From Spirochaetaceae bacterium (lineage in GTDB: Bacteria > Spirochaetota > Spirochaetia > DSM-27196 > Alkalispirochaetaceae): a stretch of 64,000 bases of DNA. The stretch is taken from assembly GCA_007695175.1 (NCBI GenBank), contig REEH01000143.1:1-64000 (forward strand). Direction: 5' to 3'. A program made the position numbers and the translations under genes. The first letter of the stretch is position 1. Each line of letters starts with the position of its first letter. Below are positions 1-64,000 of this stretch, piece by piece. The notes under the pieces were generated by a model. The model made no database searches. It had not been told where the DNA came from and saw nothing but the letters and a program-made list of their open reading frames with translations.

Positions 1-12
1 GCGAGGAACGCG

Positions 13-52
13 CGTAGCCTGAGCCCGCAGGGCGAAGGAGACGTTTTTTTTT
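13..52 (+). terminator. Rho-independent terminator of an upstream gene
   Basis: A stem-loop is followed at once by nine T residues (44-52). I can pair 13-15 with 41-43, 18-20 with 36-38 and 23-26 with 30-33 around a GCA loop. The three helices are separated by two symmetrical A/G doublet mismatches (16-17 with 39-40, 21-22 with 34-35). It should end transcription of a plus-strand gene or RNA lying to the left of the window. Nothing else is visible in bases 1-80. Confidence 0.5.
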
Positions 53-83
53 GTGCCCCCGTGAAAACGCGGCAAAAAGAACT

Positions 84-112
84 CTGAATAGCGCAAACTT
101 CTCTCCTATAGT
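84..112 (+). promoter_or_regulatory. Possible sigma-70 promoter of cheW
   Basis: TATAGT at 107-112 is a good -10 box (five of six to consensus). The -35 at 84-89 (CTGAAT) is poor at 17-base spacing. The same -10 hexamer precedes nadK and the signal peptidase gene. It lies downstream of the terminator at 13-52, so cheW needs its own start near here. Confidence 0.4.
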
Positions 113-180
113 CTGTTGCGGGTTCGGTTTTTGTCTTGCCAACGCCCCCCCGGGTCGCTATGCTTGGGGCGGAAGGTGTC

Positions 181-663
181 ATGAACGATCAGCAGGATGA
201 AGTTCAACTGGTAACATTTCAACTCGGCGCGGAATATTACGGCATAGATATAATGCAGGTAAAAAGCATCGAGGAAACGACGGAGGTCCGGCCGATACCC
301 AATTCGCCGGGTTACGTGGAGGGTATTTTCAACCTGCGGGGGGAAATTATTCCGGTCATAAACCTGCACAAGCGTTTTCATCTTACCCGGATGCAGACCG
401 AGGACGACGATGACGACTTGCTCAGGGGGTTCCTCATTATTCGAGTAGAAGAGATGCACGTGGCGATTATCATCGACAGGATATCCCGCGTCCTCACCGT
501 GAGATTCCGGGACGTTCAGCAACCTCCGCAGATGATCTCCGGTATTGGTGCGGAGTACATAGAGGGCGTGGTGCAGCGGGACGAGGGCTACCTGATCATT
601 CTCGATATCGACCGGTTGTTCAACTTGCGCGAGTTGGCGCAGTTGGAATCCCTCGCCCGATGA
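181..663 (+). CDS. cheW: Chemotaxis adaptor protein CheW
   Basis: CheW links chemoreceptors to the CheA kinase in membrane-bound arrays. The product is 160 residues, the usual length for a single CheW domain. The core is easy to recognise: a V-K-S-I-E-E stretch at about 27-32, R-P-I-P at 37-40 and the family signature N-L-R-G at 51-54 followed by I-I-P-V. An acidic run (E-D-D-D-D-D) at about 74-79 sits in a loop. ATG 181 is chosen because GGAAGG lies at 171-176; an in-frame TTG at 136 has no ribosome binding site. Its stop overlaps the start of the next gene (ATGA at 660-663), so the two are translationally coupled. No cheA or cheY follows it. Confidence 0.93.
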   Translation: MNDQQDEVQLVTFQLGAEYYGIDIMQVKSIEETTEVRPIPNSPGYVEGIFNLRGEIIPVINLHKRFHLTRMQTEDDDDDLLRGFLIIRVEEMHVAIIIDRISRVLTVRFRDVQQPPQMISGIGAEYIEGVVQRDEGYLIILDIDRLFNLRELAQLESLAR

Positions 664-1688
664 TTCCCGCCTTTCGTCCCACGATCAGACGGGCGGATAT
701 GGACGCCGTTCTCACGCGCCTGGCGGAGGATTCCATCGGCTCCGGTGGATTGGCGGCTGAGTTTTCCCAGAAGCTGGCCCGGTACGTGCAGCGCCGCAGC
801 GGAGTCTCCATGAGGTCCTACGGGCATGCTTTCACCACGGCCTTTTCCGCGCTCGGCCTTGAGCCGGGCGCCCGTGTGGGGTACTCGGTCCTCTCTCACG
901 ATGTCGTCCGTCGACTCCTGTTGCAGGCGGGCTTCGAGCCGGTGCCGATAGATACCCAGAAGGTCCTGCCGGTCCTTCCCTCACCTCTTGACGTGGATTA
1001 TCAGGCCCTTGATCTGGCTGCCCTGTACGTTGATGCGCGCCTCGGCTATGTGGCGGATCTGGACAATCTCGGAAACCTTGGTATTCCCCTTGTGGAGGAT
1101 GTTTCCGAGGGTCTCGGTGGAAATACGGGGACAACGATGGCCGGTGCGGCGGGGGATATAACGTTGATCGGCCTGGAACCGGAACACATAATTACCGCTG
1201 GTGGTGGGGCGGTGGTGGCAACGAGTCATTCCCGGCGTGTCCCTCTCCTGAACAGCGCTGTGGACGGCACTCTCGGCAATCCGCCTCTGCCGGACATGAA
1301 CGCCGCCCTGGGGCTTACCCAGATAAAACAACTGGAACGTTTCGTCGAACGGCGGCAGGAGCTCGCCGCCAGGTTCCTGCGGACAGTGCAGAAAACCCGG
1401 CACGTCCTGCCCGTACAGGCGGGAGAGGGAGAAAACGTCTTCTTTGCACTTCCTCTTCTTGTGGACAGTTCTCCCCGGGACGTGGAGCAGTACGCTCGAA
1501 CGCACGGCGTAACCGTTACACGAGCCTTCTCCGGCTCGGCTTTGATTGTCGGAAGCGACGAAATACCCGCGGAATCATTCCCCAATGCGCTTTCCCTGGC
1601 GTCCCGGATGGTACTCTTTCCCCTGTATCCGACACTTGGAAAAACGGAGCAGGAGCGTGTGGAGCGGGTACTTTCTACTATTCCTTAG
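660..1688 (+). CDS. DegT/DnrJ/EryC1-fold protein lacking the PLP lysine
   Basis: The 342-residue product has the fold-type I layout of the DegT/StrS sugar aminotransferases: an N-terminal substrate/dimer segment, the V-E-D motif at 145-147 (Asp147 would hold the PLP ring nitrogen), then G-D-I at 165-167 and G-G-G-A at 181-184. In active family members a lysine six residues before the G-E-G-G motif forms the Schiff base. Here that position is Glu175, with His176 next. It therefore should not work as a normal aminotransferase; a structural, binding or lyase-like role is possible. It is coupled to cheW by an ATGA overlap, an unusual partner for a sugar enzyme. Family membership is fairly sure, function unknown. 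Confidence 0.75.
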   Translation: MIPAFRPTIRRADMDAVLTRLAEDSIGSGGLAAEFSQKLARYVQRRSGVSMRSYGHAFTTAFSALGLEPGARVGYSVLSHDVVRRLLLQAGFEPVPIDTQKVLPVLPSPLDVDYQALDLAALYVDARLGYVADLDNLGNLGIPLVEDVSEGLGGNTGTTMAGAAGDITLIGLEPEHIITAGGGAVVATSHSRRVPLLNSAVDGTLGNPPLPDMNAALGLTQIKQLERFVERRQELAARFLRTVQKTRHVLPVQAGEGENVFFALPLLVDSSPRDVEQYARTHGVTVTRAFSGSALIVGSDEIPAESFPNALSLASRMVLFPLYPTLGKTEQERVERVLSTIP

Positions 1689-1702
1689 GCCGGGAGCCAA
1701 GC

Positions 1703-1731
1703 TTTACGTCTCTCATGGCCCTCTATATAGT
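1703..1731 (+). promoter_or_regulatory. Sigma-70-type promoter of nadK-recN
   Basis: TTTACG at 1703-1708 and TATAGT at 1726-1731 are separated by exactly 17 bases. Both lie in the short gap before nadK, 15 bases ahead of its ATG region, with the ribosome binding site at 1735-1740. Confidence 0.5.
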
Positions 1732-1745
1732 ATAGGGGGAAACTC

Positions 1746-2603
1746 ATGGAACACACTATCCGATCGATCCTGGTGATCGCCAACACTGCAAAGCCCGGAG
1801 CGCGGGAGCTGGGGCTCGCTATCGAGTCGTTCTGCCGTGAACAGGGTATCCAGGCGCGCCTCTTTCTCTACGACGGGATAGCTCACACGGTGCCGCTGGA
1901 GAATCATTTTGAGCTCGCCGTCACCCTGGGGGGCGATGGCACGGTTCTCTTTGCCAGCCGGGTTCTGGCGGAGCATAACGTGCCGATTCTTCCGGTAAAC
2001 CTTGGTGAGTTCGGATTCATCAGCGAGGTCGGACACGATGAGTGGCGCCATGCCCTGACAGCTTTTCTCGCCGGTCGGATCGGCATCGGTAACCGCCTCG
2101 TCCTGGACGTACACGTCCGGAGGGATGGTAACGATCTCTGCAGCTTGCGGGGCCTGAACGAGGCGGTCATTTCGGCGGGGGGCATTTCCCGGATGGTCCG
2201 GCTCACGGTGCGCCTGAGTGACCAGTACCTCGGTACGTATCGCGCTGATGGAGTGATGGTAGCCACCCCGACGGGATCCACCGCCTATTCCGCCGCGGCG
2301 GGAGGTCCAATCCTTCATCCTGAGATGGATGCCATGATCCTGAACCCCATCTGTCCCTTTACTCTCTCCCATCGACCGATCGTGTTGCCTGCTGATGAGG
2401 TGGTAGAGATTCGAGTGGACCATGAACAGCGGACGGACGTGGCTCTCACCGTGGACGGGCAATCGATGATTCCCCTCGAACCCGGTGACGCTGTCATTGT
2501 TCGGGCGGGAAGCGAAAAGGCGCGAATCGTACGCTCCGACCGGCGCACCTTCTACGAGGTCCTGCGGACCAAGCTCAACTGGGCGGGAGGTCCGGATGAT
2601 TGA
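1746..2603 (+). CDS. nadK: NAD kinase
   Basis: Phosphorylates NAD to NADP in the cytoplasm, the sole source of NADP. The 285-residue length and motifs fit: G-G-D-G-T at 62-66 (the ATP/NAD-binding signature shared with diacylglycerol kinases) and the later N-E (in G-L-N-E-A) and T-P-T-G-S-T-A-Y-S segments that bind the nicotinamide ribose. ATG 1746 follows GGGGGA at 1735-1740. The last eight bases overlap recN. The nadK-recN pair is also adjacent in many Gram-positive bacteria and in treponemes. Confidence 0.93.
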   Translation: MEHTIRSILVIANTAKPGARELGLAIESFCREQGIQARLFLYDGIAHTVPLENHFELAVTLGGDGTVLFASRVLAEHNVPILPVNLGEFGFISEVGHDEWRHALTAFLAGRIGIGNRLVLDVHVRRDGNDLCSLRGLNEAVISAGGISRMVRLTVRLSDQYLGTYRADGVMVATPTGSTAYSAAAGGPILHPEMDAMILNPICPFTLSHRPIVLPADEVVEIRVDHEQRTDVALTVDGQSMIPLEPGDAVIVRAGSEKARIVRSDRRTFYEVLRTKLNWAGGPDD

Positions 2604-4308
2604 GCGGATCCAGGTTCGCAATTTTATCCTCGTGGACGAACTGGAGATGGAGTTCACTCCCGGTTTCAACGTGCTGAGCGGGGAGACGGGAGCCGGTAAG
2701 AGTATCCTGGTGGGTGCTCTTTCCGTTCTTTTTGGAGGGAAAGGCGGTCCGGATCTGGTCAGAACGGGTGCCGACGAGGCTGTCGTGGCGGGAGAGTTTC
2801 TTGTCCGGGGTCACGAGGAGTGCCGGGAATGGCTGGCGAGCAGGGGGATAGAACCGGAGGAGGACATCGTTCTGGTACGACGTACGCTGAAAACGTCGGG
2901 GCGGGGTACGATCTACATGCAGAATACCCCGGTTACGCGTTCGGACCTGGAGGAGTTTACCGGCTTTCTCCTGGATCTGCACAGCCAGCACGAGCACCAG
3001 TCGCTCTTTCATGAGTCTACCCATCGGCGTCTCCTGGACCGGTACGCCGGTATCGAGGATCGCGTCAGAGCGTTCGGGGACTCCTTCAACCGGCTGACGG
3101 AACTGCAGGAACGTTTGAAAGAACTGGCGGACCGGGAACGCGACCGCGTCCGGGAAACGGAGATGCTTCAGTTCGCGATTCGGGAGATCGAGCAGGCTGC
3201 TATCCGCCCGGGGGAACGGGAGGAGCTGGAATCGGAACGAACCCGCATGAACCAGTATGAACGGCTCGCGGCCCACGTGGAGACGCTGGCTCGCCTCTTT
3301 GAGGATAATGATGAGGGCCCGACACTACCGTTGCTTCTGAAACAGGCGCGTCACGAGCTTGGTGGAGCGGCGCGGCTTGATCCAGCTCTCACGGGAGATT
3401 CGAGCCGCCTGGATAGTCTCTATTACGAGCTGGAGGATCTGGGGCAGGCCGTAATCTCCTATCGGGAAACACTCGTGTATGACCCCGCTCGCCTTGATCT
3501 CATCGAGGAACGCCTCGCGGCGCTGCGGGACCTGCAGAGGAAATATGGCGAGACGGAAGAGGCTATTCTGCGGTATGCCGAGGAAGCGGCGGAGACCCTG
3601 GATACGCTCCGGGCGGCCGGGGAAAACCGTGATTCGATTCAGCAGCAGATCCACCTTCTTGAACAGGAAATCGGCCGGGAGGCGCGCGCGATTCACGCTG
3701 AACGCGCCGCGGCGGCGGAAAAACTGCAGCAGCGGATCTCCACCGTGCTGGGTGAACTGGCCATGGGGAAGGCCGATTTCGTGGTCCTCGTGGAAAGCAG
3801 AACGAGTGAGACGGGGCGGCTCCTGTGCGGGCTCCACGGGGCAGACCGGGTACAGTTCCTGATCTCCACAAATGCGGGCGAGCCGGTTCGTCCCCTCTCT
3901 CAGGTCGCTTCGGGGGGAGAGATCTCCCGGGTAATGCTTGCAATCAAGACCGTCCTGGCCGGCAATGACGAGCTGCGCTGCCTCGTCTTTGATGAGATCG
4001 ATACGGGCATCGGTGGCAGAGTTGCTCTGGCTCTGGCCTCCCATTTACGCTTTCTCGCGGACCATACACAGGTAATTTGCATTACCCACCTTGCTACAAT
4101 CGCCGTTCGTGCCGATAATCATATTGCCGTGGAAAAAAGTGCCCTGCATGATCATACGATGATTTCCGTCCGCTCGCTCGCGGGCGATGATCGGACGACG
4201 GAGATAGCCCGCATGCTGTCCGGAGAAGGCGAGGAATCATACAGCCTTGAGCACGCCCGGGCTCTGCTCGGGCGATACCAGAGAGAGGCAAATGGGAAAG
4301 ATCAGTAA
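2596..4308 (+). CDS. recN: DNA repair protein RecN
   Basis: SMC-like ATPase that gathers and protects double-strand break ends during recombinational repair. It is 570 residues, normal for RecN. Walker A G-E-T-G-A-G-K-S is at 29-36. A long charged coiled-coil middle follows, then the ABC signature S-G-G-E-I-S-R near 438 and Walker B with L-V-F-D-E-I-D near 462. ATG 2596 is preferred over upstream in-frame codons: GGGAGG lies at 2585-2590 and residues from M-I-E-R-I-Q onward match the family N-terminus. It overlaps nadK upstream and the next gene downstream. Confidence 0.95.
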   Translation: MIERIQVRNFILVDELEMEFTPGFNVLSGETGAGKSILVGALSVLFGGKGGPDLVRTGADEAVVAGEFLVRGHEECREWLASRGIEPEEDIVLVRRTLKTSGRGTIYMQNTPVTRSDLEEFTGFLLDLHSQHEHQSLFHESTHRRLLDRYAGIEDRVRAFGDSFNRLTELQERLKELADRERDRVRETEMLQFAIREIEQAAIRPGEREELESERTRMNQYERLAAHVETLARLFEDNDEGPTLPLLLKQARHELGGAARLDPALTGDSSRLDSLYYELEDLGQAVISYRETLVYDPARLDLIEERLAALRDLQRKYGETEEAILRYAEEAAETLDTLRAAGENRDSIQQQIHLLEQEIGREARAIHAERAAAAEKLQQRISTVLGELAMGKADFVVLVESRTSETGRLLCGLHGADRVQFLISTNAGEPVRPLSQVASGGEISRVMLAIKTVLAGNDELRCLVFDEIDTGIGGRVALALASHLRFLADHTQVICITHLATIAVRADNHIAVEKSALHDHTMISVRSLAGDDRTTEIARMLSGEGEESYSLEHARALLGRYQREANGKDQ

Positions 4309-5107
4309 CGAGGCGCGGCAGCAGTACTTCGAGAGAATCAAGGAGTACAAGCATACCGCGGAGACGATTCTGCAGCGCGAGAAGAGTCTTCTCAAGGTTG
4401 TCGGTTCCGACAAGAGTGGATCCGCGTACAAATACCTGATGCTGGCGGACGAGCGTCTTAACGTCGCCTCCTACTACATGCTGCAGAACGCGCTCTCCGT
4501 ATCGCTGCTGGGCGTAAAGAACGAGGCATTTCTCAACGACGCCAGGAAGAGTTGTTATCAGGCAGTTATCTATCTGGAGGAGGTCGTTTCCGATTACGTG
4601 GACGCACCCTTTTCCGATTATTCTGAGCTGCAGGAAAAAATAGACGGCTTTACCGACGAGAAGCGATACGCTCTGGCGCGAAAGATCGGGTACACCATAC
4701 AGTCGGTGGAGGACGCTTTCGGACGGAACTCCAAATGGCGCTGGTCTTTCGTGGAGCTTGAGGGAAGGTTTACCACGGTCGCGAAGAATCTCGTCAACTT
4801 CAAGACATTCGTTGCCGGAATGGATCCTTCCGTGGAGGGATACCAGTCGCGAATGGGGCATCTGGACCTGATACAGAGTCTCCTCATGCAATCGGCTGAC
4901 CGGTATCGTGAGAAATACGAACTTTCCACCCTGCGCATTGATGACTTCAAGACCGCCATCGCGTTCCTCTCCGCTTTGCGCCGCATCCATATCATTCTGG
5001 GTGAAGCGGATAAAGCCGAGGAGATAAAGAAGAAAGCGGAAGTGTGGAAGGTCAAGATGGAGTCTGACGAAAAAGCGCAGGCTCAGCAAAAGAAGCAGAG
5101 GCCCTGA
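4292..5107 (+). CDS. Conserved protein of unknown function next to recN
   Basis: The 271-residue product is soluble, strongly charged and mostly helical by inspection, with no signal peptide, no membrane span and a lysine/glutamine-rich tail. I recognise no catalytic motif. ATG 4292 overlaps the 3' end of recN and is preceded by GAGAGAGG. From memory, treponemes carry a similar-sized hypothetical gene after recN, so it is probably a lineage gene rather than a recent arrival. The next gene starts six bases downstream. The name is left open. Confidence 0.8.
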   Translation: MGKISNEARQQYFERIKEYKHTAETILQREKSLLKVVGSDKSGSAYKYLMLADERLNVASYYMLQNALSVSLLGVKNEAFLNDARKSCYQAVIYLEEVVSDYVDAPFSDYSELQEKIDGFTDEKRYALARKIGYTIQSVEDAFGRNSKWRWSFVELEGRFTTVAKNLVNFKTFVAGMDPSVEGYQSRMGHLDLIQSLLMQSADRYREKYELSTLRIDDFKTAIAFLSALRRIHIILGEADKAEEIKKKAEVWKVKMESDEKAQAQQKKQRP

Positions 5108-5112
5108 ACCCG

Positions 5113-6222
5113 GTGGCGGTGCTACTGCGAATTGTCCTCGTGATTCTAGCCGCCGCGGGCGCAGCGTTGTTTGTTCCGCGAGCGTCCGGTGAGGAGTACA
5201 GGGTAGCGCTCCTCTGGTCGGAAAGTACCCGCATGGAGACCTCGCCTGAGGACTCGCCGAGCGGGATCCCCTCGGGAGGGGTGCTGGTAGCGGCTGGATC
5301 TGATACGGTGGCATCCTTTTCCCCCGCGACGGGCACGCTCTTCTCCCGGAGCCTCCGGCATGATTTCTTTTCCGTTTCTCCCCGCTTCTACCTCAACCAG
5401 CCTTACGCGCCCGGAGGACGGTGGGTGTTAACCGATCGCTTCAATGGAGAGCGTCACTTTATCGACTATCACGGCATGCCTCGCCTGTTCGGCCCCGTCC
5501 TCGCTCAGTTTGGCATAGATGAAATCGTAATGAATCATCCCGAACACGTCCGTGGCGTTTCTCTGCACGCCGGGATGACCCTGACGGCATTTGACCTTGT
5601 GACGATTCCCGGGAGTAACGACCGGCGGGCGCTCGCCGCCCGGGCTGATGTTTTCGGGGATCTGCACCTGAGCGAGATCGATTTTCCCCGCGCCCGGGTG
5701 GAAGAGCGGGGCGTGCTTCAGACCGGGACGATCGTGTACGGACTGGCTATCGTGCCGGGGGCGAGCACCTCGGAGGTGCTGATATTGCGAGGGACTGACC
5801 CGCAGGTCCTGGAATTGTACCGTATGGGAGAGTCTATCGAGGATGACCCTTTTCTGAGGTTTCCCGTAGCACCGGAGAACCGGGTGCACACTCCTCCGGT
5901 GATCCGGCGCGTAAACGGGGATCGGTTTGCCGTCCGTCTCAGGGACGTGATTCTGCTTGTCGATCGACGTACCTCGGCGGTGCAAACCATTGCCCGGGAT
6001 GGAGAGGCTCCCGTCGCGGGATTTCTCCCCGCCTGGACCCTGGGTCTGGCGTACGCTGAGGCCGGGGAAAATGACGCGTGCATTATTCTGACAGAGACGC
6101 TGCAGGAGGACTCCCCGACCCTGGAGTGGTGCTTTCCCGGTTCCACCGTAGCGGCTCTCGAGGCGGATTTGCTTGTTCTGGAGCGCCAGGATCGTTTCTT
6201 TGCAATCGGGGTGGAACGATGA
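5113..6222 (+). CDS. Predicted exported protein, unknown function
   Basis: The 369-residue product begins with GTG at 5113. It has a clear signal sequence: a hydrophobic stretch at about 4-20 rich in V, L and A, then a small-residue cleavage region near 24-26. The rest is short beta-like segments with recurring W, Y and G-D/G-N turns, compatible with a beta-propeller, but I see no definite repeat or catalytic motif. It begins six bases after the previous gene and ends in an ATGA overlap with the next, which is also exported. The pair probably acts together in the periplasm or outer membrane. Confidence 0.75.
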   Translation: MAVLLRIVLVILAAAGAALFVPRASGEEYRVALLWSESTRMETSPEDSPSGIPSGGVLVAAGSDTVASFSPATGTLFSRSLRHDFFSVSPRFYLNQPYAPGGRWVLTDRFNGERHFIDYHGMPRLFGPVLAQFGIDEIVMNHPEHVRGVSLHAGMTLTAFDLVTIPGSNDRRALAARADVFGDLHLSEIDFPRARVEERGVLQTGTIVYGLAIVPGASTSEVLILRGTDPQVLELYRMGESIEDDPFLRFPVAPENRVHTPPVIRRVNGDRFAVRLRDVILLVDRRTSAVQTIARDGEAPVAGFLPAWTLGLAYAEAGENDACIILTETLQEDSPTLEWCFPGSTVAALEADLLVLERQDRFFAIGVER

Positions 6223-7016
6223 GAAGAATCCACCTTTTTCCGCTTGTTCTGCTTCTTTCCGCTGCGATCCATCCCGGAGACGCCTGGAACTGGCCCCTGG
6301 AGGGAGACTATTCGCTTGACGCGGGAGGGGCGGCATCGGGATGGGCCCTGCGACTGGTTCCCCGGGGACCGACCGGGAGCGGGGCGCGACCCGTCGCCGA
6401 TGGAGCCCTGCTGTATTATGCACCCGGACAGGAGAAGGAGGTGCTGAGAACGAGCGCTGTACCCCGTCCGACCGAGCTCGCTCTCTTTTCACACGGCAAT
6501 GATTTCGTTTCCGCTTATTTCGCGCAGCCCCTGTCCGGGGAGTTTCGGCGCCGGTTTCCCGAGCCTCCGGTCAGGGAGGAAGCATGGACCGCACCGTGGC
6601 TGGATTTCGAAATTTGGGACCTTCAGGTACGCTCACAAGTGAATCCCCGCTCGCTTCTTACCAATCCGGAGGCAGTTCTCTCCACGGAGATCCCCCCGGT
6701 TCTTTTCCTGCAGGGAGGGGCGTCCGTCCCGCTATCGGGGATTACCGCCGGAGAGGTTACGATAGTGATCGATCGGGACCGTTTGAATCCGGTGCGTCTG
6801 CCCGAAGAACTGCGAATAATCCGGAACGGCCAGATACGATCCCGTCACAGATACATCGTTCTGGAGGACTTTCCCTCCTCCCGGGACATTCTCTACCAGT
6901 TTGACGCATCTCCCGGACCGAACACCATCATTCTTCAGGCCCTCCGTTTTGACCGCTCCCTTGCTCAACGCACCATCCGTTTCAATGCCGCCAGACCCGC
7001 CCTTGATGGGCCTTGA
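6219..7016 (+). CDS. Exported protein with a degenerate M23-like region
   Basis: The 265-residue product has an N-terminal signal peptide (hydrophobic residues about 5-17). Residues about 30-100 follow the spacing of a LytM/M23 peptidase: a P-V-A-D-G segment where M23 enzymes have P-V-x-A-x-x-x-G, then F-S-H-G-N-D-F-V-S-A-Y-F where they have H-x-x-G-x-x-T-x-Y-x-H. The zinc ligands H-x(3)-D and H-x-H are absent, so it cannot be an active endopeptidase. Catalytically dead M23 proteins often regulate wall amidases. The remaining half is unassigned. Start ATG 6219 overlaps the previous stop. The M23 link is inference by eye. Confidence 0.6.
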   Translation: MRRIHLFPLVLLLSAAIHPGDAWNWPLEGDYSLDAGGAASGWALRLVPRGPTGSGARPVADGALLYYAPGQEKEVLRTSAVPRPTELALFSHGNDFVSAYFAQPLSGEFRRRFPEPPVREEAWTAPWLDFEIWDLQVRSQVNPRSLLTNPEAVLSTEIPPVLFLQGGASVPLSGITAGEVTIVIDRDRLNPVRLPEELRIIRNGQIRSRHRYIVLEDFPSSRDILYQFDASPGPNTIILQALRFDRSLAQRTIRFNAARPALDGP

Positions 7017-7041
7017 CACATACCGCCGCTTTTTCCATGAT
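7013..7041 (+). promoter_or_regulatory. Sigma-70-type promoter before the DUF4912 gene
   Basis: A perfect TTGACA at 7013-7018, overlapping the previous stop codon, is followed 17 bases later by CATGAT at 7036-7041. GGAG at 7056-7059 is the ribosome binding site. This makes the DUF4912/GH57 pair a separate transcription unit. Confidence 0.5.
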
Positions 7042-7067
7042 GCCCTAATGTTTCTGGAGTTTTCTGC

Positions 7068-7772
7068 GTGATCCGGCGTCGCCTGGAGGAGTTGTCCCTG
7101 CAGGCCCTTTTTACGCTCGCGAACCAGAATGGTCTCGAGCTTGGGCCAGACACGGATCGTTTCTCGGTTATTGAAGAGCTGACGGAACTCATCTCGGAGA
7201 ATCAGGAGGATCGGGAGCGCAACAACAGCGTTACCGTCAGAATCCAGCAGAAGAAGTTTGCCCTCATCAACGATGACGATACGCCTCTCACCGGGGAGCA
7301 ACTGGATCGTTTCGAACTGCCTCCGGAGTACGAGACAAACCGTATCACCCTGTTGCTCCGGGATCCCCACTGGGCTTTCACCTACTGGGATCTCAACTCG
7401 GGGAAAAGGCGGGAGTACAGTGAATCCACCCGATTTGACGGTCTCTTTCTCCGCATCCTGGAAGTGGAGAGCGAGAACGAGGAGATCGTTATTCGGGATT
7501 CCTTCGAGATTCCCGTTCAATTGTCCGACTCAAGCTGGTATATCCACATTCCCCGCCAGAAAACGTCCTACCGCATTCAGCTTGTGGGGAGAAACAATCA
7601 TCGCCGCGAGCTGCTCGCCGTATCAAACCGGATATACGTGCCCAGGGCATCGTTACCGATGCCGGTGGAGAGCATGACGCCGGAGCAAATGGGCTTGTAC
7701 GAGCTCTGCGGAATGGAATACCTGGAAGTAAACCCTTTCGGCTCGGATCTATCCCTGAAGGAACAGGAGTAA
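7068..7772 (+). CDS. DUF4912 domain protein
   Basis: The product is 234 residues and starts at GTG 7068. The central part (about 80-195) fits the DUF4912 pattern: I-T-L-L-L-R-D-P-H-W-A-F-T-Y-W-D followed by a beta-rich domain ending in S-N-R-I-Y-V-P. The N-terminal 45 residues resemble a small SAP/Rho-N-like helix pair that often precedes this domain. No enzyme function is established. Its gene lies seven bases before a GH57 enzyme; this pairing is common for DUF4912 genes, so a role in glucan binding or handling is a fair inference. Confidence 0.8.
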   Translation: MIRRRLEELSLQALFTLANQNGLELGPDTDRFSVIEELTELISENQEDRERNNSVTVRIQQKKFALINDDDTPLTGEQLDRFELPPEYETNRITLLLRDPHWAFTYWDLNSGKRREYSESTRFDGLFLRILEVESENEEIVIRDSFEIPVQLSDSSWYIHIPRQKTSYRIQLVGRNNHRRELLAVSNRIYVPRASLPMPVESMTPEQMGLYELCGMEYLEVNPFGSDLSLKEQE

Positions 7773-7779
7773 CCACAGC

Positions 7780-9402
7780 GTGGGAAAGTCGATACTCATT
7801 CTCCATTCGCACCTTCCCCTCGTGAGGCATCCCGAGCACGAGACCTTTCTCGAGGAACGGTGGCTCTTTGAGGCGATCAGCGAGACCTACCTTCCTCTTC
7901 TGCGGATGATGCGTACGCTGGAGGACGAGGGGATACCTTTTCCCATGGGGATGTGTTTTTCGCCGACCCTCACGTTCATGCTGCAGGACCCCCTCCTGAT
8001 AGAGCGGTATACCCGCTTCCTCGACCGGAACGTGGAGCTTGCCGAGCGGGAACTGAACCGCACCGCGGGGGATGAAAAGTTTCACGTCCTGGCGCGCATG
8101 TACCATGAACGGTATGTCCGGGATCGTGATGAACTGCACTCCCTGTACAATGGAAATATCCTCCGCGGGTTTGAGCGCCTGGCGCGGCGCGGGATGATAG
8201 AACTCATGGCGACGGCGGCAACGCACGCCTTCCTGCCGAACTTCCGGAATTATCCGGAGATTATCGCAAACCAGGTGGAACTGGGTATTGAGAGCCATGG
8301 CAGGGATTTCGGCATGTCTCCCCGGGGATTCTGGTTGCCCGAATGCGGGTACTTCGAAGGGCTTGATCGCATCATCGCGGACGCGGGGCTCGATTACTTT
8401 ATCAGTGCCGCTCACGGCGTGCTCTTCGGCGACCCTTCACCCCGGACCGGCACATACGCACCGGTAAGGACTCCCGCCGGTGTGGCGGCCTTTCCCCGGG
8501 ACGTCTACACCGCCACGTGGGTCTGGTCTTCGGATAGGGGATATCCCGCCGACCCGGTGTACCGGGATTTCTATCGCGACATCGGCTACGACCTCCCCCT
8601 GGACTATGTGGGACCCTACATACACGACGGAGAGGTACGAATAGATACGGGCTTCAAGTACCATGCCATAACCGGACCAACCGACGATAAGGATTGCTAC
8701 GATATCGACCGGGGCCGCCAGAGGGTCCGGGAGCACGCCCGCGATTTCTTCACGCGTCAGCGGGAACACAGCGCACGTCTCGGGGAGGTGCTGGGTGTCG
8801 AGCCCGTGATCACCAGTCCCTTTGATACGGAGCTCTTCGGACACTGGTGGTTTGAGGGGCCCCAATGGCTGGAGGAACTTTTTCGCGTCGCTCACGCGGA
8901 ACAGCCCAACTTCGACGACAACACCTTCGGCATGATCACTCCCAGTGCGTATCTGCAGGAGTACGGGCCGGCGGAAACGGTTGCTCCCGCTTTCTCCAGC
9001 TGGGGAAGCGGCGGTTACGCCGAGGTCTGGATGGACGGCAGCAACGACTGGGTATACCGGCACATCCACCAGGCCATCGAACGCATGGCTGAGCTGGTAT
9101 TACGGTTTCCTGACGAGTCGGGCCTCAAGGAGCGGGCGCTCAATCAGGCAGCGCGGGAAGTACTCCTGGCAATGGCGTCCGACTGGCCCTTCATAATGAA
9201 CGCCCGCACCGTCGTTACCTATGCGGAGCGAAGGGTGAAGGAACACCTTTACAACTTCACCCGTATTTATGAGGCGCTTTCCCAACGCAATATGGGTACC
9301 GAGTGGCTTACGTGGCTGGAAAAGAAACATCCGGTCTTTCCAAATCTCGATTATCGCCGCATGAAACTCACCAATAGCGAAGCGCTGAAAGGTCTCCTCT
9401 AA
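7780..9402 (+). CDS. GH57 family 1,4-alpha-glucan branching-type enzyme
   Basis: Glycoside hydrolase family 57 enzymes of this subgroup transfer alpha-1,4-glucan segments to alpha-1,6 branch points. The product is 540 residues. It opens with the family motif H-S-H-L-P around 9-13. The nucleophile motif G-F-W-L-P-E-C-G-Y places Glu188, and D-T-E-L-F-G-H-W-W places Asp349 as the acid/base, both at the positions expected from the Thermus enzyme. The C-terminal helical bundle has the usual W-x-S-S/W-G-S-G-G-Y region and many aromatic residues. GTG 7780 follows AGGAG at 7765-7769. Hydrolytic amylase activity cannot be excluded from sequence. Confidence 0.85.
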   Translation: MGKSILILHSHLPLVRHPEHETFLEERWLFEAISETYLPLLRMMRTLEDEGIPFPMGMCFSPTLTFMLQDPLLIERYTRFLDRNVELAERELNRTAGDEKFHVLARMYHERYVRDRDELHSLYNGNILRGFERLARRGMIELMATAATHAFLPNFRNYPEIIANQVELGIESHGRDFGMSPRGFWLPECGYFEGLDRIIADAGLDYFISAAHGVLFGDPSPRTGTYAPVRTPAGVAAFPRDVYTATWVWSSDRGYPADPVYRDFYRDIGYDLPLDYVGPYIHDGEVRIDTGFKYHAITGPTDDKDCYDIDRGRQRVREHARDFFTRQREHSARLGEVLGVEPVITSPFDTELFGHWWFEGPQWLEELFRVAHAEQPNFDDNTFGMITPSAYLQEYGPAETVAPAFSSWGSGGYAEVWMDGSNDWVYRHIHQAIERMAELVLRFPDESGLKERALNQAAREVLLAMASDWPFIMNARTVVTYAERRVKEHLYNFTRIYEALSQRNMGTEWLTWLEKKHPVFPNLDYRRMKLTNSEALKGLL

Positions 9403-9412
9403 AAGGAGATCC
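9391..9412 (+). terminator. Weak hairpin at the end of the GH57 gene
   Basis: TCTCCT (9393-9398) pairs with AGGAGA (9404-9409) across a five-base loop that contains the stop codon; two outer G-C pairs can form with one bulge. Only a short T run (9424-9427) follows, so termination would be weak. The gap to mraZ (9403-9592) otherwise holds the mraZ promoter and operator. Confidence 0.3.
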
Positions 9413-9511
9413 TCCCGGGCCGGTTTTCTCCGCACGGTCGAAACATATACATCCGTATAGTTGTTTATTACTCAAGCCGCATTATTTCCGCGGGAATTCT
9501 GTCTACAAACG

Positions 9512-9539
9512 TTGACATACCCCCCGGGTGGACTAATAT
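9512..9539 (+). promoter_or_regulatory. Strong sigma-70-type promoter of the division cluster
   Basis: A perfect TTGACA at 9512-9517 is followed by TAATAT at 9534-9539 (16-base spacing; AATATA gives 17). It sits immediately upstream of the MraZ boxes, as in other bacteria where MraZ represses its own operon. Confidence 0.65.
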
Positions 9540-9549
9540 ATGTAAAGCG

Positions 9550-9584
9550 TGGGAATTAGTGGGAAGAAATAGGGAAATGTGGTG
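9550..9584 (+). promoter_or_regulatory. MraZ operator: four boxes at 10-base spacing
   Basis: TGGGA occurs at 9550-9554 and 9560-9564, with related TAGGG at 9570-9574 and TGGTG at 9580-9584, all exactly one helical turn apart. MraZ octamers are known to bind runs of TGGGN separated by five bases. The boxes lie just downstream of the -10 box and before the mraZ start, so bound MraZ would block transcription of its own operon. Confidence 0.75.
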
Positions 9585-9592
9585 ATAGAGGA

Positions 9593-10036
9593 ATGATTAC
9601 TGGGCAGTTTCGCAACGCTTTGGACGACAAGGGGAGAATTCTCGTTCCCAGTCGTATCCGCGCGGAAGTGCCGGGCAGCACACTGATCATCACCTCCGGA
9701 ATCGACCGGTGTCTCTGGCTTTTCCCGCCGGAAGAGTGGAAGCAGTTGTCCGATAAGCTTATGGAAACGACATCCCCATTCTCCCGGCGTGCGAGGCTGT
9801 TGCAGCGTCGGATAATCGCTCCCGCGCAGGAGGTGGAACTGGACAAGACGGGAAGAATACTGATACCGCCCAGCCTCAAGGAGACGGCGGGGTTGAAGAA
9901 GGATTGCATCCTTCATGGCATCAAGCGGTATATCGAGATTTGGGACGTGGACGAGTATTCCGCGTATCTGGAGGCACACGAAGACGAGTTCCAGGAGGCG
10001 GCCGAAGAACTGGGAGGGTCCGTCTCCTTTTTCTGA
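9593..10036 (+). CDS. mraZ: Transcriptional regulator MraZ
   Basis: First gene of the division/cell wall cluster and its DNA-binding repressor. The product is 147 residues with two AbrB/SpoVT-like swapped-hairpin halves: the first contains A-L-D-D-K-G-R and the D-R-C-L-W-L segment, the second D-K-T-G-R-I-L-I-P-P. These duplicated D-x-x-G-R motifs are the family signature. The matching operator lies directly upstream. The start ATG 9593 has its purine-rich GAGG very close, so translation may be weak. Confidence 0.95.
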   Translation: MITGQFRNALDDKGRILVPSRIRAEVPGSTLIITSGIDRCLWLFPPEEWKQLSDKLMETTSPFSRRARLLQRRIIAPAQEVELDKTGRILIPPSLKETAGLKKDCILHGIKRYIEIWDVDEYSAYLEAHEDEFQEAAEELGGSVSFF

Positions 10037-10038
10037 TT

Positions 10039-10965
10039 ATGGCTGTGGAGCACGACCCGGTATTGCTGAGACCGGTGGAGGATCTTTTTCTACCCCTCCA
10101 GCCCGGGAGCGTGCTCTGTGACGCCACGTTGGGAGCAGGCGGGCACACGGCCCGCTTCCTGGAACTTTGTACCACCTGCAGCATTGTAGGTATCGATGCC
10201 GACACACGGATGCTTGACCAGGCGCGCCGGCGTCTGGGTGCGACGAAACGGGTCGAGTTTGTGCACGGCTGGTTTGACGAAGTCCTGGCGAATCGCCGCG
10301 GCTTCGATCGCATCCTGATCGACCTGGGTATTTCGATGGTTCATCTCAGGGAGGGGAATCGGGGTTTTTCCTTTCTGGAGGATGGACCTCTCGATATGCG
10401 CCTGGACGCGACCGGTCCCGATGAGACTGCGGAAGAGCTGATCCAGCAGTGGAGTGAGAGCGAAATCGCGGACACGATCTACCGCTACGGCGAGGAACGA
10501 TACTCCCGCAGAATCGCGGCAGCGATAGTGCGGGAGCGGCCCGGCGGCATACGTACCACCGGGGCACTGGCGGAGATAATCCGTCGTGCCGTGCCGCCGC
10601 CCTATCGCCGTGGACGCATCCACCCGGCAACCCGCACGTTCCAGGCTCTGCGCATCGCGGTCAACCGTGAGCTTGAGCGACTTGAGCGCGTTATTCCCCG
10701 GGCAGCAAGGGCGCTGAATCCGGGGGGCCGCCTGGCAATCATCAGTTTTCATTCCCTGGAGGACAGGATCGTAAAGCACAGGTTTCGCGACCTCTGCGGA
10801 TCAGTGTCCTCCACCACCGGAGAAAAAGAGCCGATTCTAGAATCGGGGGACCGGTTTCGAATCGTGACCAGGAAACCGATTGTACCGGACGAATCGGAGA
10901 CACGGGAAAACCCGGCGTCGCGCAGCGCGAAGCTGCGTGTACTCGAGAAAGCTGAAAAAGGGTAA
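10039..10965 (+). CDS. rsmH: 16S rRNA (cytosine1402-N4)-methyltransferase
   Basis: Methylates N4 of C1402 in the ribosomal P site using S-adenosylmethionine. The 308 residues match RsmH: the start M-A-V-E-H-D-P-V-L-L, the SAM loop D-A-T-L-G-A-G-G-H-T, L-I-D-L-G-I-S near 95, and the C-terminal S-F-H-S-L-E-D-R-I-V-K. ATG 10039 begins two bases after the mraZ stop; in-frame codons upstream lie within mraZ and are not needed. Confidence 0.96.
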   Translation: MAVEHDPVLLRPVEDLFLPLQPGSVLCDATLGAGGHTARFLELCTTCSIVGIDADTRMLDQARRRLGATKRVEFVHGWFDEVLANRRGFDRILIDLGISMVHLREGNRGFSFLEDGPLDMRLDATGPDETAEELIQQWSESEIADTIYRYGEERYSRRIAAAIVRERPGGIRTTGALAEIIRRAVPPPYRRGRIHPATRTFQALRIAVNRELERLERVIPRAARALNPGGRLAIISFHSLEDRIVKHRFRDLCGSVSSTTGEKEPILESGDRFRIVTRKPIVPDESETRENPASRSAKLRVLEKAEKG

Positions 10966-10971
10966 GGGAAG

Positions 10972-11259
10972 ATGGCAAGGACATGGTTTATCGGTGCGCT
11001 GCTTATACTCGTTTCTGCTCTCTTTGTGGGAAACGTGTGGCAGTCGTACCGGTATACCCGGATGGAACGGGACGTGCAGTCCCTGCGGCGGGAGCACCTG
11101 GCCGTACTGGAAGAGAACAAGCGCCTGATTGTGGGAGTTGCCGGGCTGCGATCACCCCGCCGCGTACGGGCGATCGCCGAGGAGGAACTGGGTCTGATAC
11201 CTCTTCCGGCGGATCGCATACAGAGGATTGATATCGGCAGGGGGACCGGTGGCGAATAG
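10972..11259 (+). CDS. ftsL: Cell division protein FtsL
   Basis: Small bitopic divisome protein that forms a complex with FtsQ (DivIB) and FtsB/DivIC. The product is 95 residues: a membrane span at about 5-23, then a leucine-rich coiled coil at about 30-62 and a short C-terminal tail. Sequence identity in this family is always low; the assignment rests on topology, size and position between rsmH and murF. TAAGGGA precedes ATG 10972. No separate ftsB/divIC gene is visible in the window. Confidence 0.8.
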   Translation: MARTWFIGALLILVSALFVGNVWQSYRYTRMERDVQSLRREHLAVLEENKRLIVGVAGLRSPRRVRAIAEEELGLIPLPADRIQRIDIGRGTGGE

Positions 11260-12652
11260 GGAGCTCTTTTTCCTGCGTGACCTGCCGCGTGCTCTGCACG
11301 GTAGTGTCGTATTCTCGCCGGGAGCGGTAGCGGCGGAAGAGAAGGCGGTCCGGGCGATCGCCATCGATTCCCGCACGTGCCGGGAGGGAGCTCTCTTTGT
11401 CGCTCTGCCCGGAGAAAACACCGACGGGCATCTTTTCCTGGCGGAGGCGTTTCGGGCGGGAGCTGTTGCTGCCCTGGTGCAGGAAGAGAAGCCGGCCGGT
11501 GTTGACGAGGCGACGCAGCCCCTGGTCCGTGTTGCCGATACGCTGCGGGCGCTGCAGGAACTGGCCCAATGGTACGCGCGGACCGCCCTGGGATCGCCTG
11601 TGCGCATCGGTATCACCGGCAGCAACGGGAAAACGACCACCAAGGAAATGGTGGCGTCCATTCTGCGATGCGCCGCACCTACCAGCGCGAGTCCGGGAAA
11701 CCTCAACTCCGAGACCGGCGTGCCCCTGGCCATTTTCGAGACGGACCCGGAGTCCCGGTACGCTGTGTTCGAGATGGCTATGAGCAATCCCGGTGAAATG
11801 GAACCTCTGGCGGAGATGATACAGCCGCAGTACGCGATTATCACGAACACCGGTTCCGCCCATATCGGCCTTCTGGGGTCCCGGGAGGCGATCGCGCGGG
11901 AGAAGAAAGCGATTGCATCCCGATTCGATGGTTCCCAGTGTCTCCTCATTCCGGAAGGTGATGCCTTTACCGGTTTTCTCGCCGATTCGATTCGCGGGAC
12001 GGTGAAGCTCTTCGGACCGGAGACGCAGAGAGTAAACCTTGACGCGTCGTCCAGCCCGGACCGGGTGATCATTACAGGAGCGGAGTCCTTTTCCGTACCC
12101 CTGGGAGGTTACCACAACGGCCTGAATGCTCTCGCCGCGATCGCGCTTGCAAAGGAGCTTGGTATTCCCGATACCGCCATTCAGGAGGGCCTGAACGCTG
12201 TCTCGCTTCCTCCAGGGCGCAGCGAGATCATCCGGGGCGCCGCGGGACGTATCATTCTCAACGACTGCTACAACGCGAATCCGGACTCAATGCTGGCCGC
12301 ACTGCAGGCCGTTCACGGTCTGCACACGTCCCGCAGCCGGTCCGGCGAGAAGGTGGGACAGCTGGTGCTGATTCTCGGGGCGATGAAGGAACTGGGCGAC
12401 TCTACCGCGGAGGGGCATGCCCTGGTATTGCGCCGCGCCCGCTCCCTCTCGCCGGAGGTGATTTGTGTCGTGGGTGAGTCGGAGTGGGCAACGGCCGCGG
12501 ACGGAACGGTGCGGGTGTTTCCCGGAGTGACGGATCTGATGGCGGGACTGCCGGATATTCTTGGGCCGGACCAGACGATTCTTCTCAAGGGAAGTCGTTC
12601 CATAGCCCTGGAGCACATTCTGCCCTGCCTGCGGGAGGACGGTAATGCTTAA
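11249..12652 (+). CDS. murF: UDP-N-acetylmuramoyl-tripeptide:D-Ala-D-Ala ligase
   Basis: Adds D-Ala-D-Ala to the UDP-MurNAc-tripeptide, the last cytoplasmic ligase step of peptidoglycan synthesis. The ATP loop G-I-T-G-S-N-G-K-T-T-T-K-E lies near residue 115. The N-terminal A-I-D-S-R substrate motif and the later N-D-C-Y-N-A-N-P motif typical of MurF are present. GTG 11249 gives 467 residues and has AGGGGG four bases upstream; a TTG at 11228 lies inside ftsL without such a site. It overlaps ftsL by 11 bases and mraY by 8. Confidence 0.95.
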   Translation: MANRELFFLRDLPRALHGSVVFSPGAVAAEEKAVRAIAIDSRTCREGALFVALPGENTDGHLFLAEAFRAGAVAALVQEEKPAGVDEATQPLVRVADTLRALQELAQWYARTALGSPVRIGITGSNGKTTTKEMVASILRCAAPTSASPGNLNSETGVPLAIFETDPESRYAVFEMAMSNPGEMEPLAEMIQPQYAIITNTGSAHIGLLGSREAIAREKKAIASRFDGSQCLLIPEGDAFTGFLADSIRGTVKLFGPETQRVNLDASSSPDRVIITGAESFSVPLGGYHNGLNALAAIALAKELGIPDTAIQEGLNAVSLPPGRSEIIRGAAGRIILNDCYNANPDSMLAALQAVHGLHTSRSRSGEKVGQLVLILGAMKELGDSTAEGHALVLRRARSLSPEVICVVGESEWATAADGTVRVFPGVTDLMAGLPDILGPDQTILLKGSRSIALEHILPCLREDGNA

Positions 12653-13724
12653 AGAGATACTCTTCCCCCTGACGAGATACTTCACGCCGTTCAACGTTTT
12701 TCAGTATATCACGTTCCGGGCAGCCTACGCGGCGGTGACGGCGCTGCTCATAACCTTTATCCTCGGACCCTGGGCGATAAACCAGCTGCGACGCCTGAAA
12801 CTGGGCGAGAAAATCCGCAGCGACGGTCCCAGTACGCACCTCCAGAAATCGGGCACTCCCACGATGGGGGGGGTGCTCATAATTCTGTCTATCCTGGTAT
12901 CAGGGGTCCTGTGGCTGGATATCTCCCGCGCATACAGCGTGATCGGTCTGCTCGCCGTTCTCGGATTCGGACTGATCGGACTGGTGGATGATCTGAGGAA
13001 GATCCGCGGTAGAAACAAGGAAGGACTGCGTGGCTGGTATAAAATTCTGGGACAGATAGGCGTTTCCCTGGCGATCACGCTGGCCCTGTACCGGTACGGC
13101 GGAGACCACACAACGGAACTGTACCTGCCCTTCCTGAAGCAGCCCGTGCTCGACATGGGGCTCTGGTACATCCCCTTCGCGGTATTGCTCCTGGTGGGCA
13201 CATCAAACGCGGTCAATCTTACCGACGGCCTCGACGGGCTGGCCACGGGCCTGATTCTGATGGTGAGCCTCACCTTTGCGATCCTCTCCTATGTCACCGG
13301 TCGGGTAGACTACGCCAATTACCTTCAGATCCCCTACATCCCCGGCGGTGGAGAACTGGCGGTGCTGAGTCTCGCCGTGGCGGGAGCGTGTACGGGTTTT
13401 CTCTGGTTCAACAGTCACCCCGCGGAAATAATGATGGGCGACACGGGCAGCCTCGCTCTGGGCGGCGTGGTGGGTGTCCTGGCGCTGATGGTGAAGAAGG
13501 AGATCCTCCTGGTCATTATCGGTGGCGTGTTCGTTATGGAGGCGATCTCGGTGATCGTGCAGGTAGCCTCCTTCAAACTGACGGGAAGGCGGGTATTCCG
13601 CATGGCCCCGATTCATCACCATTTTGAGTTGCTGGGATGGTCCGAGACCAAGGTGGTTCTCCGACTGTGGATTCTGGGGGGGCTCTTTGCGATCCTGAGC
13701 CTTTCCACGCTGAAGATCCGGTAG
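12645..13724 (+). CDS. mraY: Phospho-MurNAc-pentapeptide transferase MraY
   Basis: Integral membrane enzyme that makes lipid I from UDP-MurNAc-pentapeptide and undecaprenyl phosphate. It has 359 residues and about ten hydrophobic spans. The conserved catalytic pieces are all present: the Asp pair in L-V-D-D-L-R-K, N-L-T-D-G-L-D-G-L-A, G-D-T-G-S-L-A-L and the histidine patch P-I-H-H-H-F-E. The start overlaps the murF stop. Confidence 0.97.
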   Translation: MLKEILFPLTRYFTPFNVFQYITFRAAYAAVTALLITFILGPWAINQLRRLKLGEKIRSDGPSTHLQKSGTPTMGGVLIILSILVSGVLWLDISRAYSVIGLLAVLGFGLIGLVDDLRKIRGRNKEGLRGWYKILGQIGVSLAITLALYRYGGDHTTELYLPFLKQPVLDMGLWYIPFAVLLLVGTSNAVNLTDGLDGLATGLILMVSLTFAILSYVTGRVDYANYLQIPYIPGGGELAVLSLAVAGACTGFLWFNSHPAEIMMGDTGSLALGGVVGVLALMVKKEILLVIIGGVFVMEAISVIVQVASFKLTGRRVFRMAPIHHHFELLGWSETKVVLRLWILGGLFAILSLSTLKIR

Positions 13725-13733
13725 GGAGAAATA

Positions 13734-14903
13734 GTGCGAACCGGTTTTTTTGTGGAACAGATCAACGACCGATCACCTCGCTTCGATCCCGTTCTCGCGG
13801 CGGTCATCCTGCTGCTGGTTGCAACCGGGGTAGGAATGCTTCTCTCAGCGTCCTGGTTTCGGGCGGAGCAGCTATACAACGATCCCCTGCGGTTTGTAAT
13901 GCGGCAGATAATGTGGGTGGGCGTAGGGCTTCTCTTCATGTTCATGGCCTATCTCGTTCCTCTTGATATGGTACGTCGCCTGCTGCCGGTACTCGTTATC
14001 GGCACGATGCTCCTTTCGCTGCTCACCTTTCTACCCGGCGTGAGTGCCCGGTATATGGGTGCGCGACGGTGGATTATCGTCTTCAATGTTTCCTTTCAGC
14101 CCTCGGAACTGGTGAAGGTGGTACTTGTAATCTATCTCGCTCACATTCTCGCCCGGGTCGAGGGTGATTTCTCCCGGCCTCTGCGATCTCTCGGACCGCC
14201 GGCGCTGATCGTTGCGGTTTTCGCCGTGATCGTATTGCGGCAGAATGATTACTCCACAGCCATGTTTCTGATTTTCCTTTCACTGGCCATGTTCTTCGCC
14301 GCGGGTGTGCCGATTGTTCATTTCGTCCGGATCTTTGTGCTGGTGGTCCCCATAAGCGTAATACTTCTCTTCACCCGGGAGCACCGGGTGCGCCGAATCA
14401 TCTCTTTTCTCAATCCCCGGTTTGATCCTGCCGGAAGCGGTTTCCAGGTACTGGCGGCGCGACGCGCCCTGGAGCACGGAGGCGCCTGGGGCACCGGGAT
14501 CGGTCGGGGCGTCCGGAAAATGGGAGGACTGCCGGAGGCACAATCCGATTTTCTCTTTGCCGTTATAGCGGAGGAGCTTGGTTTCTTCGGTGTTGTAATA
14601 ATGATTGCTCTTTTCGTTTTTCTGGCGCTCCGGGGATTCGCTCTGGCAAGAAAGCAGACCGACTGGTTCCGGTTTCTTCTGATCTACGGGGTGACCGTCA
14701 GTATCGTGATGCAAGCCATGATTAACATCTCCGTGGTGGCGGGACTCGTCCCGGCTACGGGCATTCCCCTGCCCTTCTTCTCCTCCGGTGGTTCTTCCAT
14801 GGTGGTGACTCTCGTCATGTGTGGTCTGCTCTTCAATGCATCCTCGCCCGCCGCCGGGAGCGCAGTCACGGGACCCCGCCTCTGGGAGGAAGCCCGTGTC
14901 TGA
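13734..14903 (+). CDS. ftsW: Cell division SEDS glycosyltransferase FtsW
   Basis: Septal peptidoglycan polymerase of the SEDS family, partner of the class B PBP FtsI. It has 389 residues and ten predicted spans. Family motifs include W-I-I near 100, the G-I-G-R-G loop, P-E-A-Q-S-D-F-L-F-A-V-I-A-E-E-L-G, and P-A-T-G-I-P-L-P-F-F-S-S-G-G-S-S near the C-terminus. Start is GTG 13734 with TAGGGAG upstream. No ftsI lies in this cluster; a candidate partner is encoded at 58547-60445 on the other strand. Confidence 0.95.
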   Translation: MRTGFFVEQINDRSPRFDPVLAAVILLLVATGVGMLLSASWFRAEQLYNDPLRFVMRQIMWVGVGLLFMFMAYLVPLDMVRRLLPVLVIGTMLLSLLTFLPGVSARYMGARRWIIVFNVSFQPSELVKVVLVIYLAHILARVEGDFSRPLRSLGPPALIVAVFAVIVLRQNDYSTAMFLIFLSLAMFFAAGVPIVHFVRIFVLVVPISVILLFTREHRVRRIISFLNPRFDPAGSGFQVLAARRALEHGGAWGTGIGRGVRKMGGLPEAQSDFLFAVIAEELGFFGVVIMIALFVFLALRGFALARKQTDWFRFLLIYGVTVSIVMQAMINISVVAGLVPATGIPLPFFSSGGSSMVVTLVMCGLLFNASSPAAGSAVTGPRLWEEARV

Positions 14904-15720
14904 AGCAGCTTTCGTCCGCCGGCCCCGGCGTCGCTCCCATCCCGTGGCTAAGGGTGGGTCAAGGATCTTTACCATTATCGGAGCCGGGATCGCGGCGGTA
15001 CTCCTTATTTACGTGCTGACCGTGATTGTCGTTCTTCCCCGGCTTCGGATCGCCCGTATCCACGTGCAGGCGGACTTTGAGATCAGCCGGCAGGAATTGC
15101 TGGAGCTGGCGGGGTTCACGGGACGGACGCACTTCTTCTCATTCCGGTCGGGAGAGACCGCGGCGCGATTGCTGGAGCACCCCATGATCAAAACCGCCTC
15201 GGTCCGGAAAATTTTCCCCGACGGGGTGCGGCTGGATCTCCAGCGCCGCCGTCCCCTGGCACTCACGGTCCTGGTCCGCAATGGTCGGCTCGTGCCGGCC
15301 GCGCTTGATGAGGAAGGGATGATCTACGACGCCGGCCTTCACCTGGCGGAGATGGATCTGCCCCTCATAACCGGGGTCGAGTTTCAGGGCAACCCGGTTG
15401 GTTCAAGAATGCCCGAGATGCTGCAAGGATTTCTACAGAGTCTCTATCGGCTTCGCCTGGAGGAACCCCGCCTTTTCGATCGTATTTCCGAGCTGCAGGT
15501 GGTGCCTCGCAGAAACAGCGGTTTTGATATCCTGATGTTTACGGCCGATTACCGGATTCCCGTTCGTCTCGGGAGTGAGATCACCGCCGAACAGTGCCGG
15601 TGGTCCCTGATGGTTCTGGATGTCCTCGCTCAACAGGGGATCAGCGAGCGTGTGGCGGAGGTCGATTTCCGCTCCGGAGAGATTGTGTACCGCATGAAGG
15701 AGGAAATCCATGGCCGGTGA
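14896..15720 (+). CDS. ftsQ: Cell division protein FtsQ/DivIB
   Basis: Bitopic divisome scaffold. GTG 14896 (GGGAGGA at 14885-14890) gives 274 residues: a basic cytoplasmic tail of about 25, one membrane span near 27-50, then a POTRA domain (about 52-122) and the beta domain that binds FtsB/FtsL. The R-x-I-x-V/R-x-x-P-L-A-L-T-V pattern of the POTRA-beta junction is visible. It overlaps ftsW by 8 bases and ftsA by 11. Longer starts would run back into ftsW and lack a ribosome binding site. Confidence 0.9.
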   Translation: MSEAAFVRRPRRRSHPVAKGGSRIFTIIGAGIAAVLLIYVLTVIVVLPRLRIARIHVQADFEISRQELLELAGFTGRTHFFSFRSGETAARLLEHPMIKTASVRKIFPDGVRLDLQRRRPLALTVLVRNGRLVPAALDEEGMIYDAGLHLAEMDLPLITGVEFQGNPVGSRMPEMLQGFLQSLYRLRLEEPRLFDRISELQVVPRRNSGFDILMFTADYRIPVRLGSEITAEQCRWSLMVLDVLAQQGISERVAEVDFRSGEIVYRMKEEIHGR

Positions 15721-16936
15721 AGATATGATCGTGGGCCTTGATATCGGCACCAGCAAGGTCGCCGTTGTAATCGCAGAGGTCGCTGCCGGCGGAAACCTGG
15801 AGATTATCGGCGTGGGTACCGCTCCTTCCTCGGGATTGCGTCGGGGAGTAGTGATCAATATCGAGGCGACCTTGCGGAGCGTAGTCGACGCGATAGAGAT
15901 AGCGGAGCAGATGGCCGGGCGCGAGGTCAAGCGTGTCGTCAGCGGGATCGCGGGCAGTCACATCAGCGGTCTCAATTCGAGCGGCGTCGTAGCCGTAACC
16001 GGGCGCGGCCGGGAGATCACCCAGGCCGATGTGGCGCGCGTGATCGAGAATGCCCGGGCGGTCTCCATTCCGATGGACCGCGAGATATTGCACGTCATTC
16101 CACGAAACTACGTTATCGACGAGCAGAGCGGTATCAAGAACCCCCTGGATATGATCGGCGTCCGCCTGGAGGTGGAAGTCCACATGATCACCGGCTCCGT
16201 AACCGCTGCGCAGAACCTGGTCAAATGCGTCAACCGGGCGGGGTTCGAGATAGAACGGGTCGTCTTCAACTCGATTGCCTCGGCGGAAGCGGTGCTCTCA
16301 CAGGATGAGAAGGATCTGGGGGTGGTCCTCGTTGATATCGGGGGCGGTACCACGAATGTGATCGTGTATCAGGACGGTGCTCCCTATGCGAGTTTCGTCC
16401 TTCCCGTGGGGGGCAGCCAGGTGACGGGGGATCTCTCGATCATGCTCCGTACATCGGCGGAATCAGCGGAACGGATAAAATGTGACGAGGGATGCGCGTA
16501 TATGGCGCTTGTGGAGGAGAGTGAACCGGTTCTGGTACCGGGAGTGGGCGGCCGAGCGCCCATACAGTGTACGCGTCGGCAGCTGTGCGAAATCATACAG
16601 CCGCGCATGCGGGAAATCTTCGCGATGGTCCGGGAACGTCTCGATCGGCAGCGGATGCTCGACCGGATCGCGGGAGGACTGGTCTTGACCGGTGGCGGCG
16701 CTCTGCTGCCGGGAGTGGTGGAGCTTGGACAGGACGTTTTTGACCTGGGGGGCCGTGTGGGTCTTCCCGGTCGTTACGGTGGTCTGGCGGACAAGTACCA
16801 GACGCCGGCACTGTCCACCGCGGTGGGCCTGGTTATCCAGTCATGGGAGAATGGAACGGGGGAGCCATCCGGCGGCAAGGACCGTCGTGGTTCCGGTATG
16901 AAACGGATCGGAAAATGGATGAAGCACTTTTTCTGA
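15710..16936 (+). CDS. ftsA: Cell division protein FtsA
   Basis: Actin-like ATPase that tethers FtsZ to the membrane. The product is 408 residues. It shows the phosphate-1 motif G-L-D-I-G-T-S-K near the N-terminus, the inserted 1C domain (about 85-165), V-D-I-G-G-G-T-T as phosphate-2 and L-T-G-G-G-A as the adenosine motif. The last 15 residues form an amphipathic basic helix (M-K-R-I-G-K-W-M-K-H-F-F), the membrane-targeting sequence. AAGGAGG precedes ATG 15710. Confidence 0.96.
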   Translation: MAGEDMIVGLDIGTSKVAVVIAEVAAGGNLEIIGVGTAPSSGLRRGVVINIEATLRSVVDAIEIAEQMAGREVKRVVSGIAGSHISGLNSSGVVAVTGRGREITQADVARVIENARAVSIPMDREILHVIPRNYVIDEQSGIKNPLDMIGVRLEVEVHMITGSVTAAQNLVKCVNRAGFEIERVVFNSIASAEAVLSQDEKDLGVVLVDIGGGTTNVIVYQDGAPYASFVLPVGGSQVTGDLSIMLRTSAESAERIKCDEGCAYMALVEESEPVLVPGVGGRAPIQCTRRQLCEIIQPRMREIFAMVRERLDRQRMLDRIAGGLVLTGGGALLPGVVELGQDVFDLGGRVGLPGRYGGLADKYQTPALSTAVGLVIQSWENGTGEPSGGKDRRGSGMKRIGKWMKHFF

Positions 16937-16980
16937 AAGCGGCATAATCCGAAGACGGTGCACCAAGGGGAGGGTAGTGC

Positions 16981-18168
16981 ATGAATTTTCAGGTATATGA
17001 AGACGATCTTTCGATCGCTTCCAGCGGGACAAGTCCCACCGTGATCAAGGTGATCGGTGTGGGAGGCGGCGGCAGCAACGCGGTGAACCGCATGATCCAG
17101 TCGGGACTGGCCAACGTGGAGTTTGTGGCGGTCAATACCGATCTGCAGGCGCTGCAGAGCAGCCAGGCGGAGTTGCGGATTCCTCTGGGAACAAAAATAA
17201 CCGGCGGCCTCGGCGCGGGGGGCAAACCGGAAATCGGGGCGAAGGCGGCCCAGGAGGACAAGGATCAGGTCCGGTCCGTTCTGGAGGGTTCGGACATGGT
17301 TTTTATCACCGCCGGCATGGGCGGCGGCACCGGCACGGGGGCTGCTCCGGTTATCGCCGATATCGCCCGGAGCCTGGGCATCCTCACGGTAGCAGTTGTG
17401 ACCAAGCCTTTTGACTTTGAAGGCAGGCGAAAACAGCAGCTCGCCGAGGAGGGGATTGCCCGCCTTCGGGAAGCGGTTGATACGCTTATCACCATTCCCA
17501 ACCAGCATCTGCTCAAGATCGTCTCCAAGGACACGCCGATCACCGAGGCGTTCCTGATTGCCGACGACGTCCTGCGTCAGGGGGTGCAGGGTATCAGCGA
17601 TCTGATCACAAAGGACGGAATGATCAACATCGACTTCGCCGATGTCCGCACGGTAATGTCCGGTCAGGGCGACGCGCTGATGGGGATCGGCACGGGAGAC
17701 GGTGAGAATCGGGCGGTGGACGCCGCGACCAACGCGATAAACAACCCGCTCCTGGAGGATGCACACATCGAGGGCGCCAACAAGATCCTCGTGAACGTGA
17801 CGGGAGGAATGGATTTTACCCTCTCCGAGTATGAGGAGATAATGAAAATTATCACCGCCAACGCCGATTCCGAGGTCCTGGTAATTGCCGGTACCGCGGT
17901 TGATCGGTCGCTGGAGGGGCAGATCCGGGTCACGGTGATTGCTACCGGGTTTGGCGATGCCCAGACGGAACGGGAGATGCTGGAAACGGAGAGCTCGGAA
18001 CCGGGGAAAAAGGAAGCGGAACCGGAGTTCATATCGCTTGATGCGTGGAACAGCATGACGCGTCCCGCGCCACGGCAGGAGGATCTCTTCTCCGAGGTGG
18101 AGGAGGATGACCGCACGCTGGGCGTGCCGGCCATAATACGCAGTCGCCGCGCGGCGGGACAACGGTAG
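16981..18168 (+). CDS. ftsZ: Cell division GTPase FtsZ
   Basis: Tubulin-like GTPase that forms the Z ring. It has 395 residues. The tubulin signature G-G-G-T-G-T-G is at 114-120, the T3 and T4 loops and the T7 loop N-x-D-F-A-D (I-N-I-D-F-A-D) follow. After a short acidic linker of about 60 residues the C-terminal conserved peptide G-V-P-A-I-I-R is present, which binds FtsA. GGGGAGGG precedes ATG 16981, 44 bases after ftsA. Confidence 0.98.
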
Positions 18169-18181
18169 AGCGGGAGTATAC

Positions 18182-19090
18182 ATGGTATCGACCACGTTCC
18201 TGGACCGCTTTGCGGACTACCTCCGGGTCGAGTTGAGGCTATCCCCTCAGACGGTGGAGACATACATGCGGGAATGTCTGTCGGCTGAGACCTATGCACG
18301 GGAACGGGACTGTCCGCTGGAGGCGCTCCATACGGCGGATCTTATCGATTACCTGGTACAACGGCAGAGCACCGGAGATCCCATTGACCAGCGTACTGTC
18401 GCCAAGGGACTTTCCGCACTTCGTTCATTCTTTCAGTTCTGTATCCTGGAACGAGTGCGCTCCGACAATCCCGCCACCACGATCAGCTCCCCCCGAGGGG
18501 AACACCGGTTGCCGGGGGTGCTCTCCGTGGAGGAGGTGGAAAAACTCCTGGAGGAGATCGACCTGGGAACCCCCGGTGGAATACGGGATCGGGCGCTCTT
18601 CGAGCTGATCTACTCGTGCGGCCTGCGCATATCGGAAGCGGTGGATCTTGAGTTGCATAATCTCTACCTTGAAGAGGGGTTGATTCTGGTACGTGGAAAG
18701 GGAGACCGGGAGCGGATGGTACCCCTGGGAGACGAGGCGGTGCGCTGGCTCGGGAGATACCTGGGTGAAGCGCGTCCGAAACTGGTGCGAAACGGTGCCG
18801 AGCGGGCAGTGTTCGTAAACCGCCTGGGCCGACGGCTGTCGCGGAAGGGAATGTGGAAACGGTTCAACGAGATCACCCGGACGGCGGGAATCAGAGCCAA
18901 GGTGCACACGCTGCGGCACAGTTTTGCCACCCATATGCTGGAGGGTGGAGCGGATCTGCGGGCCGTTCAGGAGCTTCTGGGACACGCGGACATCGGCACG
19001 ACCCAGATCTATACGCATATCGACACGGAGGATCTCCGGACGTACCACACGCGATACCATCCCCGGGGGGGAGAGATTGATGGGAGGTAA
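18182..19090 (+). CDS. Tyrosine recombinase, XerC/XerD type (copy 1)
   Basis: Site-specific recombinase of the Xer family that resolves chromosome dimers at dif. The 302-residue protein has the SAM-like N-terminal arm-binding domain (about 1-95) and the catalytic domain with the full set Arg149, Lys173, His242, Arg245, His268 and Tyr277. It lies 13 bases after ftsZ, fitting a link between division and chromosome resolution. The second Xer gene at 21695 is its likely partner; which one is XerC and which XerD cannot be decided by eye. Confidence 0.9.
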   Translation: MVSTTFLDRFADYLRVELRLSPQTVETYMRECLSAETYARERDCPLEALHTADLIDYLVQRQSTGDPIDQRTVAKGLSALRSFFQFCILERVRSDNPATTISSPRGEHRLPGVLSVEEVEKLLEEIDLGTPGGIRDRALFELIYSCGLRISEAVDLELHNLYLEEGLILVRGKGDRERMVPLGDEAVRWLGRYLGEARPKLVRNGAERAVFVNRLGRRLSRKGMWKRFNEITRTAGIRAKVHTLRHSFATHMLEGGADLRAVQELLGHADIGTTQIYTHIDTEDLRTYHTRYHPRGGEIDGR

Positions 19091-19093
19091 GTT

Positions 19094-19876
19094 GTGAACA
19101 GGGAGCAGACAATAGCCCTGGCGCAGGCGGCGGAGGAGAGGCTCCTCAGCGAGGGACGACCTGCGATTCCCTGTAGCGTCGCCGTGCGGGCCGACTCGCG
19201 TACCGAGCTCTCGCGGTATTTCGATCATACCCTCCTCAAGCCGGAAGCGAGGGCAAGTCAATACGAGACTCTTTGCCGGGAAGCACTGCAGTTACGGACC
19301 CGTACCGTTTGTGTGCCGCCGGACCGCGTTGCCCTCGCGGTCGATCTTCTGCAGGATTCGACTGTTGAGGTATGCACCGTAATCGGATTCCCCCTGGGGT
19401 ACAGCAGTACCAGCGCCAAAGTGGCTGAGGTCGACCTGACACGCACTCTCGGGGCGAGTGAGTTCGACGTGGTTATACCGGTGGGCAGGTTGCGCGATGG
19501 AGATCTCCCGGCTGTATACGATGATATCCGGGCTGTCGTGGCGGCGGCGGAGGGTTCCGTCGTCAAGGTCATTCTCGAGACGGCATTATTGACGGATGCG
19601 GAGAAGATTGCCGGATCGGTGGCGGCGATCCACGGGGGGGCCGCCTTTCTCAAGACGTCCACCGGGTTTTCCACGGGGGGAGCAACGGTGGAGGACATCC
19701 GGCTTCTCAGGATGGTAGCGGGAGAATCCCGGGGAGTGAAAGCGTCCGGTGGTGTGCGGGAGCTTGCTTTCGTCAAGGCCTGCATCGCGGCCGGAGCGGA
19801 TCGCATCGGTGCGTCCGCCACGGCGGCTATCCTGGCAAACGCCGCCGGCGGACCGGAAGGAAACGACGGATACTGA
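19094..19876 (+). CDS. deoC: Deoxyribose-phosphate aldolase
   Basis: Cleaves 2-deoxyribose 5-phosphate to glyceraldehyde 3-phosphate and acetaldehyde, allowing growth on deoxynucleosides. The 260 residues form a class I aldolase barrel. Lys187 in F-L-K-T-S-T-G-F makes the Schiff base, Lys216 in V-K-A-S-G-G activates it, and Asp125 lies in the F-D-V-V-I-P-V-G strand. The N-terminus has about 35 residues before the barrel proper, longer than the E. coli enzyme. GTG 19094 starts three bases after the xer stop. Its placement between xer and dprA is unusual. Confidence 0.93.
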   Translation: MNREQTIALAQAAEERLLSEGRPAIPCSVAVRADSRTELSRYFDHTLLKPEARASQYETLCREALQLRTRTVCVPPDRVALAVDLLQDSTVEVCTVIGFPLGYSSTSAKVAEVDLTRTLGASEFDVVIPVGRLRDGDLPAVYDDIRAVVAAAEGSVVKVILETALLTDAEKIAGSVAAIHGGAAFLKTSTGFSTGGATVEDIRLLRMVAGESRGVKASGGVRELAFVKACIAAGADRIGASATAAILANAAGGPEGNDGY

Positions 19877-20661
19877 TGATACTACCGGGCGGACCTCTTC
19901 ACCCAGGCGTATCGGCGCGATCTCTTGTGCCGATTCTGATCGCACCGGCGGTGCTGCGGGCGGTGCTGATCGGGGGCGTGCTGTTCCTGCTCCTGGGATG
20001 CGCCGAGAAGAGGGAACCGGAGCTGGACTTCCTGGTCGCTACGGAACGTGTGGAGTATGAGGGTGTGGAGGTTTCCTCGGAGCGGATCGAGCAGCTTCGA
20101 GCCGACATAAAACGGTACCGTGCCAGAGTGGAAGAACTCACGACTGCCATGAGCAGGGTAGCCAGTTTCCAGAAGATGCTGGCCAACGAGCTGATGCAGC
20201 AGGGAATGTACGAGCCCGCCCTGGAAGCGCTTCAGCAGGCGCTGGAGCTGCAGACCGGTAATCCCGTTCTCTACTACCTGGCGGCGGTTGCGGCGGGGCA
20301 CGCCGCTCCGGCGCACATCCTTGACGGGCGGAGCGAGGAATACCTCGAAAAGGCGGAGCAGTTGTACCGGCAGGCAATCCGTATCAATCCCCGGTACCGG
20401 GAGGCGCTGTACGGTCTGTCCGTCCTGCTCGCTTTTGAACTGGATCGCCCCGGGGAAGCGCTGGAATACGCTCGTCGGACGGCGCAGATTGAGACGCGGG
20501 ATCCGGCGATCCGTTTCCTGCTCGCCAACATACTTGTCCGGAACGAGCAGTATCGGGAGGCGGCGGAGATTTACGAGGAGCTTTCACGCACGGCACCTTC
20601 TCCGGAACAGCGCCGCAAGGCGGCGGAGAACCGCGACGCGGTCAGGAGGGAGATCCGGTGA
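19876..20661 (+). CDS. TPR-repeat lipoprotein
   Basis: The 261-residue product has a hydrophobic segment at about 18-41 ending in L-L-L-G-C, so Cys42 is the likely lipidated residue after signal peptidase II cleavage. After a coiled segment (about 65-90) there are three to four tetratricopeptide units between about 95 and 245, with the usual A-x-x-x-Y/L-x-x-A-L-x-x-x-P pattern. Such lipoproteins act as periplasmic or outer-membrane scaffolds. It is coupled to deoC (stop and start share bases at 19874-19878) and to dprA (GTGA). The exact start is uncertain; an in-frame GTG at codon 18 would give a shorter leader. Confidence 0.75.
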   Translation: MILPGGPLHPGVSARSLVPILIAPAVLRAVLIGGVLFLLLGCAEKREPELDFLVATERVEYEGVEVSSERIEQLRADIKRYRARVEELTTAMSRVASFQKMLANELMQQGMYEPALEALQQALELQTGNPVLYYLAAVAAGHAAPAHILDGRSEEYLEKAEQLYRQAIRINPRYREALYGLSVLLAFELDRPGEALEYARRTAQIETRDPAIRFLLANILVRNEQYREAAEIYEELSRTAPSPEQRRKAAENRDAVRREIR

Positions 20662-21698
20662 GTATTATGGATCGGGACACCCTGCTATCCTCACTCGAGA
20701 GCGCGCCCCGGCCGGAGGAGGATGCTCTTCTTATGGCAGGCCGGTTTGTGCCGCTCCGGTCGCTGGAACGGGCAGCATTGCTTCTCCAGGCGCCGACCGT
20801 GAAAAAACTGCTCGCCCTGGATCACTACGGCGTGGAACGGTGTATCGGGCGTCCGCTCCGTCGGACGCCGTGGAACCCGGAAGAGCTGCGGGAAGCGACT
20901 GGAATCGACCGGCGTTGGCTCGCCGGCGGGACGCGCCATGTCTGGTGGATCGGGGATCATACCTATCCCGGGCATTTGCGCAGGATCTGGGACCCCCCGG
21001 CCGTCCTCTACGGATGGGGTGAATCCAGTACCCTTGCCTGTCCCGGGATTGCCGTGGTAGGTACGCGGGAGCCCGACGAGCAGGGCCGGGCCGCGGCGTA
21101 CCGTCTCGGTCTTGATCTGGGACAGCGCGGGGTCGTGGTCGTCAGCGGTCTTGCCCGGGGGATAGATTCCGCCGCGCACCGGGGTGCCGTGATCTCGGGC
21201 ACGCCGGCCATTGCCGTTCTCGGTTCAGGGATCGATTCGATCTATCCCCGGGAAAACCGTGCCCTTGCGGCGGATCTGCTGGGTGCGGGGGGGCTTATCG
21301 TAAGCGAGTATCCTCCCGGCACACCCGCCCACCGCACGCGGTTTCCCGCGAGAAACCGGATCGTGGTGGGGTTGTCCGCGGGTATCGTGGTGGTGCAGGC
21401 GCCGGAACGGTCCGGAGCACTCATTTCCGCCGATTTCGGGCTGCAGAACGGCGTGGAGGTGATGGTTCACAGTTCCGGGAAGGGCTGGAGCGGCTGTAGC
21501 CGACTGCGTTCCGAGGGTGCTGCCACGGTGACAACCGCGAACGATGTGATTACCCGCGTCAGCCCCGAAGCGCTGCCTGGATCGATTCCGGCCGGGGGTG
21601 GGGCGGATGCGGAAGGGGACTCGGCGGCGCGGGCGCAACTCGCCGCGGAGGAACGCAAGCTGGCGCTCCTGGATTCCCCGTCGGAGGTGAAACCGTGA
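20658..21698 (+). CDS. dprA: DNA-processing protein DprA/Smf
   Basis: Loads RecA onto incoming single-stranded DNA during natural transformation and is kept in many bacteria not known to be competent. The 346-residue protein has a helical N-terminal domain and the Rossmann-like DprA core with V-V-G-T-R, V-S-G-L-A-R-G-I-D-S-A-A-H and F-P-x-R-N-R-I-V-V-G-L. The usual C-terminal winged-helix domain is reduced or absent; the tail after about 300 is low in complexity. Start is GTG 20658 in a GTGA overlap. Confidence 0.93.
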   Translation: MSIMDRDTLLSSLESAPRPEEDALLMAGRFVPLRSLERAALLLQAPTVKKLLALDHYGVERCIGRPLRRTPWNPEELREATGIDRRWLAGGTRHVWWIGDHTYPGHLRRIWDPPAVLYGWGESSTLACPGIAVVGTREPDEQGRAAAYRLGLDLGQRGVVVVSGLARGIDSAAHRGAVISGTPAIAVLGSGIDSIYPRENRALAADLLGAGGLIVSEYPPGTPAHRTRFPARNRIVVGLSAGIVVVQAPERSGALISADFGLQNGVEVMVHSSGKGWSGCSRLRSEGAATVTTANDVITRVSPEALPGSIPAGGGADAEGDSAARAQLAAEERKLALLDSPSEVKP

Positions 21699-22624
21699 CT
21701 CTAACGGAAGCGATTGATCGGTATATCGACTATCTTACCGTGGTGCGGCGTCTCACTCCGGCTACGATAACCGCATATCGGACGGATCTGCGCTCCTTCT
21801 GCACCTTTGTCCTCGGTTGCGGAGCGGAAAAGGTTCAGGATGTGGATGTCTCAACGGTACGTCGCTGGGTGCGTACCATGGGAACCGAAGGTCTCGCCGC
21901 TACCAGCGTCAACAGGCGCCTCTCCGCGGTAAAGGGCTTCTTCCATTACCTTGTGCGGCAGGAGAAGATGATCGACGCAAACCCGGCGGAAGCGGTTCGT
22001 AGCGTAAAAATGCCGCGACGCCTGCCGCATACGCTCTTCGAGGGTGAAATGGAGTCGCTTCTCACGATGGATCGCAGCGATTTTCCCGGCCTCAGGACAC
22101 GGGCGATGCTTGAGCTGCTGTACTCCACGGGAGCGAGGATCAGCGAGGTGTGTGGAGCCAATGTGGATGATCTTGTTTTCCGTAAACGGGCCCTGCTTGT
22201 TCATGGCAAGGGGGGCCGGGACCGGTTTGTCTTCCTGGGAGATGCGGCTTTTACGGCCTTGCGTGAATACCTTCCACGCCGGCATGAGTTTCTGGTACAG
22301 CGTGGGCTGGTACACACGCAGGCGCTATTTATAAACCTGCGCGGCGGCCGCCTCACTCCCCGGGGCGCGGCGGGAATCGTCACGCGCCGCATTACTGAGA
22401 CGGGCCTGCAGAAGCCCTGCACGCCTCACGGGTTTCGCCATTCCTTCGCAACGCACCTGCTGAACCACGGCGCCGATATCCGGGTTGTCCAGGAGCTGCT
22501 GGGCCACAGCAGACTTTCCACGACCCAGGTGTACACCCACGTGGGGATGGATCGACTGCGACGTATCTATCGGGATTCGCACCCCCATGGGAAGCTTCGA
22601 TCCCGCCTTAAGGGAGAAGAATGA
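21695..22624 (+). CDS. Tyrosine recombinase, XerC/XerD type (copy 2)
   Basis: Second Xer recombinase, 309 residues, with catalytic Arg148, Lys172, His245, Arg248, His271 and Tyr280. It sits directly before hslV-hslU, the position of codV (xerC) before clpQ-clpY in Bacillus, so XerC is the better guess. It is coupled by overlapping start/stop to dprA upstream and hslV downstream. Identity with copy 1 is limited, so this is not a recent duplication. Confidence 0.9.
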
Positions 22625-23169
22625 TGAAGAGGGAACGGAACATTCGCAGCACAACGATAGTAGCGGTCCAGCGGGACAATACGGTAGCGATGGCCGGAGA
22701 CGGGCAGGTCTCGATCGGAGACGCCGTTGTCAAGGGAAATGCCAGAAAGGTGCGGACCATTCACGATGGTCGCATCGCGGTGGGCTTTGCCGGTGCGACC
22801 GCGGACGCCTTTACCCTTTTTGAGAGGTTTGAGGCCCGGATAAAGGAGTACAGCGGCGACCTGATGCGCAGTGCCGTTGAACTCGCCAAGGACTGGCGCA
22901 CCGACCGGATGCTTCGCCGTCTTGAGGCGATGCTTCTCGTGGCGGACAAGGACCGGATGCTGCTGATCTCCGGCACCGGGGACGTGCTGGAACCGGAACA
23001 CGGTGTGCTGGCAATCGGATCGGGGGGCAACTATGCGCTCGCCGCGGCGCGGGCGTTACTGGAGAACACGGAAATGCCCGCCCGCGCGGTAGCGGAGGAA
23101 GCTCTTCGCTTAGCCGGAGAGATATGCGTCTACACCAACGGCAATATTACGGTGGAGGAACTCTCGTGA
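22621..23169 (+). CDS. hslV: ATP-dependent protease subunit HslV
   Basis: Threonine peptidase of the HslVU (ClpQY) protease. The product is 182 residues. The conserved R-S-T-T-I-V-A-V shows that about ten residues precede the catalytic threonine (Thr11), so a short propeptide must be removed for activity; most proteobacterial HslV have only the initiator Met. Conserved A-G-D-G-Q, A-D-A-F-T-L-F and D-W-R-T-D-R segments are intact. Two consecutive ATG codons (22621, 22624) are possible starts. It overlaps xer and hslU. Confidence 0.95.
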
Positions 23170-24557
23170 AACTGGAAGACCTGACGCCGGCGGAAATCGT
23201 GGCGGAACTGGACAAGCACATAATCGGGCAGACCAAGGCCAAGAAGGCCGTGGCGATCGCGCTGCGAAACCGTATGCGGCGGCAGAAGCTGCCCGAGGAG
23301 CTGCAGGACGAGGTTGCTCCCAAGAACATCATCATGATCGGTCCGACCGGCGTGGGCAAGACGGAGATTGCCCGTCGCCTGGCCCGACTCACGGGCGCCC
23401 CCTTCATAAAGGTGGAAGCTACCAAGTACACCGAGGTGGGATACGTAGGACGAGACGTGGAATCGATGGTGCGGGATCTTATGTCGGTGGCTATCACGAT
23501 GGTTAAGGATGAGTTGCGAGAGGAAGTGCGGGAGAAGGCGCGGGAGCGCGTGGAGGAGCTGATTCTGGACGCGCTGCTTCCGGGGGCAGGCTCGGGATTC
23601 GGACCCGGGGACGCGGAGGACGCCGCGCCGCCTCCGGCGGAAAGTGCAAACGTTCCTGCCACAAGCGCCTCGGGGGTTTCCGAACATACCCGCGAGCGAT
23701 TCAGGGGCATGCTCCGGGCGGGCAAACTGGACGAGAAGGAGATCGAAATCACCCTCAGCAGGCAGTCGATGCCGGCGATCGAGATCTTTTCCGGCAGCAA
23801 CGTGGAGGAGCTGGACCTGAACCTGGGGAATCTGGGTAACATATTCGGTGGCCGGCGACGGAAACGCAGGATGAGCGTGAACAGCGCCCGGGATTACCTT
23901 CTCCAGGAAGAGATGGACAAGCTTGTCGATACGGAACGGGCGGCGGAAATGGCCCGGAACCGGATCGAGAACACGGGAATAATCTTTATCGATGAGATTG
24001 ACAAGATAGCGACGCGGGAGGGTCGTACGAACAGTGACATCAGTCGGGAGGGCGTACAGCGGGACATCCTGCCGATTGTGGAAGGGTGTCAGGTGAACAC
24101 CAAACACGGAGCCGTGGACACGTCTCACATTCTCTTCATTGCGGCCGGTGCCTTTCACATGAGCAAACCGAGTGACCTGATCCCGGAACTGCAGGGACGG
24201 TTTCCTCTGAGGGTGGAGCTGGAAGCGCTGGAAGCGGAGGAGTTCTACCAGATTCTCACGCAGCCGAAGAATGCCCTGGTACGGCAGTACCGGGAACTGC
24301 TCCTCACGGAAGGAGTAACGCTCGAGTTTGAGGACGAGGCCATCCGTGACCTGGCACGCATCGCCGCGGACGTGAACAGCCGAAGCGAGAATATCGGAGC
24401 CCGGCGGCTTCAGACGATCATGGAGCTCCTCCTGGAGGACATTTCCTTCAACGCACCGGAACTGACCGGGCAGACGATCCCCATAACACGGGATTATGTC
24501 CACCAGCGGCTCCACGATGTGGTGCAGGACCAGGATCTGAGCAGGTACATACTATGA
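23166..24557 (+). CDS. hslU: HslU ATPase subunit of HslVU protease
   Basis: AAA+ unfoldase that feeds substrates to HslV. GTG 23166 gives 463 residues. Walker A G-P-T-G-V-G-K-T is at 59-66, the pore motif G-Y-V-G-R-D follows, the substrate-facing I domain spans about 110-245, and Walker B is I-I-F-I-D-E-I-D-K. The C-terminal L-S-R-Y-I-L tail that docks into HslV and activates it is present. Start and hslV stop overlap (GTGA). Confidence 0.97.
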
Positions 24558-24626
24558 GAGGAAACCCTTTTGCATTAATCCCGGGTCGGCAAAGCGCCGA
24601 TGTTCAAAAGGAAGAGGAGAACGCTG

Positions 24627-25046
24627 ATGTTTGAGGGAACCAGTTTTGGCCGACAGGTCGATATTCTTCATCGCACGATGGATACGAGCATGGTGCGCCA
24701 GAATGTGATCGCCAACAACATTGCCAATGCCAACACGCCCAACTTCAAGCGAAGCGAGGTCAACTTTGAGTCGCGTCTCGCCTACGCTCTGGAGAGCGCC
24801 GACCGGCAGCCCCGGTTTCGGGAACGGCTTACGCATGAGCGTCATATTCCGTTCCACAAAACGCTCGATTATCGCGATGTGCGACCCCGACGCGTTCTTG
24901 ATTATGCGACGACGGCCAAGAACAACGGCAACAACGTGGACATCGAGGTGGAATCGATGGATCTGATGAGCAATCAGCTGGCGTATCAGCTGATGACCCG
25001 ATCCGTGGCCGACTCCTTTGCCCGGATCAACCTGGTGCTGAGATAA
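24627..25046 (+). CDS. flgB: Flagellar proximal rod protein FlgB
   Basis: First gene of the flagellar operon, proximal rod subunit of the periplasmic flagellum. It has 139 residues with the rod signature N-V-I-A-N-N-I-A-N-A-N-T-P near 27-39 and the C-terminal amphipathic helix ending in N-L-V-L-R. ATG 24627 is chosen for the GAAGAGGAGA at 24611-24620; an ATG at 24600 lacks a good site. The 69-base gap after hslU is where the operon promoter should be, but I see only a weak candidate. Confidence 0.95.
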   Translation: MFEGTSFGRQVDILHRTMDTSMVRQNVIANNIANANTPNFKRSEVNFESRLAYALESADRQPRFRERLTHERHIPFHKTLDYRDVRPRRVLDYATTAKNNGNNVDIEVESMDLMSNQLAYQLMTRSVADSFARINLVLR

Positions 25047-25070
25047 ACCCGAGAGCGAGGAGATTGAACG

Positions 25071-25529
25071 ATGGGCATGTTTTCCAGCATAAATACGGCA
25101 GCTTCCGGTCTCACGGCGCAGCGCCTCCGTCAGGATGTGATCGCCGACAATATTGCCAATGCCAATACGACCCGCACATCCGAGGGCGGACCCTACCGGC
25201 GCAGTCGCGTGGTAATGCAGCCCCGGGTTGAAGGCCCGTACTGGCGCAGTCCCTTTGTGCCCCGTCCTCTTGATGAGGGGGTAGGCCAGGGAGTGCGGGT
25301 CACGAGCGTAGAGAAGGATATGGACGGCGAGCTGCGTCTCGTGTACGACCCGACCCACCCTGATGCGATTCAGAGTGGGCCCCGGGCGGGATACGTAGAG
25401 TATCCCAACGTGACGATCGTGAGCGAGATGGTGGACCTGATCGACGCGTCACGAGCATACGAGGCAAACGTGGCGGTGGTAAACGGCGCGCGAACGATGT
25501 TTCAGCGTGCTCTGGAGATAGGGAGATAA
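25071..25529 (+). CDS. flgC: Flagellar rod protein FlgC
   Basis: Proximal rod subunit, 152 residues. N-terminal motif D-V-I-A-D-N-I-A-N-A-N-T-T-R-T and the C-terminal helical segment V-D-L-I-D-A-S-R-A-Y-E-A-N are standard for FlgC. GCGAGGAG precedes the ATG. It follows flgB by 24 bases and precedes fliE by two. Confidence 0.96.
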   Translation: MGMFSSINTAASGLTAQRLRQDVIADNIANANTTRTSEGGPYRRSRVVMQPRVEGPYWRSPFVPRPLDEGVGQGVRVTSVEKDMDGELRLVYDPTHPDAIQSGPRAGYVEYPNVTIVSEMVDLIDASRAYEANVAVVNGARTMFQRALEIGR

Positions 25530-25531
25530 TT

Positions 25532-25846
25532 ATGGCGGTAAGCGGTATCAATCCGATGCAGATAGCGAGAACACATCCCGATCATCTTCCGGGGAAGTAT
25601 GAGCCGTTGACTCCGCGGGCGGACGCGGCGGACTTCCGGGGTGCCCTGATACAAAGCCTGGAGGATGTGAACAGCCACCAGCTGGAGCACGAACAGCTCT
25701 CGATCAGGGCCGTCGTTGATCCCCGGAGCGTGGAAGCACACGATTTGACTATCGCCGCGGCGAAAGCTACGACATCCCTCAGCATTGCCAAAAATGTTGT
25801 GGACCGGGTGGTCCAGGCGTATCGTGATATCACGAGTCTGAGGTAA
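25532..25846 (+). CDS. fliE: Flagellar hook-basal body protein FliE
   Basis: Joins the MS ring to the rod and gates early export. The 104-residue product has the FliE core F-R-G-A-L-I-Q-S-L-E-D-V-N and the C-terminal helix with A-K-A-T-T-S-L-S-I-A-K-N-V-V-D-R-V-V-Q-A-Y. Start ATG 25532 follows flgC closely. Confidence 0.93.
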   Translation: MAVSGINPMQIARTHPDHLPGKYEPLTPRADAADFRGALIQSLEDVNSHQLEHEQLSIRAVVDPRSVEAHDLTIAAAKATTSLSIAKNVVDRVVQAYRDITSLR

Positions 25847-25854
25847 CAGGAGAG

Positions 25855-25878
25855 GCCCGCCGATCGGCAGCGACGGGC
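25855..25878 (+). other. Small hairpin between fliE and fliF
   Basis: GCCCG (25855-25859) can pair with CGGGC (25874-25878), with an eight-base palindrome CCGATCGG in between. It occupies the 60-base fliE-fliF gap and has no T run, so it is not a terminator. It may adjust message stability between the small rod genes and the abundant MS-ring gene, or be chance in GC-rich DNA. Confidence 0.2.
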
Positions 25879-25906
25879 GAGATGATATTCCTTGTGGGAG
25901 GGGAAC

Positions 25907-27613
25907 ATGAAAGAATGGTTGACGCGTCTCAGGGAACGGATAACAACCCTGTGGGGAGAGTGGAAAACGCCCCAGAAACTTATGTTCGGCGGAATCGTTG
26001 CCGTCACCCTGGTGGCGTTTGTGATGCTGATTCTCTTCAGCGCGGCTCCGTCCCAGGTGCCGCTCCTGCGCAGACCCATAACTGATCCCCAGCAGCTCAC
26101 GGATATCGCCAACCGTCTGGATGCGGAAAACGTGGTCTACACGATCACGGCTGATAACCGGATCATGCTGGATGACGAGCGGACGGCGCAGCGCATGCGG
26201 GCAATTCTGACCCGGGAAGACCTGATCCCTTCCGGCACGGATCCCTGGGAACTCTTTGATATAGACCGCTGGACGCTCACGGATTTTGAACGCAACGTGA
26301 ATCTGCGCCGCAGTATCACGCGGCAGCTGGAGCAGCACATCACCGCTCTTACCGACGTTGACGCCGCGAGCGTCACGATCGTACTGCCGGAGCGACAGCT
26401 CTTTTCGGCCGACCAGAACCCCGTGACGGCCTCGGTTATAATTACTCCCAAACCGGGGAGCGATATCCGGGAGAACCGGCGCAAGGTCGAGGGTATCGAG
26501 AAACTGATCCGTTTCGCCGTGGAGGGTCTCCGGGCGGAGAACATCACCATAACCGATCCCACCGGAGTGGTGCTTAACGACTTCCAGGGAATGCAGGACT
26601 TTGACCGGCTTGAGCTCACCCGCCGGGAGCTGGCAATAATCCGGGAACAGGAAGTGCGGTACAGGCAGGCGATCGTCAGCGCTCTGGCGGAGATATTCGG
26701 ACGCAGTCGCGTCCAGGTGGTGAATATAAACGTCGATATGGACATGGGTAAGCGCACGGAGGAGACCGAGGAATTCTTCCCGATCATTACCGTTCCCAAC
26801 AACCCCAACACTCCCTTTGACGAAACGGAGTTCGTCCTCTCCATACCCCGCTCAACGGAGCGCGTGGACGAAAAGTACGAGGGTACTGGCTTCAATCCGC
26901 AGGGCCCGCCGGGAATGGAGGGTCAGACTCCACCGGCGTACCGCGATCTGGAGGGACTGGTGGGGCGCTGGTCCAACCAGGAGGAGCGAACCAACCACGA
27001 GATCAATACGCGGCGCACCATGGAGGAAAAAAGTCCCGCCATCGAGAGGATCACCGCCAGCGTGGCGATTGACGGTACCTGGCGATGGTCCTACGATGAA
27101 CGGGGTGATGTTGAGATCAATCCCGACGGCAGTATCGTCCGGGTCTACACCCCCGTATCCGAGCAGGAGCTTGCGGCTGCAAGGGAGCTCGTGGAGCACG
27201 CGGTGGGCTTCAGCGAACGACGGGGCGACGCGGTAAGTGTGAGGCACCTGCAGTTTGACCGTACCGCCCAGTTCAGTGAGGAGGATGAGCGGTTCCGGCG
27301 GCAGCGTCAGATCCAGATGATCGTGCTCTATGTCCTGATCGGTATCGCGGTTCTTCTGGTCTCCTTTATCGTCTTCCGCCTGGTTTCCCGGGAGATCGAG
27401 CGTCGGCGCCGATTGCGGGAAGAGGAACTGGCGCGACAGCACCAGGCGATGCGGGAAGCGGCCCTTCGAAGTGCGGAGGAGGAAAGTGCGGAAGTGGAAA
27501 TGTCCGTGGAGGAGCGGGCCCGGATGGAGCTGGAAGAAATGGCCATCAATATGGCCCGGGAGCATCCGGAGGACGTGGCCCAGCTGGTCCGCACGTGGCT
27601 GGCGGAGGAGTAA
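25907..27613 (+). CDS. fliF: Flagellar MS-ring protein FliF
   Basis: Forms the membrane ring on which rotor and export gate assemble. The 568-residue protein has a first membrane span at about 26-46, tandem ring-building domains (I-T-D-P-Q-Q-L... and the V-T-I-V-L-P-E-R segment), a variable loop near 300-340 and a second span near 465-490, then a charged C-terminal tail that binds FliG (H-P-E-D-V-A-Q-L-V-R-T-W-L). ATG 25907 has GGGAGGGG upstream; an in-frame codon at 25892 is weaker. Confidence 0.96.
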   Translation: MKEWLTRLRERITTLWGEWKTPQKLMFGGIVAVTLVAFVMLILFSAAPSQVPLLRRPITDPQQLTDIANRLDAENVVYTITADNRIMLDDERTAQRMRAILTREDLIPSGTDPWELFDIDRWTLTDFERNVNLRRSITRQLEQHITALTDVDAASVTIVLPERQLFSADQNPVTASVIITPKPGSDIRENRRKVEGIEKLIRFAVEGLRAENITITDPTGVVLNDFQGMQDFDRLELTRRELAIIREQEVRYRQAIVSALAEIFGRSRVQVVNINVDMDMGKRTEETEEFFPIITVPNNPNTPFDETEFVLSIPRSTERVDEKYEGTGFNPQGPPGMEGQTPPAYRDLEGLVGRWSNQEERTNHEINTRRTMEEKSPAIERITASVAIDGTWRWSYDERGDVEINPDGSIVRVYTPVSEQELAAARELVEHAVGFSERRGDAVSVRHLQFDRTAQFSEEDERFRRQRQIQMIVLYVLIGIAVLLVSFIVFRLVSREIERRRRLREEELARQHQAMREAALRSAEEESAEVEMSVEERARMELEEMAINMAREHPEDVAQLVRTWLAEE

Positions 27614-27616
27614 TCG

Positions 27617-28687
27617 ATGGCAAAGCAACAGGCACAGGCGAGCGCTGCCGGCGCAGCTCCGGTCACTACGAGTTCCCGCAAGTCCCGAAAGGAACTGAGC
27701 GGACGGCAGAAGGCCGCGGTCTTTCTGGTAACGCTGGGAAGCGAGATCTCCAGCGAGATCTTCAAGCATCTGCGGGAAGACGAGATCGAGACGCTTACCT
27801 TCGAGATTGCCCGGATGGAAAACTTCGGGGGCGAGGAGAAGGAAGCGGTTCTGCAGGAGTTCCAGGAGCTGATGATGGCCCAGGACTTTATCAGCTCCGG
27901 CGGTATCGATTACGCCCGGGAGCTGCTGGAGAAGTCCCTGGGCTCACAGAAAGCGGTGGATATTATCAACCGCCTCACGACGAGCCTCCAGGTGCGGCCC
28001 TTCGATTTTATCCGCCGCACGGACCCGACACATCTCCTCAACTTTATTCAGCAGGAGCATCCCCAGACAATCGCGCTGATCCTGGCCTACCTGGAACCGC
28101 AGAAGGCGAGCGTAATCCTGGCGAGTCTGCCCCACGAGATCCAGTCGGACGTCTCGAAGCGGATCGCCACGATGGATCGTACCTCGCCGGAAACGCTGCG
28201 TGAGGTTGAACGGGTGCTGGAGAAGAAACTGGCGTCGATCTCGAGCGAGGATTACACGGTTGCCGGCGGCGTGGAGAGTGTCGTGGAGATTCTCAACCTG
28301 GTGGATCGCTCAACGGAGAAGTCGATCATCGAGAGCCTCGAGGAAGAGGATCCCGAGCTGGCGGAGGAGATAAAGAAACGCATGTTTGTCTTCGAGGACA
28401 TTGTCATGCTGGACGACAGGGCGATTCAGAAGGTTATGCGCGAGGTTGATACCGCCGAGCTGAGCAAGGCGCTGAAGGCGGTTGATTCCGAAGTTCAGGA
28501 CAAGATCTTCCGCAACATGTCAAAGCGTGCGGCAGCTCTGCTCAAGGACGATATGGAGTACATGGGACCGATACGGATGAAGGATGTGGAAGAGAGCCAG
28601 CAGAAGATCGTTTCGATCATCCGCAAGCTTGAGGAGCAGGGTGAGATTGTCGTTGCTCGCGCCGGAGAGGACGAGCTGGTAGTGTAG
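27617..28687 (+). CDS. fliG: Flagellar motor switch protein FliG
   Basis: Rotor protein that contacts the MotA stator and sets torque direction. It has 356 residues with the N-terminal FliF-binding domain (L-S-G-R-Q-K-A-A-V-F-L-V-T-L-G), the middle domain with E-H-P-Q-T-I-A-L-I-L and the C-terminal torque helix with conserved charged residues around 280-300 (D-D-R-A-I-Q-K-V-M-R-E-V-D). The first 25 residues are an Ala/Ser-rich leader. Spirochaetes often have two fliG genes; this is the operon copy, equivalent to the rotor-forming FliG2. Confidence 0.96.
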   Translation: MAKQQAQASAAGAAPVTTSSRKSRKELSGRQKAAVFLVTLGSEISSEIFKHLREDEIETLTFEIARMENFGGEEKEAVLQEFQELMMAQDFISSGGIDYARELLEKSLGSQKAVDIINRLTTSLQVRPFDFIRRTDPTHLLNFIQQEHPQTIALILAYLEPQKASVILASLPHEIQSDVSKRIATMDRTSPETLREVERVLEKKLASISSEDYTVAGGVESVVEILNLVDRSTEKSIIESLEEEDPELAEEIKKRMFVFEDIVMLDDRAIQKVMREVDTAELSKALKAVDSEVQDKIFRNMSKRAAALLKDDMEYMGPIRMKDVEESQQKIVSIIRKLEEQGEIVVARAGEDELVV

Positions 28688-28709
28688 AAACTGCCCGGGA
28701 GAAAAGCGT

Positions 28710-29690
28710 ATGGCAAAGAACGTGTTCCGATCCGCGGAAGTGCAGTACAAGCAGCACAAAGTCTTTCTGCAGCCTCCTCAGCCCATGCAGCCCCACGGCC
28801 GGCGTGGCCCGATCAAGGTGGAGACGCTGGATAGCCTGGATGAGGTCGATGAGGTAGATGACGAGACCAGCCTCGAGGAGTACACCGGTCCGACCGCGGA
28901 CCAGCTGAGACAGGAAGCGGAACGGTTCAAGGCGAATTGGGAGGAGGAACGGGAGCAGATGATCTCCGATGCCCGGGCCGAGGCCGCCCGGATCGTTCAG
29001 GAAGCAGAGGAGGAAGCGTTCCGCCAGATTCGTGAAAAGACTGAGCAGGCTGCCCGCGACCGGCACCAGGCGGCGGAGGAAGGGGAGCAGACACGGCAGG
29101 AGGCGGAGCGGCAGGCGGAGCAGATAATCCGCGAGGCGGAAGAGCAGGGACGCAGGACCCGGGAGGAGATGAGGCACCAGGGCCTCCAGGAGGGCCGGGA
29201 AATCGGCATTGAGGAGGGGAAAGCTGAACTGCAGCGGGTGATCGAGCGGTTTCACGTGGTCCTCTCCAAGGCGATAGAACGGCGAAACGAGATTATCCAG
29301 GAGAGCGAAGTCCAGGTAATAAACCTGGTCCTCAGTATTGCCAAGAAGGTGATCAAGGTCATCAGTGAACACCAGAAGAACGTGGTTATAAACAACATCA
29401 ACCAGTCCCTGCAGAAACTCCAGCAGAAGAGCGATGTCATAGTCCGGGTCAACCTGGCGGATATCAAGCTCGTGACCAAGCACAAGGCAGATATCCTCAA
29501 GATGGCGGAACGGGTTCAGAACATAACGATAGCCGAGGATACCACGGTCGATCCCGGCGGATGCATCATCGAGACCGACTTCGGCGAGATCGATGCCCGG
29601 ATTGCCTCGCAGCTGCGGGAGATCGAGGATCGGATTCTCGAGATGGTTCCCATAAAGGGGCGGTCCCGGGCGACGCTCAAGAGCGGTTAG
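28710..29690 (+). CDS. fliH: Flagellar export apparatus protein FliH
   Basis: Stator of the export ATPase; binds FliI and links it to the switch complex. The 326-residue product has a very long E/Q/R-rich helical middle (about 65-165), with the G-x-x-x-G-like face near R-E-I-G-I-E-E-G-K, then the conserved C-terminal domain. It is longer than enteric FliH (about 235), as is usual in spirochaetes, where spoke-like FliH structures are extended. Confidence 0.92.
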   Translation: MAKNVFRSAEVQYKQHKVFLQPPQPMQPHGRRGPIKVETLDSLDEVDEVDDETSLEEYTGPTADQLRQEAERFKANWEEEREQMISDARAEAARIVQEAEEEAFRQIREKTEQAARDRHQAAEEGEQTRQEAERQAEQIIREAEEQGRRTREEMRHQGLQEGREIGIEEGKAELQRVIERFHVVLSKAIERRNEIIQESEVQVINLVLSIAKKVIKVISEHQKNVVINNINQSLQKLQQKSDVIVRVNLADIKLVTKHKADILKMAERVQNITIAEDTTVDPGGCIIETDFGEIDARIASQLREIEDRILEMVPIKGRSRATLKSG

Positions 29691-29704
29691 GACGGGGGTG
29701 TCAC

Positions 29705-31177
29705 GTGGCGATTACCTTTCTGGAAAAATACCAGGCCGTTGTGGATCACACGGAGACGATCCGGCAGATCGGTCGGGTACAAGCTGTAGAAGGTCTCAGG
29801 ATCGAGAGTTTCGGGCCTCAGGCGCGGGTAGGTGAGCTCTGCCACATACTTGTGGAGAGCACCGGAGAAACGGTCCTGGCCGAAGTGGTGGGACTCAGGG
29901 AAGCGGTGGTACAGCTGGCACCATACCGCCACGTGGAAGGAATCGAAGTCGGCAATCCGGTGATCGGCCTCGGGGAAACGCTGGAGATTCCGGTAAGCGA
30001 CAGACTTCTGGGACGGATCCTGGATGGTACCGGCCAACCCATGGATGGTCTCGGTGATATCGGCAGCGGCGAGTACTACCCCGCCGTCTGGCGTCCGCCG
30101 GACGTGCTGCGGCGGCGTCCGATTACCGAACAGGTTGAGACGGGGGTGCGGGCGATCGATGGTCTGGTCCCGACGGGAAAGGGCCAGCGCCTCGGGGTAT
30201 TCAGCGGGAGCGGTGTCGGGAAATCAACCCTGATCGGGATGATCGCCCGTAATACCTCGGCGGACGTCAATGTTATCGCCCTGATCGGAGAGCGCGGTCG
30301 GGAAGTGCGGGAGTTTATCGACAACGAGCTGGGGCCGGAGGGTCTTGCCCGTAGTGTCCTCGTCGTATCCACCTCCGATACACCGGCGCTCGCCCGCTTG
30401 CGCGCCGCTTATGTCGCGACGGCCGTGGCGGAGTACTTCCGCAACCGCGGGCAGGACGTGATGCTCATGTTCGACTCGGTAACACGCTTTGCCAGAGCCC
30501 AGCGCGAGATAGCCCTCGCTCGCGGTGAAGGACCGGCATCCCGGGGGTTTCCGGCCTCGGTGGACGCGATTCTTCCGCAACTGCTGGAGCGATGCGGTAC
30601 AAACGAGTACGGCACCATCACGGGATTCTACAGCATCCTTGTTGAGGGAGACGACCTGGACGAGCCGGTCAGTGACGCCGTTCGCGGAATTCTGGACGGC
30701 CACCTCGTTCTCAGTCGGGATCTTGCCCAGCGGAGCCATTATCCCGCTATCGATGTTCTGGGCAGCGTCAGTCGCCTGGCAAACAAGGTATCGTCTGTTC
30801 ATCACAAGCGCGCCGCGGCGATGGTCCGCCGATATATGGCTATCTACAACGAGTCGGAGGACCTGATAAATGCGGGGGTCTACACCGCCGGGAGCAACCC
30901 CGAGATAGACGAGGCGATCCGGAAGCGTCCGATCATAAACACACTTCTGCAACAGGATATTGAGGAACGATCGACGATAGCGGAAGCGGTCCAGGGGTTG
31001 ATGGGGATTGCGGGAATAGAGCCGGAGCCCGAATCGGAGGACCTGGCCACAACCGATGACGCGGACGACGCGGACGACAAGGACCTGCAACAGACGGGAC
31101 TTGCCGAGTTCGCCGAGTCCGTCCCGGATGATCCGGATCCGGAAGAACTCTTTCTGAGCGAGGGTGAAAATGCGTGA
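29705..31177 (+). CDS. fliI: Flagellum-specific export ATPase FliI
   Basis: Hexameric ATPase of the flagellar type III export system, related to the F1 beta subunit. GTG 29705 gives 490 residues. Walker A G-S-G-V-G-K-S-T is at 168-175; V-M-L-M-F-D-S-V-T-R gives Walker B. The family is usually about 440 residues; here the extra length is a C-terminal acidic tail from about 437, rich in E and D with D-D-A-D-D-A-D-D-K. That tail is not part of the ATPase fold. fliJ starts inside its last codons. Confidence 0.95.
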   Translation: MAITFLEKYQAVVDHTETIRQIGRVQAVEGLRIESFGPQARVGELCHILVESTGETVLAEVVGLREAVVQLAPYRHVEGIEVGNPVIGLGETLEIPVSDRLLGRILDGTGQPMDGLGDIGSGEYYPAVWRPPDVLRRRPITEQVETGVRAIDGLVPTGKGQRLGVFSGSGVGKSTLIGMIARNTSADVNVIALIGERGREVREFIDNELGPEGLARSVLVVSTSDTPALARLRAAYVATAVAEYFRNRGQDVMLMFDSVTRFARAQREIALARGEGPASRGFPASVDAILPQLLERCGTNEYGTITGFYSILVEGDDLDEPVSDAVRGILDGHLVLSRDLAQRSHYPAIDVLGSVSRLANKVSSVHHKRAAAMVRRYMAIYNESEDLINAGVYTAGSNPEIDEAIRKRPIINTLLQQDIEERSTIAEAVQGLMGIAGIEPEPESEDLATTDDADDADDKDLQQTGLAEFAESVPDDPDPEELFLSEGENA

Positions 31178-31622
31178 GTTCCACTTTCGGTTGCAGTCGA
31201 TTCTGGACGTTCGACGATACGAAGAGGATCAGCGGCGGTTGGAGCTCGGAATGATCTCCTCCCGGTGTGCGGCTCTTCAGCGGGAAATCGATCATCGACG
31301 GAACCTGCGCTATCGGGCTCTCACTGTCCTGGAACCGGGAGAGCGCCTGGAAGACCCGGGTTTTCGTGCGGCTCAGGCCGCGTACGCGCGACGCCTGGCC
31401 AACGAAATGGCCCGCCTCGAAAGGGATCTGCGGTCCGCGGAGGAGGAGCGGCTCGAAGCGGTGGAGCGGTACCGGGTGGCGCGACGAAACGCGGACGTCC
31501 TGAACCGCCTGCGTGAGCGTCGAGCAACCGCTTTCCGCCGGAAAGAGAAGCAGGATGAATATCGCCGTATGGATGAGATAGCGATGAGCCGGAGGATGCG
31601 TCATGGCAGTGCGATACAGTAA
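31170..31622 (+). CDS. fliJ: Flagellar export chaperone FliJ (FlbA)
   Basis: Coiled-coil stalk protein of the export ATPase and chaperone escort. The 150-residue product is almost entirely helical and charged, with F-x-F-R-L-Q-S-I-L-D-V-R near the start as in FliJ. ATG 31170 follows GCGAGGG at 31158-31164; GTG 31164 in the same frame would add two residues. It overlaps fliI upstream and flbB downstream. Position equals flbA of Borrelia. Confidence 0.88.
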   Translation: MREFHFRLQSILDVRRYEEDQRRLELGMISSRCAALQREIDHRRNLRYRALTVLEPGERLEDPGFRAAQAAYARRLANEMARLERDLRSAEEERLEAVERYRVARRNADVLNRLRERRATAFRRKEKQDEYRRMDEIAMSRRMRHGSAIQ

Positions 31623-32229
31623 GTTGGGAGCTATTCCCCAGATCATTCTTCTCCTGCTTCTGATAATCGGTCTCACCGTGGGAGGTCTCCTCTGGTTTGA
31701 TTACCTCGGCCTGATCCGTGTTCAGGACACATTTGCACCCATTCTGGGACTGGTCGGTGTGGAGCGGCGAGAGCCCTTTGAGGACGCGGACGACGTGATG
31801 CTTATGGACCGTCTGCGCCTGGGAGCGCTCCAGGAAGCGCTGGAACTGGAGATGGAGGAAATAGCGGAACAAAGAGTCGTTCTCGAGAATCGGCGGGCAG
31901 AGTTGGAGCAAATGGCACAAGTTCTCGCTTCTTCGGAGGAGGAATTGCAGGAGCGGGAAGTTTCTCTTAATGAACGACTGCGACAGTACGAAAATAGAAG
32001 AGCAGTGCTGGAGCAAAACTCGCGCTATCTGACGAGTATGCGGCCCAATGAGGCAGTCCGGATTCTGGAGGGGTACGACGATCAGTTGCTGATCGATACC
32101 CTGCGTGTGACGGAGGAGATCGCCCGGGAAACCGGAACGGTCTCACTTGTCTCCGTATGGCTCTCCAGTCTTCCGCCTGAACGGGCCGCGGATATTCAGC
32201 GCAAGATGACGTTGCGGCCTGACGATTGA
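31603..32229 (+). CDS. flbB: Periplasmic flagellar collar protein FlbB
   Basis: In Borrelia FlbB is a base component of the spirochaete-specific collar around the periplasmic motor. The 208-residue product has one membrane span at about 10-30, a long coiled coil (about 70-140) and a C-terminal MgtE-N/MotE-like domain (M-R-P-N-E-A-V-R-I-L-E-G-Y-D-D onward). The fliJ-flbB-fliK order matches Borrelia and Treponema. Identification rests on architecture plus position. Confidence 0.85.
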   Translation: MAVRYSKLGAIPQIILLLLLIIGLTVGGLLWFDYLGLIRVQDTFAPILGLVGVERREPFEDADDVMLMDRLRLGALQEALELEMEEIAEQRVVLENRRAELEQMAQVLASSEEELQEREVSLNERLRQYENRRAVLEQNSRYLTSMRPNEAVRILEGYDDQLLIDTLRVTEEIARETGTVSLVSVWLSSLPPERAADIQRKMTLRPDD

Positions 32230-32248
32230 TTTGGGAGGTTACCAAGGA

Positions 32249-33823
32249 GTGTATACAGCTACCGTGATTCCGGCTTTGACCGGCCTCGACGCCGGCTTCT
32301 CCCGGATTCACTCCCTTCCGGCGTCGCCGGAACCGGAGCGAGCCTTTGCGGATTATCTCGCCTACCGGTCCGATGGATCGGAGGTTTCGAACTCCCGGGA
32401 CGATTTCGCCCGGTCGGAGAAAACCGACCAGGAGGAGAAGCGGTCGCAGGACGTCGCGGATACCGTGCGCCGCAGCGACGGGGGGAGAGACGAGAAACGT
32501 GCGGTGGAGAACGAGGGCGCCCGGGAGGGCGAGCAGGCACGGAAGGACGCGGTGAACGCTGCCGCGGCACAAGCCGAAGAAGCGAAAGCGGAGCGGGACG
32601 CGACGAAAGGTGACAACCGGGAGGATTTCCTTCGAAACTCCGCGGAAAGAGTCGGCGCTCTTCCTGAGGACCGGGAATCGCAGGTCTCCGGAGCGGCAGG
32701 GAAAGAGCCGCCGGAGGAAAAGAACAGGGGCAACGAAACAACGGAAAACGAAGCGGCGGAGAAAGAAGCGGTCGGTAAAGCGACGGTCCGTGAGGAAGCA
32801 GCCGGTAAAGAGACATTCAAAAAAGATGCAGTCCCCGGGGAAGCAGCGGAGAACAAAGCAGCGGGGAACAAAGCAGCGGAGAAAGAACCGGTAAAGAAGG
32901 AAGCGGACGCGACCGGGGTTGCGGGCAGGGAAAGTACCAATGGGGAGAGTACCTATGGGGAGAGAGCCTCCCGGGACGCCCTGGCCGTTGATTCCCTCAA
33001 GCCCGACTCGAAAAAAGCGGCGTCCGCGGAAGATGTTCCTGAAAAGGGCAGATCCGGGAACGACGATGAGGACCTCCTGTCGGCGATCGCCGGCCTCAAC
33101 GCCGCCATCCGGACCGAACCACCGGAAAAGACTCCAAAGGCCGCGTCCCCTGCAGGCGAGGAGAAGAAGAGCGATCTTACCGTCCGCGCCGTGCACCGGC
33201 GGGATCGCGCCGATGGCACCGGTCCGACGATACGGGAGATCGTGGTGAACCTGAGGGATAACCTCGAAACGGGTGGTGAGGAGGAAAAGCGGTCCGGAGA
33301 GTTCCGTGAAGTCCCCCTGCGTGTTGAGGGTACGGTCGGAAACGACACTCCCCGGGGCGGATCGATGCAGCTTTCGGAGGCAACCGCAAATCTGGCGCGC
33401 CGCCTGAATGGCTCCCTGGGGGACAGCATCGTACGGCAGGCGCAGGTGATCATGAAGGACGCGACCCAGGGTGAGATTCGTCTCATCATCCGGCCGCCCG
33501 ATCTGGGCCGCGTGCGAATTCTGCTTGAGATGGACCAGGGTCATATAGCAGGCCGTATTCTGGTCGATAATCAGAGTGTACGTCAGGTGATCGAGCAGAA
33601 TCTGGCGGCTCTGCAGCGCGCTTTCCAGGAAGCGGGACTGGAGATGGGGGATCTGGATGTCAGCACCGGAGACGCCCGGCAGGACGCGGAAAGCGATTCC
33701 CGTCAGGCCGGTGACGCCGACAGGAGACGCCCCATTGAGGACGGGTCCGACCGGTTCGGTCGAAACGTGAAGACCCGTGCCGAGTTTGATTACGGCCACC
33801 GCCGTATCAATCTGGTAGCATGA
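32249..33823 (+). CDS. fliK: Flagellar hook-length control protein FliK (FlbC)
   Basis: Secreted ruler that sets hook length and switches export to filament substrates. The product is 524 residues. Residues about 50-330 are hydrophilic and of low complexity, rich in E, K and A, with degenerate A-A-E-x-K-A-A-G-N/E units near 185-230 and a short N-G-E-S-T-Y-G-E pair. The C-terminal 150 residues are the conserved switch domain: I-I-R-P-P-D-L-G-R-V-R-I-L-L-E followed by two helices. GTG 32249 is used (GGGAGG at 32233-32238); a TTG at 32231 is less likely. Confidence 0.88.
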   Translation: MYTATVIPALTGLDAGFSRIHSLPASPEPERAFADYLAYRSDGSEVSNSRDDFARSEKTDQEEKRSQDVADTVRRSDGGRDEKRAVENEGAREGEQARKDAVNAAAAQAEEAKAERDATKGDNREDFLRNSAERVGALPEDRESQVSGAAGKEPPEEKNRGNETTENEAAEKEAVGKATVREEAAGKETFKKDAVPGEAAENKAAGNKAAEKEPVKKEADATGVAGRESTNGESTYGERASRDALAVDSLKPDSKKAASAEDVPEKGRSGNDDEDLLSAIAGLNAAIRTEPPEKTPKAASPAGEEKKSDLTVRAVHRRDRADGTGPTIREIVVNLRDNLETGGEEEKRSGEFREVPLRVEGTVGNDTPRGGSMQLSEATANLARRLNGSLGDSIVRQAQVIMKDATQGEIRLIIRPPDLGRVRILLEMDQGHIAGRILVDNQSVRQVIEQNLAALQRAFQEAGLEMGDLDVSTGDARQDAESDSRQAGDADRRRPIEDGSDRFGRNVKTRAEFDYGHRRINLVA

Positions 33824-33839
33824 CGGACGAGGAGCAGGA

Positions 33840-34280
33840 ATGGATTTATCGATGACGATGACTGCAACCGATCGGGCCCGGGTTGAGTCCCAGGCGGATG
33901 CTTTCAATCGAGCGCTTTCCCAGGCGGGTCAGGCCGGATCGAAGCAGGAACTGGGTCGGGATGACTTTCTCAAGATCCTCCTTACGCAGCTTCAGAATCA
34001 GGATCCCACCAATCCCATGGAGGACCGTGAGTTTATCGCCCAGATGGCGCAGTTCTCCACGCTTGAGCAGATGACCAATGTAGCCCGGGGATTCCGGGAT
34101 CTCAGCAGTACGCTCACCACGAGCCAGGCCTTGAGCGTCCTGGGACGGACCGTGGAGATCCGCAACGGGGCACAGCTGGAAACGGGTGTGGTCTCGGCGG
34201 TAACCCGGGGAGCGACACCGCAGCTTACGGTGAACAACCGTGAATATGATTTCTCCGCAATTGAGCGGATCATCCAATAG
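33840..34280 (+). CDS. flgD: Flagellar hook cap protein FlgD
   Basis: Scaffold needed to polymerise the hook. The 146-residue product carries the N-terminal signature D-D-F-L-K-I-L-L-T-Q-L-Q-N-Q-D-P-T-N-P-M followed by F-I-A-Q-M-A-Q-F-S-T-L-E-Q-M. It is a short form: the Tudor/FnIII domains of enteric FlgD are reduced to one small beta unit (about 100-146). Confidence 0.94.
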   Translation: MDLSMTMTATDRARVESQADAFNRALSQAGQAGSKQELGRDDFLKILLTQLQNQDPTNPMEDREFIAQMAQFSTLEQMTNVARGFRDLSSTLTTSQALSVLGRTVEIRNGAQLETGVVSAVTRGATPQLTVNNREYDFSAIERIIQ

Positions 34281-34293
34281 GGGGTAGCAGCAT

Positions 34294-35706
34294 ATGATGC
34301 GATCACTGTACGCGGGCGTTTCCGGCCTGCAGAATCACCAGACCCGGATGGACGTGATCGGAAACAACATTTCCAACGTCAACACTACCGGTTTCAAGCG
34401 GGGTAGAGTCAACTTCCAGGATCTCATTTCTCAGATGATGCAGGGACCCGCGCGGCCGGGAGAGCGTGTCGGTGGTATCAATCCTCAGCAGGTCGGTCTC
34501 GGTATGCAGGTTGCCACAATCGACACGCTCCATACGCAGGGTTCGCTGCAGACCACGGGCATAAAAAGCGACCTCGCCATCCAGGGGGAGGGTTTCTTCA
34601 TCCTGCGGGCGGGGGACGAGAGCTATTATACCCGGGCCGGAGCGTTTGGCGTGGACGCGGAAGGTTTTCTGGTAAACCCCGCCAATGGAATGCGCGTCCA
34701 GGGATGGCTGGCGGAGACGGTTGACGGCCAGACGATGATCAACAGTTCCGCCCGCGCTGAGGACCTGATAGTTCCGGTGGGCAGCAAGGATCCGGCCCAG
34801 GCAACGACCGAGGTCTTTCTCGCTTCCAACCTGAACAAGAATACCCCCCTGATTCCGGATGATGCTACGGCTGCCCAGATACAGGAGGGGACCTGGACCG
34901 TCGAGTACGATATCTATGACTCCTTCGGTACCAATCACACCCTGCGGGTTGACTTTACGCGAAACCCCGACGCGGAAAACCAGTGGATCGCCACCGTTGC
35001 GATCAACCCGGAACTGGACGAGGCGATACCACAGCAGATTGCCGTGGGCGGGGTGGAGAGTCTCGACGGTGAGAGTTTCATCGTGGAATTCTCCAATGAC
35101 GGAACGCTCCAGTCGGTGCAGAATCCCGAGGGCGGCCTGGTCAACACCGATGAGGTGGGCGTCCAGATTACCTTTGACGTTCCGGCCACGAGCATTCCCC
35201 TGGATCCCGAGACGGGACTGCCGGCGGATGGACCCCAGACCCAGGTTTTTGACCTGAATCTGGGACGGGTAGGCGCCTTCGTGGACAGTATGACGCAGTA
35301 CGCGTCGGCCAGCTCCACCAAGATCTTCAACCAGAACGGCTTCCCCATGGGGTACCTGGAGGATTATCGGGTGGATCAGAGCGGAGTGATCACCGGAGTC
35401 TATTCCAACGGTAATAACCGTGCCATCGGGCAGGTTGCGCTGGCAACGTTTGTAAACCCCGGCGGCCTTGAGAAGACCGGTGACACCAATTTCCGGGCCT
35501 CCATCAATAGTGGACTTCCCGATGTGGCGACGGTGGGCGTCGCCGGTAAAGGCTCGATCATAGCGGGTGCTCTCGAGATGAGCAATGTCGATCTGGCAGA
35601 GCAGTTTACCGACATGATCGTTACGCAGCGGGGCTTCCAGGCGAACAGCAGAACGATCCAGACCGCGGATCAGCTTTTGCAGGAAGTGTTAACACTGAAG
35701 CGGTAA
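34294..35706 (+). CDS. flgE: Flagellar hook protein FlgE without cysteine
   Basis: Subunit of the universal joint between rod and filament. The 470-residue protein has the rod/hook start N-N-I-S-N-V-N-T-T-G-F-K and the C-terminal helix N-S-R-T-I-Q-T-A-D-Q-L-L. In Treponema denticola FlgE, Lys165 and Cys178 form an inter-subunit lysinoalanine cross-link needed for motility. Here Lys165 is present in V-G-S-K-D-P, but residue 178 in F-L-A-S-N-L-N-K is serine (codon TCC at 34825-34827), and the protein has no cysteine anywhere. Surrounding sequence is otherwise treponeme-like. How this hook is stabilised is open. Confidence 0.97.
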   Translation: MMRSLYAGVSGLQNHQTRMDVIGNNISNVNTTGFKRGRVNFQDLISQMMQGPARPGERVGGINPQQVGLGMQVATIDTLHTQGSLQTTGIKSDLAIQGEGFFILRAGDESYYTRAGAFGVDAEGFLVNPANGMRVQGWLAETVDGQTMINSSARAEDLIVPVGSKDPAQATTEVFLASNLNKNTPLIPDDATAAQIQEGTWTVEYDIYDSFGTNHTLRVDFTRNPDAENQWIATVAINPELDEAIPQQIAVGGVESLDGESFIVEFSNDGTLQSVQNPEGGLVNTDEVGVQITFDVPATSIPLDPETGLPADGPQTQVFDLNLGRVGAFVDSMTQYASASSTKIFNQNGFPMGYLEDYRVDQSGVITGVYSNGNNRAIGQVALATFVNPGGLEKTGDTNFRASINSGLPDVATVGVAGKGSIIAGALEMSNVDLAEQFTDMIVTQRGFQANSRTIQTADQLLQEVLTLKR

Positions 35707-35726
35707 TAGGAGTACCTTGAACGGGG

Positions 35727-35924
35727 ATGATTGAACTTACACGGCTGGACGGGCGCGGGTTTTACCTCAATCCACACCAGATTGAGTATGTGGAGCTCAA
35801 CCCGGACACAACGCTGATCATGCTCTCCGGCAAGCGCCTGGTGGTTCAGGAGGACTACCAGGTGCTCTTTCAGCGTATTATCGCCTACCGCCGGGAAATC
35901 GGCCTGTTCAAGAACGAGGAGTAG
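35727..35924 (+). CDS. flbD: Flagellar protein FlbD (SwrD family)
   Basis: Small 65-residue protein beginning M-I-E-L-T-R-L-D-G with conserved N-P-H-Q-I-E-Y-V-E and the S-G-K-R-L-V-V-Q-E core. The Bacillus homologue SwrD raises motor power; the gene sits between flgE and motA in spirochaetes, consistent with stator function. It is not related to the Caulobacter regulator also called FlbD. Confidence 0.93.
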   Translation: MIELTRLDGRGFYLNPHQIEYVELNPDTTLIMLSGKRLVVQEDYQVLFQRIIAYRREIGLFKNEE

Positions 35925-35929
35925 CCCCT

Positions 35930-36715
35930 ATGGATCTGGGAACAATAATCGGTATAGCCACGGGAATGATCATGGTCTCCCTGGGTATAATTCTCGGTGG
36001 CGTGGGAATCGGGCCCTATATCAGCATAGACTCGGTTCTTATAACGATTCTCGGATCCTTTGGTGCGATGATGGTTGCCAATCCGCTCAGCCGGATGCTC
36101 GGCATCACCTCTTATCTGAAGCACGTCTTTACCATTACCAGCTGGAATGAAGAGGAACTGATCAGCCAGCTGGTGGGGTTCTCCGATCGCGCCAGGAAAG
36201 AGGGCCTCCTCGCGCTGGAGGACAACCTGGATTCGGTGGAGGATGAGTTCATGCGCAAGGGAATCCAGCTGGTGGTGGACGGTACCGATCCGGACATCAT
36301 CAAGCGCATCCTCTACGCCGATCTGAACCAGTTGCAGGAGCGGCATGAGACGGGGATCAAGGTCTTCGACGACTGGTCCAAGATTGCTCCTGCCTTTGGT
36401 ATGATCGGAACGCTTGTAGGACTCATTGCAATGCTCGGAAACATCGGTGGTGATTCCGCCGCGATCGGACGCGGTATGCAGACGGCTCTGGTAACGACAC
36501 TCTACGGATCCTTCTTTGCCAACCTTTTCCTGATACCCATGAAAAGCAAGCTGGATGATCGCAATAAAGAGGAATCCCGGGTGAAAGAAATCGTTATCGA
36601 GGGTATACTTTCAATACAGAGCGGTGATAACCCGCGGATACTGCTGGAGAAGCTGGTGTCCTTCCTGCCGCCGAGCAATCGCCAGGCTGTGAGGACCGAG
36701 AGTGGCGCTGACTAG
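35930..36715 (+). CDS. motA: Flagellar motor stator protein MotA
   Basis: Forms the ion channel of the stator with MotB. The 261-residue protein has four membrane spans (about 1-21, 30-52, 148-170, 182-202), with the FliG-contacting charged cytoplasmic loop between spans two and three and the conserved P-A-F-G-M-I-G-T-L-V-G-L segment in span three. It follows flbD by five bases. Confidence 0.96.
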   Translation: MDLGTIIGIATGMIMVSLGIILGGVGIGPYISIDSVLITILGSFGAMMVANPLSRMLGITSYLKHVFTITSWNEEELISQLVGFSDRARKEGLLALEDNLDSVEDEFMRKGIQLVVDGTDPDIIKRILYADLNQLQERHETGIKVFDDWSKIAPAFGMIGTLVGLIAMLGNIGGDSAAIGRGMQTALVTTLYGSFFANLFLIPMKSKLDDRNKEESRVKEIVIEGILSIQSGDNPRILLEKLVSFLPPSNRQAVRTESGAD

Positions 36716-36738
36716 GAGCGGCGAGAGGTAAGGGAGAT

Positions 36739-37473
36739 ATGGCGGACGTCGAAAAGAAATGCAAGAAATGTCCTCCTGAAGGTGCGCCTGACTACATGCT
36801 CACCTACGGAGACATGGTTACCTTGCTCCTCACCTTCTTTGTCATGCTCCTCACTACCGCAACGATTGACGGGCATGAGCTGCGCCTGATCCTGGCCGCT
36901 TTCCCCGGTCTGGGCAGCCTGGAGGGGGGCAATACGCTGGAGGCGGGGCGTCTTGCGGAGCTTGGAAACACGATCGAATCTCTCCCTTCCATGGAACGGG
37001 GGCGCGCCCTGAGTGAAGCGCGGCGGGAGGCGATCAGCATCTTTCAACCCGAAATCGAGTCGGAGCTGGTGCGGGTACAGGAGGACGAGCGGGGACTCGT
37101 CATTTCGCTGGCCGGGGACGCTTTCTTTGATCCCGCCAGCGCGGACGTGCGCATTGAGCAGGCACGGTCGATCCTCCAGCGCCTTTCCCGATTGCTGGCG
37201 GCGCCATCCCTGGTGGGGCGGACCTTTCGCATCGAGGGGCACACCGACAATCTGCCGACGGACCCCGCCGGCCGCTGGCCCTCAAACTGGGAGCTCTCCA
37301 CCGATCGGGCACTGGCGGTACTGCGGTATCTGACGGAATTCGGCGTGGCGGAAGAACAGTTCCAGGTGATGGGTATGGGGGAGTTCAGGCCCCTTTACGA
37401 TAATACGACGCCGGAGGGACGCGCTTACAACCGCCGGGTGGATGTAATTATTCTCACGGACGGTCATCTGTAA
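36739..37473 (+). CDS. motB: Flagellar motor stator protein MotB
   Basis: Stator partner anchored to peptidoglycan. The 244-residue product has Asp25 in Y-G-D-M-V-T-L-L-L as the ion-carrying residue in its single membrane span, and a C-terminal OmpA-like domain with the F-R-I-E-G-H-T-D-N motif and N-R-R-V-D. A C-x-x-C pair (Cys8, Cys11) precedes the span. Whether protons or sodium drive it cannot be told from this. Confidence 0.96.
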   Translation: MADVEKKCKKCPPEGAPDYMLTYGDMVTLLLTFFVMLLTTATIDGHELRLILAAFPGLGSLEGGNTLEAGRLAELGNTIESLPSMERGRALSEARREAISIFQPEIESELVRVQEDERGLVISLAGDAFFDPASADVRIEQARSILQRLSRLLAAPSLVGRTFRIEGHTDNLPTDPAGRWPSNWELSTDRALAVLRYLTEFGVAEEQFQVMGMGEFRPLYDNTTPEGRAYNRRVDVIILTDGHL

Positions 37474-37495
37474 CGGTGGCAGCGGAGGAAAAGGA

Positions 37496-38053
37496 ATGTC
37501 GGACGAAATATTTGATTCTGAAGACGAGGGTGGTGGCGAAGAACAGCCAACCACCGGGAAGAAACGGATAGGTTTTCTTCCCGCGATCGTTATCGATATT
37601 CTCAAGTGGAGCGCGATCGTCATCGGTGCGATCATCTTTATTGTAGTGACCGTTATCATTACGGTGCGCATAATGGGCGGAGGCCAGACGGAGGCAACCC
37701 GGCTGCCCCTGCAGAGTGAGTACGAGCGAGCCGGGGCGGAGATGCTGGACTGGTTCAGCCAGATCGGCGATGTCCGGGGGACGACAAACGATGAGCCGCG
37801 GCGTACGTTTATCGTGACTCCCCACATCGGGTACCTGCCGGGGGATGACGCGACACTTCAGGAGATGATTCGCCGGGAAATCCAGATTCGTGAGGCGATC
37901 GCGATCTATTTCTCTTCCCGGTCCGTGAGGGAGCTTGAGGGAGTCGAGAACAGGGAGCGCGTCAAACGGGAGCTGCGGGAGCAGGTCAACCGGATCATGA
38001 CAAGCCGCGTCCGGGACGTCGCGTTCAGCAGGTACGAATTTATTGAATTTTAG
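37496..38053 (+). CDS. fliL: Flagellar protein FliL
   Basis: Membrane protein that surrounds and supports the MotAB stator. The 185-residue product has an acidic cytoplasmic N-terminus, one span at about 33-57 and a periplasmic domain ending in V-N-R-I-M-T-S-R-V-R-D-V-A-F-S-R-Y-E-F-I-E-F, typical of FliL. In Borrelia FliL stabilises the stator and orients periplasmic flagella. Confidence 0.92.
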   Translation: MSDEIFDSEDEGGGEEQPTTGKKRIGFLPAIVIDILKWSAIVIGAIIFIVVTVIITVRIMGGGQTEATRLPLQSEYERAGAEMLDWFSQIGDVRGTTNDEPRRTFIVTPHIGYLPGDDATLQEMIRREIQIREAIAIYFSSRSVRELEGVENRERVKRELREQVNRIMTSRVRDVAFSRYEFIEF

Positions 38054-38100
38054 CAAAAGCGACTTTTTACCTTGCAAAAGGTGGACAGTTGTGCAAAAAA
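38053..38100 (+). repeat. Three phased GCAAAA elements before fliM
   Basis: GCAAAA occurs at 38053, 38074 and 38093, roughly two helical turns apart. It lies in the AT-rich 74-base gap between fliL and fliM, the longest gap inside the flagellar operon. A-tracts in this phase could bend DNA or mark an internal promoter, though no convincing -10/-35 pair is seen. Confidence 0.25.
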
Positions 38101-38127
38101 TGGTAAACGGAGGGGAACAGGAACGAT

Positions 38128-39153
38128 ATGAACGAGGTTCTGTCTCAGGATGAGATAGATCAGCTTCTCACGGCAATATCGTCCGGTGATGTGGAGACTG
38201 AAGAGCTCTCCCAGCCGACGGAGTCACGGAAGATCAAGATCTATGACTTCAAACGGCCGGACAAGTTTTCCAAGGAGCAGATTCGCACCGTCTCGATCAT
38301 GCATGAGACCTTTGCCCGCCTCACTACTACCGCTTTGAGCGCGCAGTTGAGAAGCCTGGTACAGGTGCACGTGGCGAGCGTGGATCAGCTTACGTACGAG
38401 GAGTTCATCCGTTCCATACCCAATCCAACGACTCTGGGCGTGATTAACATGGATCCTCTCAAGGGTTCCGCCATCCTTGAGATAGACCCGGCCATAACGT
38501 TCTCAATCATCGACCGCCTCTTCGGCGGTCAGGGTGAGGGGACCAAGGTTACCCGGGATCTCACCGATATAGAGACCTCCGTCATGGAAGGTATCATCGT
38601 CCGCATTCTGGGAAACATGCGGGAAGCCTGGTCCCAGGTGATAGATCTCCGGCCGCGACTCGGTCAGATCGAGACAAACCCCCAGTTTGCCCAGATCGTT
38701 CCGCCCACGGAGATGGTGGTCCTGGTGACGCTGGAGACCAAGGTGGGCGAGGTGGAGGGCATGATGAACTTCTGTATCCCCTACCTGACAATTGAGCCCA
38801 TCATCTCAAAGCTTTCCGCCCAGTACTGGTACTCCTCGGTCCGCCGCGGAGCGACCACGGAGAACCTCAATATCCTTCGTGAACGGCTGTCCACGATCGC
38901 GGTGCCCCTGGTGGTGGAGATCGGTTCGATGGACCTGACCGTGCGGGAAGTTCTCTCCCTCTCGGTGGGGGATGTGATACGCGTACAGGACACACACATC
39001 AAGGATCATATGGCGCTCCGCGTGGGGGACCGTAAGAAATTCTGGTGCAAGCCGGGACAGATCGCAAACAAGCTCGCGGTCCAGGTCACGGGGAGGATCG
39101 AGGCAATAGAAACGGATGAGTTTGAAGAGCTTGTGGCGGAAGAAGGAGAGTAG
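38128..39153 (+). CDS. fliM: Flagellar motor switch protein FliM
   Basis: Switch protein that binds phosphorylated CheY and reverses rotation. It has 341 residues. The CheY-binding peptide L-S-Q-D-E-I-D-Q-L-L is at 5-14, a CheC-like middle domain spans about 50-235 and the C-terminal SpoA domain (about 255-330) packs against FliY/FliN. GGAGGGGA precedes ATG 38128. Confidence 0.97.
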   Translation: MNEVLSQDEIDQLLTAISSGDVETEELSQPTESRKIKIYDFKRPDKFSKEQIRTVSIMHETFARLTTTALSAQLRSLVQVHVASVDQLTYEEFIRSIPNPTTLGVINMDPLKGSAILEIDPAITFSIIDRLFGGQGEGTKVTRDLTDIETSVMEGIIVRILGNMREAWSQVIDLRPRLGQIETNPQFAQIVPPTEMVVLVTLETKVGEVEGMMNFCIPYLTIEPIISKLSAQYWYSSVRRGATTENLNILRERLSTIAVPLVVEIGSMDLTVREVLSLSVGDVIRVQDTHIKDHMALRVGDRKKFWCKPGQIANKLAVQVTGRIEAIETDEFEELVAEEGE

Positions 39154-39156
39154 GGA

Positions 39157-40281
39157 ATGAGTGATGGATCCCTGTCCCAGGACGAGATTGATGCCCTGTT
39201 GGCGGGTACCGGCAACATAGACCTCGGTGACAGTTCCGGCTCCGGCGGGGGAGCATCCTCACCGGCCGGGTCGCTGGACGGTCTGAAAGAGGCGCTGACC
39301 GAGACGATCCAGCAGCAGCAGTCCAATATGGCGATGATCACGAGCCAGGATGTGGAAGTAAACGCTCCCGCGGTGAACGCCGGCGCTCCGAGCGGACTCA
39401 GCGGGAAGATCGTACGGATCGAATATGGTCTCGGTGATGCCGGGGCGCACCTCTACCTGCTGTCCGCTGATGATGCGCTCAAGTTTGCTTCCGCATCGAT
39501 GGGTCTTGAGGGGGTGGAACTGGACGACGCGGCGCTCAACGCTGTACAGGAAGTCTTCTCCCAGGTTACCGGGCCGGTAATCAATATTCTCAGTGAGAGA
39601 ACCGGCGCTACCATCATGCCGGAGCCACCCAGCGCGACGATCGTCTCGGCCGACGCCCTCGGCTTACCCCCTGATCCGGTCTACGCCCGCTATGCGATCA
39701 TGCTCGGTGAGAGCGATTCCACCGTGGTGTACGAGATTTTTGAGAGTGCTTTCGCGGCCAGGCTGGCCGGTTCCGGTGGTGGTGCAGGTGCGTCGGGCGC
39801 CGGCAACCAGGCGGGTTTCGGCAACATGGGTAACATGGGCAACATGGGCAACATGGGCAACATGGGGAACATGGGTAACATGGGGAATATGGGCGGCATG
39901 GGCAACATGCAACCTCAGGGAGGAGGGAACATGGGCAACATGATGCCCGGTATGGGTGGCGGGACCAATGTGCAGTCCGTACAGTTCCCGAGCCTTCAAC
40001 AGAGTTCCGGATACTCCGAGCAGGGCAACATAGGTCTGCTCATGGACGTCTACATGGAAATGACCGTCGAGCTGGGCCGTACCAAGAAGCTCATCAGGGA
40101 GATTCTCGGAATGGGCGAGGGTACGATTATCGAGCTCGACAAGCTCGCCGGTGAGCCGGTGGATATTCTGGTCAATCATAAACTGATCGCGAAAGGCGAG
40201 GTTGTGGTTATCGACGAGAACTTTGGTGTGCGTGTGACGGAAATCGTCTCGCCCATGGAGCGGGTAAGCGACATGACTTGA
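39157..40281 (+). CDS. fliY: Flagellar switch protein FliY/FliN with GNM repeat
   Basis: C-ring component. At 374 residues it is much longer than enteric FliN (about 137): a FliM-like CheY-binding peptide L-S-Q-D-E-I-D-A-L-L at 6-15, a CheC-like region (about 75-205), a linker and the C-terminal SpoA domain (about 295-372). This layout is that of FliY, though many databases call the gene fliN. The linker contains ten tandem three-residue units, nearly all G-N-M, at 222-251, then a second Gly/Met/Asn-rich patch. Such a methionine-rich flexible spacer is unusual. CheC-like phosphatase residues were not confirmed. Confidence 0.93.
   Translation: MSDGSLSQDEIDALLAGTGNIDLGDSSGSGGGASSPAGSLDGLKEALTETIQQQQSNMAMITSQDVEVNAPAVNAGAPSGLSGKIVRIEYGLGDAGAHLYLLSADDALKFASASMGLEGVELDDAALNAVQEVFSQVTGPVINILSERTGATIMPEPPSATIVSADALGLPPDPVYARYAIMLGESDSTVVYEIFESAFAARLAGSGGGAGASGAGNQAGFGNMGNMGNMGNMGNMGNMGNMGNMGGMGNMQPQGGGNMGNMMPGMGGGTNVQSVQFPSLQQSSGYSEQGNIGLLMDVYMEMTVELGRTKKLIREILGMGEGTIIELDKLAGEPVDILVNHKLIAKGEVVVIDENFGVRVTEIVSPMERVSDMT
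39820..39909 (+). repeat. Nine-base tandem repeat within fliY
   Basis: Ten copies of a nine-base unit (consensus GGCAACATG, with third-position variants) encode eight G-N-M, one G-G-M and one G-N-M. Synonymous differences among copies show the array is not brand new. Because the unit is a multiple of three, copy-number change alters only linker length. Confidence 0.95.
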
Positions 40282-40344
40282 CGATAGATCAGCGGATGAT
40301 CGGGGCGGCAGACCCGTTCATGCGCGTGCAAGGGGAGGGGAACA

Positions 40345-41073
40345 CTGAATACTTCACGTCTTTGGCGCTTCGCGTGCGTCGCGGGGTTGCTCGTGGTCGG
40401 TTCCGGTCTGGTCTTTTCTCAGGATAACGAATCTGGACCGGACGCCGGCGGTATGGAAAATGAGGATACCTCCGTCGATCTCGCGACGGATACCTCCACG
40501 ACGGATACTTCCACGACGGATACTTCCATGGAGGCTCGCGACGAGAGCGGTTTCCGGTTCGCTCCTTCCTCCGGTGATGATGAACTGCCCGGAGGAGAGG
40601 GGCCTGGCCGGGTCGGGGCGTTCGGGGCCGCGGATCTTCTGCGCATGCTGCTGGTCCTGCTCATGGTTACCGGTTGCGTATACGGGGTGATCGCCTTCCT
40701 CCGACGTCGTACTCCCGGAAAGAGCGATGAAGGCGAATCGCCAATCCGAATACTGGCATCGCGCAATATCGGAGGCAATCGCGATCTCTACGCGGTGATG
40801 ATCGGACGGCAGGTCTTCGTGATCGGGGGGGGAGACTCCTCGATGCAGCTGATCACCACCGTGGATGACCAGGAAACGATCGATGAACTGGTTCTCGCTG
40901 CGTCCAGCGTGAAACCACAGAGCACGCAACGAACATTCGGTTCACTTCTCGGAAGCTGGATCGGCAACATCACGGTACCTGGAGCCAACGGCGATGGCGC
41001 CGGCAACGGCGAGGCAACTCAGATCCGCTCATTTCTGCATCTTCAACAGAACCGGCTGAGGAAGATGAGATGA
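40345..41073 (+). CDS. fliO: Flagellar export protein FliO (FliZ), CTG start
   Basis: Assists assembly of the FliP-FliQ-FliR export gate. Its reading frame has no ATG, GTG or TTG between the in-frame stop at 40297-40299 and a TTG at 40387. The TTG start would cut a signal peptide in half. CTG at 40345 lies four bases after a strong AGGGGAGGGG (40331-40340) and gives a complete leader: N-T-S-R-L-W-R then a hydrophobic core and an S-Q cleavage region. The product is then 242 residues, with a T-D-T-S-T repeat (about 48-62), a membrane span at about 95-115 and a cytoplasmic FliO domain (I-R-I-L-A-S-R-N-I-G-G-N-R-D-L-Y-A-V). It ends in an overlap with fliP. Confidence 0.82.
   Translation: MNTSRLWRFACVAGLLVVGSGLVFSQDNESGPDAGGMENEDTSVDLATDTSTTDTSTTDTSMEARDESGFRFAPSSGDDELPGGEGPGRVGAFGAADLLRMLLVLLMVTGCVYGVIAFLRRRTPGKSDEGESPIRILASRNIGGNRDLYAVMIGRQVFVIGGGDSSMQLITTVDDQETIDELVLAASSVKPQSTQRTFGSLLGSWIGNITVPGANGDGAGNGEATQIRSFLHLQQNRLRKMR
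40486..40530 (+). repeat. Three 15-base direct repeats in fliO
   Basis: Three adjacent 15-base units (40486-40500, 40501-40515, 40516-40530) differ at one or two positions and encode a T-D-T-S-T repeat in the periplasmic part of FliO, between signal peptide and membrane span. Confidence 0.9.
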
Positions 41074-41921
41074 GAACGTACCGGGCAAGAATGGTGCTGG
41101 TGTTCGTTGTGATCCTTCTGGCGGGAACAGGCGCCGCGCCGGGAAGCGGTCCTGCGGCACAATCGGTGCGCGATCCCGCCGTCAACACCCAGGGAGACCC
41201 GCTGCTCGCCCCGCTTACCGGTGAGGGCGGCCTGCAGATACCATTCCTGGACCTTCAGTTGCGGGGACCCGACGGAGGCGGTGAGGTAGCTTTCTCGCTG
41301 CAGCTGCTGCTCATGCTGGCGGTGCTGAGCCTCGCACCCTCAATAATCATAATCGCCACAAGTTTTCTCCGGATTGCGATCGTCCTCGATTTCGTGAAGC
41401 GTGCACTTTCCCTCCAGCAGGTACCTCCCACGCAGGTGCTCATGGGTATCGCGCTGTTCATGACGATTTTCATTATGTGGCCTACCTTCACGGAGATACA
41501 CGAGAATGCCTACGTACCTCTGCGGGACGGGGAGATCGGGCTCGATACGGCCTACAGCCGCTTTGAGGGCCCCATACGCCTGTTCATGTTCCGGCAGATG
41601 CAGAACGACGCCCGCAGTGTGGAGCTCTTCATGCGTCTTGCCGCGCTGGAGCGGCCGGAGACGCTCGCCGATGTTCCCACCTATGTGCTGGTTCCGGCCT
41701 TTATCCTCAATGAACTCACGATAGCTTTCAAGATAGGCATACTGCTCTTTATTCCCTTTATCGTGGTAGACATGGTTGTGGCTTCAGTTCTCATGTCCAT
41801 GGGTATGATTATGCTGCCGCCGGTCATGATTTCGCTCCCCTTCAAACTGATCCTGTTTGTCCTCGTGGACGGATGGAATCTGATCGTGCTGCAGCTTGTA
41901 CAGAGTTTCGGAGGTTACTGA
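41070..41921 (+). CDS. fliP: Flagellar export gate protein FliP
   Basis: Core of the export gate. The 283-residue precursor has a cleavable signal peptide (about 1-22), a periplasmic stretch and four spans with the signature motifs S-F-L-R-I-A-I-V-L and P-A-F-I-L-N-E-L-T-I-A-F-K-I-G and M-M-x-P-type P-P-V-M-I-S-L-P-F-K. Start overlaps the fliO stop (ATGA). Confidence 0.97.
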   Translation: MRTYRARMVLVFVVILLAGTGAAPGSGPAAQSVRDPAVNTQGDPLLAPLTGEGGLQIPFLDLQLRGPDGGGEVAFSLQLLLMLAVLSLAPSIIIIATSFLRIAIVLDFVKRALSLQQVPPTQVLMGIALFMTIFIMWPTFTEIHENAYVPLRDGEIGLDTAYSRFEGPIRLFMFRQMQNDARSVELFMRLAALERPETLADVPTYVLVPAFILNELTIAFKIGILLFIPFIVVDMVVASVLMSMGMIMLPPVMISLPFKLILFVLVDGWNLIVLQLVQSFGGY

Positions 41922-42193
41922 TGAGTCTTGGACAAGCAGTGATGATTTTTCGCAGCGGCGTCTTCCAGCTCATGGTCGTATCGGCGCCGATTCTGCTGAT
42001 AGCCATGGTGACCGGCTTGATCATCAGTATCTTCCAGGCCACCACGAGCATCCAGGAGCAGACTCTCACCTTTGTTCCCAAGATCGTGGCGATACTTATA
42101 GCTCTGCTCTTCTTCGGACCCTGGATCATGCAGATGCTGGTGCAGTATACGCTGACGCTGATGAATCAGATCGGGAGCATAGGCGGATTATGA
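41921..42193 (+). CDS. fliQ: Flagellar export gate protein FliQ
   Basis: Two-span export gate subunit of 90 residues, with the conserved P-I-L-L-I-A-M-V-T-G-L-I-I-S-I-F-Q-A-T-T between spans and E-Q-T-L-T-F-V-P-K-I. The first base of the ATG is the last base of the fliP stop. Confidence 0.97.
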   Translation: MSLGQAVMIFRSGVFQLMVVSAPILLIAMVTGLIISIFQATTSIQEQTLTFVPKIVAILIALLFFGPWIMQMLVQYTLTLMNQIGSIGGL

Positions 42194-42975
42194 TTATCGA
42201 GGCGATCGCCCGTAACGCACCGCTCTTCCTTCTCGTCTTCGTGCGGGTCTACGCGTTGCTGCGAATATCGCCCATCACCTCCTCCGAGGCAATACCCGGC
42301 ATAGCGAGGATCGCGGTCACTTTCTTTACTGCATTTGCAGTGCTGCCCTCCGTCGTCGCATCGGGTTACCCGATTCCGGCGGCGGGATTGGATTTCATCC
42401 TTCTCGCTGTGGGGGAAATGCTGATCGGGATTCTCACCGGACTCTTTCTCGTTCTTCTCTTTGCCGTATTCCAGCTGGCGGGACAGTTTTTCTCCCTCCA
42501 GATGGGGTTTGGTGCGTCCCAGGTCTTTGATCCCCTGGCCCAGATCGAGATACCCCTGGTCGGACAGTTTCTCAACCTCATCGCCATGGTTATCTTCGTC
42601 ATTTCCGGGGGAATGCAGCGCATTTTTCTGCACGGTGTACTGGGGTCCTTTGAGGCACTCACGGCGGCGGATCTCGCCGGGGCCGGACAGGACATCATGC
42701 CCCTCGTCACGGGCAGTCTGGCGCGTCTGTTTGAACAGAGCCTGGTTCTGGCCTTTCCGATTCTGGGAACGCTCTTCCTGCTGCAGGTTACAATGGGCCT
42801 TTTCGGAAAAGCCGCACCGCAGATGAACCTGCTCATGCTCGGCTTTCCCCTGGCGATCGGTGTGGCCTTTCTTCTCATTTTTCTGACCATGCCCTTCCTG
42901 GTCGAGGCCTTTGAGGTGGTGATAGATGATGCGTTTCTCCAGATAGACCGGTTGCTGGCCGGAAGGAGCGGATGA
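42190..42975 (+). CDS. fliR: Flagellar export gate protein FliR
   Basis: Export gate subunit, 261 residues with about six spans; F-V-R-V-Y-A-L-L-R-I-S-P, Q-M-G-F-G-A-S-Q-V-F-D-P and A-P-Q-M-N-L-L-M-L-G-F-P are family motifs. Coupled to fliQ and flhB by four-base overlaps. In some clostridia fliR and flhB are fused; here they are separate. Confidence 0.96.
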   Translation: MIIEAIARNAPLFLLVFVRVYALLRISPITSSEAIPGIARIAVTFFTAFAVLPSVVASGYPIPAAGLDFILLAVGEMLIGILTGLFLVLLFAVFQLAGQFFSLQMGFGASQVFDPLAQIEIPLVGQFLNLIAMVIFVISGGMQRIFLHGVLGSFEALTAADLAGAGQDIMPLVTGSLARLFEQSLVLAFPILGTLFLLQVTMGLFGKAAPQMNLLMLGFPLAIGVAFLLIFLTMPFLVEAFEVVIDDAFLQIDRLLAGRSG

Positions 42976-44147
42976 TGGACGGGCCGGATACCTTCAGACT
43001 GAGCATTGCGGAAGCACTCTCACCTCAGGAACGGCTGCGACTGCAGTTGATGGAGATGCATCTGCAATGGTTCGCGGCGGAGGACGAAGGCCGTACCGAG
43101 GATCCTACGGAGCAGAAGATCCGCAAGGCTCGGGAGGAAGGCAAAGTCGCCAAGAGTCCCGACGTGAGTTCCGCCGTGGTGATGCTCTTCTCCGTCGTGG
43201 CCATGGGTATCCTGGGCAGGTACATGCTCTCCACCATTCTCTCCATGACCAGGTTCTACCTGGAGCGTTCCGCCGAGATCGATCCTACCGAATCGGGCAT
43301 TCTGGCGATCGCCTTTTACAGTTACTTCCCCCGGATCGTCTTGCCGGTGGCCCTGGTGGGATTCGCAGCGGCGGTTTTCGGAAATGTGGTCCAGTTCGGG
43401 TTTCTTTTCACCACCAAGACCATAACCCCTGATTTCAAGCGAATTGCCCCGGACGTGCCCAAGTGGGTTCAGCGCTCATTTCTCTCCCTGGAGGCGCTGT
43501 ACAACTTCTTCCGCAGTCTTATGAAGGTAATCATAATCGGGGTTCTCTCCTTTGTTCTGATTCGCAGTCGCTTCGATACACTTGCGAATCTGATCCGGCT
43601 GCCCTACCGGCAATCCTTCATTTACGTGGCGGAACTGGTGTTTCTGCTGCTGCTCTCGGCGGCGATCATCCTGCTCTTCCTGAGTCTCTTCGACTTTGCA
43701 TTCCAGCGGCGACAGCACCGGGAACAGCTGAAAATGACCAAGCAGGAAGTAAAGGAAGAGCGCAAACAGTTTGAGGGCGATCCCATGGTGCGAAGCCGCA
43801 TGCGCCAGCGCATGCAGGATCTGCTTTCCCGCAACATGATGCAGAACGTCAAGGCCGCCGACGTGGTCGTTACAAACCCGACCCACTTTGCCGTGGCGCT
43901 TCATTACGACCCCCGCACGATGAGTGCTCCCACCGTTACGGCCAAGGGGCAGGATGAAACGGCCCTTCGCATTCGCCGTGTCGCGGAGGAATCGGATGTT
44001 CCCCTGATCGAGAACAAGCCCCTGGCGCGCGCGCTCTACGCGGAAGTGGGAATCGGCGACCAGATACCGGAAAAATTCTTTGAGGCGATGGTAATCGTTC
44101 TCCGTGAGGTGTACCGCATGACGGGAAAGAAGGTGATGTATGGCTGA
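42972..44147 (+). CDS. flhB: Flagellar export switch protein FlhB
   Basis: Membrane protein that changes export specificity after self-cleavage. It has 391 residues with four spans and a cytoplasmic domain. The autocleavage motif N-P-T-H is intact at 302-305. The N-terminal 35 residues before the E-D-E-G-R-T-E-D-P-T start of typical FlhB are an extra soluble leader. Start could be 42972 or 42975 (adjacent ATGs). Confidence 0.96.
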   Translation: MMDGPDTFRLSIAEALSPQERLRLQLMEMHLQWFAAEDEGRTEDPTEQKIRKAREEGKVAKSPDVSSAVVMLFSVVAMGILGRYMLSTILSMTRFYLERSAEIDPTESGILAIAFYSYFPRIVLPVALVGFAAAVFGNVVQFGFLFTTKTITPDFKRIAPDVPKWVQRSFLSLEALYNFFRSLMKVIIIGVLSFVLIRSRFDTLANLIRLPYRQSFIYVAELVFLLLLSAAIILLFLSLFDFAFQRRQHREQLKMTKQEVKEERKQFEGDPMVRSRMRQRMQDLLSRNMMQNVKAADVVVTNPTHFAVALHYDPRTMSAPTVTAKGQDETALRIRRVAEESDVPLIENKPLARALYAEVGIGDQIPEKFFEAMVIVLREVYRMTGKKVMYG

Positions 44148-46254
44148 TACGCAGGAAATACCACGACCCGGGTCCGCTGTAGGAGACATGCTGCGCCACA
44201 GAAGCGATCTCATCGTCGCAATCGGCGTTATCGCCATCGTGATGATGCTGATTATTCCCCTGCCCACGGTTATTCTCGATACGCTGATGACGGTCAACCT
44301 CCTGCTGGGACTGCTGACGATCCTGATCGTGCTGTACACACGCAACGCGCTGGAGTTTTCCGTCTTTCCCACCCTGCTTCTGGTGGCGACGGTCTTTGGT
44401 CTTGCTCTCAACGTTTCCTCCACACGGCTGATTCTGAGCCAGGGCGAAAACTTTGACGGCCGCATAATACGAGCGTTCGCGGCTTTCGTGGTGGGGACGG
44501 AGGGCGCGGAAGGTCTGGTTATCGGACTTATCATCTTCATTATCCTCGTGGCCGTCCAGTTCGTGGTCATTACCAAGGGCGCCACCCGGGTAGCCGAGGT
44601 GGCTGCACGATTCACCCTGGATGCCCTCCCGGGCAAGCAGATGGCGATAGAGGCGGAATACAACAACGGGTCTCTCTCGGAAGAGGAGATGACCCGAAAG
44701 AAACTGGAACTTGAGCGGGAAGTCGACTTCTACGGAGCGATGGACGGTGCCAGCAAGTTCGTCTCCGGAAACGTCAAGGTCGGTATTCTCATCACGGTGG
44801 TGAATATCATCGGCGGGATCGTAGTGGGGACGACGATTCACGGCGAAACAATCAACAGCGCCCTCTACACCTACGTCTCCCTGACCGTCGGTGACGGCCT
44901 GGTCTCCCAGTTCCCGGCACTGCTGATCAGTACGGCAACGGGACTTATCGTGACCAGGGCCATATCGGACGGAACCTTCGGCGAGGATGTGGCTACGCAG
45001 TTCAGCAGCCAGTCCAGGGTCTACTGGATTGCTTCGGCGTTTCTGCTCGTTCTTTCCGTCCTCCCCGGTTTTCCCTGGTACGTGCTGATACCCATGTCTC
45101 TCCTGACCGGTTTTACCGCGTACCGCCTGCAGCGTCGTGACCGACACGCCGCGGAAGTGGAGGCCGCCAGAGCGGCGGAGAAGCCCCGGGAAACGACTCA
45201 GGCCGAACCAACCCACGTGGCTCCCCTCGATCCGATATCGATGGAACTCGGCTACGGATTGATTCCCCTGGTGGACAAGGAAAAGGGAGCGGAGTTGCTG
45301 GACCGGATTACGAGCATACGCCGGGAGATGGCTCTGGAGCTGGGACTGGTTGTCCCGCGCATACGCATCATCGACAATATGAGACTTGGTGCCAGCGATT
45401 ACAGCCTCAAGATTCGCGGCGTCGAGGTTGGTCGGGGGACGATCCGGATGGGATCGTATATGTGCATCAATCCCGGTGGTGTCCGGGAGGAGATCGAGGG
45501 GGAATCGACCCGTGATCCGGCCTTCGGACTTCCCGCCATGTGGATAACCGAAGAGACGCGGGAACGGGCGGAGCGCGCCGGGTACACGGTAGTCGATCCG
45601 CCCTCCATCGTAGCGACCCACCTGACGGAAGTCATAAAGCGCCATGCATCGGGCCTCCTGGGGCGCCAGGAGGTGCGGCAGATGCTCGACCAGCTTAAAC
45701 CGGATTACCCGGCGGTCGTCGATGAGGTGAACAGCGCGCTCTCCCTCGGGGAGATTCAGAAAGTGCTGCAGGGGCTCCTGCGGGAACAGGTATCCATACG
45801 AAACCAGGTAGTGATACTGGAGACTCTCGCCGACAACGCGGCCCTGAGCAAGGATACCACCTTCCTCGTGGAGAAGACGCGGCAGGCGCTGGGCCGGCAG
45901 ATCTGCCTGCAGTACGCCGATGACTCCAGGACAATCCGGGTGGCCACGATCGAGCCCGACCTGGAGCAGCAGATCGTGGACAGCCGCGTGGACACCAGCA
46001 GTGGCCCCGTGAGCGCCTTGCCCCCGGCACAACACCGGAAATGGGTAGCCGCCACGGCAGGAGTGGTGCGGAAGATGCAGGAGCAGGGGGTCCTCCCGGT
46101 CCTCCTTTGCTCCGAAGCGGCGCGACCACTGGTGAAACAGAGTATAGCCCGGGATCTCCCGGAGACGACGGTTCTCTCCATCCCGGAGATTGCGCCGGAT
46201 ATCTCCGTGGAGTCTCTGGGACAGATATCAATCCAGACGCAGAGTGAGGACTGA
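44140..46254 (+). CDS. flhA: Flagellar export protein FlhA
   Basis: Nonameric ring that binds export chaperones and uses the proton-motive force. The 704-residue protein has about eight spans in the N-terminal half with the FHIPEP-type loop (A-L-P-G-K-Q-M-A-I-E-A-E-Y-N) and a cytoplasmic chaperone-docking half from about 360. It overlaps flhB by eight bases. Confidence 0.97.
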   Translation: MADTQEIPRPGSAVGDMLRHRSDLIVAIGVIAIVMMLIIPLPTVILDTLMTVNLLLGLLTILIVLYTRNALEFSVFPTLLLVATVFGLALNVSSTRLILSQGENFDGRIIRAFAAFVVGTEGAEGLVIGLIIFIILVAVQFVVITKGATRVAEVAARFTLDALPGKQMAIEAEYNNGSLSEEEMTRKKLELEREVDFYGAMDGASKFVSGNVKVGILITVVNIIGGIVVGTTIHGETINSALYTYVSLTVGDGLVSQFPALLISTATGLIVTRAISDGTFGEDVATQFSSQSRVYWIASAFLLVLSVLPGFPWYVLIPMSLLTGFTAYRLQRRDRHAAEVEAARAAEKPRETTQAEPTHVAPLDPISMELGYGLIPLVDKEKGAELLDRITSIRREMALELGLVVPRIRIIDNMRLGASDYSLKIRGVEVGRGTIRMGSYMCINPGGVREEIEGESTRDPAFGLPAMWITEETRERAERAGYTVVDPPSIVATHLTEVIKRHASGLLGRQEVRQMLDQLKPDYPAVVDEVNSALSLGEIQKVLQGLLREQVSIRNQVVILETLADNAALSKDTTFLVEKTRQALGRQICLQYADDSRTIRVATIEPDLEQQIVDSRVDTSSGPVSALPPAQHRKWVAATAGVVRKMQEQGVLPVLLCSEAARPLVKQSIARDLPETTVLSIPEIAPDISVESLGQISIQTQSED

Positions 46255-46257
46255 GGG

Positions 46258-47484
46258 ATGGACTATTTTGTGGAGCAGGCACCGAACGATCAGGAAGTTC
46301 AGGCGATCATCCGCCGGAAATATGGAGATCGGGCGCGTATCCTGTCGCGTAAGGAGATTCGTACCGGAGGCGTCCTGGGACTCTTTCGGCGCTCCGCCGT
46401 GGAGGTGACCGGATATTGCAGTCACGCTCCGCTTAAACCGGTGAGCCGGGGAACGCCCGGCGAGGAGCGTGCCCGCATCCTGGAGCAGGTCCGCGTCCGG
46501 GACGGGCAGAATGCTCCCGCACGAACGGCGGAACCAGCACCGACCAACGGCTCAGCCGCTCCGCAGCTGGAGTCGGTGCTCTCGGAAATACGCGCGTTGC
46601 GGGAGACGATCAGCTCCCGTGACGTCGGGACAACCGGTTCGGAGCGGGGTGAACCGGAAACGCTGGTCCGTCTGCGGGAAGTTATGGAGGAGAATGATTT
46701 CTCCCCTTCCTACACACGCTCTCTGGTGGATTACCTGCGCGGGGAGTGTTCCCTGGAGGAGTGGTCCGACTTCGACCGTATCGGATCCCGTGTGACGGAA
46801 TGGATCCGTGAGTCGATCAGTATCTATCCCTGGGTGGAACGTCGTCGTGAACCTCACGTATTCGTGCTTGTGGGCCCCACGGGGGTGGGAAAAACGACTA
46901 CCATCGCAAAGCTGGCCGCCATGTATGGCGCCGTGGCCGACCCACCCTTTGACGTACGGATACTCACTATAGATACGTACCGGATCGGTGCTCTGCAGCA
47001 GATCCAGAAGTACGGTGAGATCATGAGCATACCGGTGCACGCCGTGGAGAGCGCGGAAGAAATGCGCAAACAACTTGATCTTCACAGCGAGGCGGATTTT
47101 ATCTTTATCGATACGATCGGCAAGAGTCCCAGTGATTACGGTAAACTGGCCGAGGTCAATCAGATGGTGCGTTCCACGGGAGGGGAGGTTCATCTGGCGG
47201 TGAGCGCCACGACAAAACGTTCGGACATCGTCGAGATCATCCGGCAATTCGAACCGTTCAATTATCAGGCGATCGTGGTAACAAAAATGGACGAAACAGC
47301 ATCGGTGGGGGGGATAATCAGCGCATTACAGGAAAAGCAGAAGTCCGTCAGTTTTCTGACCGATGGTCAAAGTGTTCCTCAGGATATTGAGCGGGCACGG
47401 CCGGAGTCGTTCCTCCGGCGTTTGAACAATCTTCCGGGGAATCGGCCGGTTTCGGCCGATAATAAAACTGGAGTATTAAAATGA
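46258..47484 (+). CDS. flhF: Flagellar placement GTPase FlhF
   Basis: SRP-type GTPase that sets the site and number of flagella; in spirochaetes it places periplasmic flagella near the cell ends. It has 408 residues: a basic N-terminal B domain (Y-G-D-R-A-R-I-L-S near 22-32), a variable linker, and the NG domain with Walker A G-P-T-G-V-G-K-T at 206-213 and T-K-M-D-E for guanine. It is followed by its regulator flhG in a four-base overlap. Confidence 0.95.
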   Translation: MDYFVEQAPNDQEVQAIIRRKYGDRARILSRKEIRTGGVLGLFRRSAVEVTGYCSHAPLKPVSRGTPGEERARILEQVRVRDGQNAPARTAEPAPTNGSAAPQLESVLSEIRALRETISSRDVGTTGSERGEPETLVRLREVMEENDFSPSYTRSLVDYLRGECSLEEWSDFDRIGSRVTEWIRESISIYPWVERRREPHVFVLVGPTGVGKTTTIAKLAAMYGAVADPPFDVRILTIDTYRIGALQQIQKYGEIMSIPVHAVESAEEMRKQLDLHSEADFIFIDTIGKSPSDYGKLAEVNQMVRSTGGEVHLAVSATTKRSDIVEIIRQFEPFNYQAIVVTKMDETASVGGIISALQEKQKSVSFLTDGQSVPQDIERARPESFLRRLNNLPGNRPVSADNKTGVLK

Positions 47485-48350
47485 CAGACCAGGCAGAAAC
47501 ACTACGAGCGATAATGCGACAGCGGGGGCAGGATGTGGAGGATACGCGACGCACCCGGATAATTACGATTGCCAGCGGTAAGGGGGGCGTGGGCAAGACA
47601 AACGTCTCCACCAATCTGGCTCTGAGTTTTGCGGCTCTGGGAAAGAAAGTGATTCTCATGGATGCGGATCTGGGTCTGGCCAACGTCAACGTTGTCCTGG
47701 GGATAATCCCCAAGTACAACCTGTACCACGTTATCCGCAAGCAGAAGAAGATGAGCGAAATCCTGATGGACACCGATTACGGTATTCAGATCGTGGCGGG
47801 AGCATCCGGTTTCGCGAAGATCGCGAACCTGAGCGAGGACGAGCGGCAGACCTTTATCGAGGAACTGTACCACCTTTCACACGCGGACATTATCATCATC
47901 GACGCGGGGGCGGGGGTGAGTAACAACGTCCTCGCTTTTGTCGGTGCCGCTGATGAGGCAATTATCGTCACCACGCCGGAACCGACGGCCATTACCGACG
48001 CCTACGGCATCATCAAGATAATCGCGACGGAGATAGACAGTCTCAATCTCGGTATCAAGCTCGTGGTGAACAGAGTCAAATCCGTTACGGAGGGCAAGAA
48101 AGTTGCGGAACGGGTCATCAACATAGCCGGACAGTTCCTCAATTTGAAAGTGGACTATCTCGGCTATATATACGATGATCCTACAGTACAGCAGGCGATT
48201 CTCAAGCAGAAACCCTTCCTTGCCCTGGATCCCAGGAGCAAGGCTTCGATCTGCGTCAACCAGATCGCCGGGCGTCTCGAAAAGGTGGAGTTCCGTGAGG
48301 GGGGAGGCGTGGGCCGGTTCCTCAAGCGTCTTTTTGGCCGCCTTGAGTAG
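47481..48350 (+). CDS. flhG: Flagellar number regulator FlhG (MinD-like ATPase)
   Basis: Deviant Walker A ATPase that stimulates FlhF GTPase and limits flagellar number. It has 289 residues. The G-K-G-G-V-G-K-T motif is at 33-40 and the N-terminal peptide with Q-A-E-T-L-R matches the FlhF-activating helix (D-Q-A-x-x-L-R). The C-terminal R-F-L-K-R-L-F-G-R-L is an amphipathic membrane-targeting sequence as in MinD. Confidence 0.95.
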   Translation: MTDQAETLRAIMRQRGQDVEDTRRTRIITIASGKGGVGKTNVSTNLALSFAALGKKVILMDADLGLANVNVVLGIIPKYNLYHVIRKQKKMSEILMDTDYGIQIVAGASGFAKIANLSEDERQTFIEELYHLSHADIIIIDAGAGVSNNVLAFVGAADEAIIVTTPEPTAITDAYGIIKIIATEIDSLNLGIKLVVNRVKSVTEGKKVAERVINIAGQFLNLKVDYLGYIYDDPTVQQAILKQKPFLALDPRSKASICVNQIAGRLEKVEFREGGGVGRFLKRLFGRLE

Positions 48351-48354
48351 CAAC

Positions 48355-48384
48355 TTGACGGCTATTTTCGATTTGCCTTACTCT
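48355..48384 (+). promoter_or_regulatory. Possible internal promoter before the 48397 gene
   Basis: TTGACG at 48355-48360 is a good -35, but the best -10 (TACTCT at 48379-48384, 18-base spacing) is poor. It would separate the next gene and the sigma factor from the upstream operon. Confidence 0.3.
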
Positions 48385-48396
48385 GTGGGGTAGAGC

Positions 48397-49065
48397 ATGG
48401 AACGATTTACCAGGGTTGCCGCTATAGCCGCCGGGACGGCATTCGGCCTGTCGGTCATGGCGGGCCTGATCGGAGGCGTAGCATTCGGCGTGCTTGTGGT
48501 GCGCGCTCTTCTTTCCGCTCTTCTTTTTGGAGCGGGAGGAGCGCTTCTGGCTTTCCTGGTCGGCCGTTTTCTTCCGGGCCTTCTCGAGTCGTCTTCGGAG
48601 GAATCGGCCCGGTCGGGCCGTCAGGAAAGGGACGTGGCCGCGGACAGCACCGCAGCCGGGGAGAAAGCGCGACGCGCCCCGGGTGGGCGTCTGAATATTG
48701 TTGTTGAGGACGATGGATCGGAATCAACCGAGGAAGAGGACCTGCCTCCCGGTGACGAGGGAGACCTCGTTGATGAAGTGGAAGAACAGAGCGTGGATGA
48801 TGAGGAAGCGGTAATGAAGTCCATTATCGCGGAGGAGTCCGAGAGCGATACCGATACCGGCGAAGATGCAATGGACGTGATGCCGGATATCGGCGGATTT
48901 GCCGGCTCGTTTGTCGGACCCGGTAGTGAGGGCACGGACGATGAGAACGGATCGGAGGACGGATCGTCCGGCGGCGCGACTCAGGATCGCCGGGGAAAGG
49001 ACTCCGGCAACGATCCCGTTCAGATCGCCCAGGCTTTGCGTACGATGATGAATCGAGATCAGTGA
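48397..49065 (+). CDS. Membrane protein with acidic tail, unknown function
   Basis: The 222-residue product has two close hydrophobic spans within residues about 8-63, rich in G, A and L, followed by a strongly acidic, probably disordered tail (about 90-200, dozens of D and E) and a short C-terminal helix ([11 protein letters not shown]). I recognise no family. It stands between flhG and the sigma factor, where Bacillus has cheB-cheA-cheW-cheC-cheD. A role in flagellar regulation or the motor is inferred only from position. Confidence 0.75.
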
Positions 49066-49078
49066 TACGGGGAGGGGA

Positions 49079-49867
49079 ATGAACGACGGCGTTCTGGCGG
49101 AAAAGACAGAAGAGCAACTCTGGAGAAGCTACCGTAAGACCAAGGATGATTCCATCCGGAATCGCCTGGTGAAGCAATACCTGCCCCTGGTGAAGTACGT
49201 CGCCGGCAAGCTTGCGGTCGGTATGCCGCAGAACGTGGAGTTTGATGATCTGGTCAGTTATGGAGTTATCGGGCTCTTTGATGCTATCGAGAAGTTCGAT
49301 CCCGGCAAGCACGTAAAATTCAAGACCTACGCGGTCACGCGGGTACGGGGTGCCATCTTCGATCAACTCAGGCAGCTTGACTGGGTTCCTCGTTCAGTCC
49401 GACAGAAGACACGTGAGCTCGAGGAAACGATACGACGGGTAGAAGCTCAGTTGGGTCGAGCCGCCACCGACCAGGAAATAGCCCGGGAACTGGGTGTCTC
49501 CATGAAGGAGTTTGAGAAGATAGTTCTCAAAATCAGCGGCACCACCGTGCTCTCCCTGAATGATGTCTGGTACGCCGGTGATGAGAACGATCGTATGTCG
49601 ATCGGGGACAGCATCGAAAGTCCCCAGAGCAGGAATCCCGACTCGATCGTGGAAAAACAGGAAATAAAACGGGTGATCATTGAGGCTATCAACGAGTTGC
49701 CCGATAAGGAAAAGAAGGTTCTCGTCCTGTATTACTACGAGGATCTCACGCTCAAGGAGATCGGGGCGGTGTTAGGTGTGACCGAATCGAGGATCTCCCA
49801 GCTGCACACCAAAGCTGTTATGCGATTGAGGGGGCGGCTGACCAGCGTCAAGCGGGGTATCATGTAG
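49079..49867 (+). CDS. fliA: RNA polymerase sigma factor FliA/WhiG family
   Basis: Sigma-28-type factor for late flagellar genes such as filament proteins. It has 262 residues with region 2 ([11 protein letters not shown] through [13 protein letters not shown]), region 3 and region 4 helix-turn-helix ([19 protein letters not shown]). No anti-sigma FlgM gene is seen nearby. GGGGAGGGG precedes ATG 49079. Confidence 0.95.
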
Positions 49868-49869
49868 TT

Positions 49870-51840
49870 ATGGTGACCATGGAGCAGCTCCAGACGTTCA
49901 TGCGCAAGAGCGCGGACGACGACAAGGCTCGCAAGTTCGTGAACGTGAGTGGAGCGACTCTGGACGACGCGCTGCGGGAAGCCTCGGTCGAGCTGGCATT
50001 ACCGATAAAGAAGATAGAGTACGAGGTTCTGGAACGCGGGTCCGGCGGCATCCTCGGTATCGGGCGGAAACCCTTTCTGCTTGTGGCGTATCCAATGCAG
50101 AAGAAGATTGATATCACCACCTCTGATGACAGCCTGGACATGGACTTTGGCTTCGAGCCGGAGAAACCAAAGGATGTCGACGGGGAAGCGATAGTCCGCC
50201 TCACCCCGGACGGGGTGCAGCTCAAGGTTACGCCTCCGGTAGGGGCGGGAGAGTCCGTAACGGAACGCCAGGCGATTCAGGCTATAGCGTCGCGCATTTC
50301 CGTCAAGCCCGATACCGCAATGATCTCCCAGATTGTCAAACGTGCCGACGCGGAGTGGATTACGGTGGCGGAGTTTGACTACAATCCCGCCCAGGATTCT
50401 TTCATCAGCTGTGATATTACGGATGGTGAGATGCGGGCGGTCATCACGATGAGCGCTCCCGGAGACGGAGGGTCCGATCCGACCGCGGAAGGCATCCGGG
50501 CCGTTCTGGAAAGCAATGGTGTCATCCACGGTGTTATCGACGAGGTGCTTCGGGAGCTGGAGGACCACCCCCGTTACCGTGAACAGGTCACGGTGGCGGA
50601 AGGGACTCGACCGCAGAATGGAGCGGACGCGCGAGCGGTCTTTAACTTCCGTACGGAAAGCCGGGAGCTGCACCTGCAGCAGAGCAAGGACGGTCGGGTT
50701 GATTTCAAGGAACTCAATCGGATCGAGAACGTTGTGGAAGGACAGGTGCTGGCTCGTCTGGTGCCGGCCGAACCGGGTACACCGGGCCAGACCGTGACTG
50801 GTCGCATGATCCCCGCGAAGGATGGAAAGGCCATCGATCCCCCTCTGGGAGATAATACGCGTCTCTCCGACGATGGTCGATCGATCGTCTCCGAGATAAA
50901 CGGCCTGGTGAAACTTGTGAGCGGCAAGGTGACGGTGGAGCCGATCTACATCGTGGAGGGCGATGTAAACGTCAAGGAAGGCAACATACGATTCCTTGGT
51001 ACGGTGATCATCAAGGGCAGTGTTGAAGACGGTTTCAGTGTCAGCGCTGCCGGCGATATCGAGGTGATCGGAAGCGTCGGCCGCAGTTCCCTTGAGGCGG
51101 AAGGCGACGTGATCGTACATCAGGGTATCGCCGGCAAAGGGGACGGCGGGGTCAAAGCGGGCGGCAACATCTGGTCCAAGTTCATCGAGAACTCACAGGT
51201 GGAAGCAGGTGAGATGGTGGTGGTTTCCGACGGAATCATCAACAGTACCGTCTTTTCCGACAAGCGCATCATCTGCCGCGGCAAGCGGGCCAGCATCGTG
51301 GGTGGACATATTCGCGCCGCCGAAGAGGTTGACGCGAAGCAACTGGGATCCGTAGCGGGAATGGAAACGCTGGTGGAAGTGGGATACGATCCCAAGAGCC
51401 GCGCCCGCCTGCTTGAGCTTGAGGAAAAAGATGCGGAGCTGGCCAAGGAACTGGAAGAGATCTCCCTCAACATGGCCACAATCGAGAGCATGCGCCAGAA
51501 CAAGCGCCCCATCTCCCCGGACAAGCTCAAGCATTATGCCAAAATGAAAGGCCGCAAGGAGAAGATACAGGTGGCCCGGCAAAAGCTCAGCAAGGAGATT
51601 CAGGCCATCCATGCCTATCTTGATGAGCTCAAGTCAAATGGCCGGGTCAGTGTTTCCGGTACGGTTTTTCCTGGTGTCAAGATCACGATCAAGGATGCCC
51701 AGTTGCCGATACGGCGTGAGACGCGGTCCGTCACATACATCGCGGATGCAGGCATGGTCAAGGTGACCAAGTATGAGGAAAGTGCCGCCGATATCAGTAT
51801 CAGGAAACGAGGAGATCGCGATGGCGATACAGCCAATTGA
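49870..51840 (+). CDS. Jag-N / FapA (DUF342) domain protein
   Basis: The 656-residue product begins with a Jag-N-like domain (about 17-70: L-D-D-A-L-R-E-A-S and G-G-I-L-G-I-G-R-K-P), then the large DUF342/FapA right-handed beta-helix region (about 130-500) with repeated G-D-V/G-N-I turns, and a charged coiled coil (about 505-570). FapA-type proteins in Vibrio and others act in polar or signalling control and in membrane association; the exact role is not established. It starts two bases after fliA. ATG 49870 or ATG 49879 may be used. Confidence 0.85.
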   Translation: MVTMEQLQTFMRKSADDDKARKFVNVSGATLDDALREASVELALPIKKIEYEVLERGSGGILGIGRKPFLLVAYPMQKKIDITTSDDSLDMDFGFEPEKPKDVDGEAIVRLTPDGVQLKVTPPVGAGESVTERQAIQAIASRISVKPDTAMISQIVKRADAEWITVAEFDYNPAQDSFISCDITDGEMRAVITMSAPGDGGSDPTAEGIRAVLESNGVIHGVIDEVLRELEDHPRYREQVTVAEGTRPQNGADARAVFNFRTESRELHLQQSKDGRVDFKELNRIENVVEGQVLARLVPAEPGTPGQTVTGRMIPAKDGKAIDPPLGDNTRLSDDGRSIVSEINGLVKLVSGKVTVEPIYIVEGDVNVKEGNIRFLGTVIIKGSVEDGFSVSAAGDIEVIGSVGRSSLEAEGDVIVHQGIAGKGDGGVKAGGNIWSKFIENSQVEAGEMVVVSDGIINSTVFSDKRIICRGKRASIVGGHIRAAEEVDAKQLGSVAGMETLVEVGYDPKSRARLLELEEKDAELAKELEEISLNMATIESMRQNKRPISPDKLKHYAKMKGRKEKIQVARQKLSKEIQAIHAYLDELKSNGRVSVSGTVFPGVKITIKDAQLPIRRETRSVTYIADAGMVKVTKYEESAADISIRKRGDRDGDTAN

Positions 51841-52147
51841 TCTGCAGACACTCTTCGTACGGTTGAGTACCATCGGACGCGAGCAGTCCGCGATGAAGCA
51901 GGCGGTCGTACAGGCCCAGACGGTTGCGGGGGAGGAGATCGCTCAACGGTCACAGGATGCGGGGCATACGGTGCACGAGACGGAGGAGGTCTCGGAGGGT
52001 CCGGAGCAGGTGAACGAGGATGAGACGGGCAAGAATCCCCGGGGCAGGGGTGAGACGCGAAAACAGGAGGAAGAGGAAGAGGCCGGGGGCGACGAAGAGG
52101 TATTCCGGGATCCGGATCTGGGACAGAATGTCGATCTTTCCGGTTAG
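51821..52147 (+). CDS. Small acidic protein of unknown function
   Basis: The 108-residue product starts at ATG 51821 with AGGAG upstream, overlapping the 3' end of the FapA-like gene. The N-terminal 40 residues (P-I-D-L-Q-T-L-F-V-R-L-S onward) look helical and conserved in style; the rest is mostly E, K, G and D and likely disordered. No known domain. From memory, spirochaetes often have such a short gene after the FapA-like gene. Confidence 0.7.
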   Translation: MAIQPIDLQTLFVRLSTIGREQSAMKQAVVQAQTVAGEEIAQRSQDAGHTVHETEEVSEGPEQVNEDETGKNPRGRGETRKQEEEEEAGGDEEVFRDPDLGQNVDLSG

Positions 52148-52150
52148 ATT

Positions 52151-52708
52151 ATGAGCTTCGGCCTGTATCTCTCCTTTACGCTTCTTCTTTTTCTCGCTTT
52201 TGCCATGTGGATACGGGGTCTGGTTGTGCGTCGTCTGCGACCCGACCGGATTCTGTCGGACCTGAATACCGAAATCCGCACACTGATCGCGGAAATCAAT
52301 CAGGCAGGAGACCGGAATATCTCGCTCATGGAAGACCGTATAACTCGACTCTCCGAGCTGATCGTCCGGAGCGACCGCCAGATCGACGACGCCCGAATGA
52401 TGCTGGAGTATCTTGATTCCCGGGGCGCCGGCGCTAAGCCGGCGGACGCGGAGGAGAGGGGTGCTCCCGGAAACGGGGCCGGCCCGGCCGCTCAGGCGCC
52501 GGCCGCCCCGGAGCCGGGCCCTCCGGAGCCCAGCCCGCCGGCGCCGGACAAACCGGAACCGGACAGCCCGGATCGGGACACCAGGGATACCGTTCTCACC
52601 CTGCATCGGCAAGGACTTTCACAGGAACTGATCGCGGCCCGGACGGGCGTTGCCATCGGTGAAGTGGAACTGATCATATCTCTTCGGGGGCAGCGGACGT
52701 GGCGATGA
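52151..52708 (+). CDS. SwrB-like membrane protein with DUF6115-type tail
   Basis: The 185-residue product has one membrane span (about 3-22), a basic juxtamembrane stretch, a coiled coil (about 35-85), a Pro/Ala/Glu-rich linker (about 95-142) and a C-terminal helix-turn-helix-like unit L-H-R-Q-G-L-S-Q-E-L-I-A-A-R-T-G-V-A-I-G followed by E-V-E-L-I-I-S-L. This architecture and its place after the flagellar sigma factor match Bacillus SwrB (YlxL), which activates the export apparatus. The assignment is inference. Confidence 0.7.
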   Translation: MSFGLYLSFTLLLFLAFAMWIRGLVVRRLRPDRILSDLNTEIRTLIAEINQAGDRNISLMEDRITRLSELIVRSDRQIDDARMMLEYLDSRGAGAKPADAEERGAPGNGAGPAAQAPAAPEPGPPEPSPPAPDKPEPDSPDRDTRDTVLTLHRQGLSQELIAARTGVAIGEVELIISLRGQRTWR

Positions 52709-54375
52709 CCGTTGGTATCGATCTTGGAACAACCAACTCGCTCATAGGTATCGTGGACGACGGTCGTGTCCTCCTGGTTCCCAACAGGAGAGGACACGTC
52801 CTTACTCCTTCAGTGATCGGCATCGATATGAATGGTGAGGTGATTGTCGGAGAAGCGGCCCGAAACCAGGCGGTGAGTGCTCCCGGACGTACGCTCCACC
52901 ACATAAAGCGTCACATGGGGGAGCGCCTGACGCTCCCTCTCGGCGACGAGATGATAAGCCCCGAGGAGGGCAGTGCGGCGATTCTGCGTGTGCTGCGCCA
53001 GGATGTCGCCCGCTATACGGGAGGCGCCGCCCCGGAAAGTGCGGTTATCACCGTGCCGGCCCATTTTGACGATCGCCAGAGAAACGCTACCGTCGAAGCG
53101 GGATTGCTGGCGGGCTTTCGGCATGTGCGTCTCCTCAACGAACCCACCGCGGCCGCATTGCCCTACGCGGCCCGGGATGTGCAGCGGGAACGGATCCTCG
53201 TCTTTGATTTTGGAGGCGGCACGCTGGACGTTACGTGTCTGGAACGGGAGGGTGACGAGTTTCACGTAGCAGCCACCGTGGGTGACGGCAACCTGGGTGG
53301 CGTCGATATCGACGGAATCGTTCTCGATCGGCTTGCCCGGGAGGTGGAAGCTCAGACGGGACTTGATGTGACGAAGGATCCCACGATGGAGCAGATGCTG
53401 CGGAACATGGCGGAAACGGCCAAGACGGAGCTCTCGGACCTGGAGGAAACAACAATCGCGATTCCCTTCGTCGCGGGCTCAGGCGGGATGGTGCACATCT
53501 CAGTTGTACTGACCAGAGCGGAACTGGAAGATGCGATCGCGCCCGTGGTGAATCGTGCCATGGGCATCACTGATGAAGCGCTGCGGGACGCAGGGCTGAA
53601 GCAGGACGGTTTTGATACACTCGTCCTTGCCGGCGGCAGCAGTCGCCTCCCGGTCATGCGCCGTGCCCTGGCCGAGCGCTTTCCCGTAGCGATAGCCTCC
53701 ATGATCAACCCCGAGGAGATAGTGGCGGTGGGCGCGACCCAACTGGCGGATTCGCGCCGGAACGGCCGCTTTTCCCTGCACGACGTCGTTTCCGGTACTC
53801 TCGCTCTGGAACTCGCCGACGGCACGTGCATCCCCATAGTTCATCGCAATCAGACAATCCCGGCGCGGCGCACCAGGGTATTCACCACTGTAGCCGATGA
53901 CCAGGTGGAAGCGGAGATTCACCTGCTTCAGGGTGATCGACCGAGAGCCGCGGAAAATCGCTCCCTGGGAAAATTCCTGCTTTCCGGACTGGAGGAGGCG
54001 GAGCGGGGCTCTCCGCGAATTGCCGTAACAGTAGAGGTGAACGCCGACGGAGTCGTCACCGTTCATGCGGGCGACGAGAAAACCGGATCATCCCGGGAAA
54101 TGGTAGCGCGGGCACGGCCGCGGGAGTTGAAGCAGCCGATCCGGGGCGATTTCCAGGACTGGCTTCGAAGCCTGGCGCGACGGGGAAAGATACTGCTTGA
54201 TCACGCTCCGGCCGGCCTGGCGGCGGAGGTGAGCGAACTGGTCGCCCTGGCGGAAAGCTCCACCGGTTCGGCGGAACAGGAATACGCCATCACAGTTCTT
54301 GAGACGCTGCTGCTTGAGATTACGGCGAGGGCCATGATCCGCGGCGATACGGGGGGGGCCCGTGCGGAACGATGA
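52699..54375 (+). CDS. HscC-like divergent Hsp70 chaperone
   Basis: An Hsp70 of 558 residues, shorter than DnaK (about 640) and close to E. coli HscC. The nucleotide domain is intact: G-I-D-L-G-T-T-N-S at the start, V-P-A-H-F-D-D-R-Q-R, N-E-P-T-A-A-A-L-P-Y, V-F-D-F-G-G-G-T-L-D-V-T and L-A-G-G-S-S-R-L-P. The substrate domain is present but the lid is short and lacks the DnaK C-terminal tail. It starts at GTG 52699 (or ATG 52705) inside the previous gene and overlaps a J-domain gene downstream. This is a dedicated, not housekeeping, chaperone pair. Confidence 0.9.
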   Translation: MAMTVGIDLGTTNSLIGIVDDGRVLLVPNRRGHVLTPSVIGIDMNGEVIVGEAARNQAVSAPGRTLHHIKRHMGERLTLPLGDEMISPEEGSAAILRVLRQDVARYTGGAAPESAVITVPAHFDDRQRNATVEAGLLAGFRHVRLLNEPTAAALPYAARDVQRERILVFDFGGGTLDVTCLEREGDEFHVAATVGDGNLGGVDIDGIVLDRLAREVEAQTGLDVTKDPTMEQMLRNMAETAKTELSDLEETTIAIPFVAGSGGMVHISVVLTRAELEDAIAPVVNRAMGITDEALRDAGLKQDGFDTLVLAGGSSRLPVMRRALAERFPVAIASMINPEEIVAVGATQLADSRRNGRFSLHDVVSGTLALELADGTCIPIVHRNQTIPARRTRVFTTVADDQVEAEIHLLQGDRPRAAENRSLGKFLLSGLEEAERGSPRIAVTVEVNADGVVTVHAGDEKTGSSREMVARARPRELKQPIRGDFQDWLRSLARRGKILLDHAPAGLAAEVSELVALAESSTGSAEQEYAITVLETLLLEITARAMIRGDTGGARAER

Positions 54376-54985
54376 AGCGTTTCTTGTCCTGGGCCTCTCT
54401 CCGGAGACGTCGCTCGGGGACGTACGTCGAAGGTACCACGTCCTCATCAAGGAGCTGCACCCCGATACGGCTGGAGAGAATCCGGAGAAGGTCGCGCAGG
54501 TTATCGAAGCGTATCACTGTATCCGGAAGGGATCGATGCGCCACCGGTACCACGAAACTGGTCGCCGCGCCACCGGTGAGAGCGATTCCAGTTGCTCCAT
54601 GTCGCCTCGAACAGTGTTTACGCTCGGGCGCTGGGCGGCTACGGCAACTGATCGCCGCGTTCGCCTCCATGCAGTGCGCCGCCTCGCGGCCTCGGGCATG
54701 CAGTCGGCTGCGGCTTTCCTGCGCTCCGCGATGCTTGACTCGGACCGGGAAATCGCATCCTCCGCGGCGGAGGGGTTTCTGTCCTGCGCCGGAATAAGCG
54801 CGGAGCAGAGCATTCTCGATCTGTTTGACCGGATGCCTGTCTCGCATCGACTCATTGTTCTGGCGGCTATCGAGCAGTCCGGCAGAGTCATGCCCCGGGT
54901 AATCACCTGGGCGCTGGTGGACTCCGACCGGCGCGTGCGGGAGGCGGCCATGAGATTACAACACACCGGAGGAAGAACAGCATGA
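54362..54985 (+). CDS. J-domain protein with HEAT-like repeats
   Basis: The 207-residue product starts with a J domain (about 4-58) carrying the essential H-P-D at 33-35, so it should stimulate an Hsp70 ATPase. Residues about 85-205 form alpha-helical HEAT/armadillo-like units (V-R-L-H-A-V-R-R-L-A and V-R-E-A-A-M-R-L mark two of them), a likely client-binding surface. It lacks the zinc and C-terminal domains of DnaJ. The start overlaps the Hsp70 stop and its stop overlaps the CheA-like start, so the three are translationally coupled. Confidence 0.85.
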   Translation: MRNDEAFLVLGLSPETSLGDVRRRYHVLIKELHPDTAGENPEKVAQVIEAYHCIRKGSMRHRYHETGRRATGESDSSCSMSPRTVFTLGRWAATATDRRVRLHAVRRLAASGMQSAAAFLRSAMLDSDREIASSAAEGFLSCAGISAEQSILDLFDRMPVSHRLIVLAAIEQSGRVMPRVITWALVDSDRRVREAAMRLQHTGGRTA

Positions 54986-56607
54986 GCGATTCCCGGGCGA
55001 TCCAGGCACACCTGGAGCCAATACTGGAAATCCTGCAGGAATACGTTCTGCGCGATTCGGAGGAAGCGTTGCCGCGGGGCTTTGACGGAGCCCTGGAGAA
55101 GGCGCTGGAAGAAGCACGGTTTCTGCAGATGGACAGCGTTATCGCCGCCCTGGAGAGTATCCTGGACCTGGCTGCGGGAGGCCGGCCGGATCCGCAGGAA
55201 CTGCTGCCGCCGTTGTTTTCTCTTCAGGATACGCTCCAGGCGGTACCGGTAGATATACCCGCCGACGCGACGCCTGCCCATGATCATCCTGACCAGTTTC
55301 TGCAGTGGGACGGCCAGTCCGACCAGGAGGAGGTGCTGCGTCTTGATGAACACCAGCGTTTTCTGCTGGACGGGGCATTGAGCCGCGGGCTGACCCCCTA
55401 TGTTCTCAGGATAACCTATTCCGGTTTCTCCACGACGGTCAAAGCTCTGGAAGACCTGCTGGAACGGGAACTCTCGCTGGTCAAGGTTATTTCCTCCGAA
55501 TCGCGGCAGCGTCTGGCCGCGCTTGTCGTTTCAAGTGGGGAGCTGCCCCTGAGGGCCGTACTGGATCAACTGCCGGCCGAGCAAACCGAGACGCTGCAAT
55601 TCGAATCCCGCCAGATTGACGCTCAAGCCTTTCAATCCACCGGCGATACCGACCGCCCCTGGTACTATGATTTACCACCCCTCGTGATCCAGCTGGAAGC
55701 GGCGGCACTCGACCGTATGCGATTCTATATCAGCCGACTCCAGGCTATCGTGAATCCCCGGGACCAGCCTCTGGTGCGGGAACTTGCCCAGACGCTGGAA
55801 TCGGCCGTCTCCGTGAGCTTGAGAAATCTCGTGGAGAGTCTGAGGACTCCTCTGGAGGAGGTAGCAAAGGGCGAGAGGAAACGCGTCGTTCTATCCTATG
55901 GTGGTGCTGTCGAGAGGATTCCCGCCGAGATTGCCGATGTCCTTCGGGAGGCACTGCAGGAGCTGCTCATCAATGCGATCACCCACGGCATTGAAGCTCC
56001 GGCGGAGCGGGCCGGTGCCGGAAAAAGAGAGCAGGGTTCGTTACATGTTTTCGGCAGCATCGAGAACCATGTCCTTACGGTTCGGGTTGTGGATGACGGT
56101 AAGGGTCTCTCCTCGGAGGAAGGTCTCGTGGTGGGTGGTCTGCGCCGGATCAAAAAACTTCTCCAGCAGCGCCTGGGAGGTGCCGTGGCGGTCCGGAGCG
56201 GTGAGCGGGGTACTTCCGCCACGGTCACCGTCCCTGTTGCCGCCGGAGGATGGACGGGACTGCTCTGCATGCGGGAGTCGAGGCCCTTTGTCGTTCCCAT
56301 CGTTCTTATCGCCGCAGTGGTGCCGGTCGGAGCGGGAGAGATAGTCGAGGAGCCCTCCGGGGGAGGATTTCTGCGGTACCGGGATCGGCAGGTTCCCCTC
56401 GTGGAGGCCCATGGAAGCCATCCGGTTGAGCCGGTGAAGGCGGCGGTCATTGTCTCGATGCTATCCGGTGATTTCGCGTTTGCCCTCGACGGGGAGCCGG
56501 AAGAGGTGTCGGTCATTCCTGACGGTATGGGAACGGTGGAGATTCCGGAAAAAGGGTTGCAGCAGGTCACGGTAGCCATTCAACCGGGACTGGGAGAAAA
56601 CGAATAG
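54982..56607 (+). CDS. CheA-like ATPase/CheW-domain protein without Hpt histidine
   Basis: The 541-residue product ends like CheA: a HATPase domain with N box E-L-L-I-N-A-I-T-H-G-I-E (Asn331, His335) and G1 box D-D-G-K-G (371-375), then a CheW-like domain from about 422. In place of the P1 phosphotransfer domain there are about 90 helical residues without the H-x-x-K-G motif, then a P2-like alpha/beta stretch (about 138-200) and a helical region resembling the dimerisation unit. It could bind ATP and receptors but has no obvious phospho-acceptor. It may phosphorylate another protein or be a scaffold. Last gene of the rightward operon. Confidence 0.8.
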   Translation: MSDSRAIQAHLEPILEILQEYVLRDSEEALPRGFDGALEKALEEARFLQMDSVIAALESILDLAAGGRPDPQELLPPLFSLQDTLQAVPVDIPADATPAHDHPDQFLQWDGQSDQEEVLRLDEHQRFLLDGALSRGLTPYVLRITYSGFSTTVKALEDLLERELSLVKVISSESRQRLAALVVSSGELPLRAVLDQLPAEQTETLQFESRQIDAQAFQSTGDTDRPWYYDLPPLVIQLEAAALDRMRFYISRLQAIVNPRDQPLVRELAQTLESAVSVSLRNLVESLRTPLEEVAKGERKRVVLSYGGAVERIPAEIADVLREALQELLINAITHGIEAPAERAGAGKREQGSLHVFGSIENHVLTVRVVDDGKGLSSEEGLVVGGLRRIKKLLQQRLGGAVAVRSGERGTSATVTVPVAAGGWTGLLCMRESRPFVVPIVLIAAVVPVGAGEIVEEPSGGGFLRYRDRQVPLVEAHGSHPVEPVKAAVIVSMLSGDFAFALDGEPEEVSVIPDGMGTVEIPEKGLQQVTVAIQPGLGENE

Positions 56608-56622
56608 AAGAGAATAAAAAAA

Positions 56623-56658
56623 GGGTGGCGCGCCTGGACGTCTGTTTGCGCGCCACCC
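56623..56658 (-). terminator. Strong terminator of the maf operon
   Basis: A perfect 11-base-pair stem (GGGTGGCGCGC at 56623-56633 with its complement at 56648-56658) closes a 14-base loop. On the minus strand it is followed by a T-rich run (complement of the A-tract at 56615-56622), so it terminates the leftward signal peptidase-ftsI-maf operon. On the plus strand there is no T run after the stem, though the hairpin may still slow the converging flagellar transcript. Confidence 0.9.
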
Positions 56659-56717
56659 GTGAATCATATTCCTGATTCTATTACGAGTATCGGTCGGTGG
56701 CCGCTCTTTCTTGACCG

Positions 56718-58550
56718 CTACTCGTAGCGTTCGAGCAGTTCCTGGTGGTACCTGCAGGAATCCTCAAGAGCTCGGTAGAGGCGCCGTGCCTGCTCAATCG
56801 CATCCCGGACGGTGGCAACCTTCATTGCGGTGATTCCCTCCAGCGCTTCCCGCGCGAGAAAACCGGCGAGTTCACGATCGTTCTGCAGTTTAAGCTCCTG
56901 ATCAAGATCGTCCAGGCGACCAAGATCCGCCGGAGTAAGATCCACTGGAGAAAGCTCCGCTCGCGAATCCAGCTGAGAGCAGATATCCAGACCCTTCCGC
57001 GCTATACCCGCCATATTCTCGAGGCTCGCCCGGAGTTCCTGACGCATGCTCCGCACTGAAGGCCGCTCCTGCCTGTCCGAGGCTGCTCCGATAGCCGGTA
57101 CCCAGGCTCCTTCCGGCGGGAGCGCAGCAATCAGCTCCCGCGGGTCAGTCACGTGAAAACCCTCGATCGCGGACGAGGAGGAGGAAAGCAGGTGTGTTTC
57201 CCTGTCGGGATGGTTCCGTTGCTGCTCGGAAAACCAAGACCGGTACACCTGCATCCGCCGGTCGCTGAGAACGGTGCCGCCGCCCGCGGCGGCTACCGGT
57301 TGGGGCTGTGCGTCATGGAGGTACCGGAAATGGGAGCCCTCCGCCGGCGAGAGGCGGTGAGCGTTCATGATCATCCGTTCCTCAAAGAACGACCCGGCGC
57401 AATGCGTCCGGTTGCCCGGGAAACCCAGGTCGACACCGGCCAGGTAGATTGTACGGGCTCCCAGGATACGGGCCAGGTCCCAGGCGGACGTCGCAACGGA
57501 CCCACCGGCACCAAGTTTTTTTTTCCGCCCCATACGACGATCGATGAAGGTGCCCAGGGGAAAAAGTGATGCGAACAGGAGGGCTGGTCCGCGCCAGAGT
57601 CGGAATACCCTGGGATGCGTGGCTGATTCGGCTACAAGAATCGTTTGCGGTTCTCCGGGGGGATGCTCAAACCGCAACGCGTCCAGGTGTCTCGTGTTCC
57701 AGTATTGGGGATCCGCCACGACCGCCAGGTGTGGTGGGACGCCGGCACGTTGCAGTACGCCCACAGCCGTGTCCACGGCAATCAGGACACACCGGTGCCG
57801 CAATTCGGGAAGATAGGGGACCACCTCATCGAGGGTGGGGCCGGCGCCACAGACGAGGGCGGGAACGTGGTCGGGTATGCGGGGAAGGCGGGAGATATCG
57901 GCCAATGATCCCGACCGGGGGAGGTTCCGGATCGTATTGCGCACCCAGAGCTTACCGAACCGGCGCAGGGTATTCCTGTTGACGCTTCGACGCTCACCGT
58001 ACTGCTCAAGAGTCGTCCGGAGAGATTCCTCATGGTCCAGGTACAGCCGGGACGGTCCCTGGAGGGTAAGAAGGGCCGGCCGGTTTATGCCCCGGCGATT
58101 AAGCTCCGCCACCAGGGCGTCCGTTCCCTTCGGTGGGAAAAAGAGGTCGGGACCATACCGGCACCACCATTCGGCGGGCAGCACGTCCAGCGCTTCCCGC
58201 AGGAGTGTCGGCGATGGTTCCACCACGTAAAGAGGTACCGTCGGATTCAGCTCCCGCAACGCCTGGATATGATAGCCCAGGCCAATTCCAAGGATCACGA
58301 CCGCGTCCGGGTTGCGGGCCAGCGCCTGTACTGATATCCGCTTCGCTTCCGTCCGTGGCGCGACGGAACTGTGCAGGTATCGTTCTTCCACCCGGAGTGT
58401 CGGATCACCGCTGCGAGCCGTGAGCCGCTGCAGTTTCGGCTCCCGGAGCTCCGGGGTATCAAGAACGCGCCGGATCGAGTCGGCCAGCTCCCGGCGGCAG
58501 CGGTCGATTTCCCGGAGCAGTCCCGAGGACGACGCCTCCGGCGCGATCAC
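56718..58550 (-). CDS. Motility accessory factor Maf (DUF115/MptE-like)
   Basis: The 610-residue product has the Maf layout: an N-terminal Rossmann-like part with V-V-I-L-G-I-G-L-G-Y-H near 85-95, then the central DUF115/MptE-like domain with A-L-V-C-G-A-G-P-T-L-D-E near 232-243 and I-Y-L-A-G-V-D-L-G-F, and a helical C-terminal end. In Campylobacter, Aeromonas and Gram-positives Maf proteins transfer nonulosonic sugars to flagellin. Treponemal flagellins are glycosylated, so that role is likely, but no sugar-synthesis genes are in the window. ATGA overlap with ftsI. Confidence 0.85.
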   Translation of the reverse strand: MIAPEASSSGLLREIDRCRRELADSIRRVLDTPELREPKLQRLTARSGDPTLRVEERYLHSSVAPRTEAKRISVQALARNPDAVVILGIGLGYHIQALRELNPTVPLYVVEPSPTLLREALDVLPAEWWCRYGPDLFFPPKGTDALVAELNRRGINRPALLTLQGPSRLYLDHEESLRTTLEQYGERRSVNRNTLRRFGKLWVRNTIRNLPRSGSLADISRLPRIPDHVPALVCGAGPTLDEVVPYLPELRHRCVLIAVDTAVGVLQRAGVPPHLAVVADPQYWNTRHLDALRFEHPPGEPQTILVAESATHPRVFRLWRGPALLFASLFPLGTFIDRRMGRKKKLGAGGSVATSAWDLARILGARTIYLAGVDLGFPGNRTHCAGSFFEERMIMNAHRLSPAEGSHFRYLHDAQPQPVAAAGGGTVLSDRRMQVYRSWFSEQQRNHPDRETHLLSSSSSAIEGFHVTDPRELIAALPPEGAWVPAIGAASDRQERPSVRSMRQELRASLENMAGIARKGLDICSQLDSRAELSPVDLTPADLGRLDDLDQELKLQNDRELAGFLAREALEGITAMKVATVRDAIEQARRLYRALEDSCRYHQELLERYE

Positions 58551-60445
58551 TCCAGCTCCAGTCGGATCGTCATTCCCGGCGTAACCGGTGTCCCCGGAGG
58601 CGGGTCCTGGGAAACGACATATCCGCTGCCCTGGATCCGGAGATCGATCTCTTCCATCGCCAGGAGTGGAATCAGGGAACGCATGGGTACACCGGCGAAA
58701 TCCGGGACCGTATCGTCCAGGGAGGGCGTTTCGCGACGGCGCACCACGATGCGCCCGGGGTGTTCGATAACTGTGTCGGTTTCGCGCGGTATGTTCCAGT
58801 ACGGCACCAGGAACTCGATCAGCTCATCCACGGCCGGCGCAGCGATACGTCCTCCCAGAAAACTCTCGCCCCGGGGATAATCGATGGCCACGTACACGAT
58901 GAGCTCCGGGTCGAAAGCTGGAAAAAGAGCCATGGTGGAGGCTATGAAATGCGTATCAGAGTACTGTCGTCGAGCCGTATCGTACACCTCGGCGGTACCG
59001 GTTTTTGCCGCTACCGGCACCCCCTCCACCGAAATACGGCGGGCTGTACCATCGGGATCGGTAGAGCTCCGCATGAGCTCAAGCATCGTTCTCGCGGTGC
59101 TGGAGGAAAGCACCTGCCGCACCGGTTCCCGGCCGAAGCGCTGTATCACCTCACCCGAGGGAGCCACGATGCGGTCAACGATCTGCGGACGAAGTACGAA
59201 CCCCTCGTTGGCCAGCGCTGTCGCCGCCGTTACCATCTGAATAGCCGTAACCCCGATTTCCTGGCCGATGGCGATCGTCGGTCGGCTTCGGGCCGACCAG
59301 AACTCGGGTCGCGCCAGAATCCCCCGTTCCTCCCCGTTCAGGTCAATGCCGGTGACGTTCCCGAATCCAAAGGAGGTGAGCATCGCATAGAACGCACCGG
59401 GTTCCACACTTTCCGAAGCGAAGGCCGCGCCGACGTTGCTGGAAAACTTGATGATCTGTTCCGGACCGATTACTCCGTAGTTTGCCAGATCGGTGATGGT
59501 GAAGTTTCCCCGCTCGGCCGTGTAACCCCGGGAGGTGTCAAAGCGGTCCTGCACCGTTATACCGCCCAGTTCGAGGAATGCTGCCACGGAGAATATCTTG
59601 AAGACACTTCCCGGCTCAAAGATGCGGGAGATCGACTGGTTCCGGCGCTCTTCACTGGGATAGCCGCGAAAGTTGTTGAGGTCAAAGGATGGCGTCGTGG
59701 ACATGGAGAGGATTCCGCCGGTGCGCGCGTCCATTACGAGGATCATGACCGAGTCAGCCTGGTGAAGACCCAGGAGACGCCGTCCCAGGTCGTCTGAAGC
59801 TCCCTGAATGGCCAGATCCAGGGTGAGGAAGACCTGGTTTCCCATCAGGACCGGGTTGGAACTGTCTCCCCCGGAGGCGGGAGCCAGATAGGGAGAGAAC
59901 ATGTACTCCACCCCGGAGAGTCCCGTATTGTCCACGCCCACGTACCCGATAACGGCAGCCGCTGCCTCCCGCTCCGGGTAGCTTCTCCCCACGTCCGGCT
60001 GGAGACGTATGCCTGCCAGGTTGCCCAGACGCTGCTGAGCCTCGATCCTGCGGCTCTGGCTCGGGGTGATGGTCCGCTGGACGGTCACGAATCCCTCGGT
60101 GGAAGCCAGGATTTCTCCGATTTCCCGCGGGTCACGGTCGAGGATATCCGCCAGGATACGGGCCGTACCGGAAATATCACGAATTTCCGGTTTCCATCCC
60201 GTCACCGTATCCAGGCGTGTCTCGATGGCAAGCACGCGGCCTCGCCGGTCCAGAATGGGTCCGCGTTCGATGCGGGCGGCGGACGAGGCAGTTGCCGCGG
60301 GATTGCCCGGAAGCATGATGCTGCCGTACCGCACCGTCAGGACCGCCGCGAGGACGAGAAGAATAATCGCGGAGGACCGGATACGCCGCTGACGACTGTC
60401 CCTAACGATTCCGGCCAAGGAACTCAACCCTCCCGATAATTGCAT
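58547..60445 (-). CDS. ftsI: Class B penicillin-binding protein FtsI with PASTA domain
   Basis: Transpeptidase that cross-links septal (or side-wall) peptidoglycan. The 632-residue protein has a membrane span at about 24-44, a PBP dimer domain starting R-G-P-I-L-D-R-R-G-R, and the catalytic motifs S-V-F-K (Ser280, Lys283), S-S-N (335-337) and K-T-G (481-483). One PASTA domain (about 570-632) ends the chain. No other ftsI is in the division cluster, so this is the likely FtsW partner. ATG 60445 overlaps the signal peptidase gene by 44 bases; a TTG ten codons in has a better-spaced GGGAGG. Confidence 0.9.
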   Translation of the reverse strand: MQLSGGLSSLAGIVRDSRQRRIRSSAIILLVLAAVLTVRYGSIMLPGNPAATASSAARIERGPILDRRGRVLAIETRLDTVTGWKPEIRDISGTARILADILDRDPREIGEILASTEGFVTVQRTITPSQSRRIEAQQRLGNLAGIRLQPDVGRSYPEREAAAAVIGYVGVDNTGLSGVEYMFSPYLAPASGGDSSNPVLMGNQVFLTLDLAIQGASDDLGRRLLGLHQADSVMILVMDARTGGILSMSTTPSFDLNNFRGYPSEERRNQSISRIFEPGSVFKIFSVAAFLELGGITVQDRFDTSRGYTAERGNFTITDLANYGVIGPEQIIKFSSNVGAAFASESVEPGAFYAMLTSFGFGNVTGIDLNGEERGILARPEFWSARSRPTIAIGQEIGVTAIQMVTAATALANEGFVLRPQIVDRIVAPSGEVIQRFGREPVRQVLSSSTARTMLELMRSSTDPDGTARRISVEGVPVAAKTGTAEVYDTARRQYSDTHFIASTMALFPAFDPELIVYVAIDYPRGESFLGGRIAAPAVDELIEFLVPYWNIPRETDTVIEHPGRIVVRRRETPSLDDTVPDFAGVPMRSLIPLLAMEEIDLRIQGSGYVVSQDPPPGTPVTPGMTIRLELE

Positions 60446-60764
60446 CCTCCCTCAGAACGCCGAAGTGTCGTGAATCCAGCGATTCCGACGAATTGTCACC
60501 ACGCAGGTCATAGCTGGGACCAGTCATGACGGCCGTAACCCGCTTGATCATGAGCGTTCCCGAGTCGGGTTGGCGAAACACGAGAACATCATCCACCGCG
60601 GGTGGATTGATGCGGTATGCGAAGCGGTTGACCAGCACCCGCTGACCGGACCGCAGAAGGGGGTACATGCTGTTTCCGTTGACGGTATGCAGCGTTGCCG
60701 GCAGCTCATGAACAGACCATATGAAAACAGCCACAAGCAGAATTGTGACGACAAGAATTCGCAC
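60402..60764 (-). CDS. Small S26 family signal peptidase
   Basis: The 120-residue product has one N-terminal span (about 3-20) and the S26 core: Ser32 in G-N-S-M-Y-P-L-L as nucleophile, Lys74 in L-M-I-K-R-V as general base, and the later R-G-D-N-S-S-E-S-L-D-S-R motif. It is about half the size of LepB and resembles short SipW-like or plasmid TraF-type enzymes. Coupling to ftsI and maf suggests a set of substrates linked to envelope or flagellar sheath proteins. Start is GTG 60764, very close to the predicted transcription start. Confidence 0.85.
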   Translation of the reverse strand: MRILVVTILLVAVFIWSVHELPATLHTVNGNSMYPLLRSGQRVLVNRFAYRINPPAVDDVLVFRQPDSGTLMIKRVTAVMTGPSYDLRGDNSSESLDSRHFGVLREDAIIGRVEFLGRNR

Positions 60765-60769
60765 ACCCG

Positions 60770-60798
60770 ACTATAATACGCTCCTTTTTTATTGTCGA
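60770..60798 (-). promoter_or_regulatory. Sigma-70-type promoter of the signal peptidase operon
   Basis: Read on the minus strand: TCGACA (60798-60793), 17-base spacer, TATAGT (60775-60770). Each box differs from consensus at one base. The start point would fall at about 60763, at the GTG start codon, so the message may be leaderless. A plus-strand TATAAT (60772-60777) overlaps it and could serve the divergent M23 gene, though without a good -35. Confidence 0.55.
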
Positions 60799-60810
60799 TA
60801 CTGCTATAGT

Positions 60811-62088
60811 ATGGTGAGCATGCTTGAGCATCAGAAGGTTGCACGACGCCGGCGCCGTCCGGACGTGAACCGGGCGGAGTCCCCGGGGAAAAAGATGGGT
60901 TTCTTCCCGATCCGCTTCCGCCCGGAGCGCAGTTTCTTTGTTCGGACCCGGACTGCACTGCAGGGCCGCCGGTATACCCGTCCCCGTGCGTTCCTCACGC
61001 CGGCTCAGGCCGCACCCTTCTCCGCACCGGGGAGGGCTGACCTCTCGGCTTTCACGCCTTCCTTCCGGAAGCGTGCACCGCTTCGGCTTCCTCTGCGCCG
61101 CATTTCGCGCCTGGTGAGGGAAAACCTCTTTGTTCTGGACTCCCGTGATACCCCGCTGTACGCCGCGGCGGTACTCTTTTCCGTTCTGGTCAACATGGTT
61201 CTGCTCACGATGGGAACCGACCGTATCGTGCTCTCCGGAGCCATTCAAGGGGTCACGCTACCGGTACAGCAGCAGCTCCTGGTCCGCTCATCCTTCAGTC
61301 GGGGCGAGAGTGACTTTGCCGTGATCGGCGAGACCGCCGGAGTGGATACGGATAAGTTCTCCCGCCTGCAGGTGACCAGCTATACCGTTCGACCGGGCGA
61401 TACGCTGGGAGCTATCGCCATCCGCAACGGGCTTGAGATGGATACACTGATCAGCTTCAACCGAATCGAGGACGTACGACGGATCCAGGCAGGCACCACC
61501 TTCCAGATTCCCGATCGGGACGGCCTGCTCTATACGGTTCGCCGGGGCGACAGCCTGTCCGGTATAGCCGGTGAACACAACACCACGGTAAATGCAATTC
61601 TCGACAGCAACGATCTGAGAAGCGGCACGGTGCGGGAAGGGGATGTCCTCTTCGTGCCCGGGGCGCGCATGAACAACACGGAACTCAGGATAATTCTGGG
61701 TGAGCTCTTCGCTTGGCCCATGCGCGGTGTCTTTACAAGCGGTTTCGGAATGCGGCCGGATCCCTTTACCGGACAGACCCGCTTTCACAACGGTATCGAT
61801 ATTTCCAACGCTATGGGCACGCCCGTGCGCGCCGCCGCATCGGGTCGGGTCGTTCACGTGGAGAACCAGATCGGAAACTACGGCCGTTTCGTGATCCTCC
61901 GGCACGCTGATGGTTTCCAGACACTTTACGCGCACCTGGACAGCTTTTCCGTTCGGAACGGACAGACCGTTTCCCGGGGGCAGCAGATCGGACGAATGGG
62001 AAACAGCGGACGCAGCACGGGGCCGCACCTTCATTTTTCGGTTGTTCACAACGGGCGGTTCGTGAACCCCATGCGGTACCTGCACTGA
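60811..62088 (+). CDS. LysM/M23 peptidoglycan endopeptidase
   Basis: The 425-residue product (ATG 60811; 60820 also possible) has a long basic cytoplasmic N-terminus, one membrane span at about 113-130, then two LysM domains (about 190-235 and 240-290, each starting Y-T-V-R-x-G-D) and a C-terminal M23 domain. All zinc ligands are present: H-N-G-I-D near 329-333 and H-L-H near 411-413. It should cut peptide cross-links of peptidoglycan while bound to glycan. The 120-residue Arg-rich cytoplasmic segment is unusual for this class. Divergent from the signal peptidase-ftsI operon. Confidence 0.9.
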   Translation: MVSMLEHQKVARRRRRPDVNRAESPGKKMGFFPIRFRPERSFFVRTRTALQGRRYTRPRAFLTPAQAAPFSAPGRADLSAFTPSFRKRAPLRLPLRRISRLVRENLFVLDSRDTPLYAAAVLFSVLVNMVLLTMGTDRIVLSGAIQGVTLPVQQQLLVRSSFSRGESDFAVIGETAGVDTDKFSRLQVTSYTVRPGDTLGAIAIRNGLEMDTLISFNRIEDVRRIQAGTTFQIPDRDGLLYTVRRGDSLSGIAGEHNTTVNAILDSNDLRSGTVREGDVLFVPGARMNNTELRIILGELFAWPMRGVFTSGFGMRPDPFTGQTRFHNGIDISNAMGTPVRAAASGRVVHVENQIGNYGRFVILRHADGFQTLYAHLDSFSVRNGQTVSRGQQIGRMGNSGRSTGPHLHFSVVHNGRFVNPMRYLH

Positions 62089-62114
62089 CCCATGACGAAG
62101 GAGATGGAAAAGCG

Positions 62115-62189
62115 ATGAGAAAGACAGTCATCACCCTGGCCGTATTACTGGCGCTCTTTTCCTTTATCAGCGTCTATACGCCGATATAG
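62115..62189 (+). CDS. Possible 24-residue hydrophobic micropeptide
   Basis: ATG 62115 opens a 24-codon frame ending TAG: M-R-K-T then some 16 hydrophobic residues and a short polar end. GAAGGAGATGG lies 6-16 bases upstream, a strong ribosome binding site. It reads like a signal peptide or single-span membrane peptide without a body. It follows the M23 gene by 26 bases and would share its message. It may be a real small membrane protein or the start of a gene cut off by the repeat region just downstream. Confidence 0.4.
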   Translation: MRKTVITLAVLLALFSFISVYTPI

Positions 62190-62233
62190 TGTCCCGGGGG
62201 GGGCGAGCCCGCAGAATCGCAGAATGGCAAAAC

Positions 62234-62309
62234 GTGCGGAGTGATGCCGCCCGTGCGGGCTGACGCGGCCGGTGCGGAGTGATGCCGCCCGTGCGGGCTG
62301 ACGCGGCCG
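62234..62309. repeat. Two perfect 38-base tandem repeats
   Basis: A 38-base GC-rich unit (beginning GTGCGGAGTG) occurs at 62234-62271 and again, identical, at 62272-62309. A shorter related piece (CCCGTGCG) recurs inside each unit and after the array. It lies in the gap between convergent genes (62190-62323), which otherwise holds nothing coding. Confidence 0.95.
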
Positions 62310-62329
62310 GCTGCCCGTGCGCGTCAGCC
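62296..62329 (-). terminator. Hairpin at the 3' end of secA
   Basis: GGCTGACGC (62296-62304) pairs perfectly with GCGTCAGCC (62321-62329), nine base pairs around a 16-base loop. The secA stop codon lies in the right arm. No T run follows on either strand, so it is not a classical rho-independent terminator; it may protect the message end. Confidence 0.35.
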
Positions 62330-64000
62330 GTTCCTGCCGTGACAGTGCTTGTACTTCCTCCCGCTGCCGCATGGGCACGGGTCATTACGGCCCACCTTCG
62401 GGACAGTCCTTTTTACCTGGCCTGCTCTCGGTGTGGACCCGTCCTGGGGCGCCGGCGTCCGTGACCCCCCCGCGAGGAGACTTATATCATTATGCTGGGC
62501 GACGCCCGCTGGTGCGGCCACCGGCCGGCGTTCCACCATGCCGGTAGTGCGGATTCCAAACATGCGTCGGGCGATGTTGATCCGGATATCCGCCAGGAGC
62601 TCGTCAAAGATGCGAAACCCCTCCAGTTTATACTCCAGAAGAGGGTTCTTCTGGGCGTAGCCCCGCAGGTACACTGCCTCCCTCAACTCCTCGAGGTTCT
62701 CCAGGTGTTCCTGCCAGCGCTGGTCAATGGTGCGTATGTACTCTATGCGGATAATGAAGTTGAACCGTTCATCTCCCACGACTCCCGCTTTTTCCCTGAG
62801 CTCCGCCCGCATCTCATCCAGGAGCGTCTGGCGGAACGTTTCGGTACCCTTGGTCGTGGAATACTCCGCCGGTTCCCGGGCCGCATAGAAGAGAAGCCGT
62901 TCCTGCAGCTCCGCCAGGACGCGTGTGGCCTGACTCTCCGAGACCGCCCCGCCGGAAAGGACCTCCTCCATGATCTCCTCCAGCGTGTCCGCGGCGGTGT
63001 TCATGATCCTGTCCGGAAGGTTATCGTCTTCCATTATCGCATCGCGCTGGCTGTAGACCACCTTGCGCTGCTCGTTCACGACGTCGTCGTACTCCAGAAG
63101 GTGCTTGCGAATATCAAAGTTGCGCTCTTCCACCTTGTTCTGGGCACGCTCGATACTTTTGTTGATCATGGAGTGATTGAGAGGTTCTCCCGGTTCCAGA
63201 CCACGCTCCATGATTGACTTGAGATTGAATCGCCCTCCGCCGAAAAGGCGCATGAGCTCGTCGTCCATGGAGAGGAAGAAACGGGATTCGCCCGGATCGC
63301 CCTGGCGGCCGCTGCGTCCCCGCAGCTGGTTGTCGATGCGTCGGGATTCGTGCCGTTCCGTTCCAAGCACGTAGAGTCCGCCCCTTTCCTGAACGTCCCG
63401 GTAGTCATCGATCCATTTGGCCCGCTCCCTGCGCACGGCCTGGTCGTACTCTTCCGGTATAAACTCGTCCGGCATGGATCGGCGCGCCCGGAACTCAGGA
63501 TTGCCCCCCAGTTTTATATCCGTACCACGGCCGGCCATGTTTGTTGCTATGGTAACCGAACCGCGCGCTCCGGCTTCGGCGATGATGAGCGCTTCCCGGG
63601 CATGATTCTTGGCGTTCAGTACTTCATGACGAACGCCCCGTTTTCTCAGCATCTCCGAGAGCTGTTCCGATTTCTCGATGGAAATGGTACCCACCAGAAC
63701 GGGTTGCCCCTTCTCGTAGAGTCGCGCGATCTCGTCGCAGATCGCGTTGTACTTGTCCTCGCTGGAGACATAGATCACATCATCCTGATCCAGTCGCGCC
63801 ACGGGGCGGTTGGTGGGGATCACCACGACGTCCAGACCGTAGATATTGCCAAACTCCTTGGCCTCGGTTTCCGCCGTTCCCGTCATGCCCGATATCTTTC
63901 GGTACATGCGGAAGAAGTTCTGAAAGGTGATTGTCGCCAGGGTGCGATTGCGGGCAGCGACGCGAATATTCTCCTTGGCCTCTATCGCCTGGTGCAGGCC
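62324..64000 (-). CDS. secA: Preprotein translocase ATPase SecA (C-terminal part)
   Basis: Motor of the Sec export pathway. The window holds the last 558 residues; the gene continues in frame past 64000. Visible are the helicase motif M-T-G-T-A, the second nucleotide-binding domain with [10 protein letters not shown] and [13 protein letters not shown], the helical scaffold and wing, and the C-terminal linker. The end carries the zinc-binding motif [15 protein letters not shown], which contacts SecB and ribosomes in other bacteria. The sequence is standard. Confidence 0.97.

Follow-up and report, generated by a model that had tools for sequence, protein, structure and literature searches.

The window analysed here, a stretch of 64,000 nucleotides, is the start of its contig in a spirochaete genome of 3.7 Mb. 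Near its beginning lies an intact ORF (660-1688) for a protein that we call DegTx, within the gene order cheW-DegTx-nadK-recN-ORF of Spirochaetia. The features are as follows.

181-663, plus strand: cheW, overlapping the start of the DegTx gene
660-1688, plus strand: DegTx, a DegT-fold protein of 342 aa without the PLP lysine
813-815, plus strand: codon of Arg52 in the former phosphate-binding loop (near invariant, 63/65 Spirochaetia orthologues)
1098-1100, plus strand: codon of Asp147, at the retained pyridine-binding Asp column of the alignment
1176-1178, plus strand: codon of Glu173, in place of Tyr/His/Phe (near invariant, 62/65 Spirochaetia orthologues)
1182-1184, plus strand: codon of Glu175, the residue before the Lys column
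1185-1187, plus strand: codon of His176, at the Schiff-base Lys position in profile and multiple alignments
1746-2603, plus strand: nadK (NAD kinase), next after the orthologue in 64/64 loci with enough flank
2596-4308, plus strand: a putative recN-like gene, named from its sequence; next in the conserved order in 56/58 loci with enough flank
4292-5107, plus strand: a conserved ORF with no match in Pfam, at the end of the conserved gene order

The sole Pfam match of DegTx is DegT_DnrJ_EryC1 (PF01041), at 89.2 bits against a curated cut-off of 19.8. An AlphaFold2 model, made with 31 orthologues as input (mean pLDDT 92.6), resembles GDP-perosamine synthase, ArnB and PseC along its full length (VIA Z 38.5–40.4, rmsd 2.2–2.5), and Foldseek agrees; VIA-align superposes 336–340 residues on GDP-perosamine synthase and ArnB at Z of about 40. 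Both the profile score and the fold searches thus place DegTx in the DegT_DnrJ_EryC1 fold family, as the initial annotation had proposed. Close relatives, of 61–76 % identity, are found in Alkalispirochaeta alkalica DSM 8900 and three Spirochaeta MAGs. The scores of DegTx lie far below the NCBIfam equivalog cut-offs for PseC (87 bits vs 423.5), LegC-type enzymes (67 vs 420) and ArnB (46.8 vs 631), and PHROGs returns only 'aminotransferase'.

The initial annotation had placed Glu175 at the position of the Schiff-base lysine. No lysine is present at that position under either of the alignments discussed here, but the residue named was off by one, as three comparisons put the Lys column at His176. 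The best PDB match by phmmer, 7b0m, places its Lys there; hhalign aligns the profile of the class orthologues with a profile of Lys-bearing DegT proteins without gaps and with the same result; and in a MAFFT alignment of 121 proteins, from which same-genome duplicates, fragments shorter than 280 aa and close copies had been dropped, 25 of 28 ordinary DegT proteins have K at column 176 and the other three have H. A phmmer alignment with ArnB does set Glu175 opposite the Lys, at the cost of a later gap; we rejected this placement because it requires a gap of one residue within the GEGG loop and departs from the profile alignments. Neither column is fixed across the 65 Spirochaetia orthologues. 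Column 176 is D in 23, H in 11, G in 8, S in 8, N in 5, C in 5, K in 3, A in 1 and M in 1, and column 175 is D in 21, E in 18, R in 7, K in 6 and one of seven other residues in the remainder; in family f1, to which the window's species belongs, 8/8 proteins checked have H at position 176, preceded by E, Q or D at position 175. DegTx therefore lacks the Schiff-base lysine of PLP-dependent DegT aminotransferases, as do all but three of its class orthologues, and on these alignments the conserved trait is the absence of a fixed Lys, not any one replacement residue.

For the rest of the cofactor site, the roles of the residues were assigned from those of ArnB. Asp147 aligns with the pyridine-binding Asp column, which is D in 63/65 class orthologues and in 28/28 ordinary DegT proteins, so that its retention, also noted at the outset, holds well beyond this genome. 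The phosphate-binding side chains fare differently: Thr or Ser stands at column 55 in 8/65 class orthologues vs 24/28 ordinary DegT proteins, and Ser at column 171 in 20/65 vs 28/28, DegTx itself having Gly55 and Gly171. An aromatic residue or His at column 173 is found in 0/65 vs 25/28. Asp147, Thr/Ser55 and Ser171 occur together in 3/65 class orthologues, 16/28 homologues from other classes and 24/28 ordinary DegT proteins. In place of the lost residues, positions 52 and 173 carry R/E in 62 of the 65 class orthologues, R/D in 1, K/D in 1 and A/G in 1; the charges are thus opposite in 64/65, and in the exception (L094) both are lost together. Arg52 and Glu173 would be joined by a salt bridge spanning the old cofactor site. 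Conservation extends to the C-terminal end, the last residue being proline in 63/65. Compared with ArnB and GDP-perosamine synthase, to which it is 18–22 % identical, DegTx thus shares the full-length fold (VIA Z 39.5–40.4) and the Asp147 column, but has no Schiff-base Lys, belongs to a family mostly without the phosphate-binding Thr/Ser, and carries Arg52 and Glu173 instead.

DegT proteins without the lysine are already known. ColD and E1 (CDP-4-keto-6-deoxyglucose 3-dehydrase) are PMP enzymes in which a His serves catalysis, and a ColD-like parallel had been drawn for DegTx in the initial annotation. A candidate Lys-independent enzyme, using PMP or binding PLP non-covalently, would accord with the shared fold (Z 37–38), with the His found at the Lys column in this genus, with the retained Asp147 and with the other-class relatives, which often keep Asp147, Thr/Ser55 and Ser171. 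However, the family does not conserve the His as ColD and E1 do (11/65 in the class, where Asp is commoner), and the phosphate site is not retained. Since the class has no fixed residue in place of the Lys, and most of its members have lost the side chains that bind the phosphate, a ColD-like use of the residue is unsupported, and we regard a Lys-independent enzyme as an unlikely explanation. As far as our searches reach, what is new is a lineage without the Lys in which the Lys column varies freely and the phosphate site is gone, and which is retained across the class; open-access literature searches returned no description of such a lineage, nor of DegTx.

Genomes of the phylum (n=295) were searched with a profile score threshold of 275 bits, and 91 scored at least this value, all of them of the class Spirochaetia. 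In a further eight Spirochaetia genomes the match is split by an insertion, the whole proteins scoring 326–361 bits, and a ninth lower-scoring one (G341) is divergent, at 209 bits. No match was found in 39 genomes; among 20 of these that were listed, 17 belong to family f26, two to f19 and one to f22. One DegTx-bearing genome resembles that of the syphilis spirochaete in size and gene order. For the closest pair tested, dN/dS was 0.063 for DegTx, 0.023 for CheW and 0.035 for NadK, many other pairs being saturated at synonymous sites. DegTx is also the fastest evolving of the four proteins compared (mean distance 1.36, vs 0.98 for NadK, 0.95 for RecN and 0.56 for CheW). This rapid evolution, and the loss of DegTx from several lineages, are what might be seen in a decaying, functionless remnant of a DegT aminotransferase, one of the conditions under which the initial annotation would have had to be withdrawn. 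Yet the frame is open in almost all genomes, the gene is kept even in a reduced genome of 1.1 Mb (G112), dN/dS is well below 1, and near-invariant residues limited to the class, together with the conserved C-terminal end, persist. DegTx is under purifying selection, is present in most sampled Spirochaetia genomes and is not a decayed gene; we consider decay highly improbable.

Homologues in other classes of Spirochaetota (205–243 bits) lack the Lys in 25/28 cases and have K in 3/28 (L161 and L162 of family f37 and L163 of f32). Two trees were computed with the columns surrounding the Lys excluded, one of 81 rows with 23 ordinary DegT proteins and one of 75 rows with a second phylum added. The Spirochaetia proteins formed one clade, and the wider group, the three Lys-bearing homologues included, split from ordinary DegT proteins with SH-aLRT support of 100 (23 ordinary proteins) and 97 (second phylum added). 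In that control phylum, which is that of a Lentisphaerae genome and the one other phylum sampled, matches had similar profile scores (40 control genomes had one), yet Lys stood at column 176 in 21/21 loci placed in the tree; the group is therefore defined by the loss of Lys and by the tree, not by score alone. Lys-bearing proteins, Lys-less proteins with an intact phosphate site, and proteins with full loss and a replacement charge pair together form a series of intermediates for the study of how a PLP enzyme turns into a pseudoenzyme.

The initial annotation had also inferred, from translational coupling to cheW, a role perhaps related to chemotaxis. The cheW stop and the DegTx ATG do overlap, as ATGA at 660–663, but this is peculiar to the window's species, the two genes being separated by a few to about 50 nt in seven other f1 genomes. 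As for cheW as a neighbour in other spirochaetes, it lies directly upstream of the orthologue in 53/61 loci with enough flank, and the order cheW-DegT-nadK recurs in 4/4 genomes of family f44, which is of another class. Such an order is what a chemotaxis- or CheW-linked role would lead one to expect, and the canonical CheW outside the chemosensory clusters that is described for the spirochaete F2 system (PMC7666581) would fit this cheW. The same study offers a working analogy in the CheW-CheRlike protein of F2 arrays, where spirochaetes have retained, near a CheW, an enzyme fold whose catalytic residues are altered; the authors speculate that the CheR-like domain is not a methyltransferase, and found it essential for array integrity (PMC7666581). 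That protein differs in having another fold and in being fused to CheW, whereas DegTx is separate and persists without CheW.

The neighbourhood of cheW is nevertheless not constant. In family f16, which we infer to be Sphaerochaetaceae-like, DegTx is present in 15/15 genomes and a CheW domain in 0/15, so that DegTx does not behave as an array component found only alongside CheW. Conversely, cheW and nadK adjoin without DegTx in 5/5 genomes inspected of family f26, presumably Borreliaceae-like to judge from genome size and gene order. The presence of DegTx is thus decoupled from chemotaxis in both directions, and the steadier neighbour is nadK (64/64 loci), not cheW (53/61). The link of DegTx to chemotaxis is weak, and a chemotaxis role seems to us improbable, somewhat more so than a Lys-independent enzyme. 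Outside the class the arrangement varies further: families f33 and f37 have the order DegT-nadK-recN, and in families f36, f41, f54, f57, f63 and part of f47 the DegT gene adjoins a QueD-type gene, not nadK. There the Lys-less DegT gene lies directly upstream of the QueD-type gene (PTPS domain, 129.9 bits) and often overlaps it. The loci with this conserved gene pair are as follows.

L097, 1585-1995: QueD-type gene pair
L100, 3386-3796: QueD-type gene pair
L102, 1670-2089: QueD-type gene pair
L156, L157 and L168-L171: QueD-type gene pairs

In one genome of family f14 (G051) no DegTx lies between cheW and nadK, and an ordinary Lys-bearing DegT gene stands last in the same cluster, after the conserved ORF (L113, 7033-8340).

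Our preferred explanation, to which we assign a probability of about 0.62, is that DegTx is an ancient pseudoenzyme in which the DegT fold is kept and the PLP chemistry is gone. The suggestion in the initial annotation that the protein has changed chemistry and another role is supported, in that absence of the Lys goes far back, is conserved and does not reflect decay. DegTx keeps the predicted fold of the DegT sugar aminotransferases and, presumably, their dimer. The Lys is gone and its column varies without constraint; most class members have also lost the Thr/Ser and Ser that bind the phosphate and the Tyr/His that stacks; and Arg52 and Glu173 arose together at the old cofactor site. To judge from the residues alone, the putative salt bridge between them, perhaps with Asp147, would fill and stiffen the empty site, and DegTx would act by binding a partner or a small ligand. 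Against a pseudoenzyme stand the retained Asp147 and Glu146, a possible sign that the protein still binds a pyridine-like ligand, and the Lys at column 176 in three class and three other-class orthologues. On the present evidence, the aminotransferase function assigned to DegTx by general profile libraries is wrong, for a gene that occurs in most sampled Spirochaetia genomes.

As the most constant neighbour, NadK is the first candidate for a partner of the pseudoenzyme and the best guess that the neighbourhood allows, CheW, RecN or some other protein being candidates also; against NadK, nadK is not the neighbour in those other-class genomes that have the QueD-type gene. A wider version, which we offer tentatively and hold to be rather less likely than otherwise, is that of a phylum-wide pseudoenzyme: the Lys would have been lost early in Spirochaetota, the Arg-Glu pair would have replaced the cofactor in Spirochaetia, and the protein would now regulate some core process or provide its scaffold; NADP supply (NadK), repair through RecN and the assembly of arrays are examples. 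We know of no non-enzymatic role for a DegT fold, and a regulator or scaffold of this kind, if confirmed, would to our knowledge be the first.

Evolutionary rates gave a partial correlation of 0.61–0.74 between DegTx and RecN and no signal between DegTx and NadK. When three outlier genomes were dropped, the correlation of DegTx with the control SecA (0.68) exceeded that with RecN (0.41), so that the covariation is a shared species-tree signal and not evidence of a partner, and it was rejected as a means of choosing between candidates. Two genomes were left out of the comparison, G144 (RsmH missing) and G276 (SecA in pieces), and the control MraY was dropped because its best matches in treponeme-like genomes are probably not orthologues. 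The matches to the window's MraY in these and a few other genomes are of 27–33 % identity (L217–L225), vs 58–66 % elsewhere with the two closest relatives excluded; the difference points to a paralogue or to missing contigs. An ordinary DegT protein as partner in a mixed dimer is not a general solution, since in a search of 22 genomes with PF01041 one (G119) had its Lys-less member alone and several f16 genomes showed only short weak further matches. Among long open frames near DegTx viewed by coordinates (such as those of 504 aa in two f25 genomes) no fusion was found, the cheW and DegTx matches of L093 lying in different frames, and a plasmid search with an other-class relative returned DegT-family or unannotated places.

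Several minor observations concern the surroundings of the gene. A promoter-like match lies at 1703–1731, between DegTx and nadK, and nadK may therefore also have a promoter of its own; five such matches were found in 5.2 kb, vs 1.9 expected by chance. Many contigs begin just upstream of cheW, as in the window (1–180). In L006 (1–88), cheW starts shortly after the end of a 5S rRNA gene at position 88, and L046 (1359–1473) has 23S-5S rRNA upstream, so an rRNA operon is probably behind the contig breaks in this genus. Farther along the window, 54982–56607 encodes a protein of 541 residues whose only match, to HATPase_c, is weak (29.1 bits); it may be a divergent CheA-like kinase.
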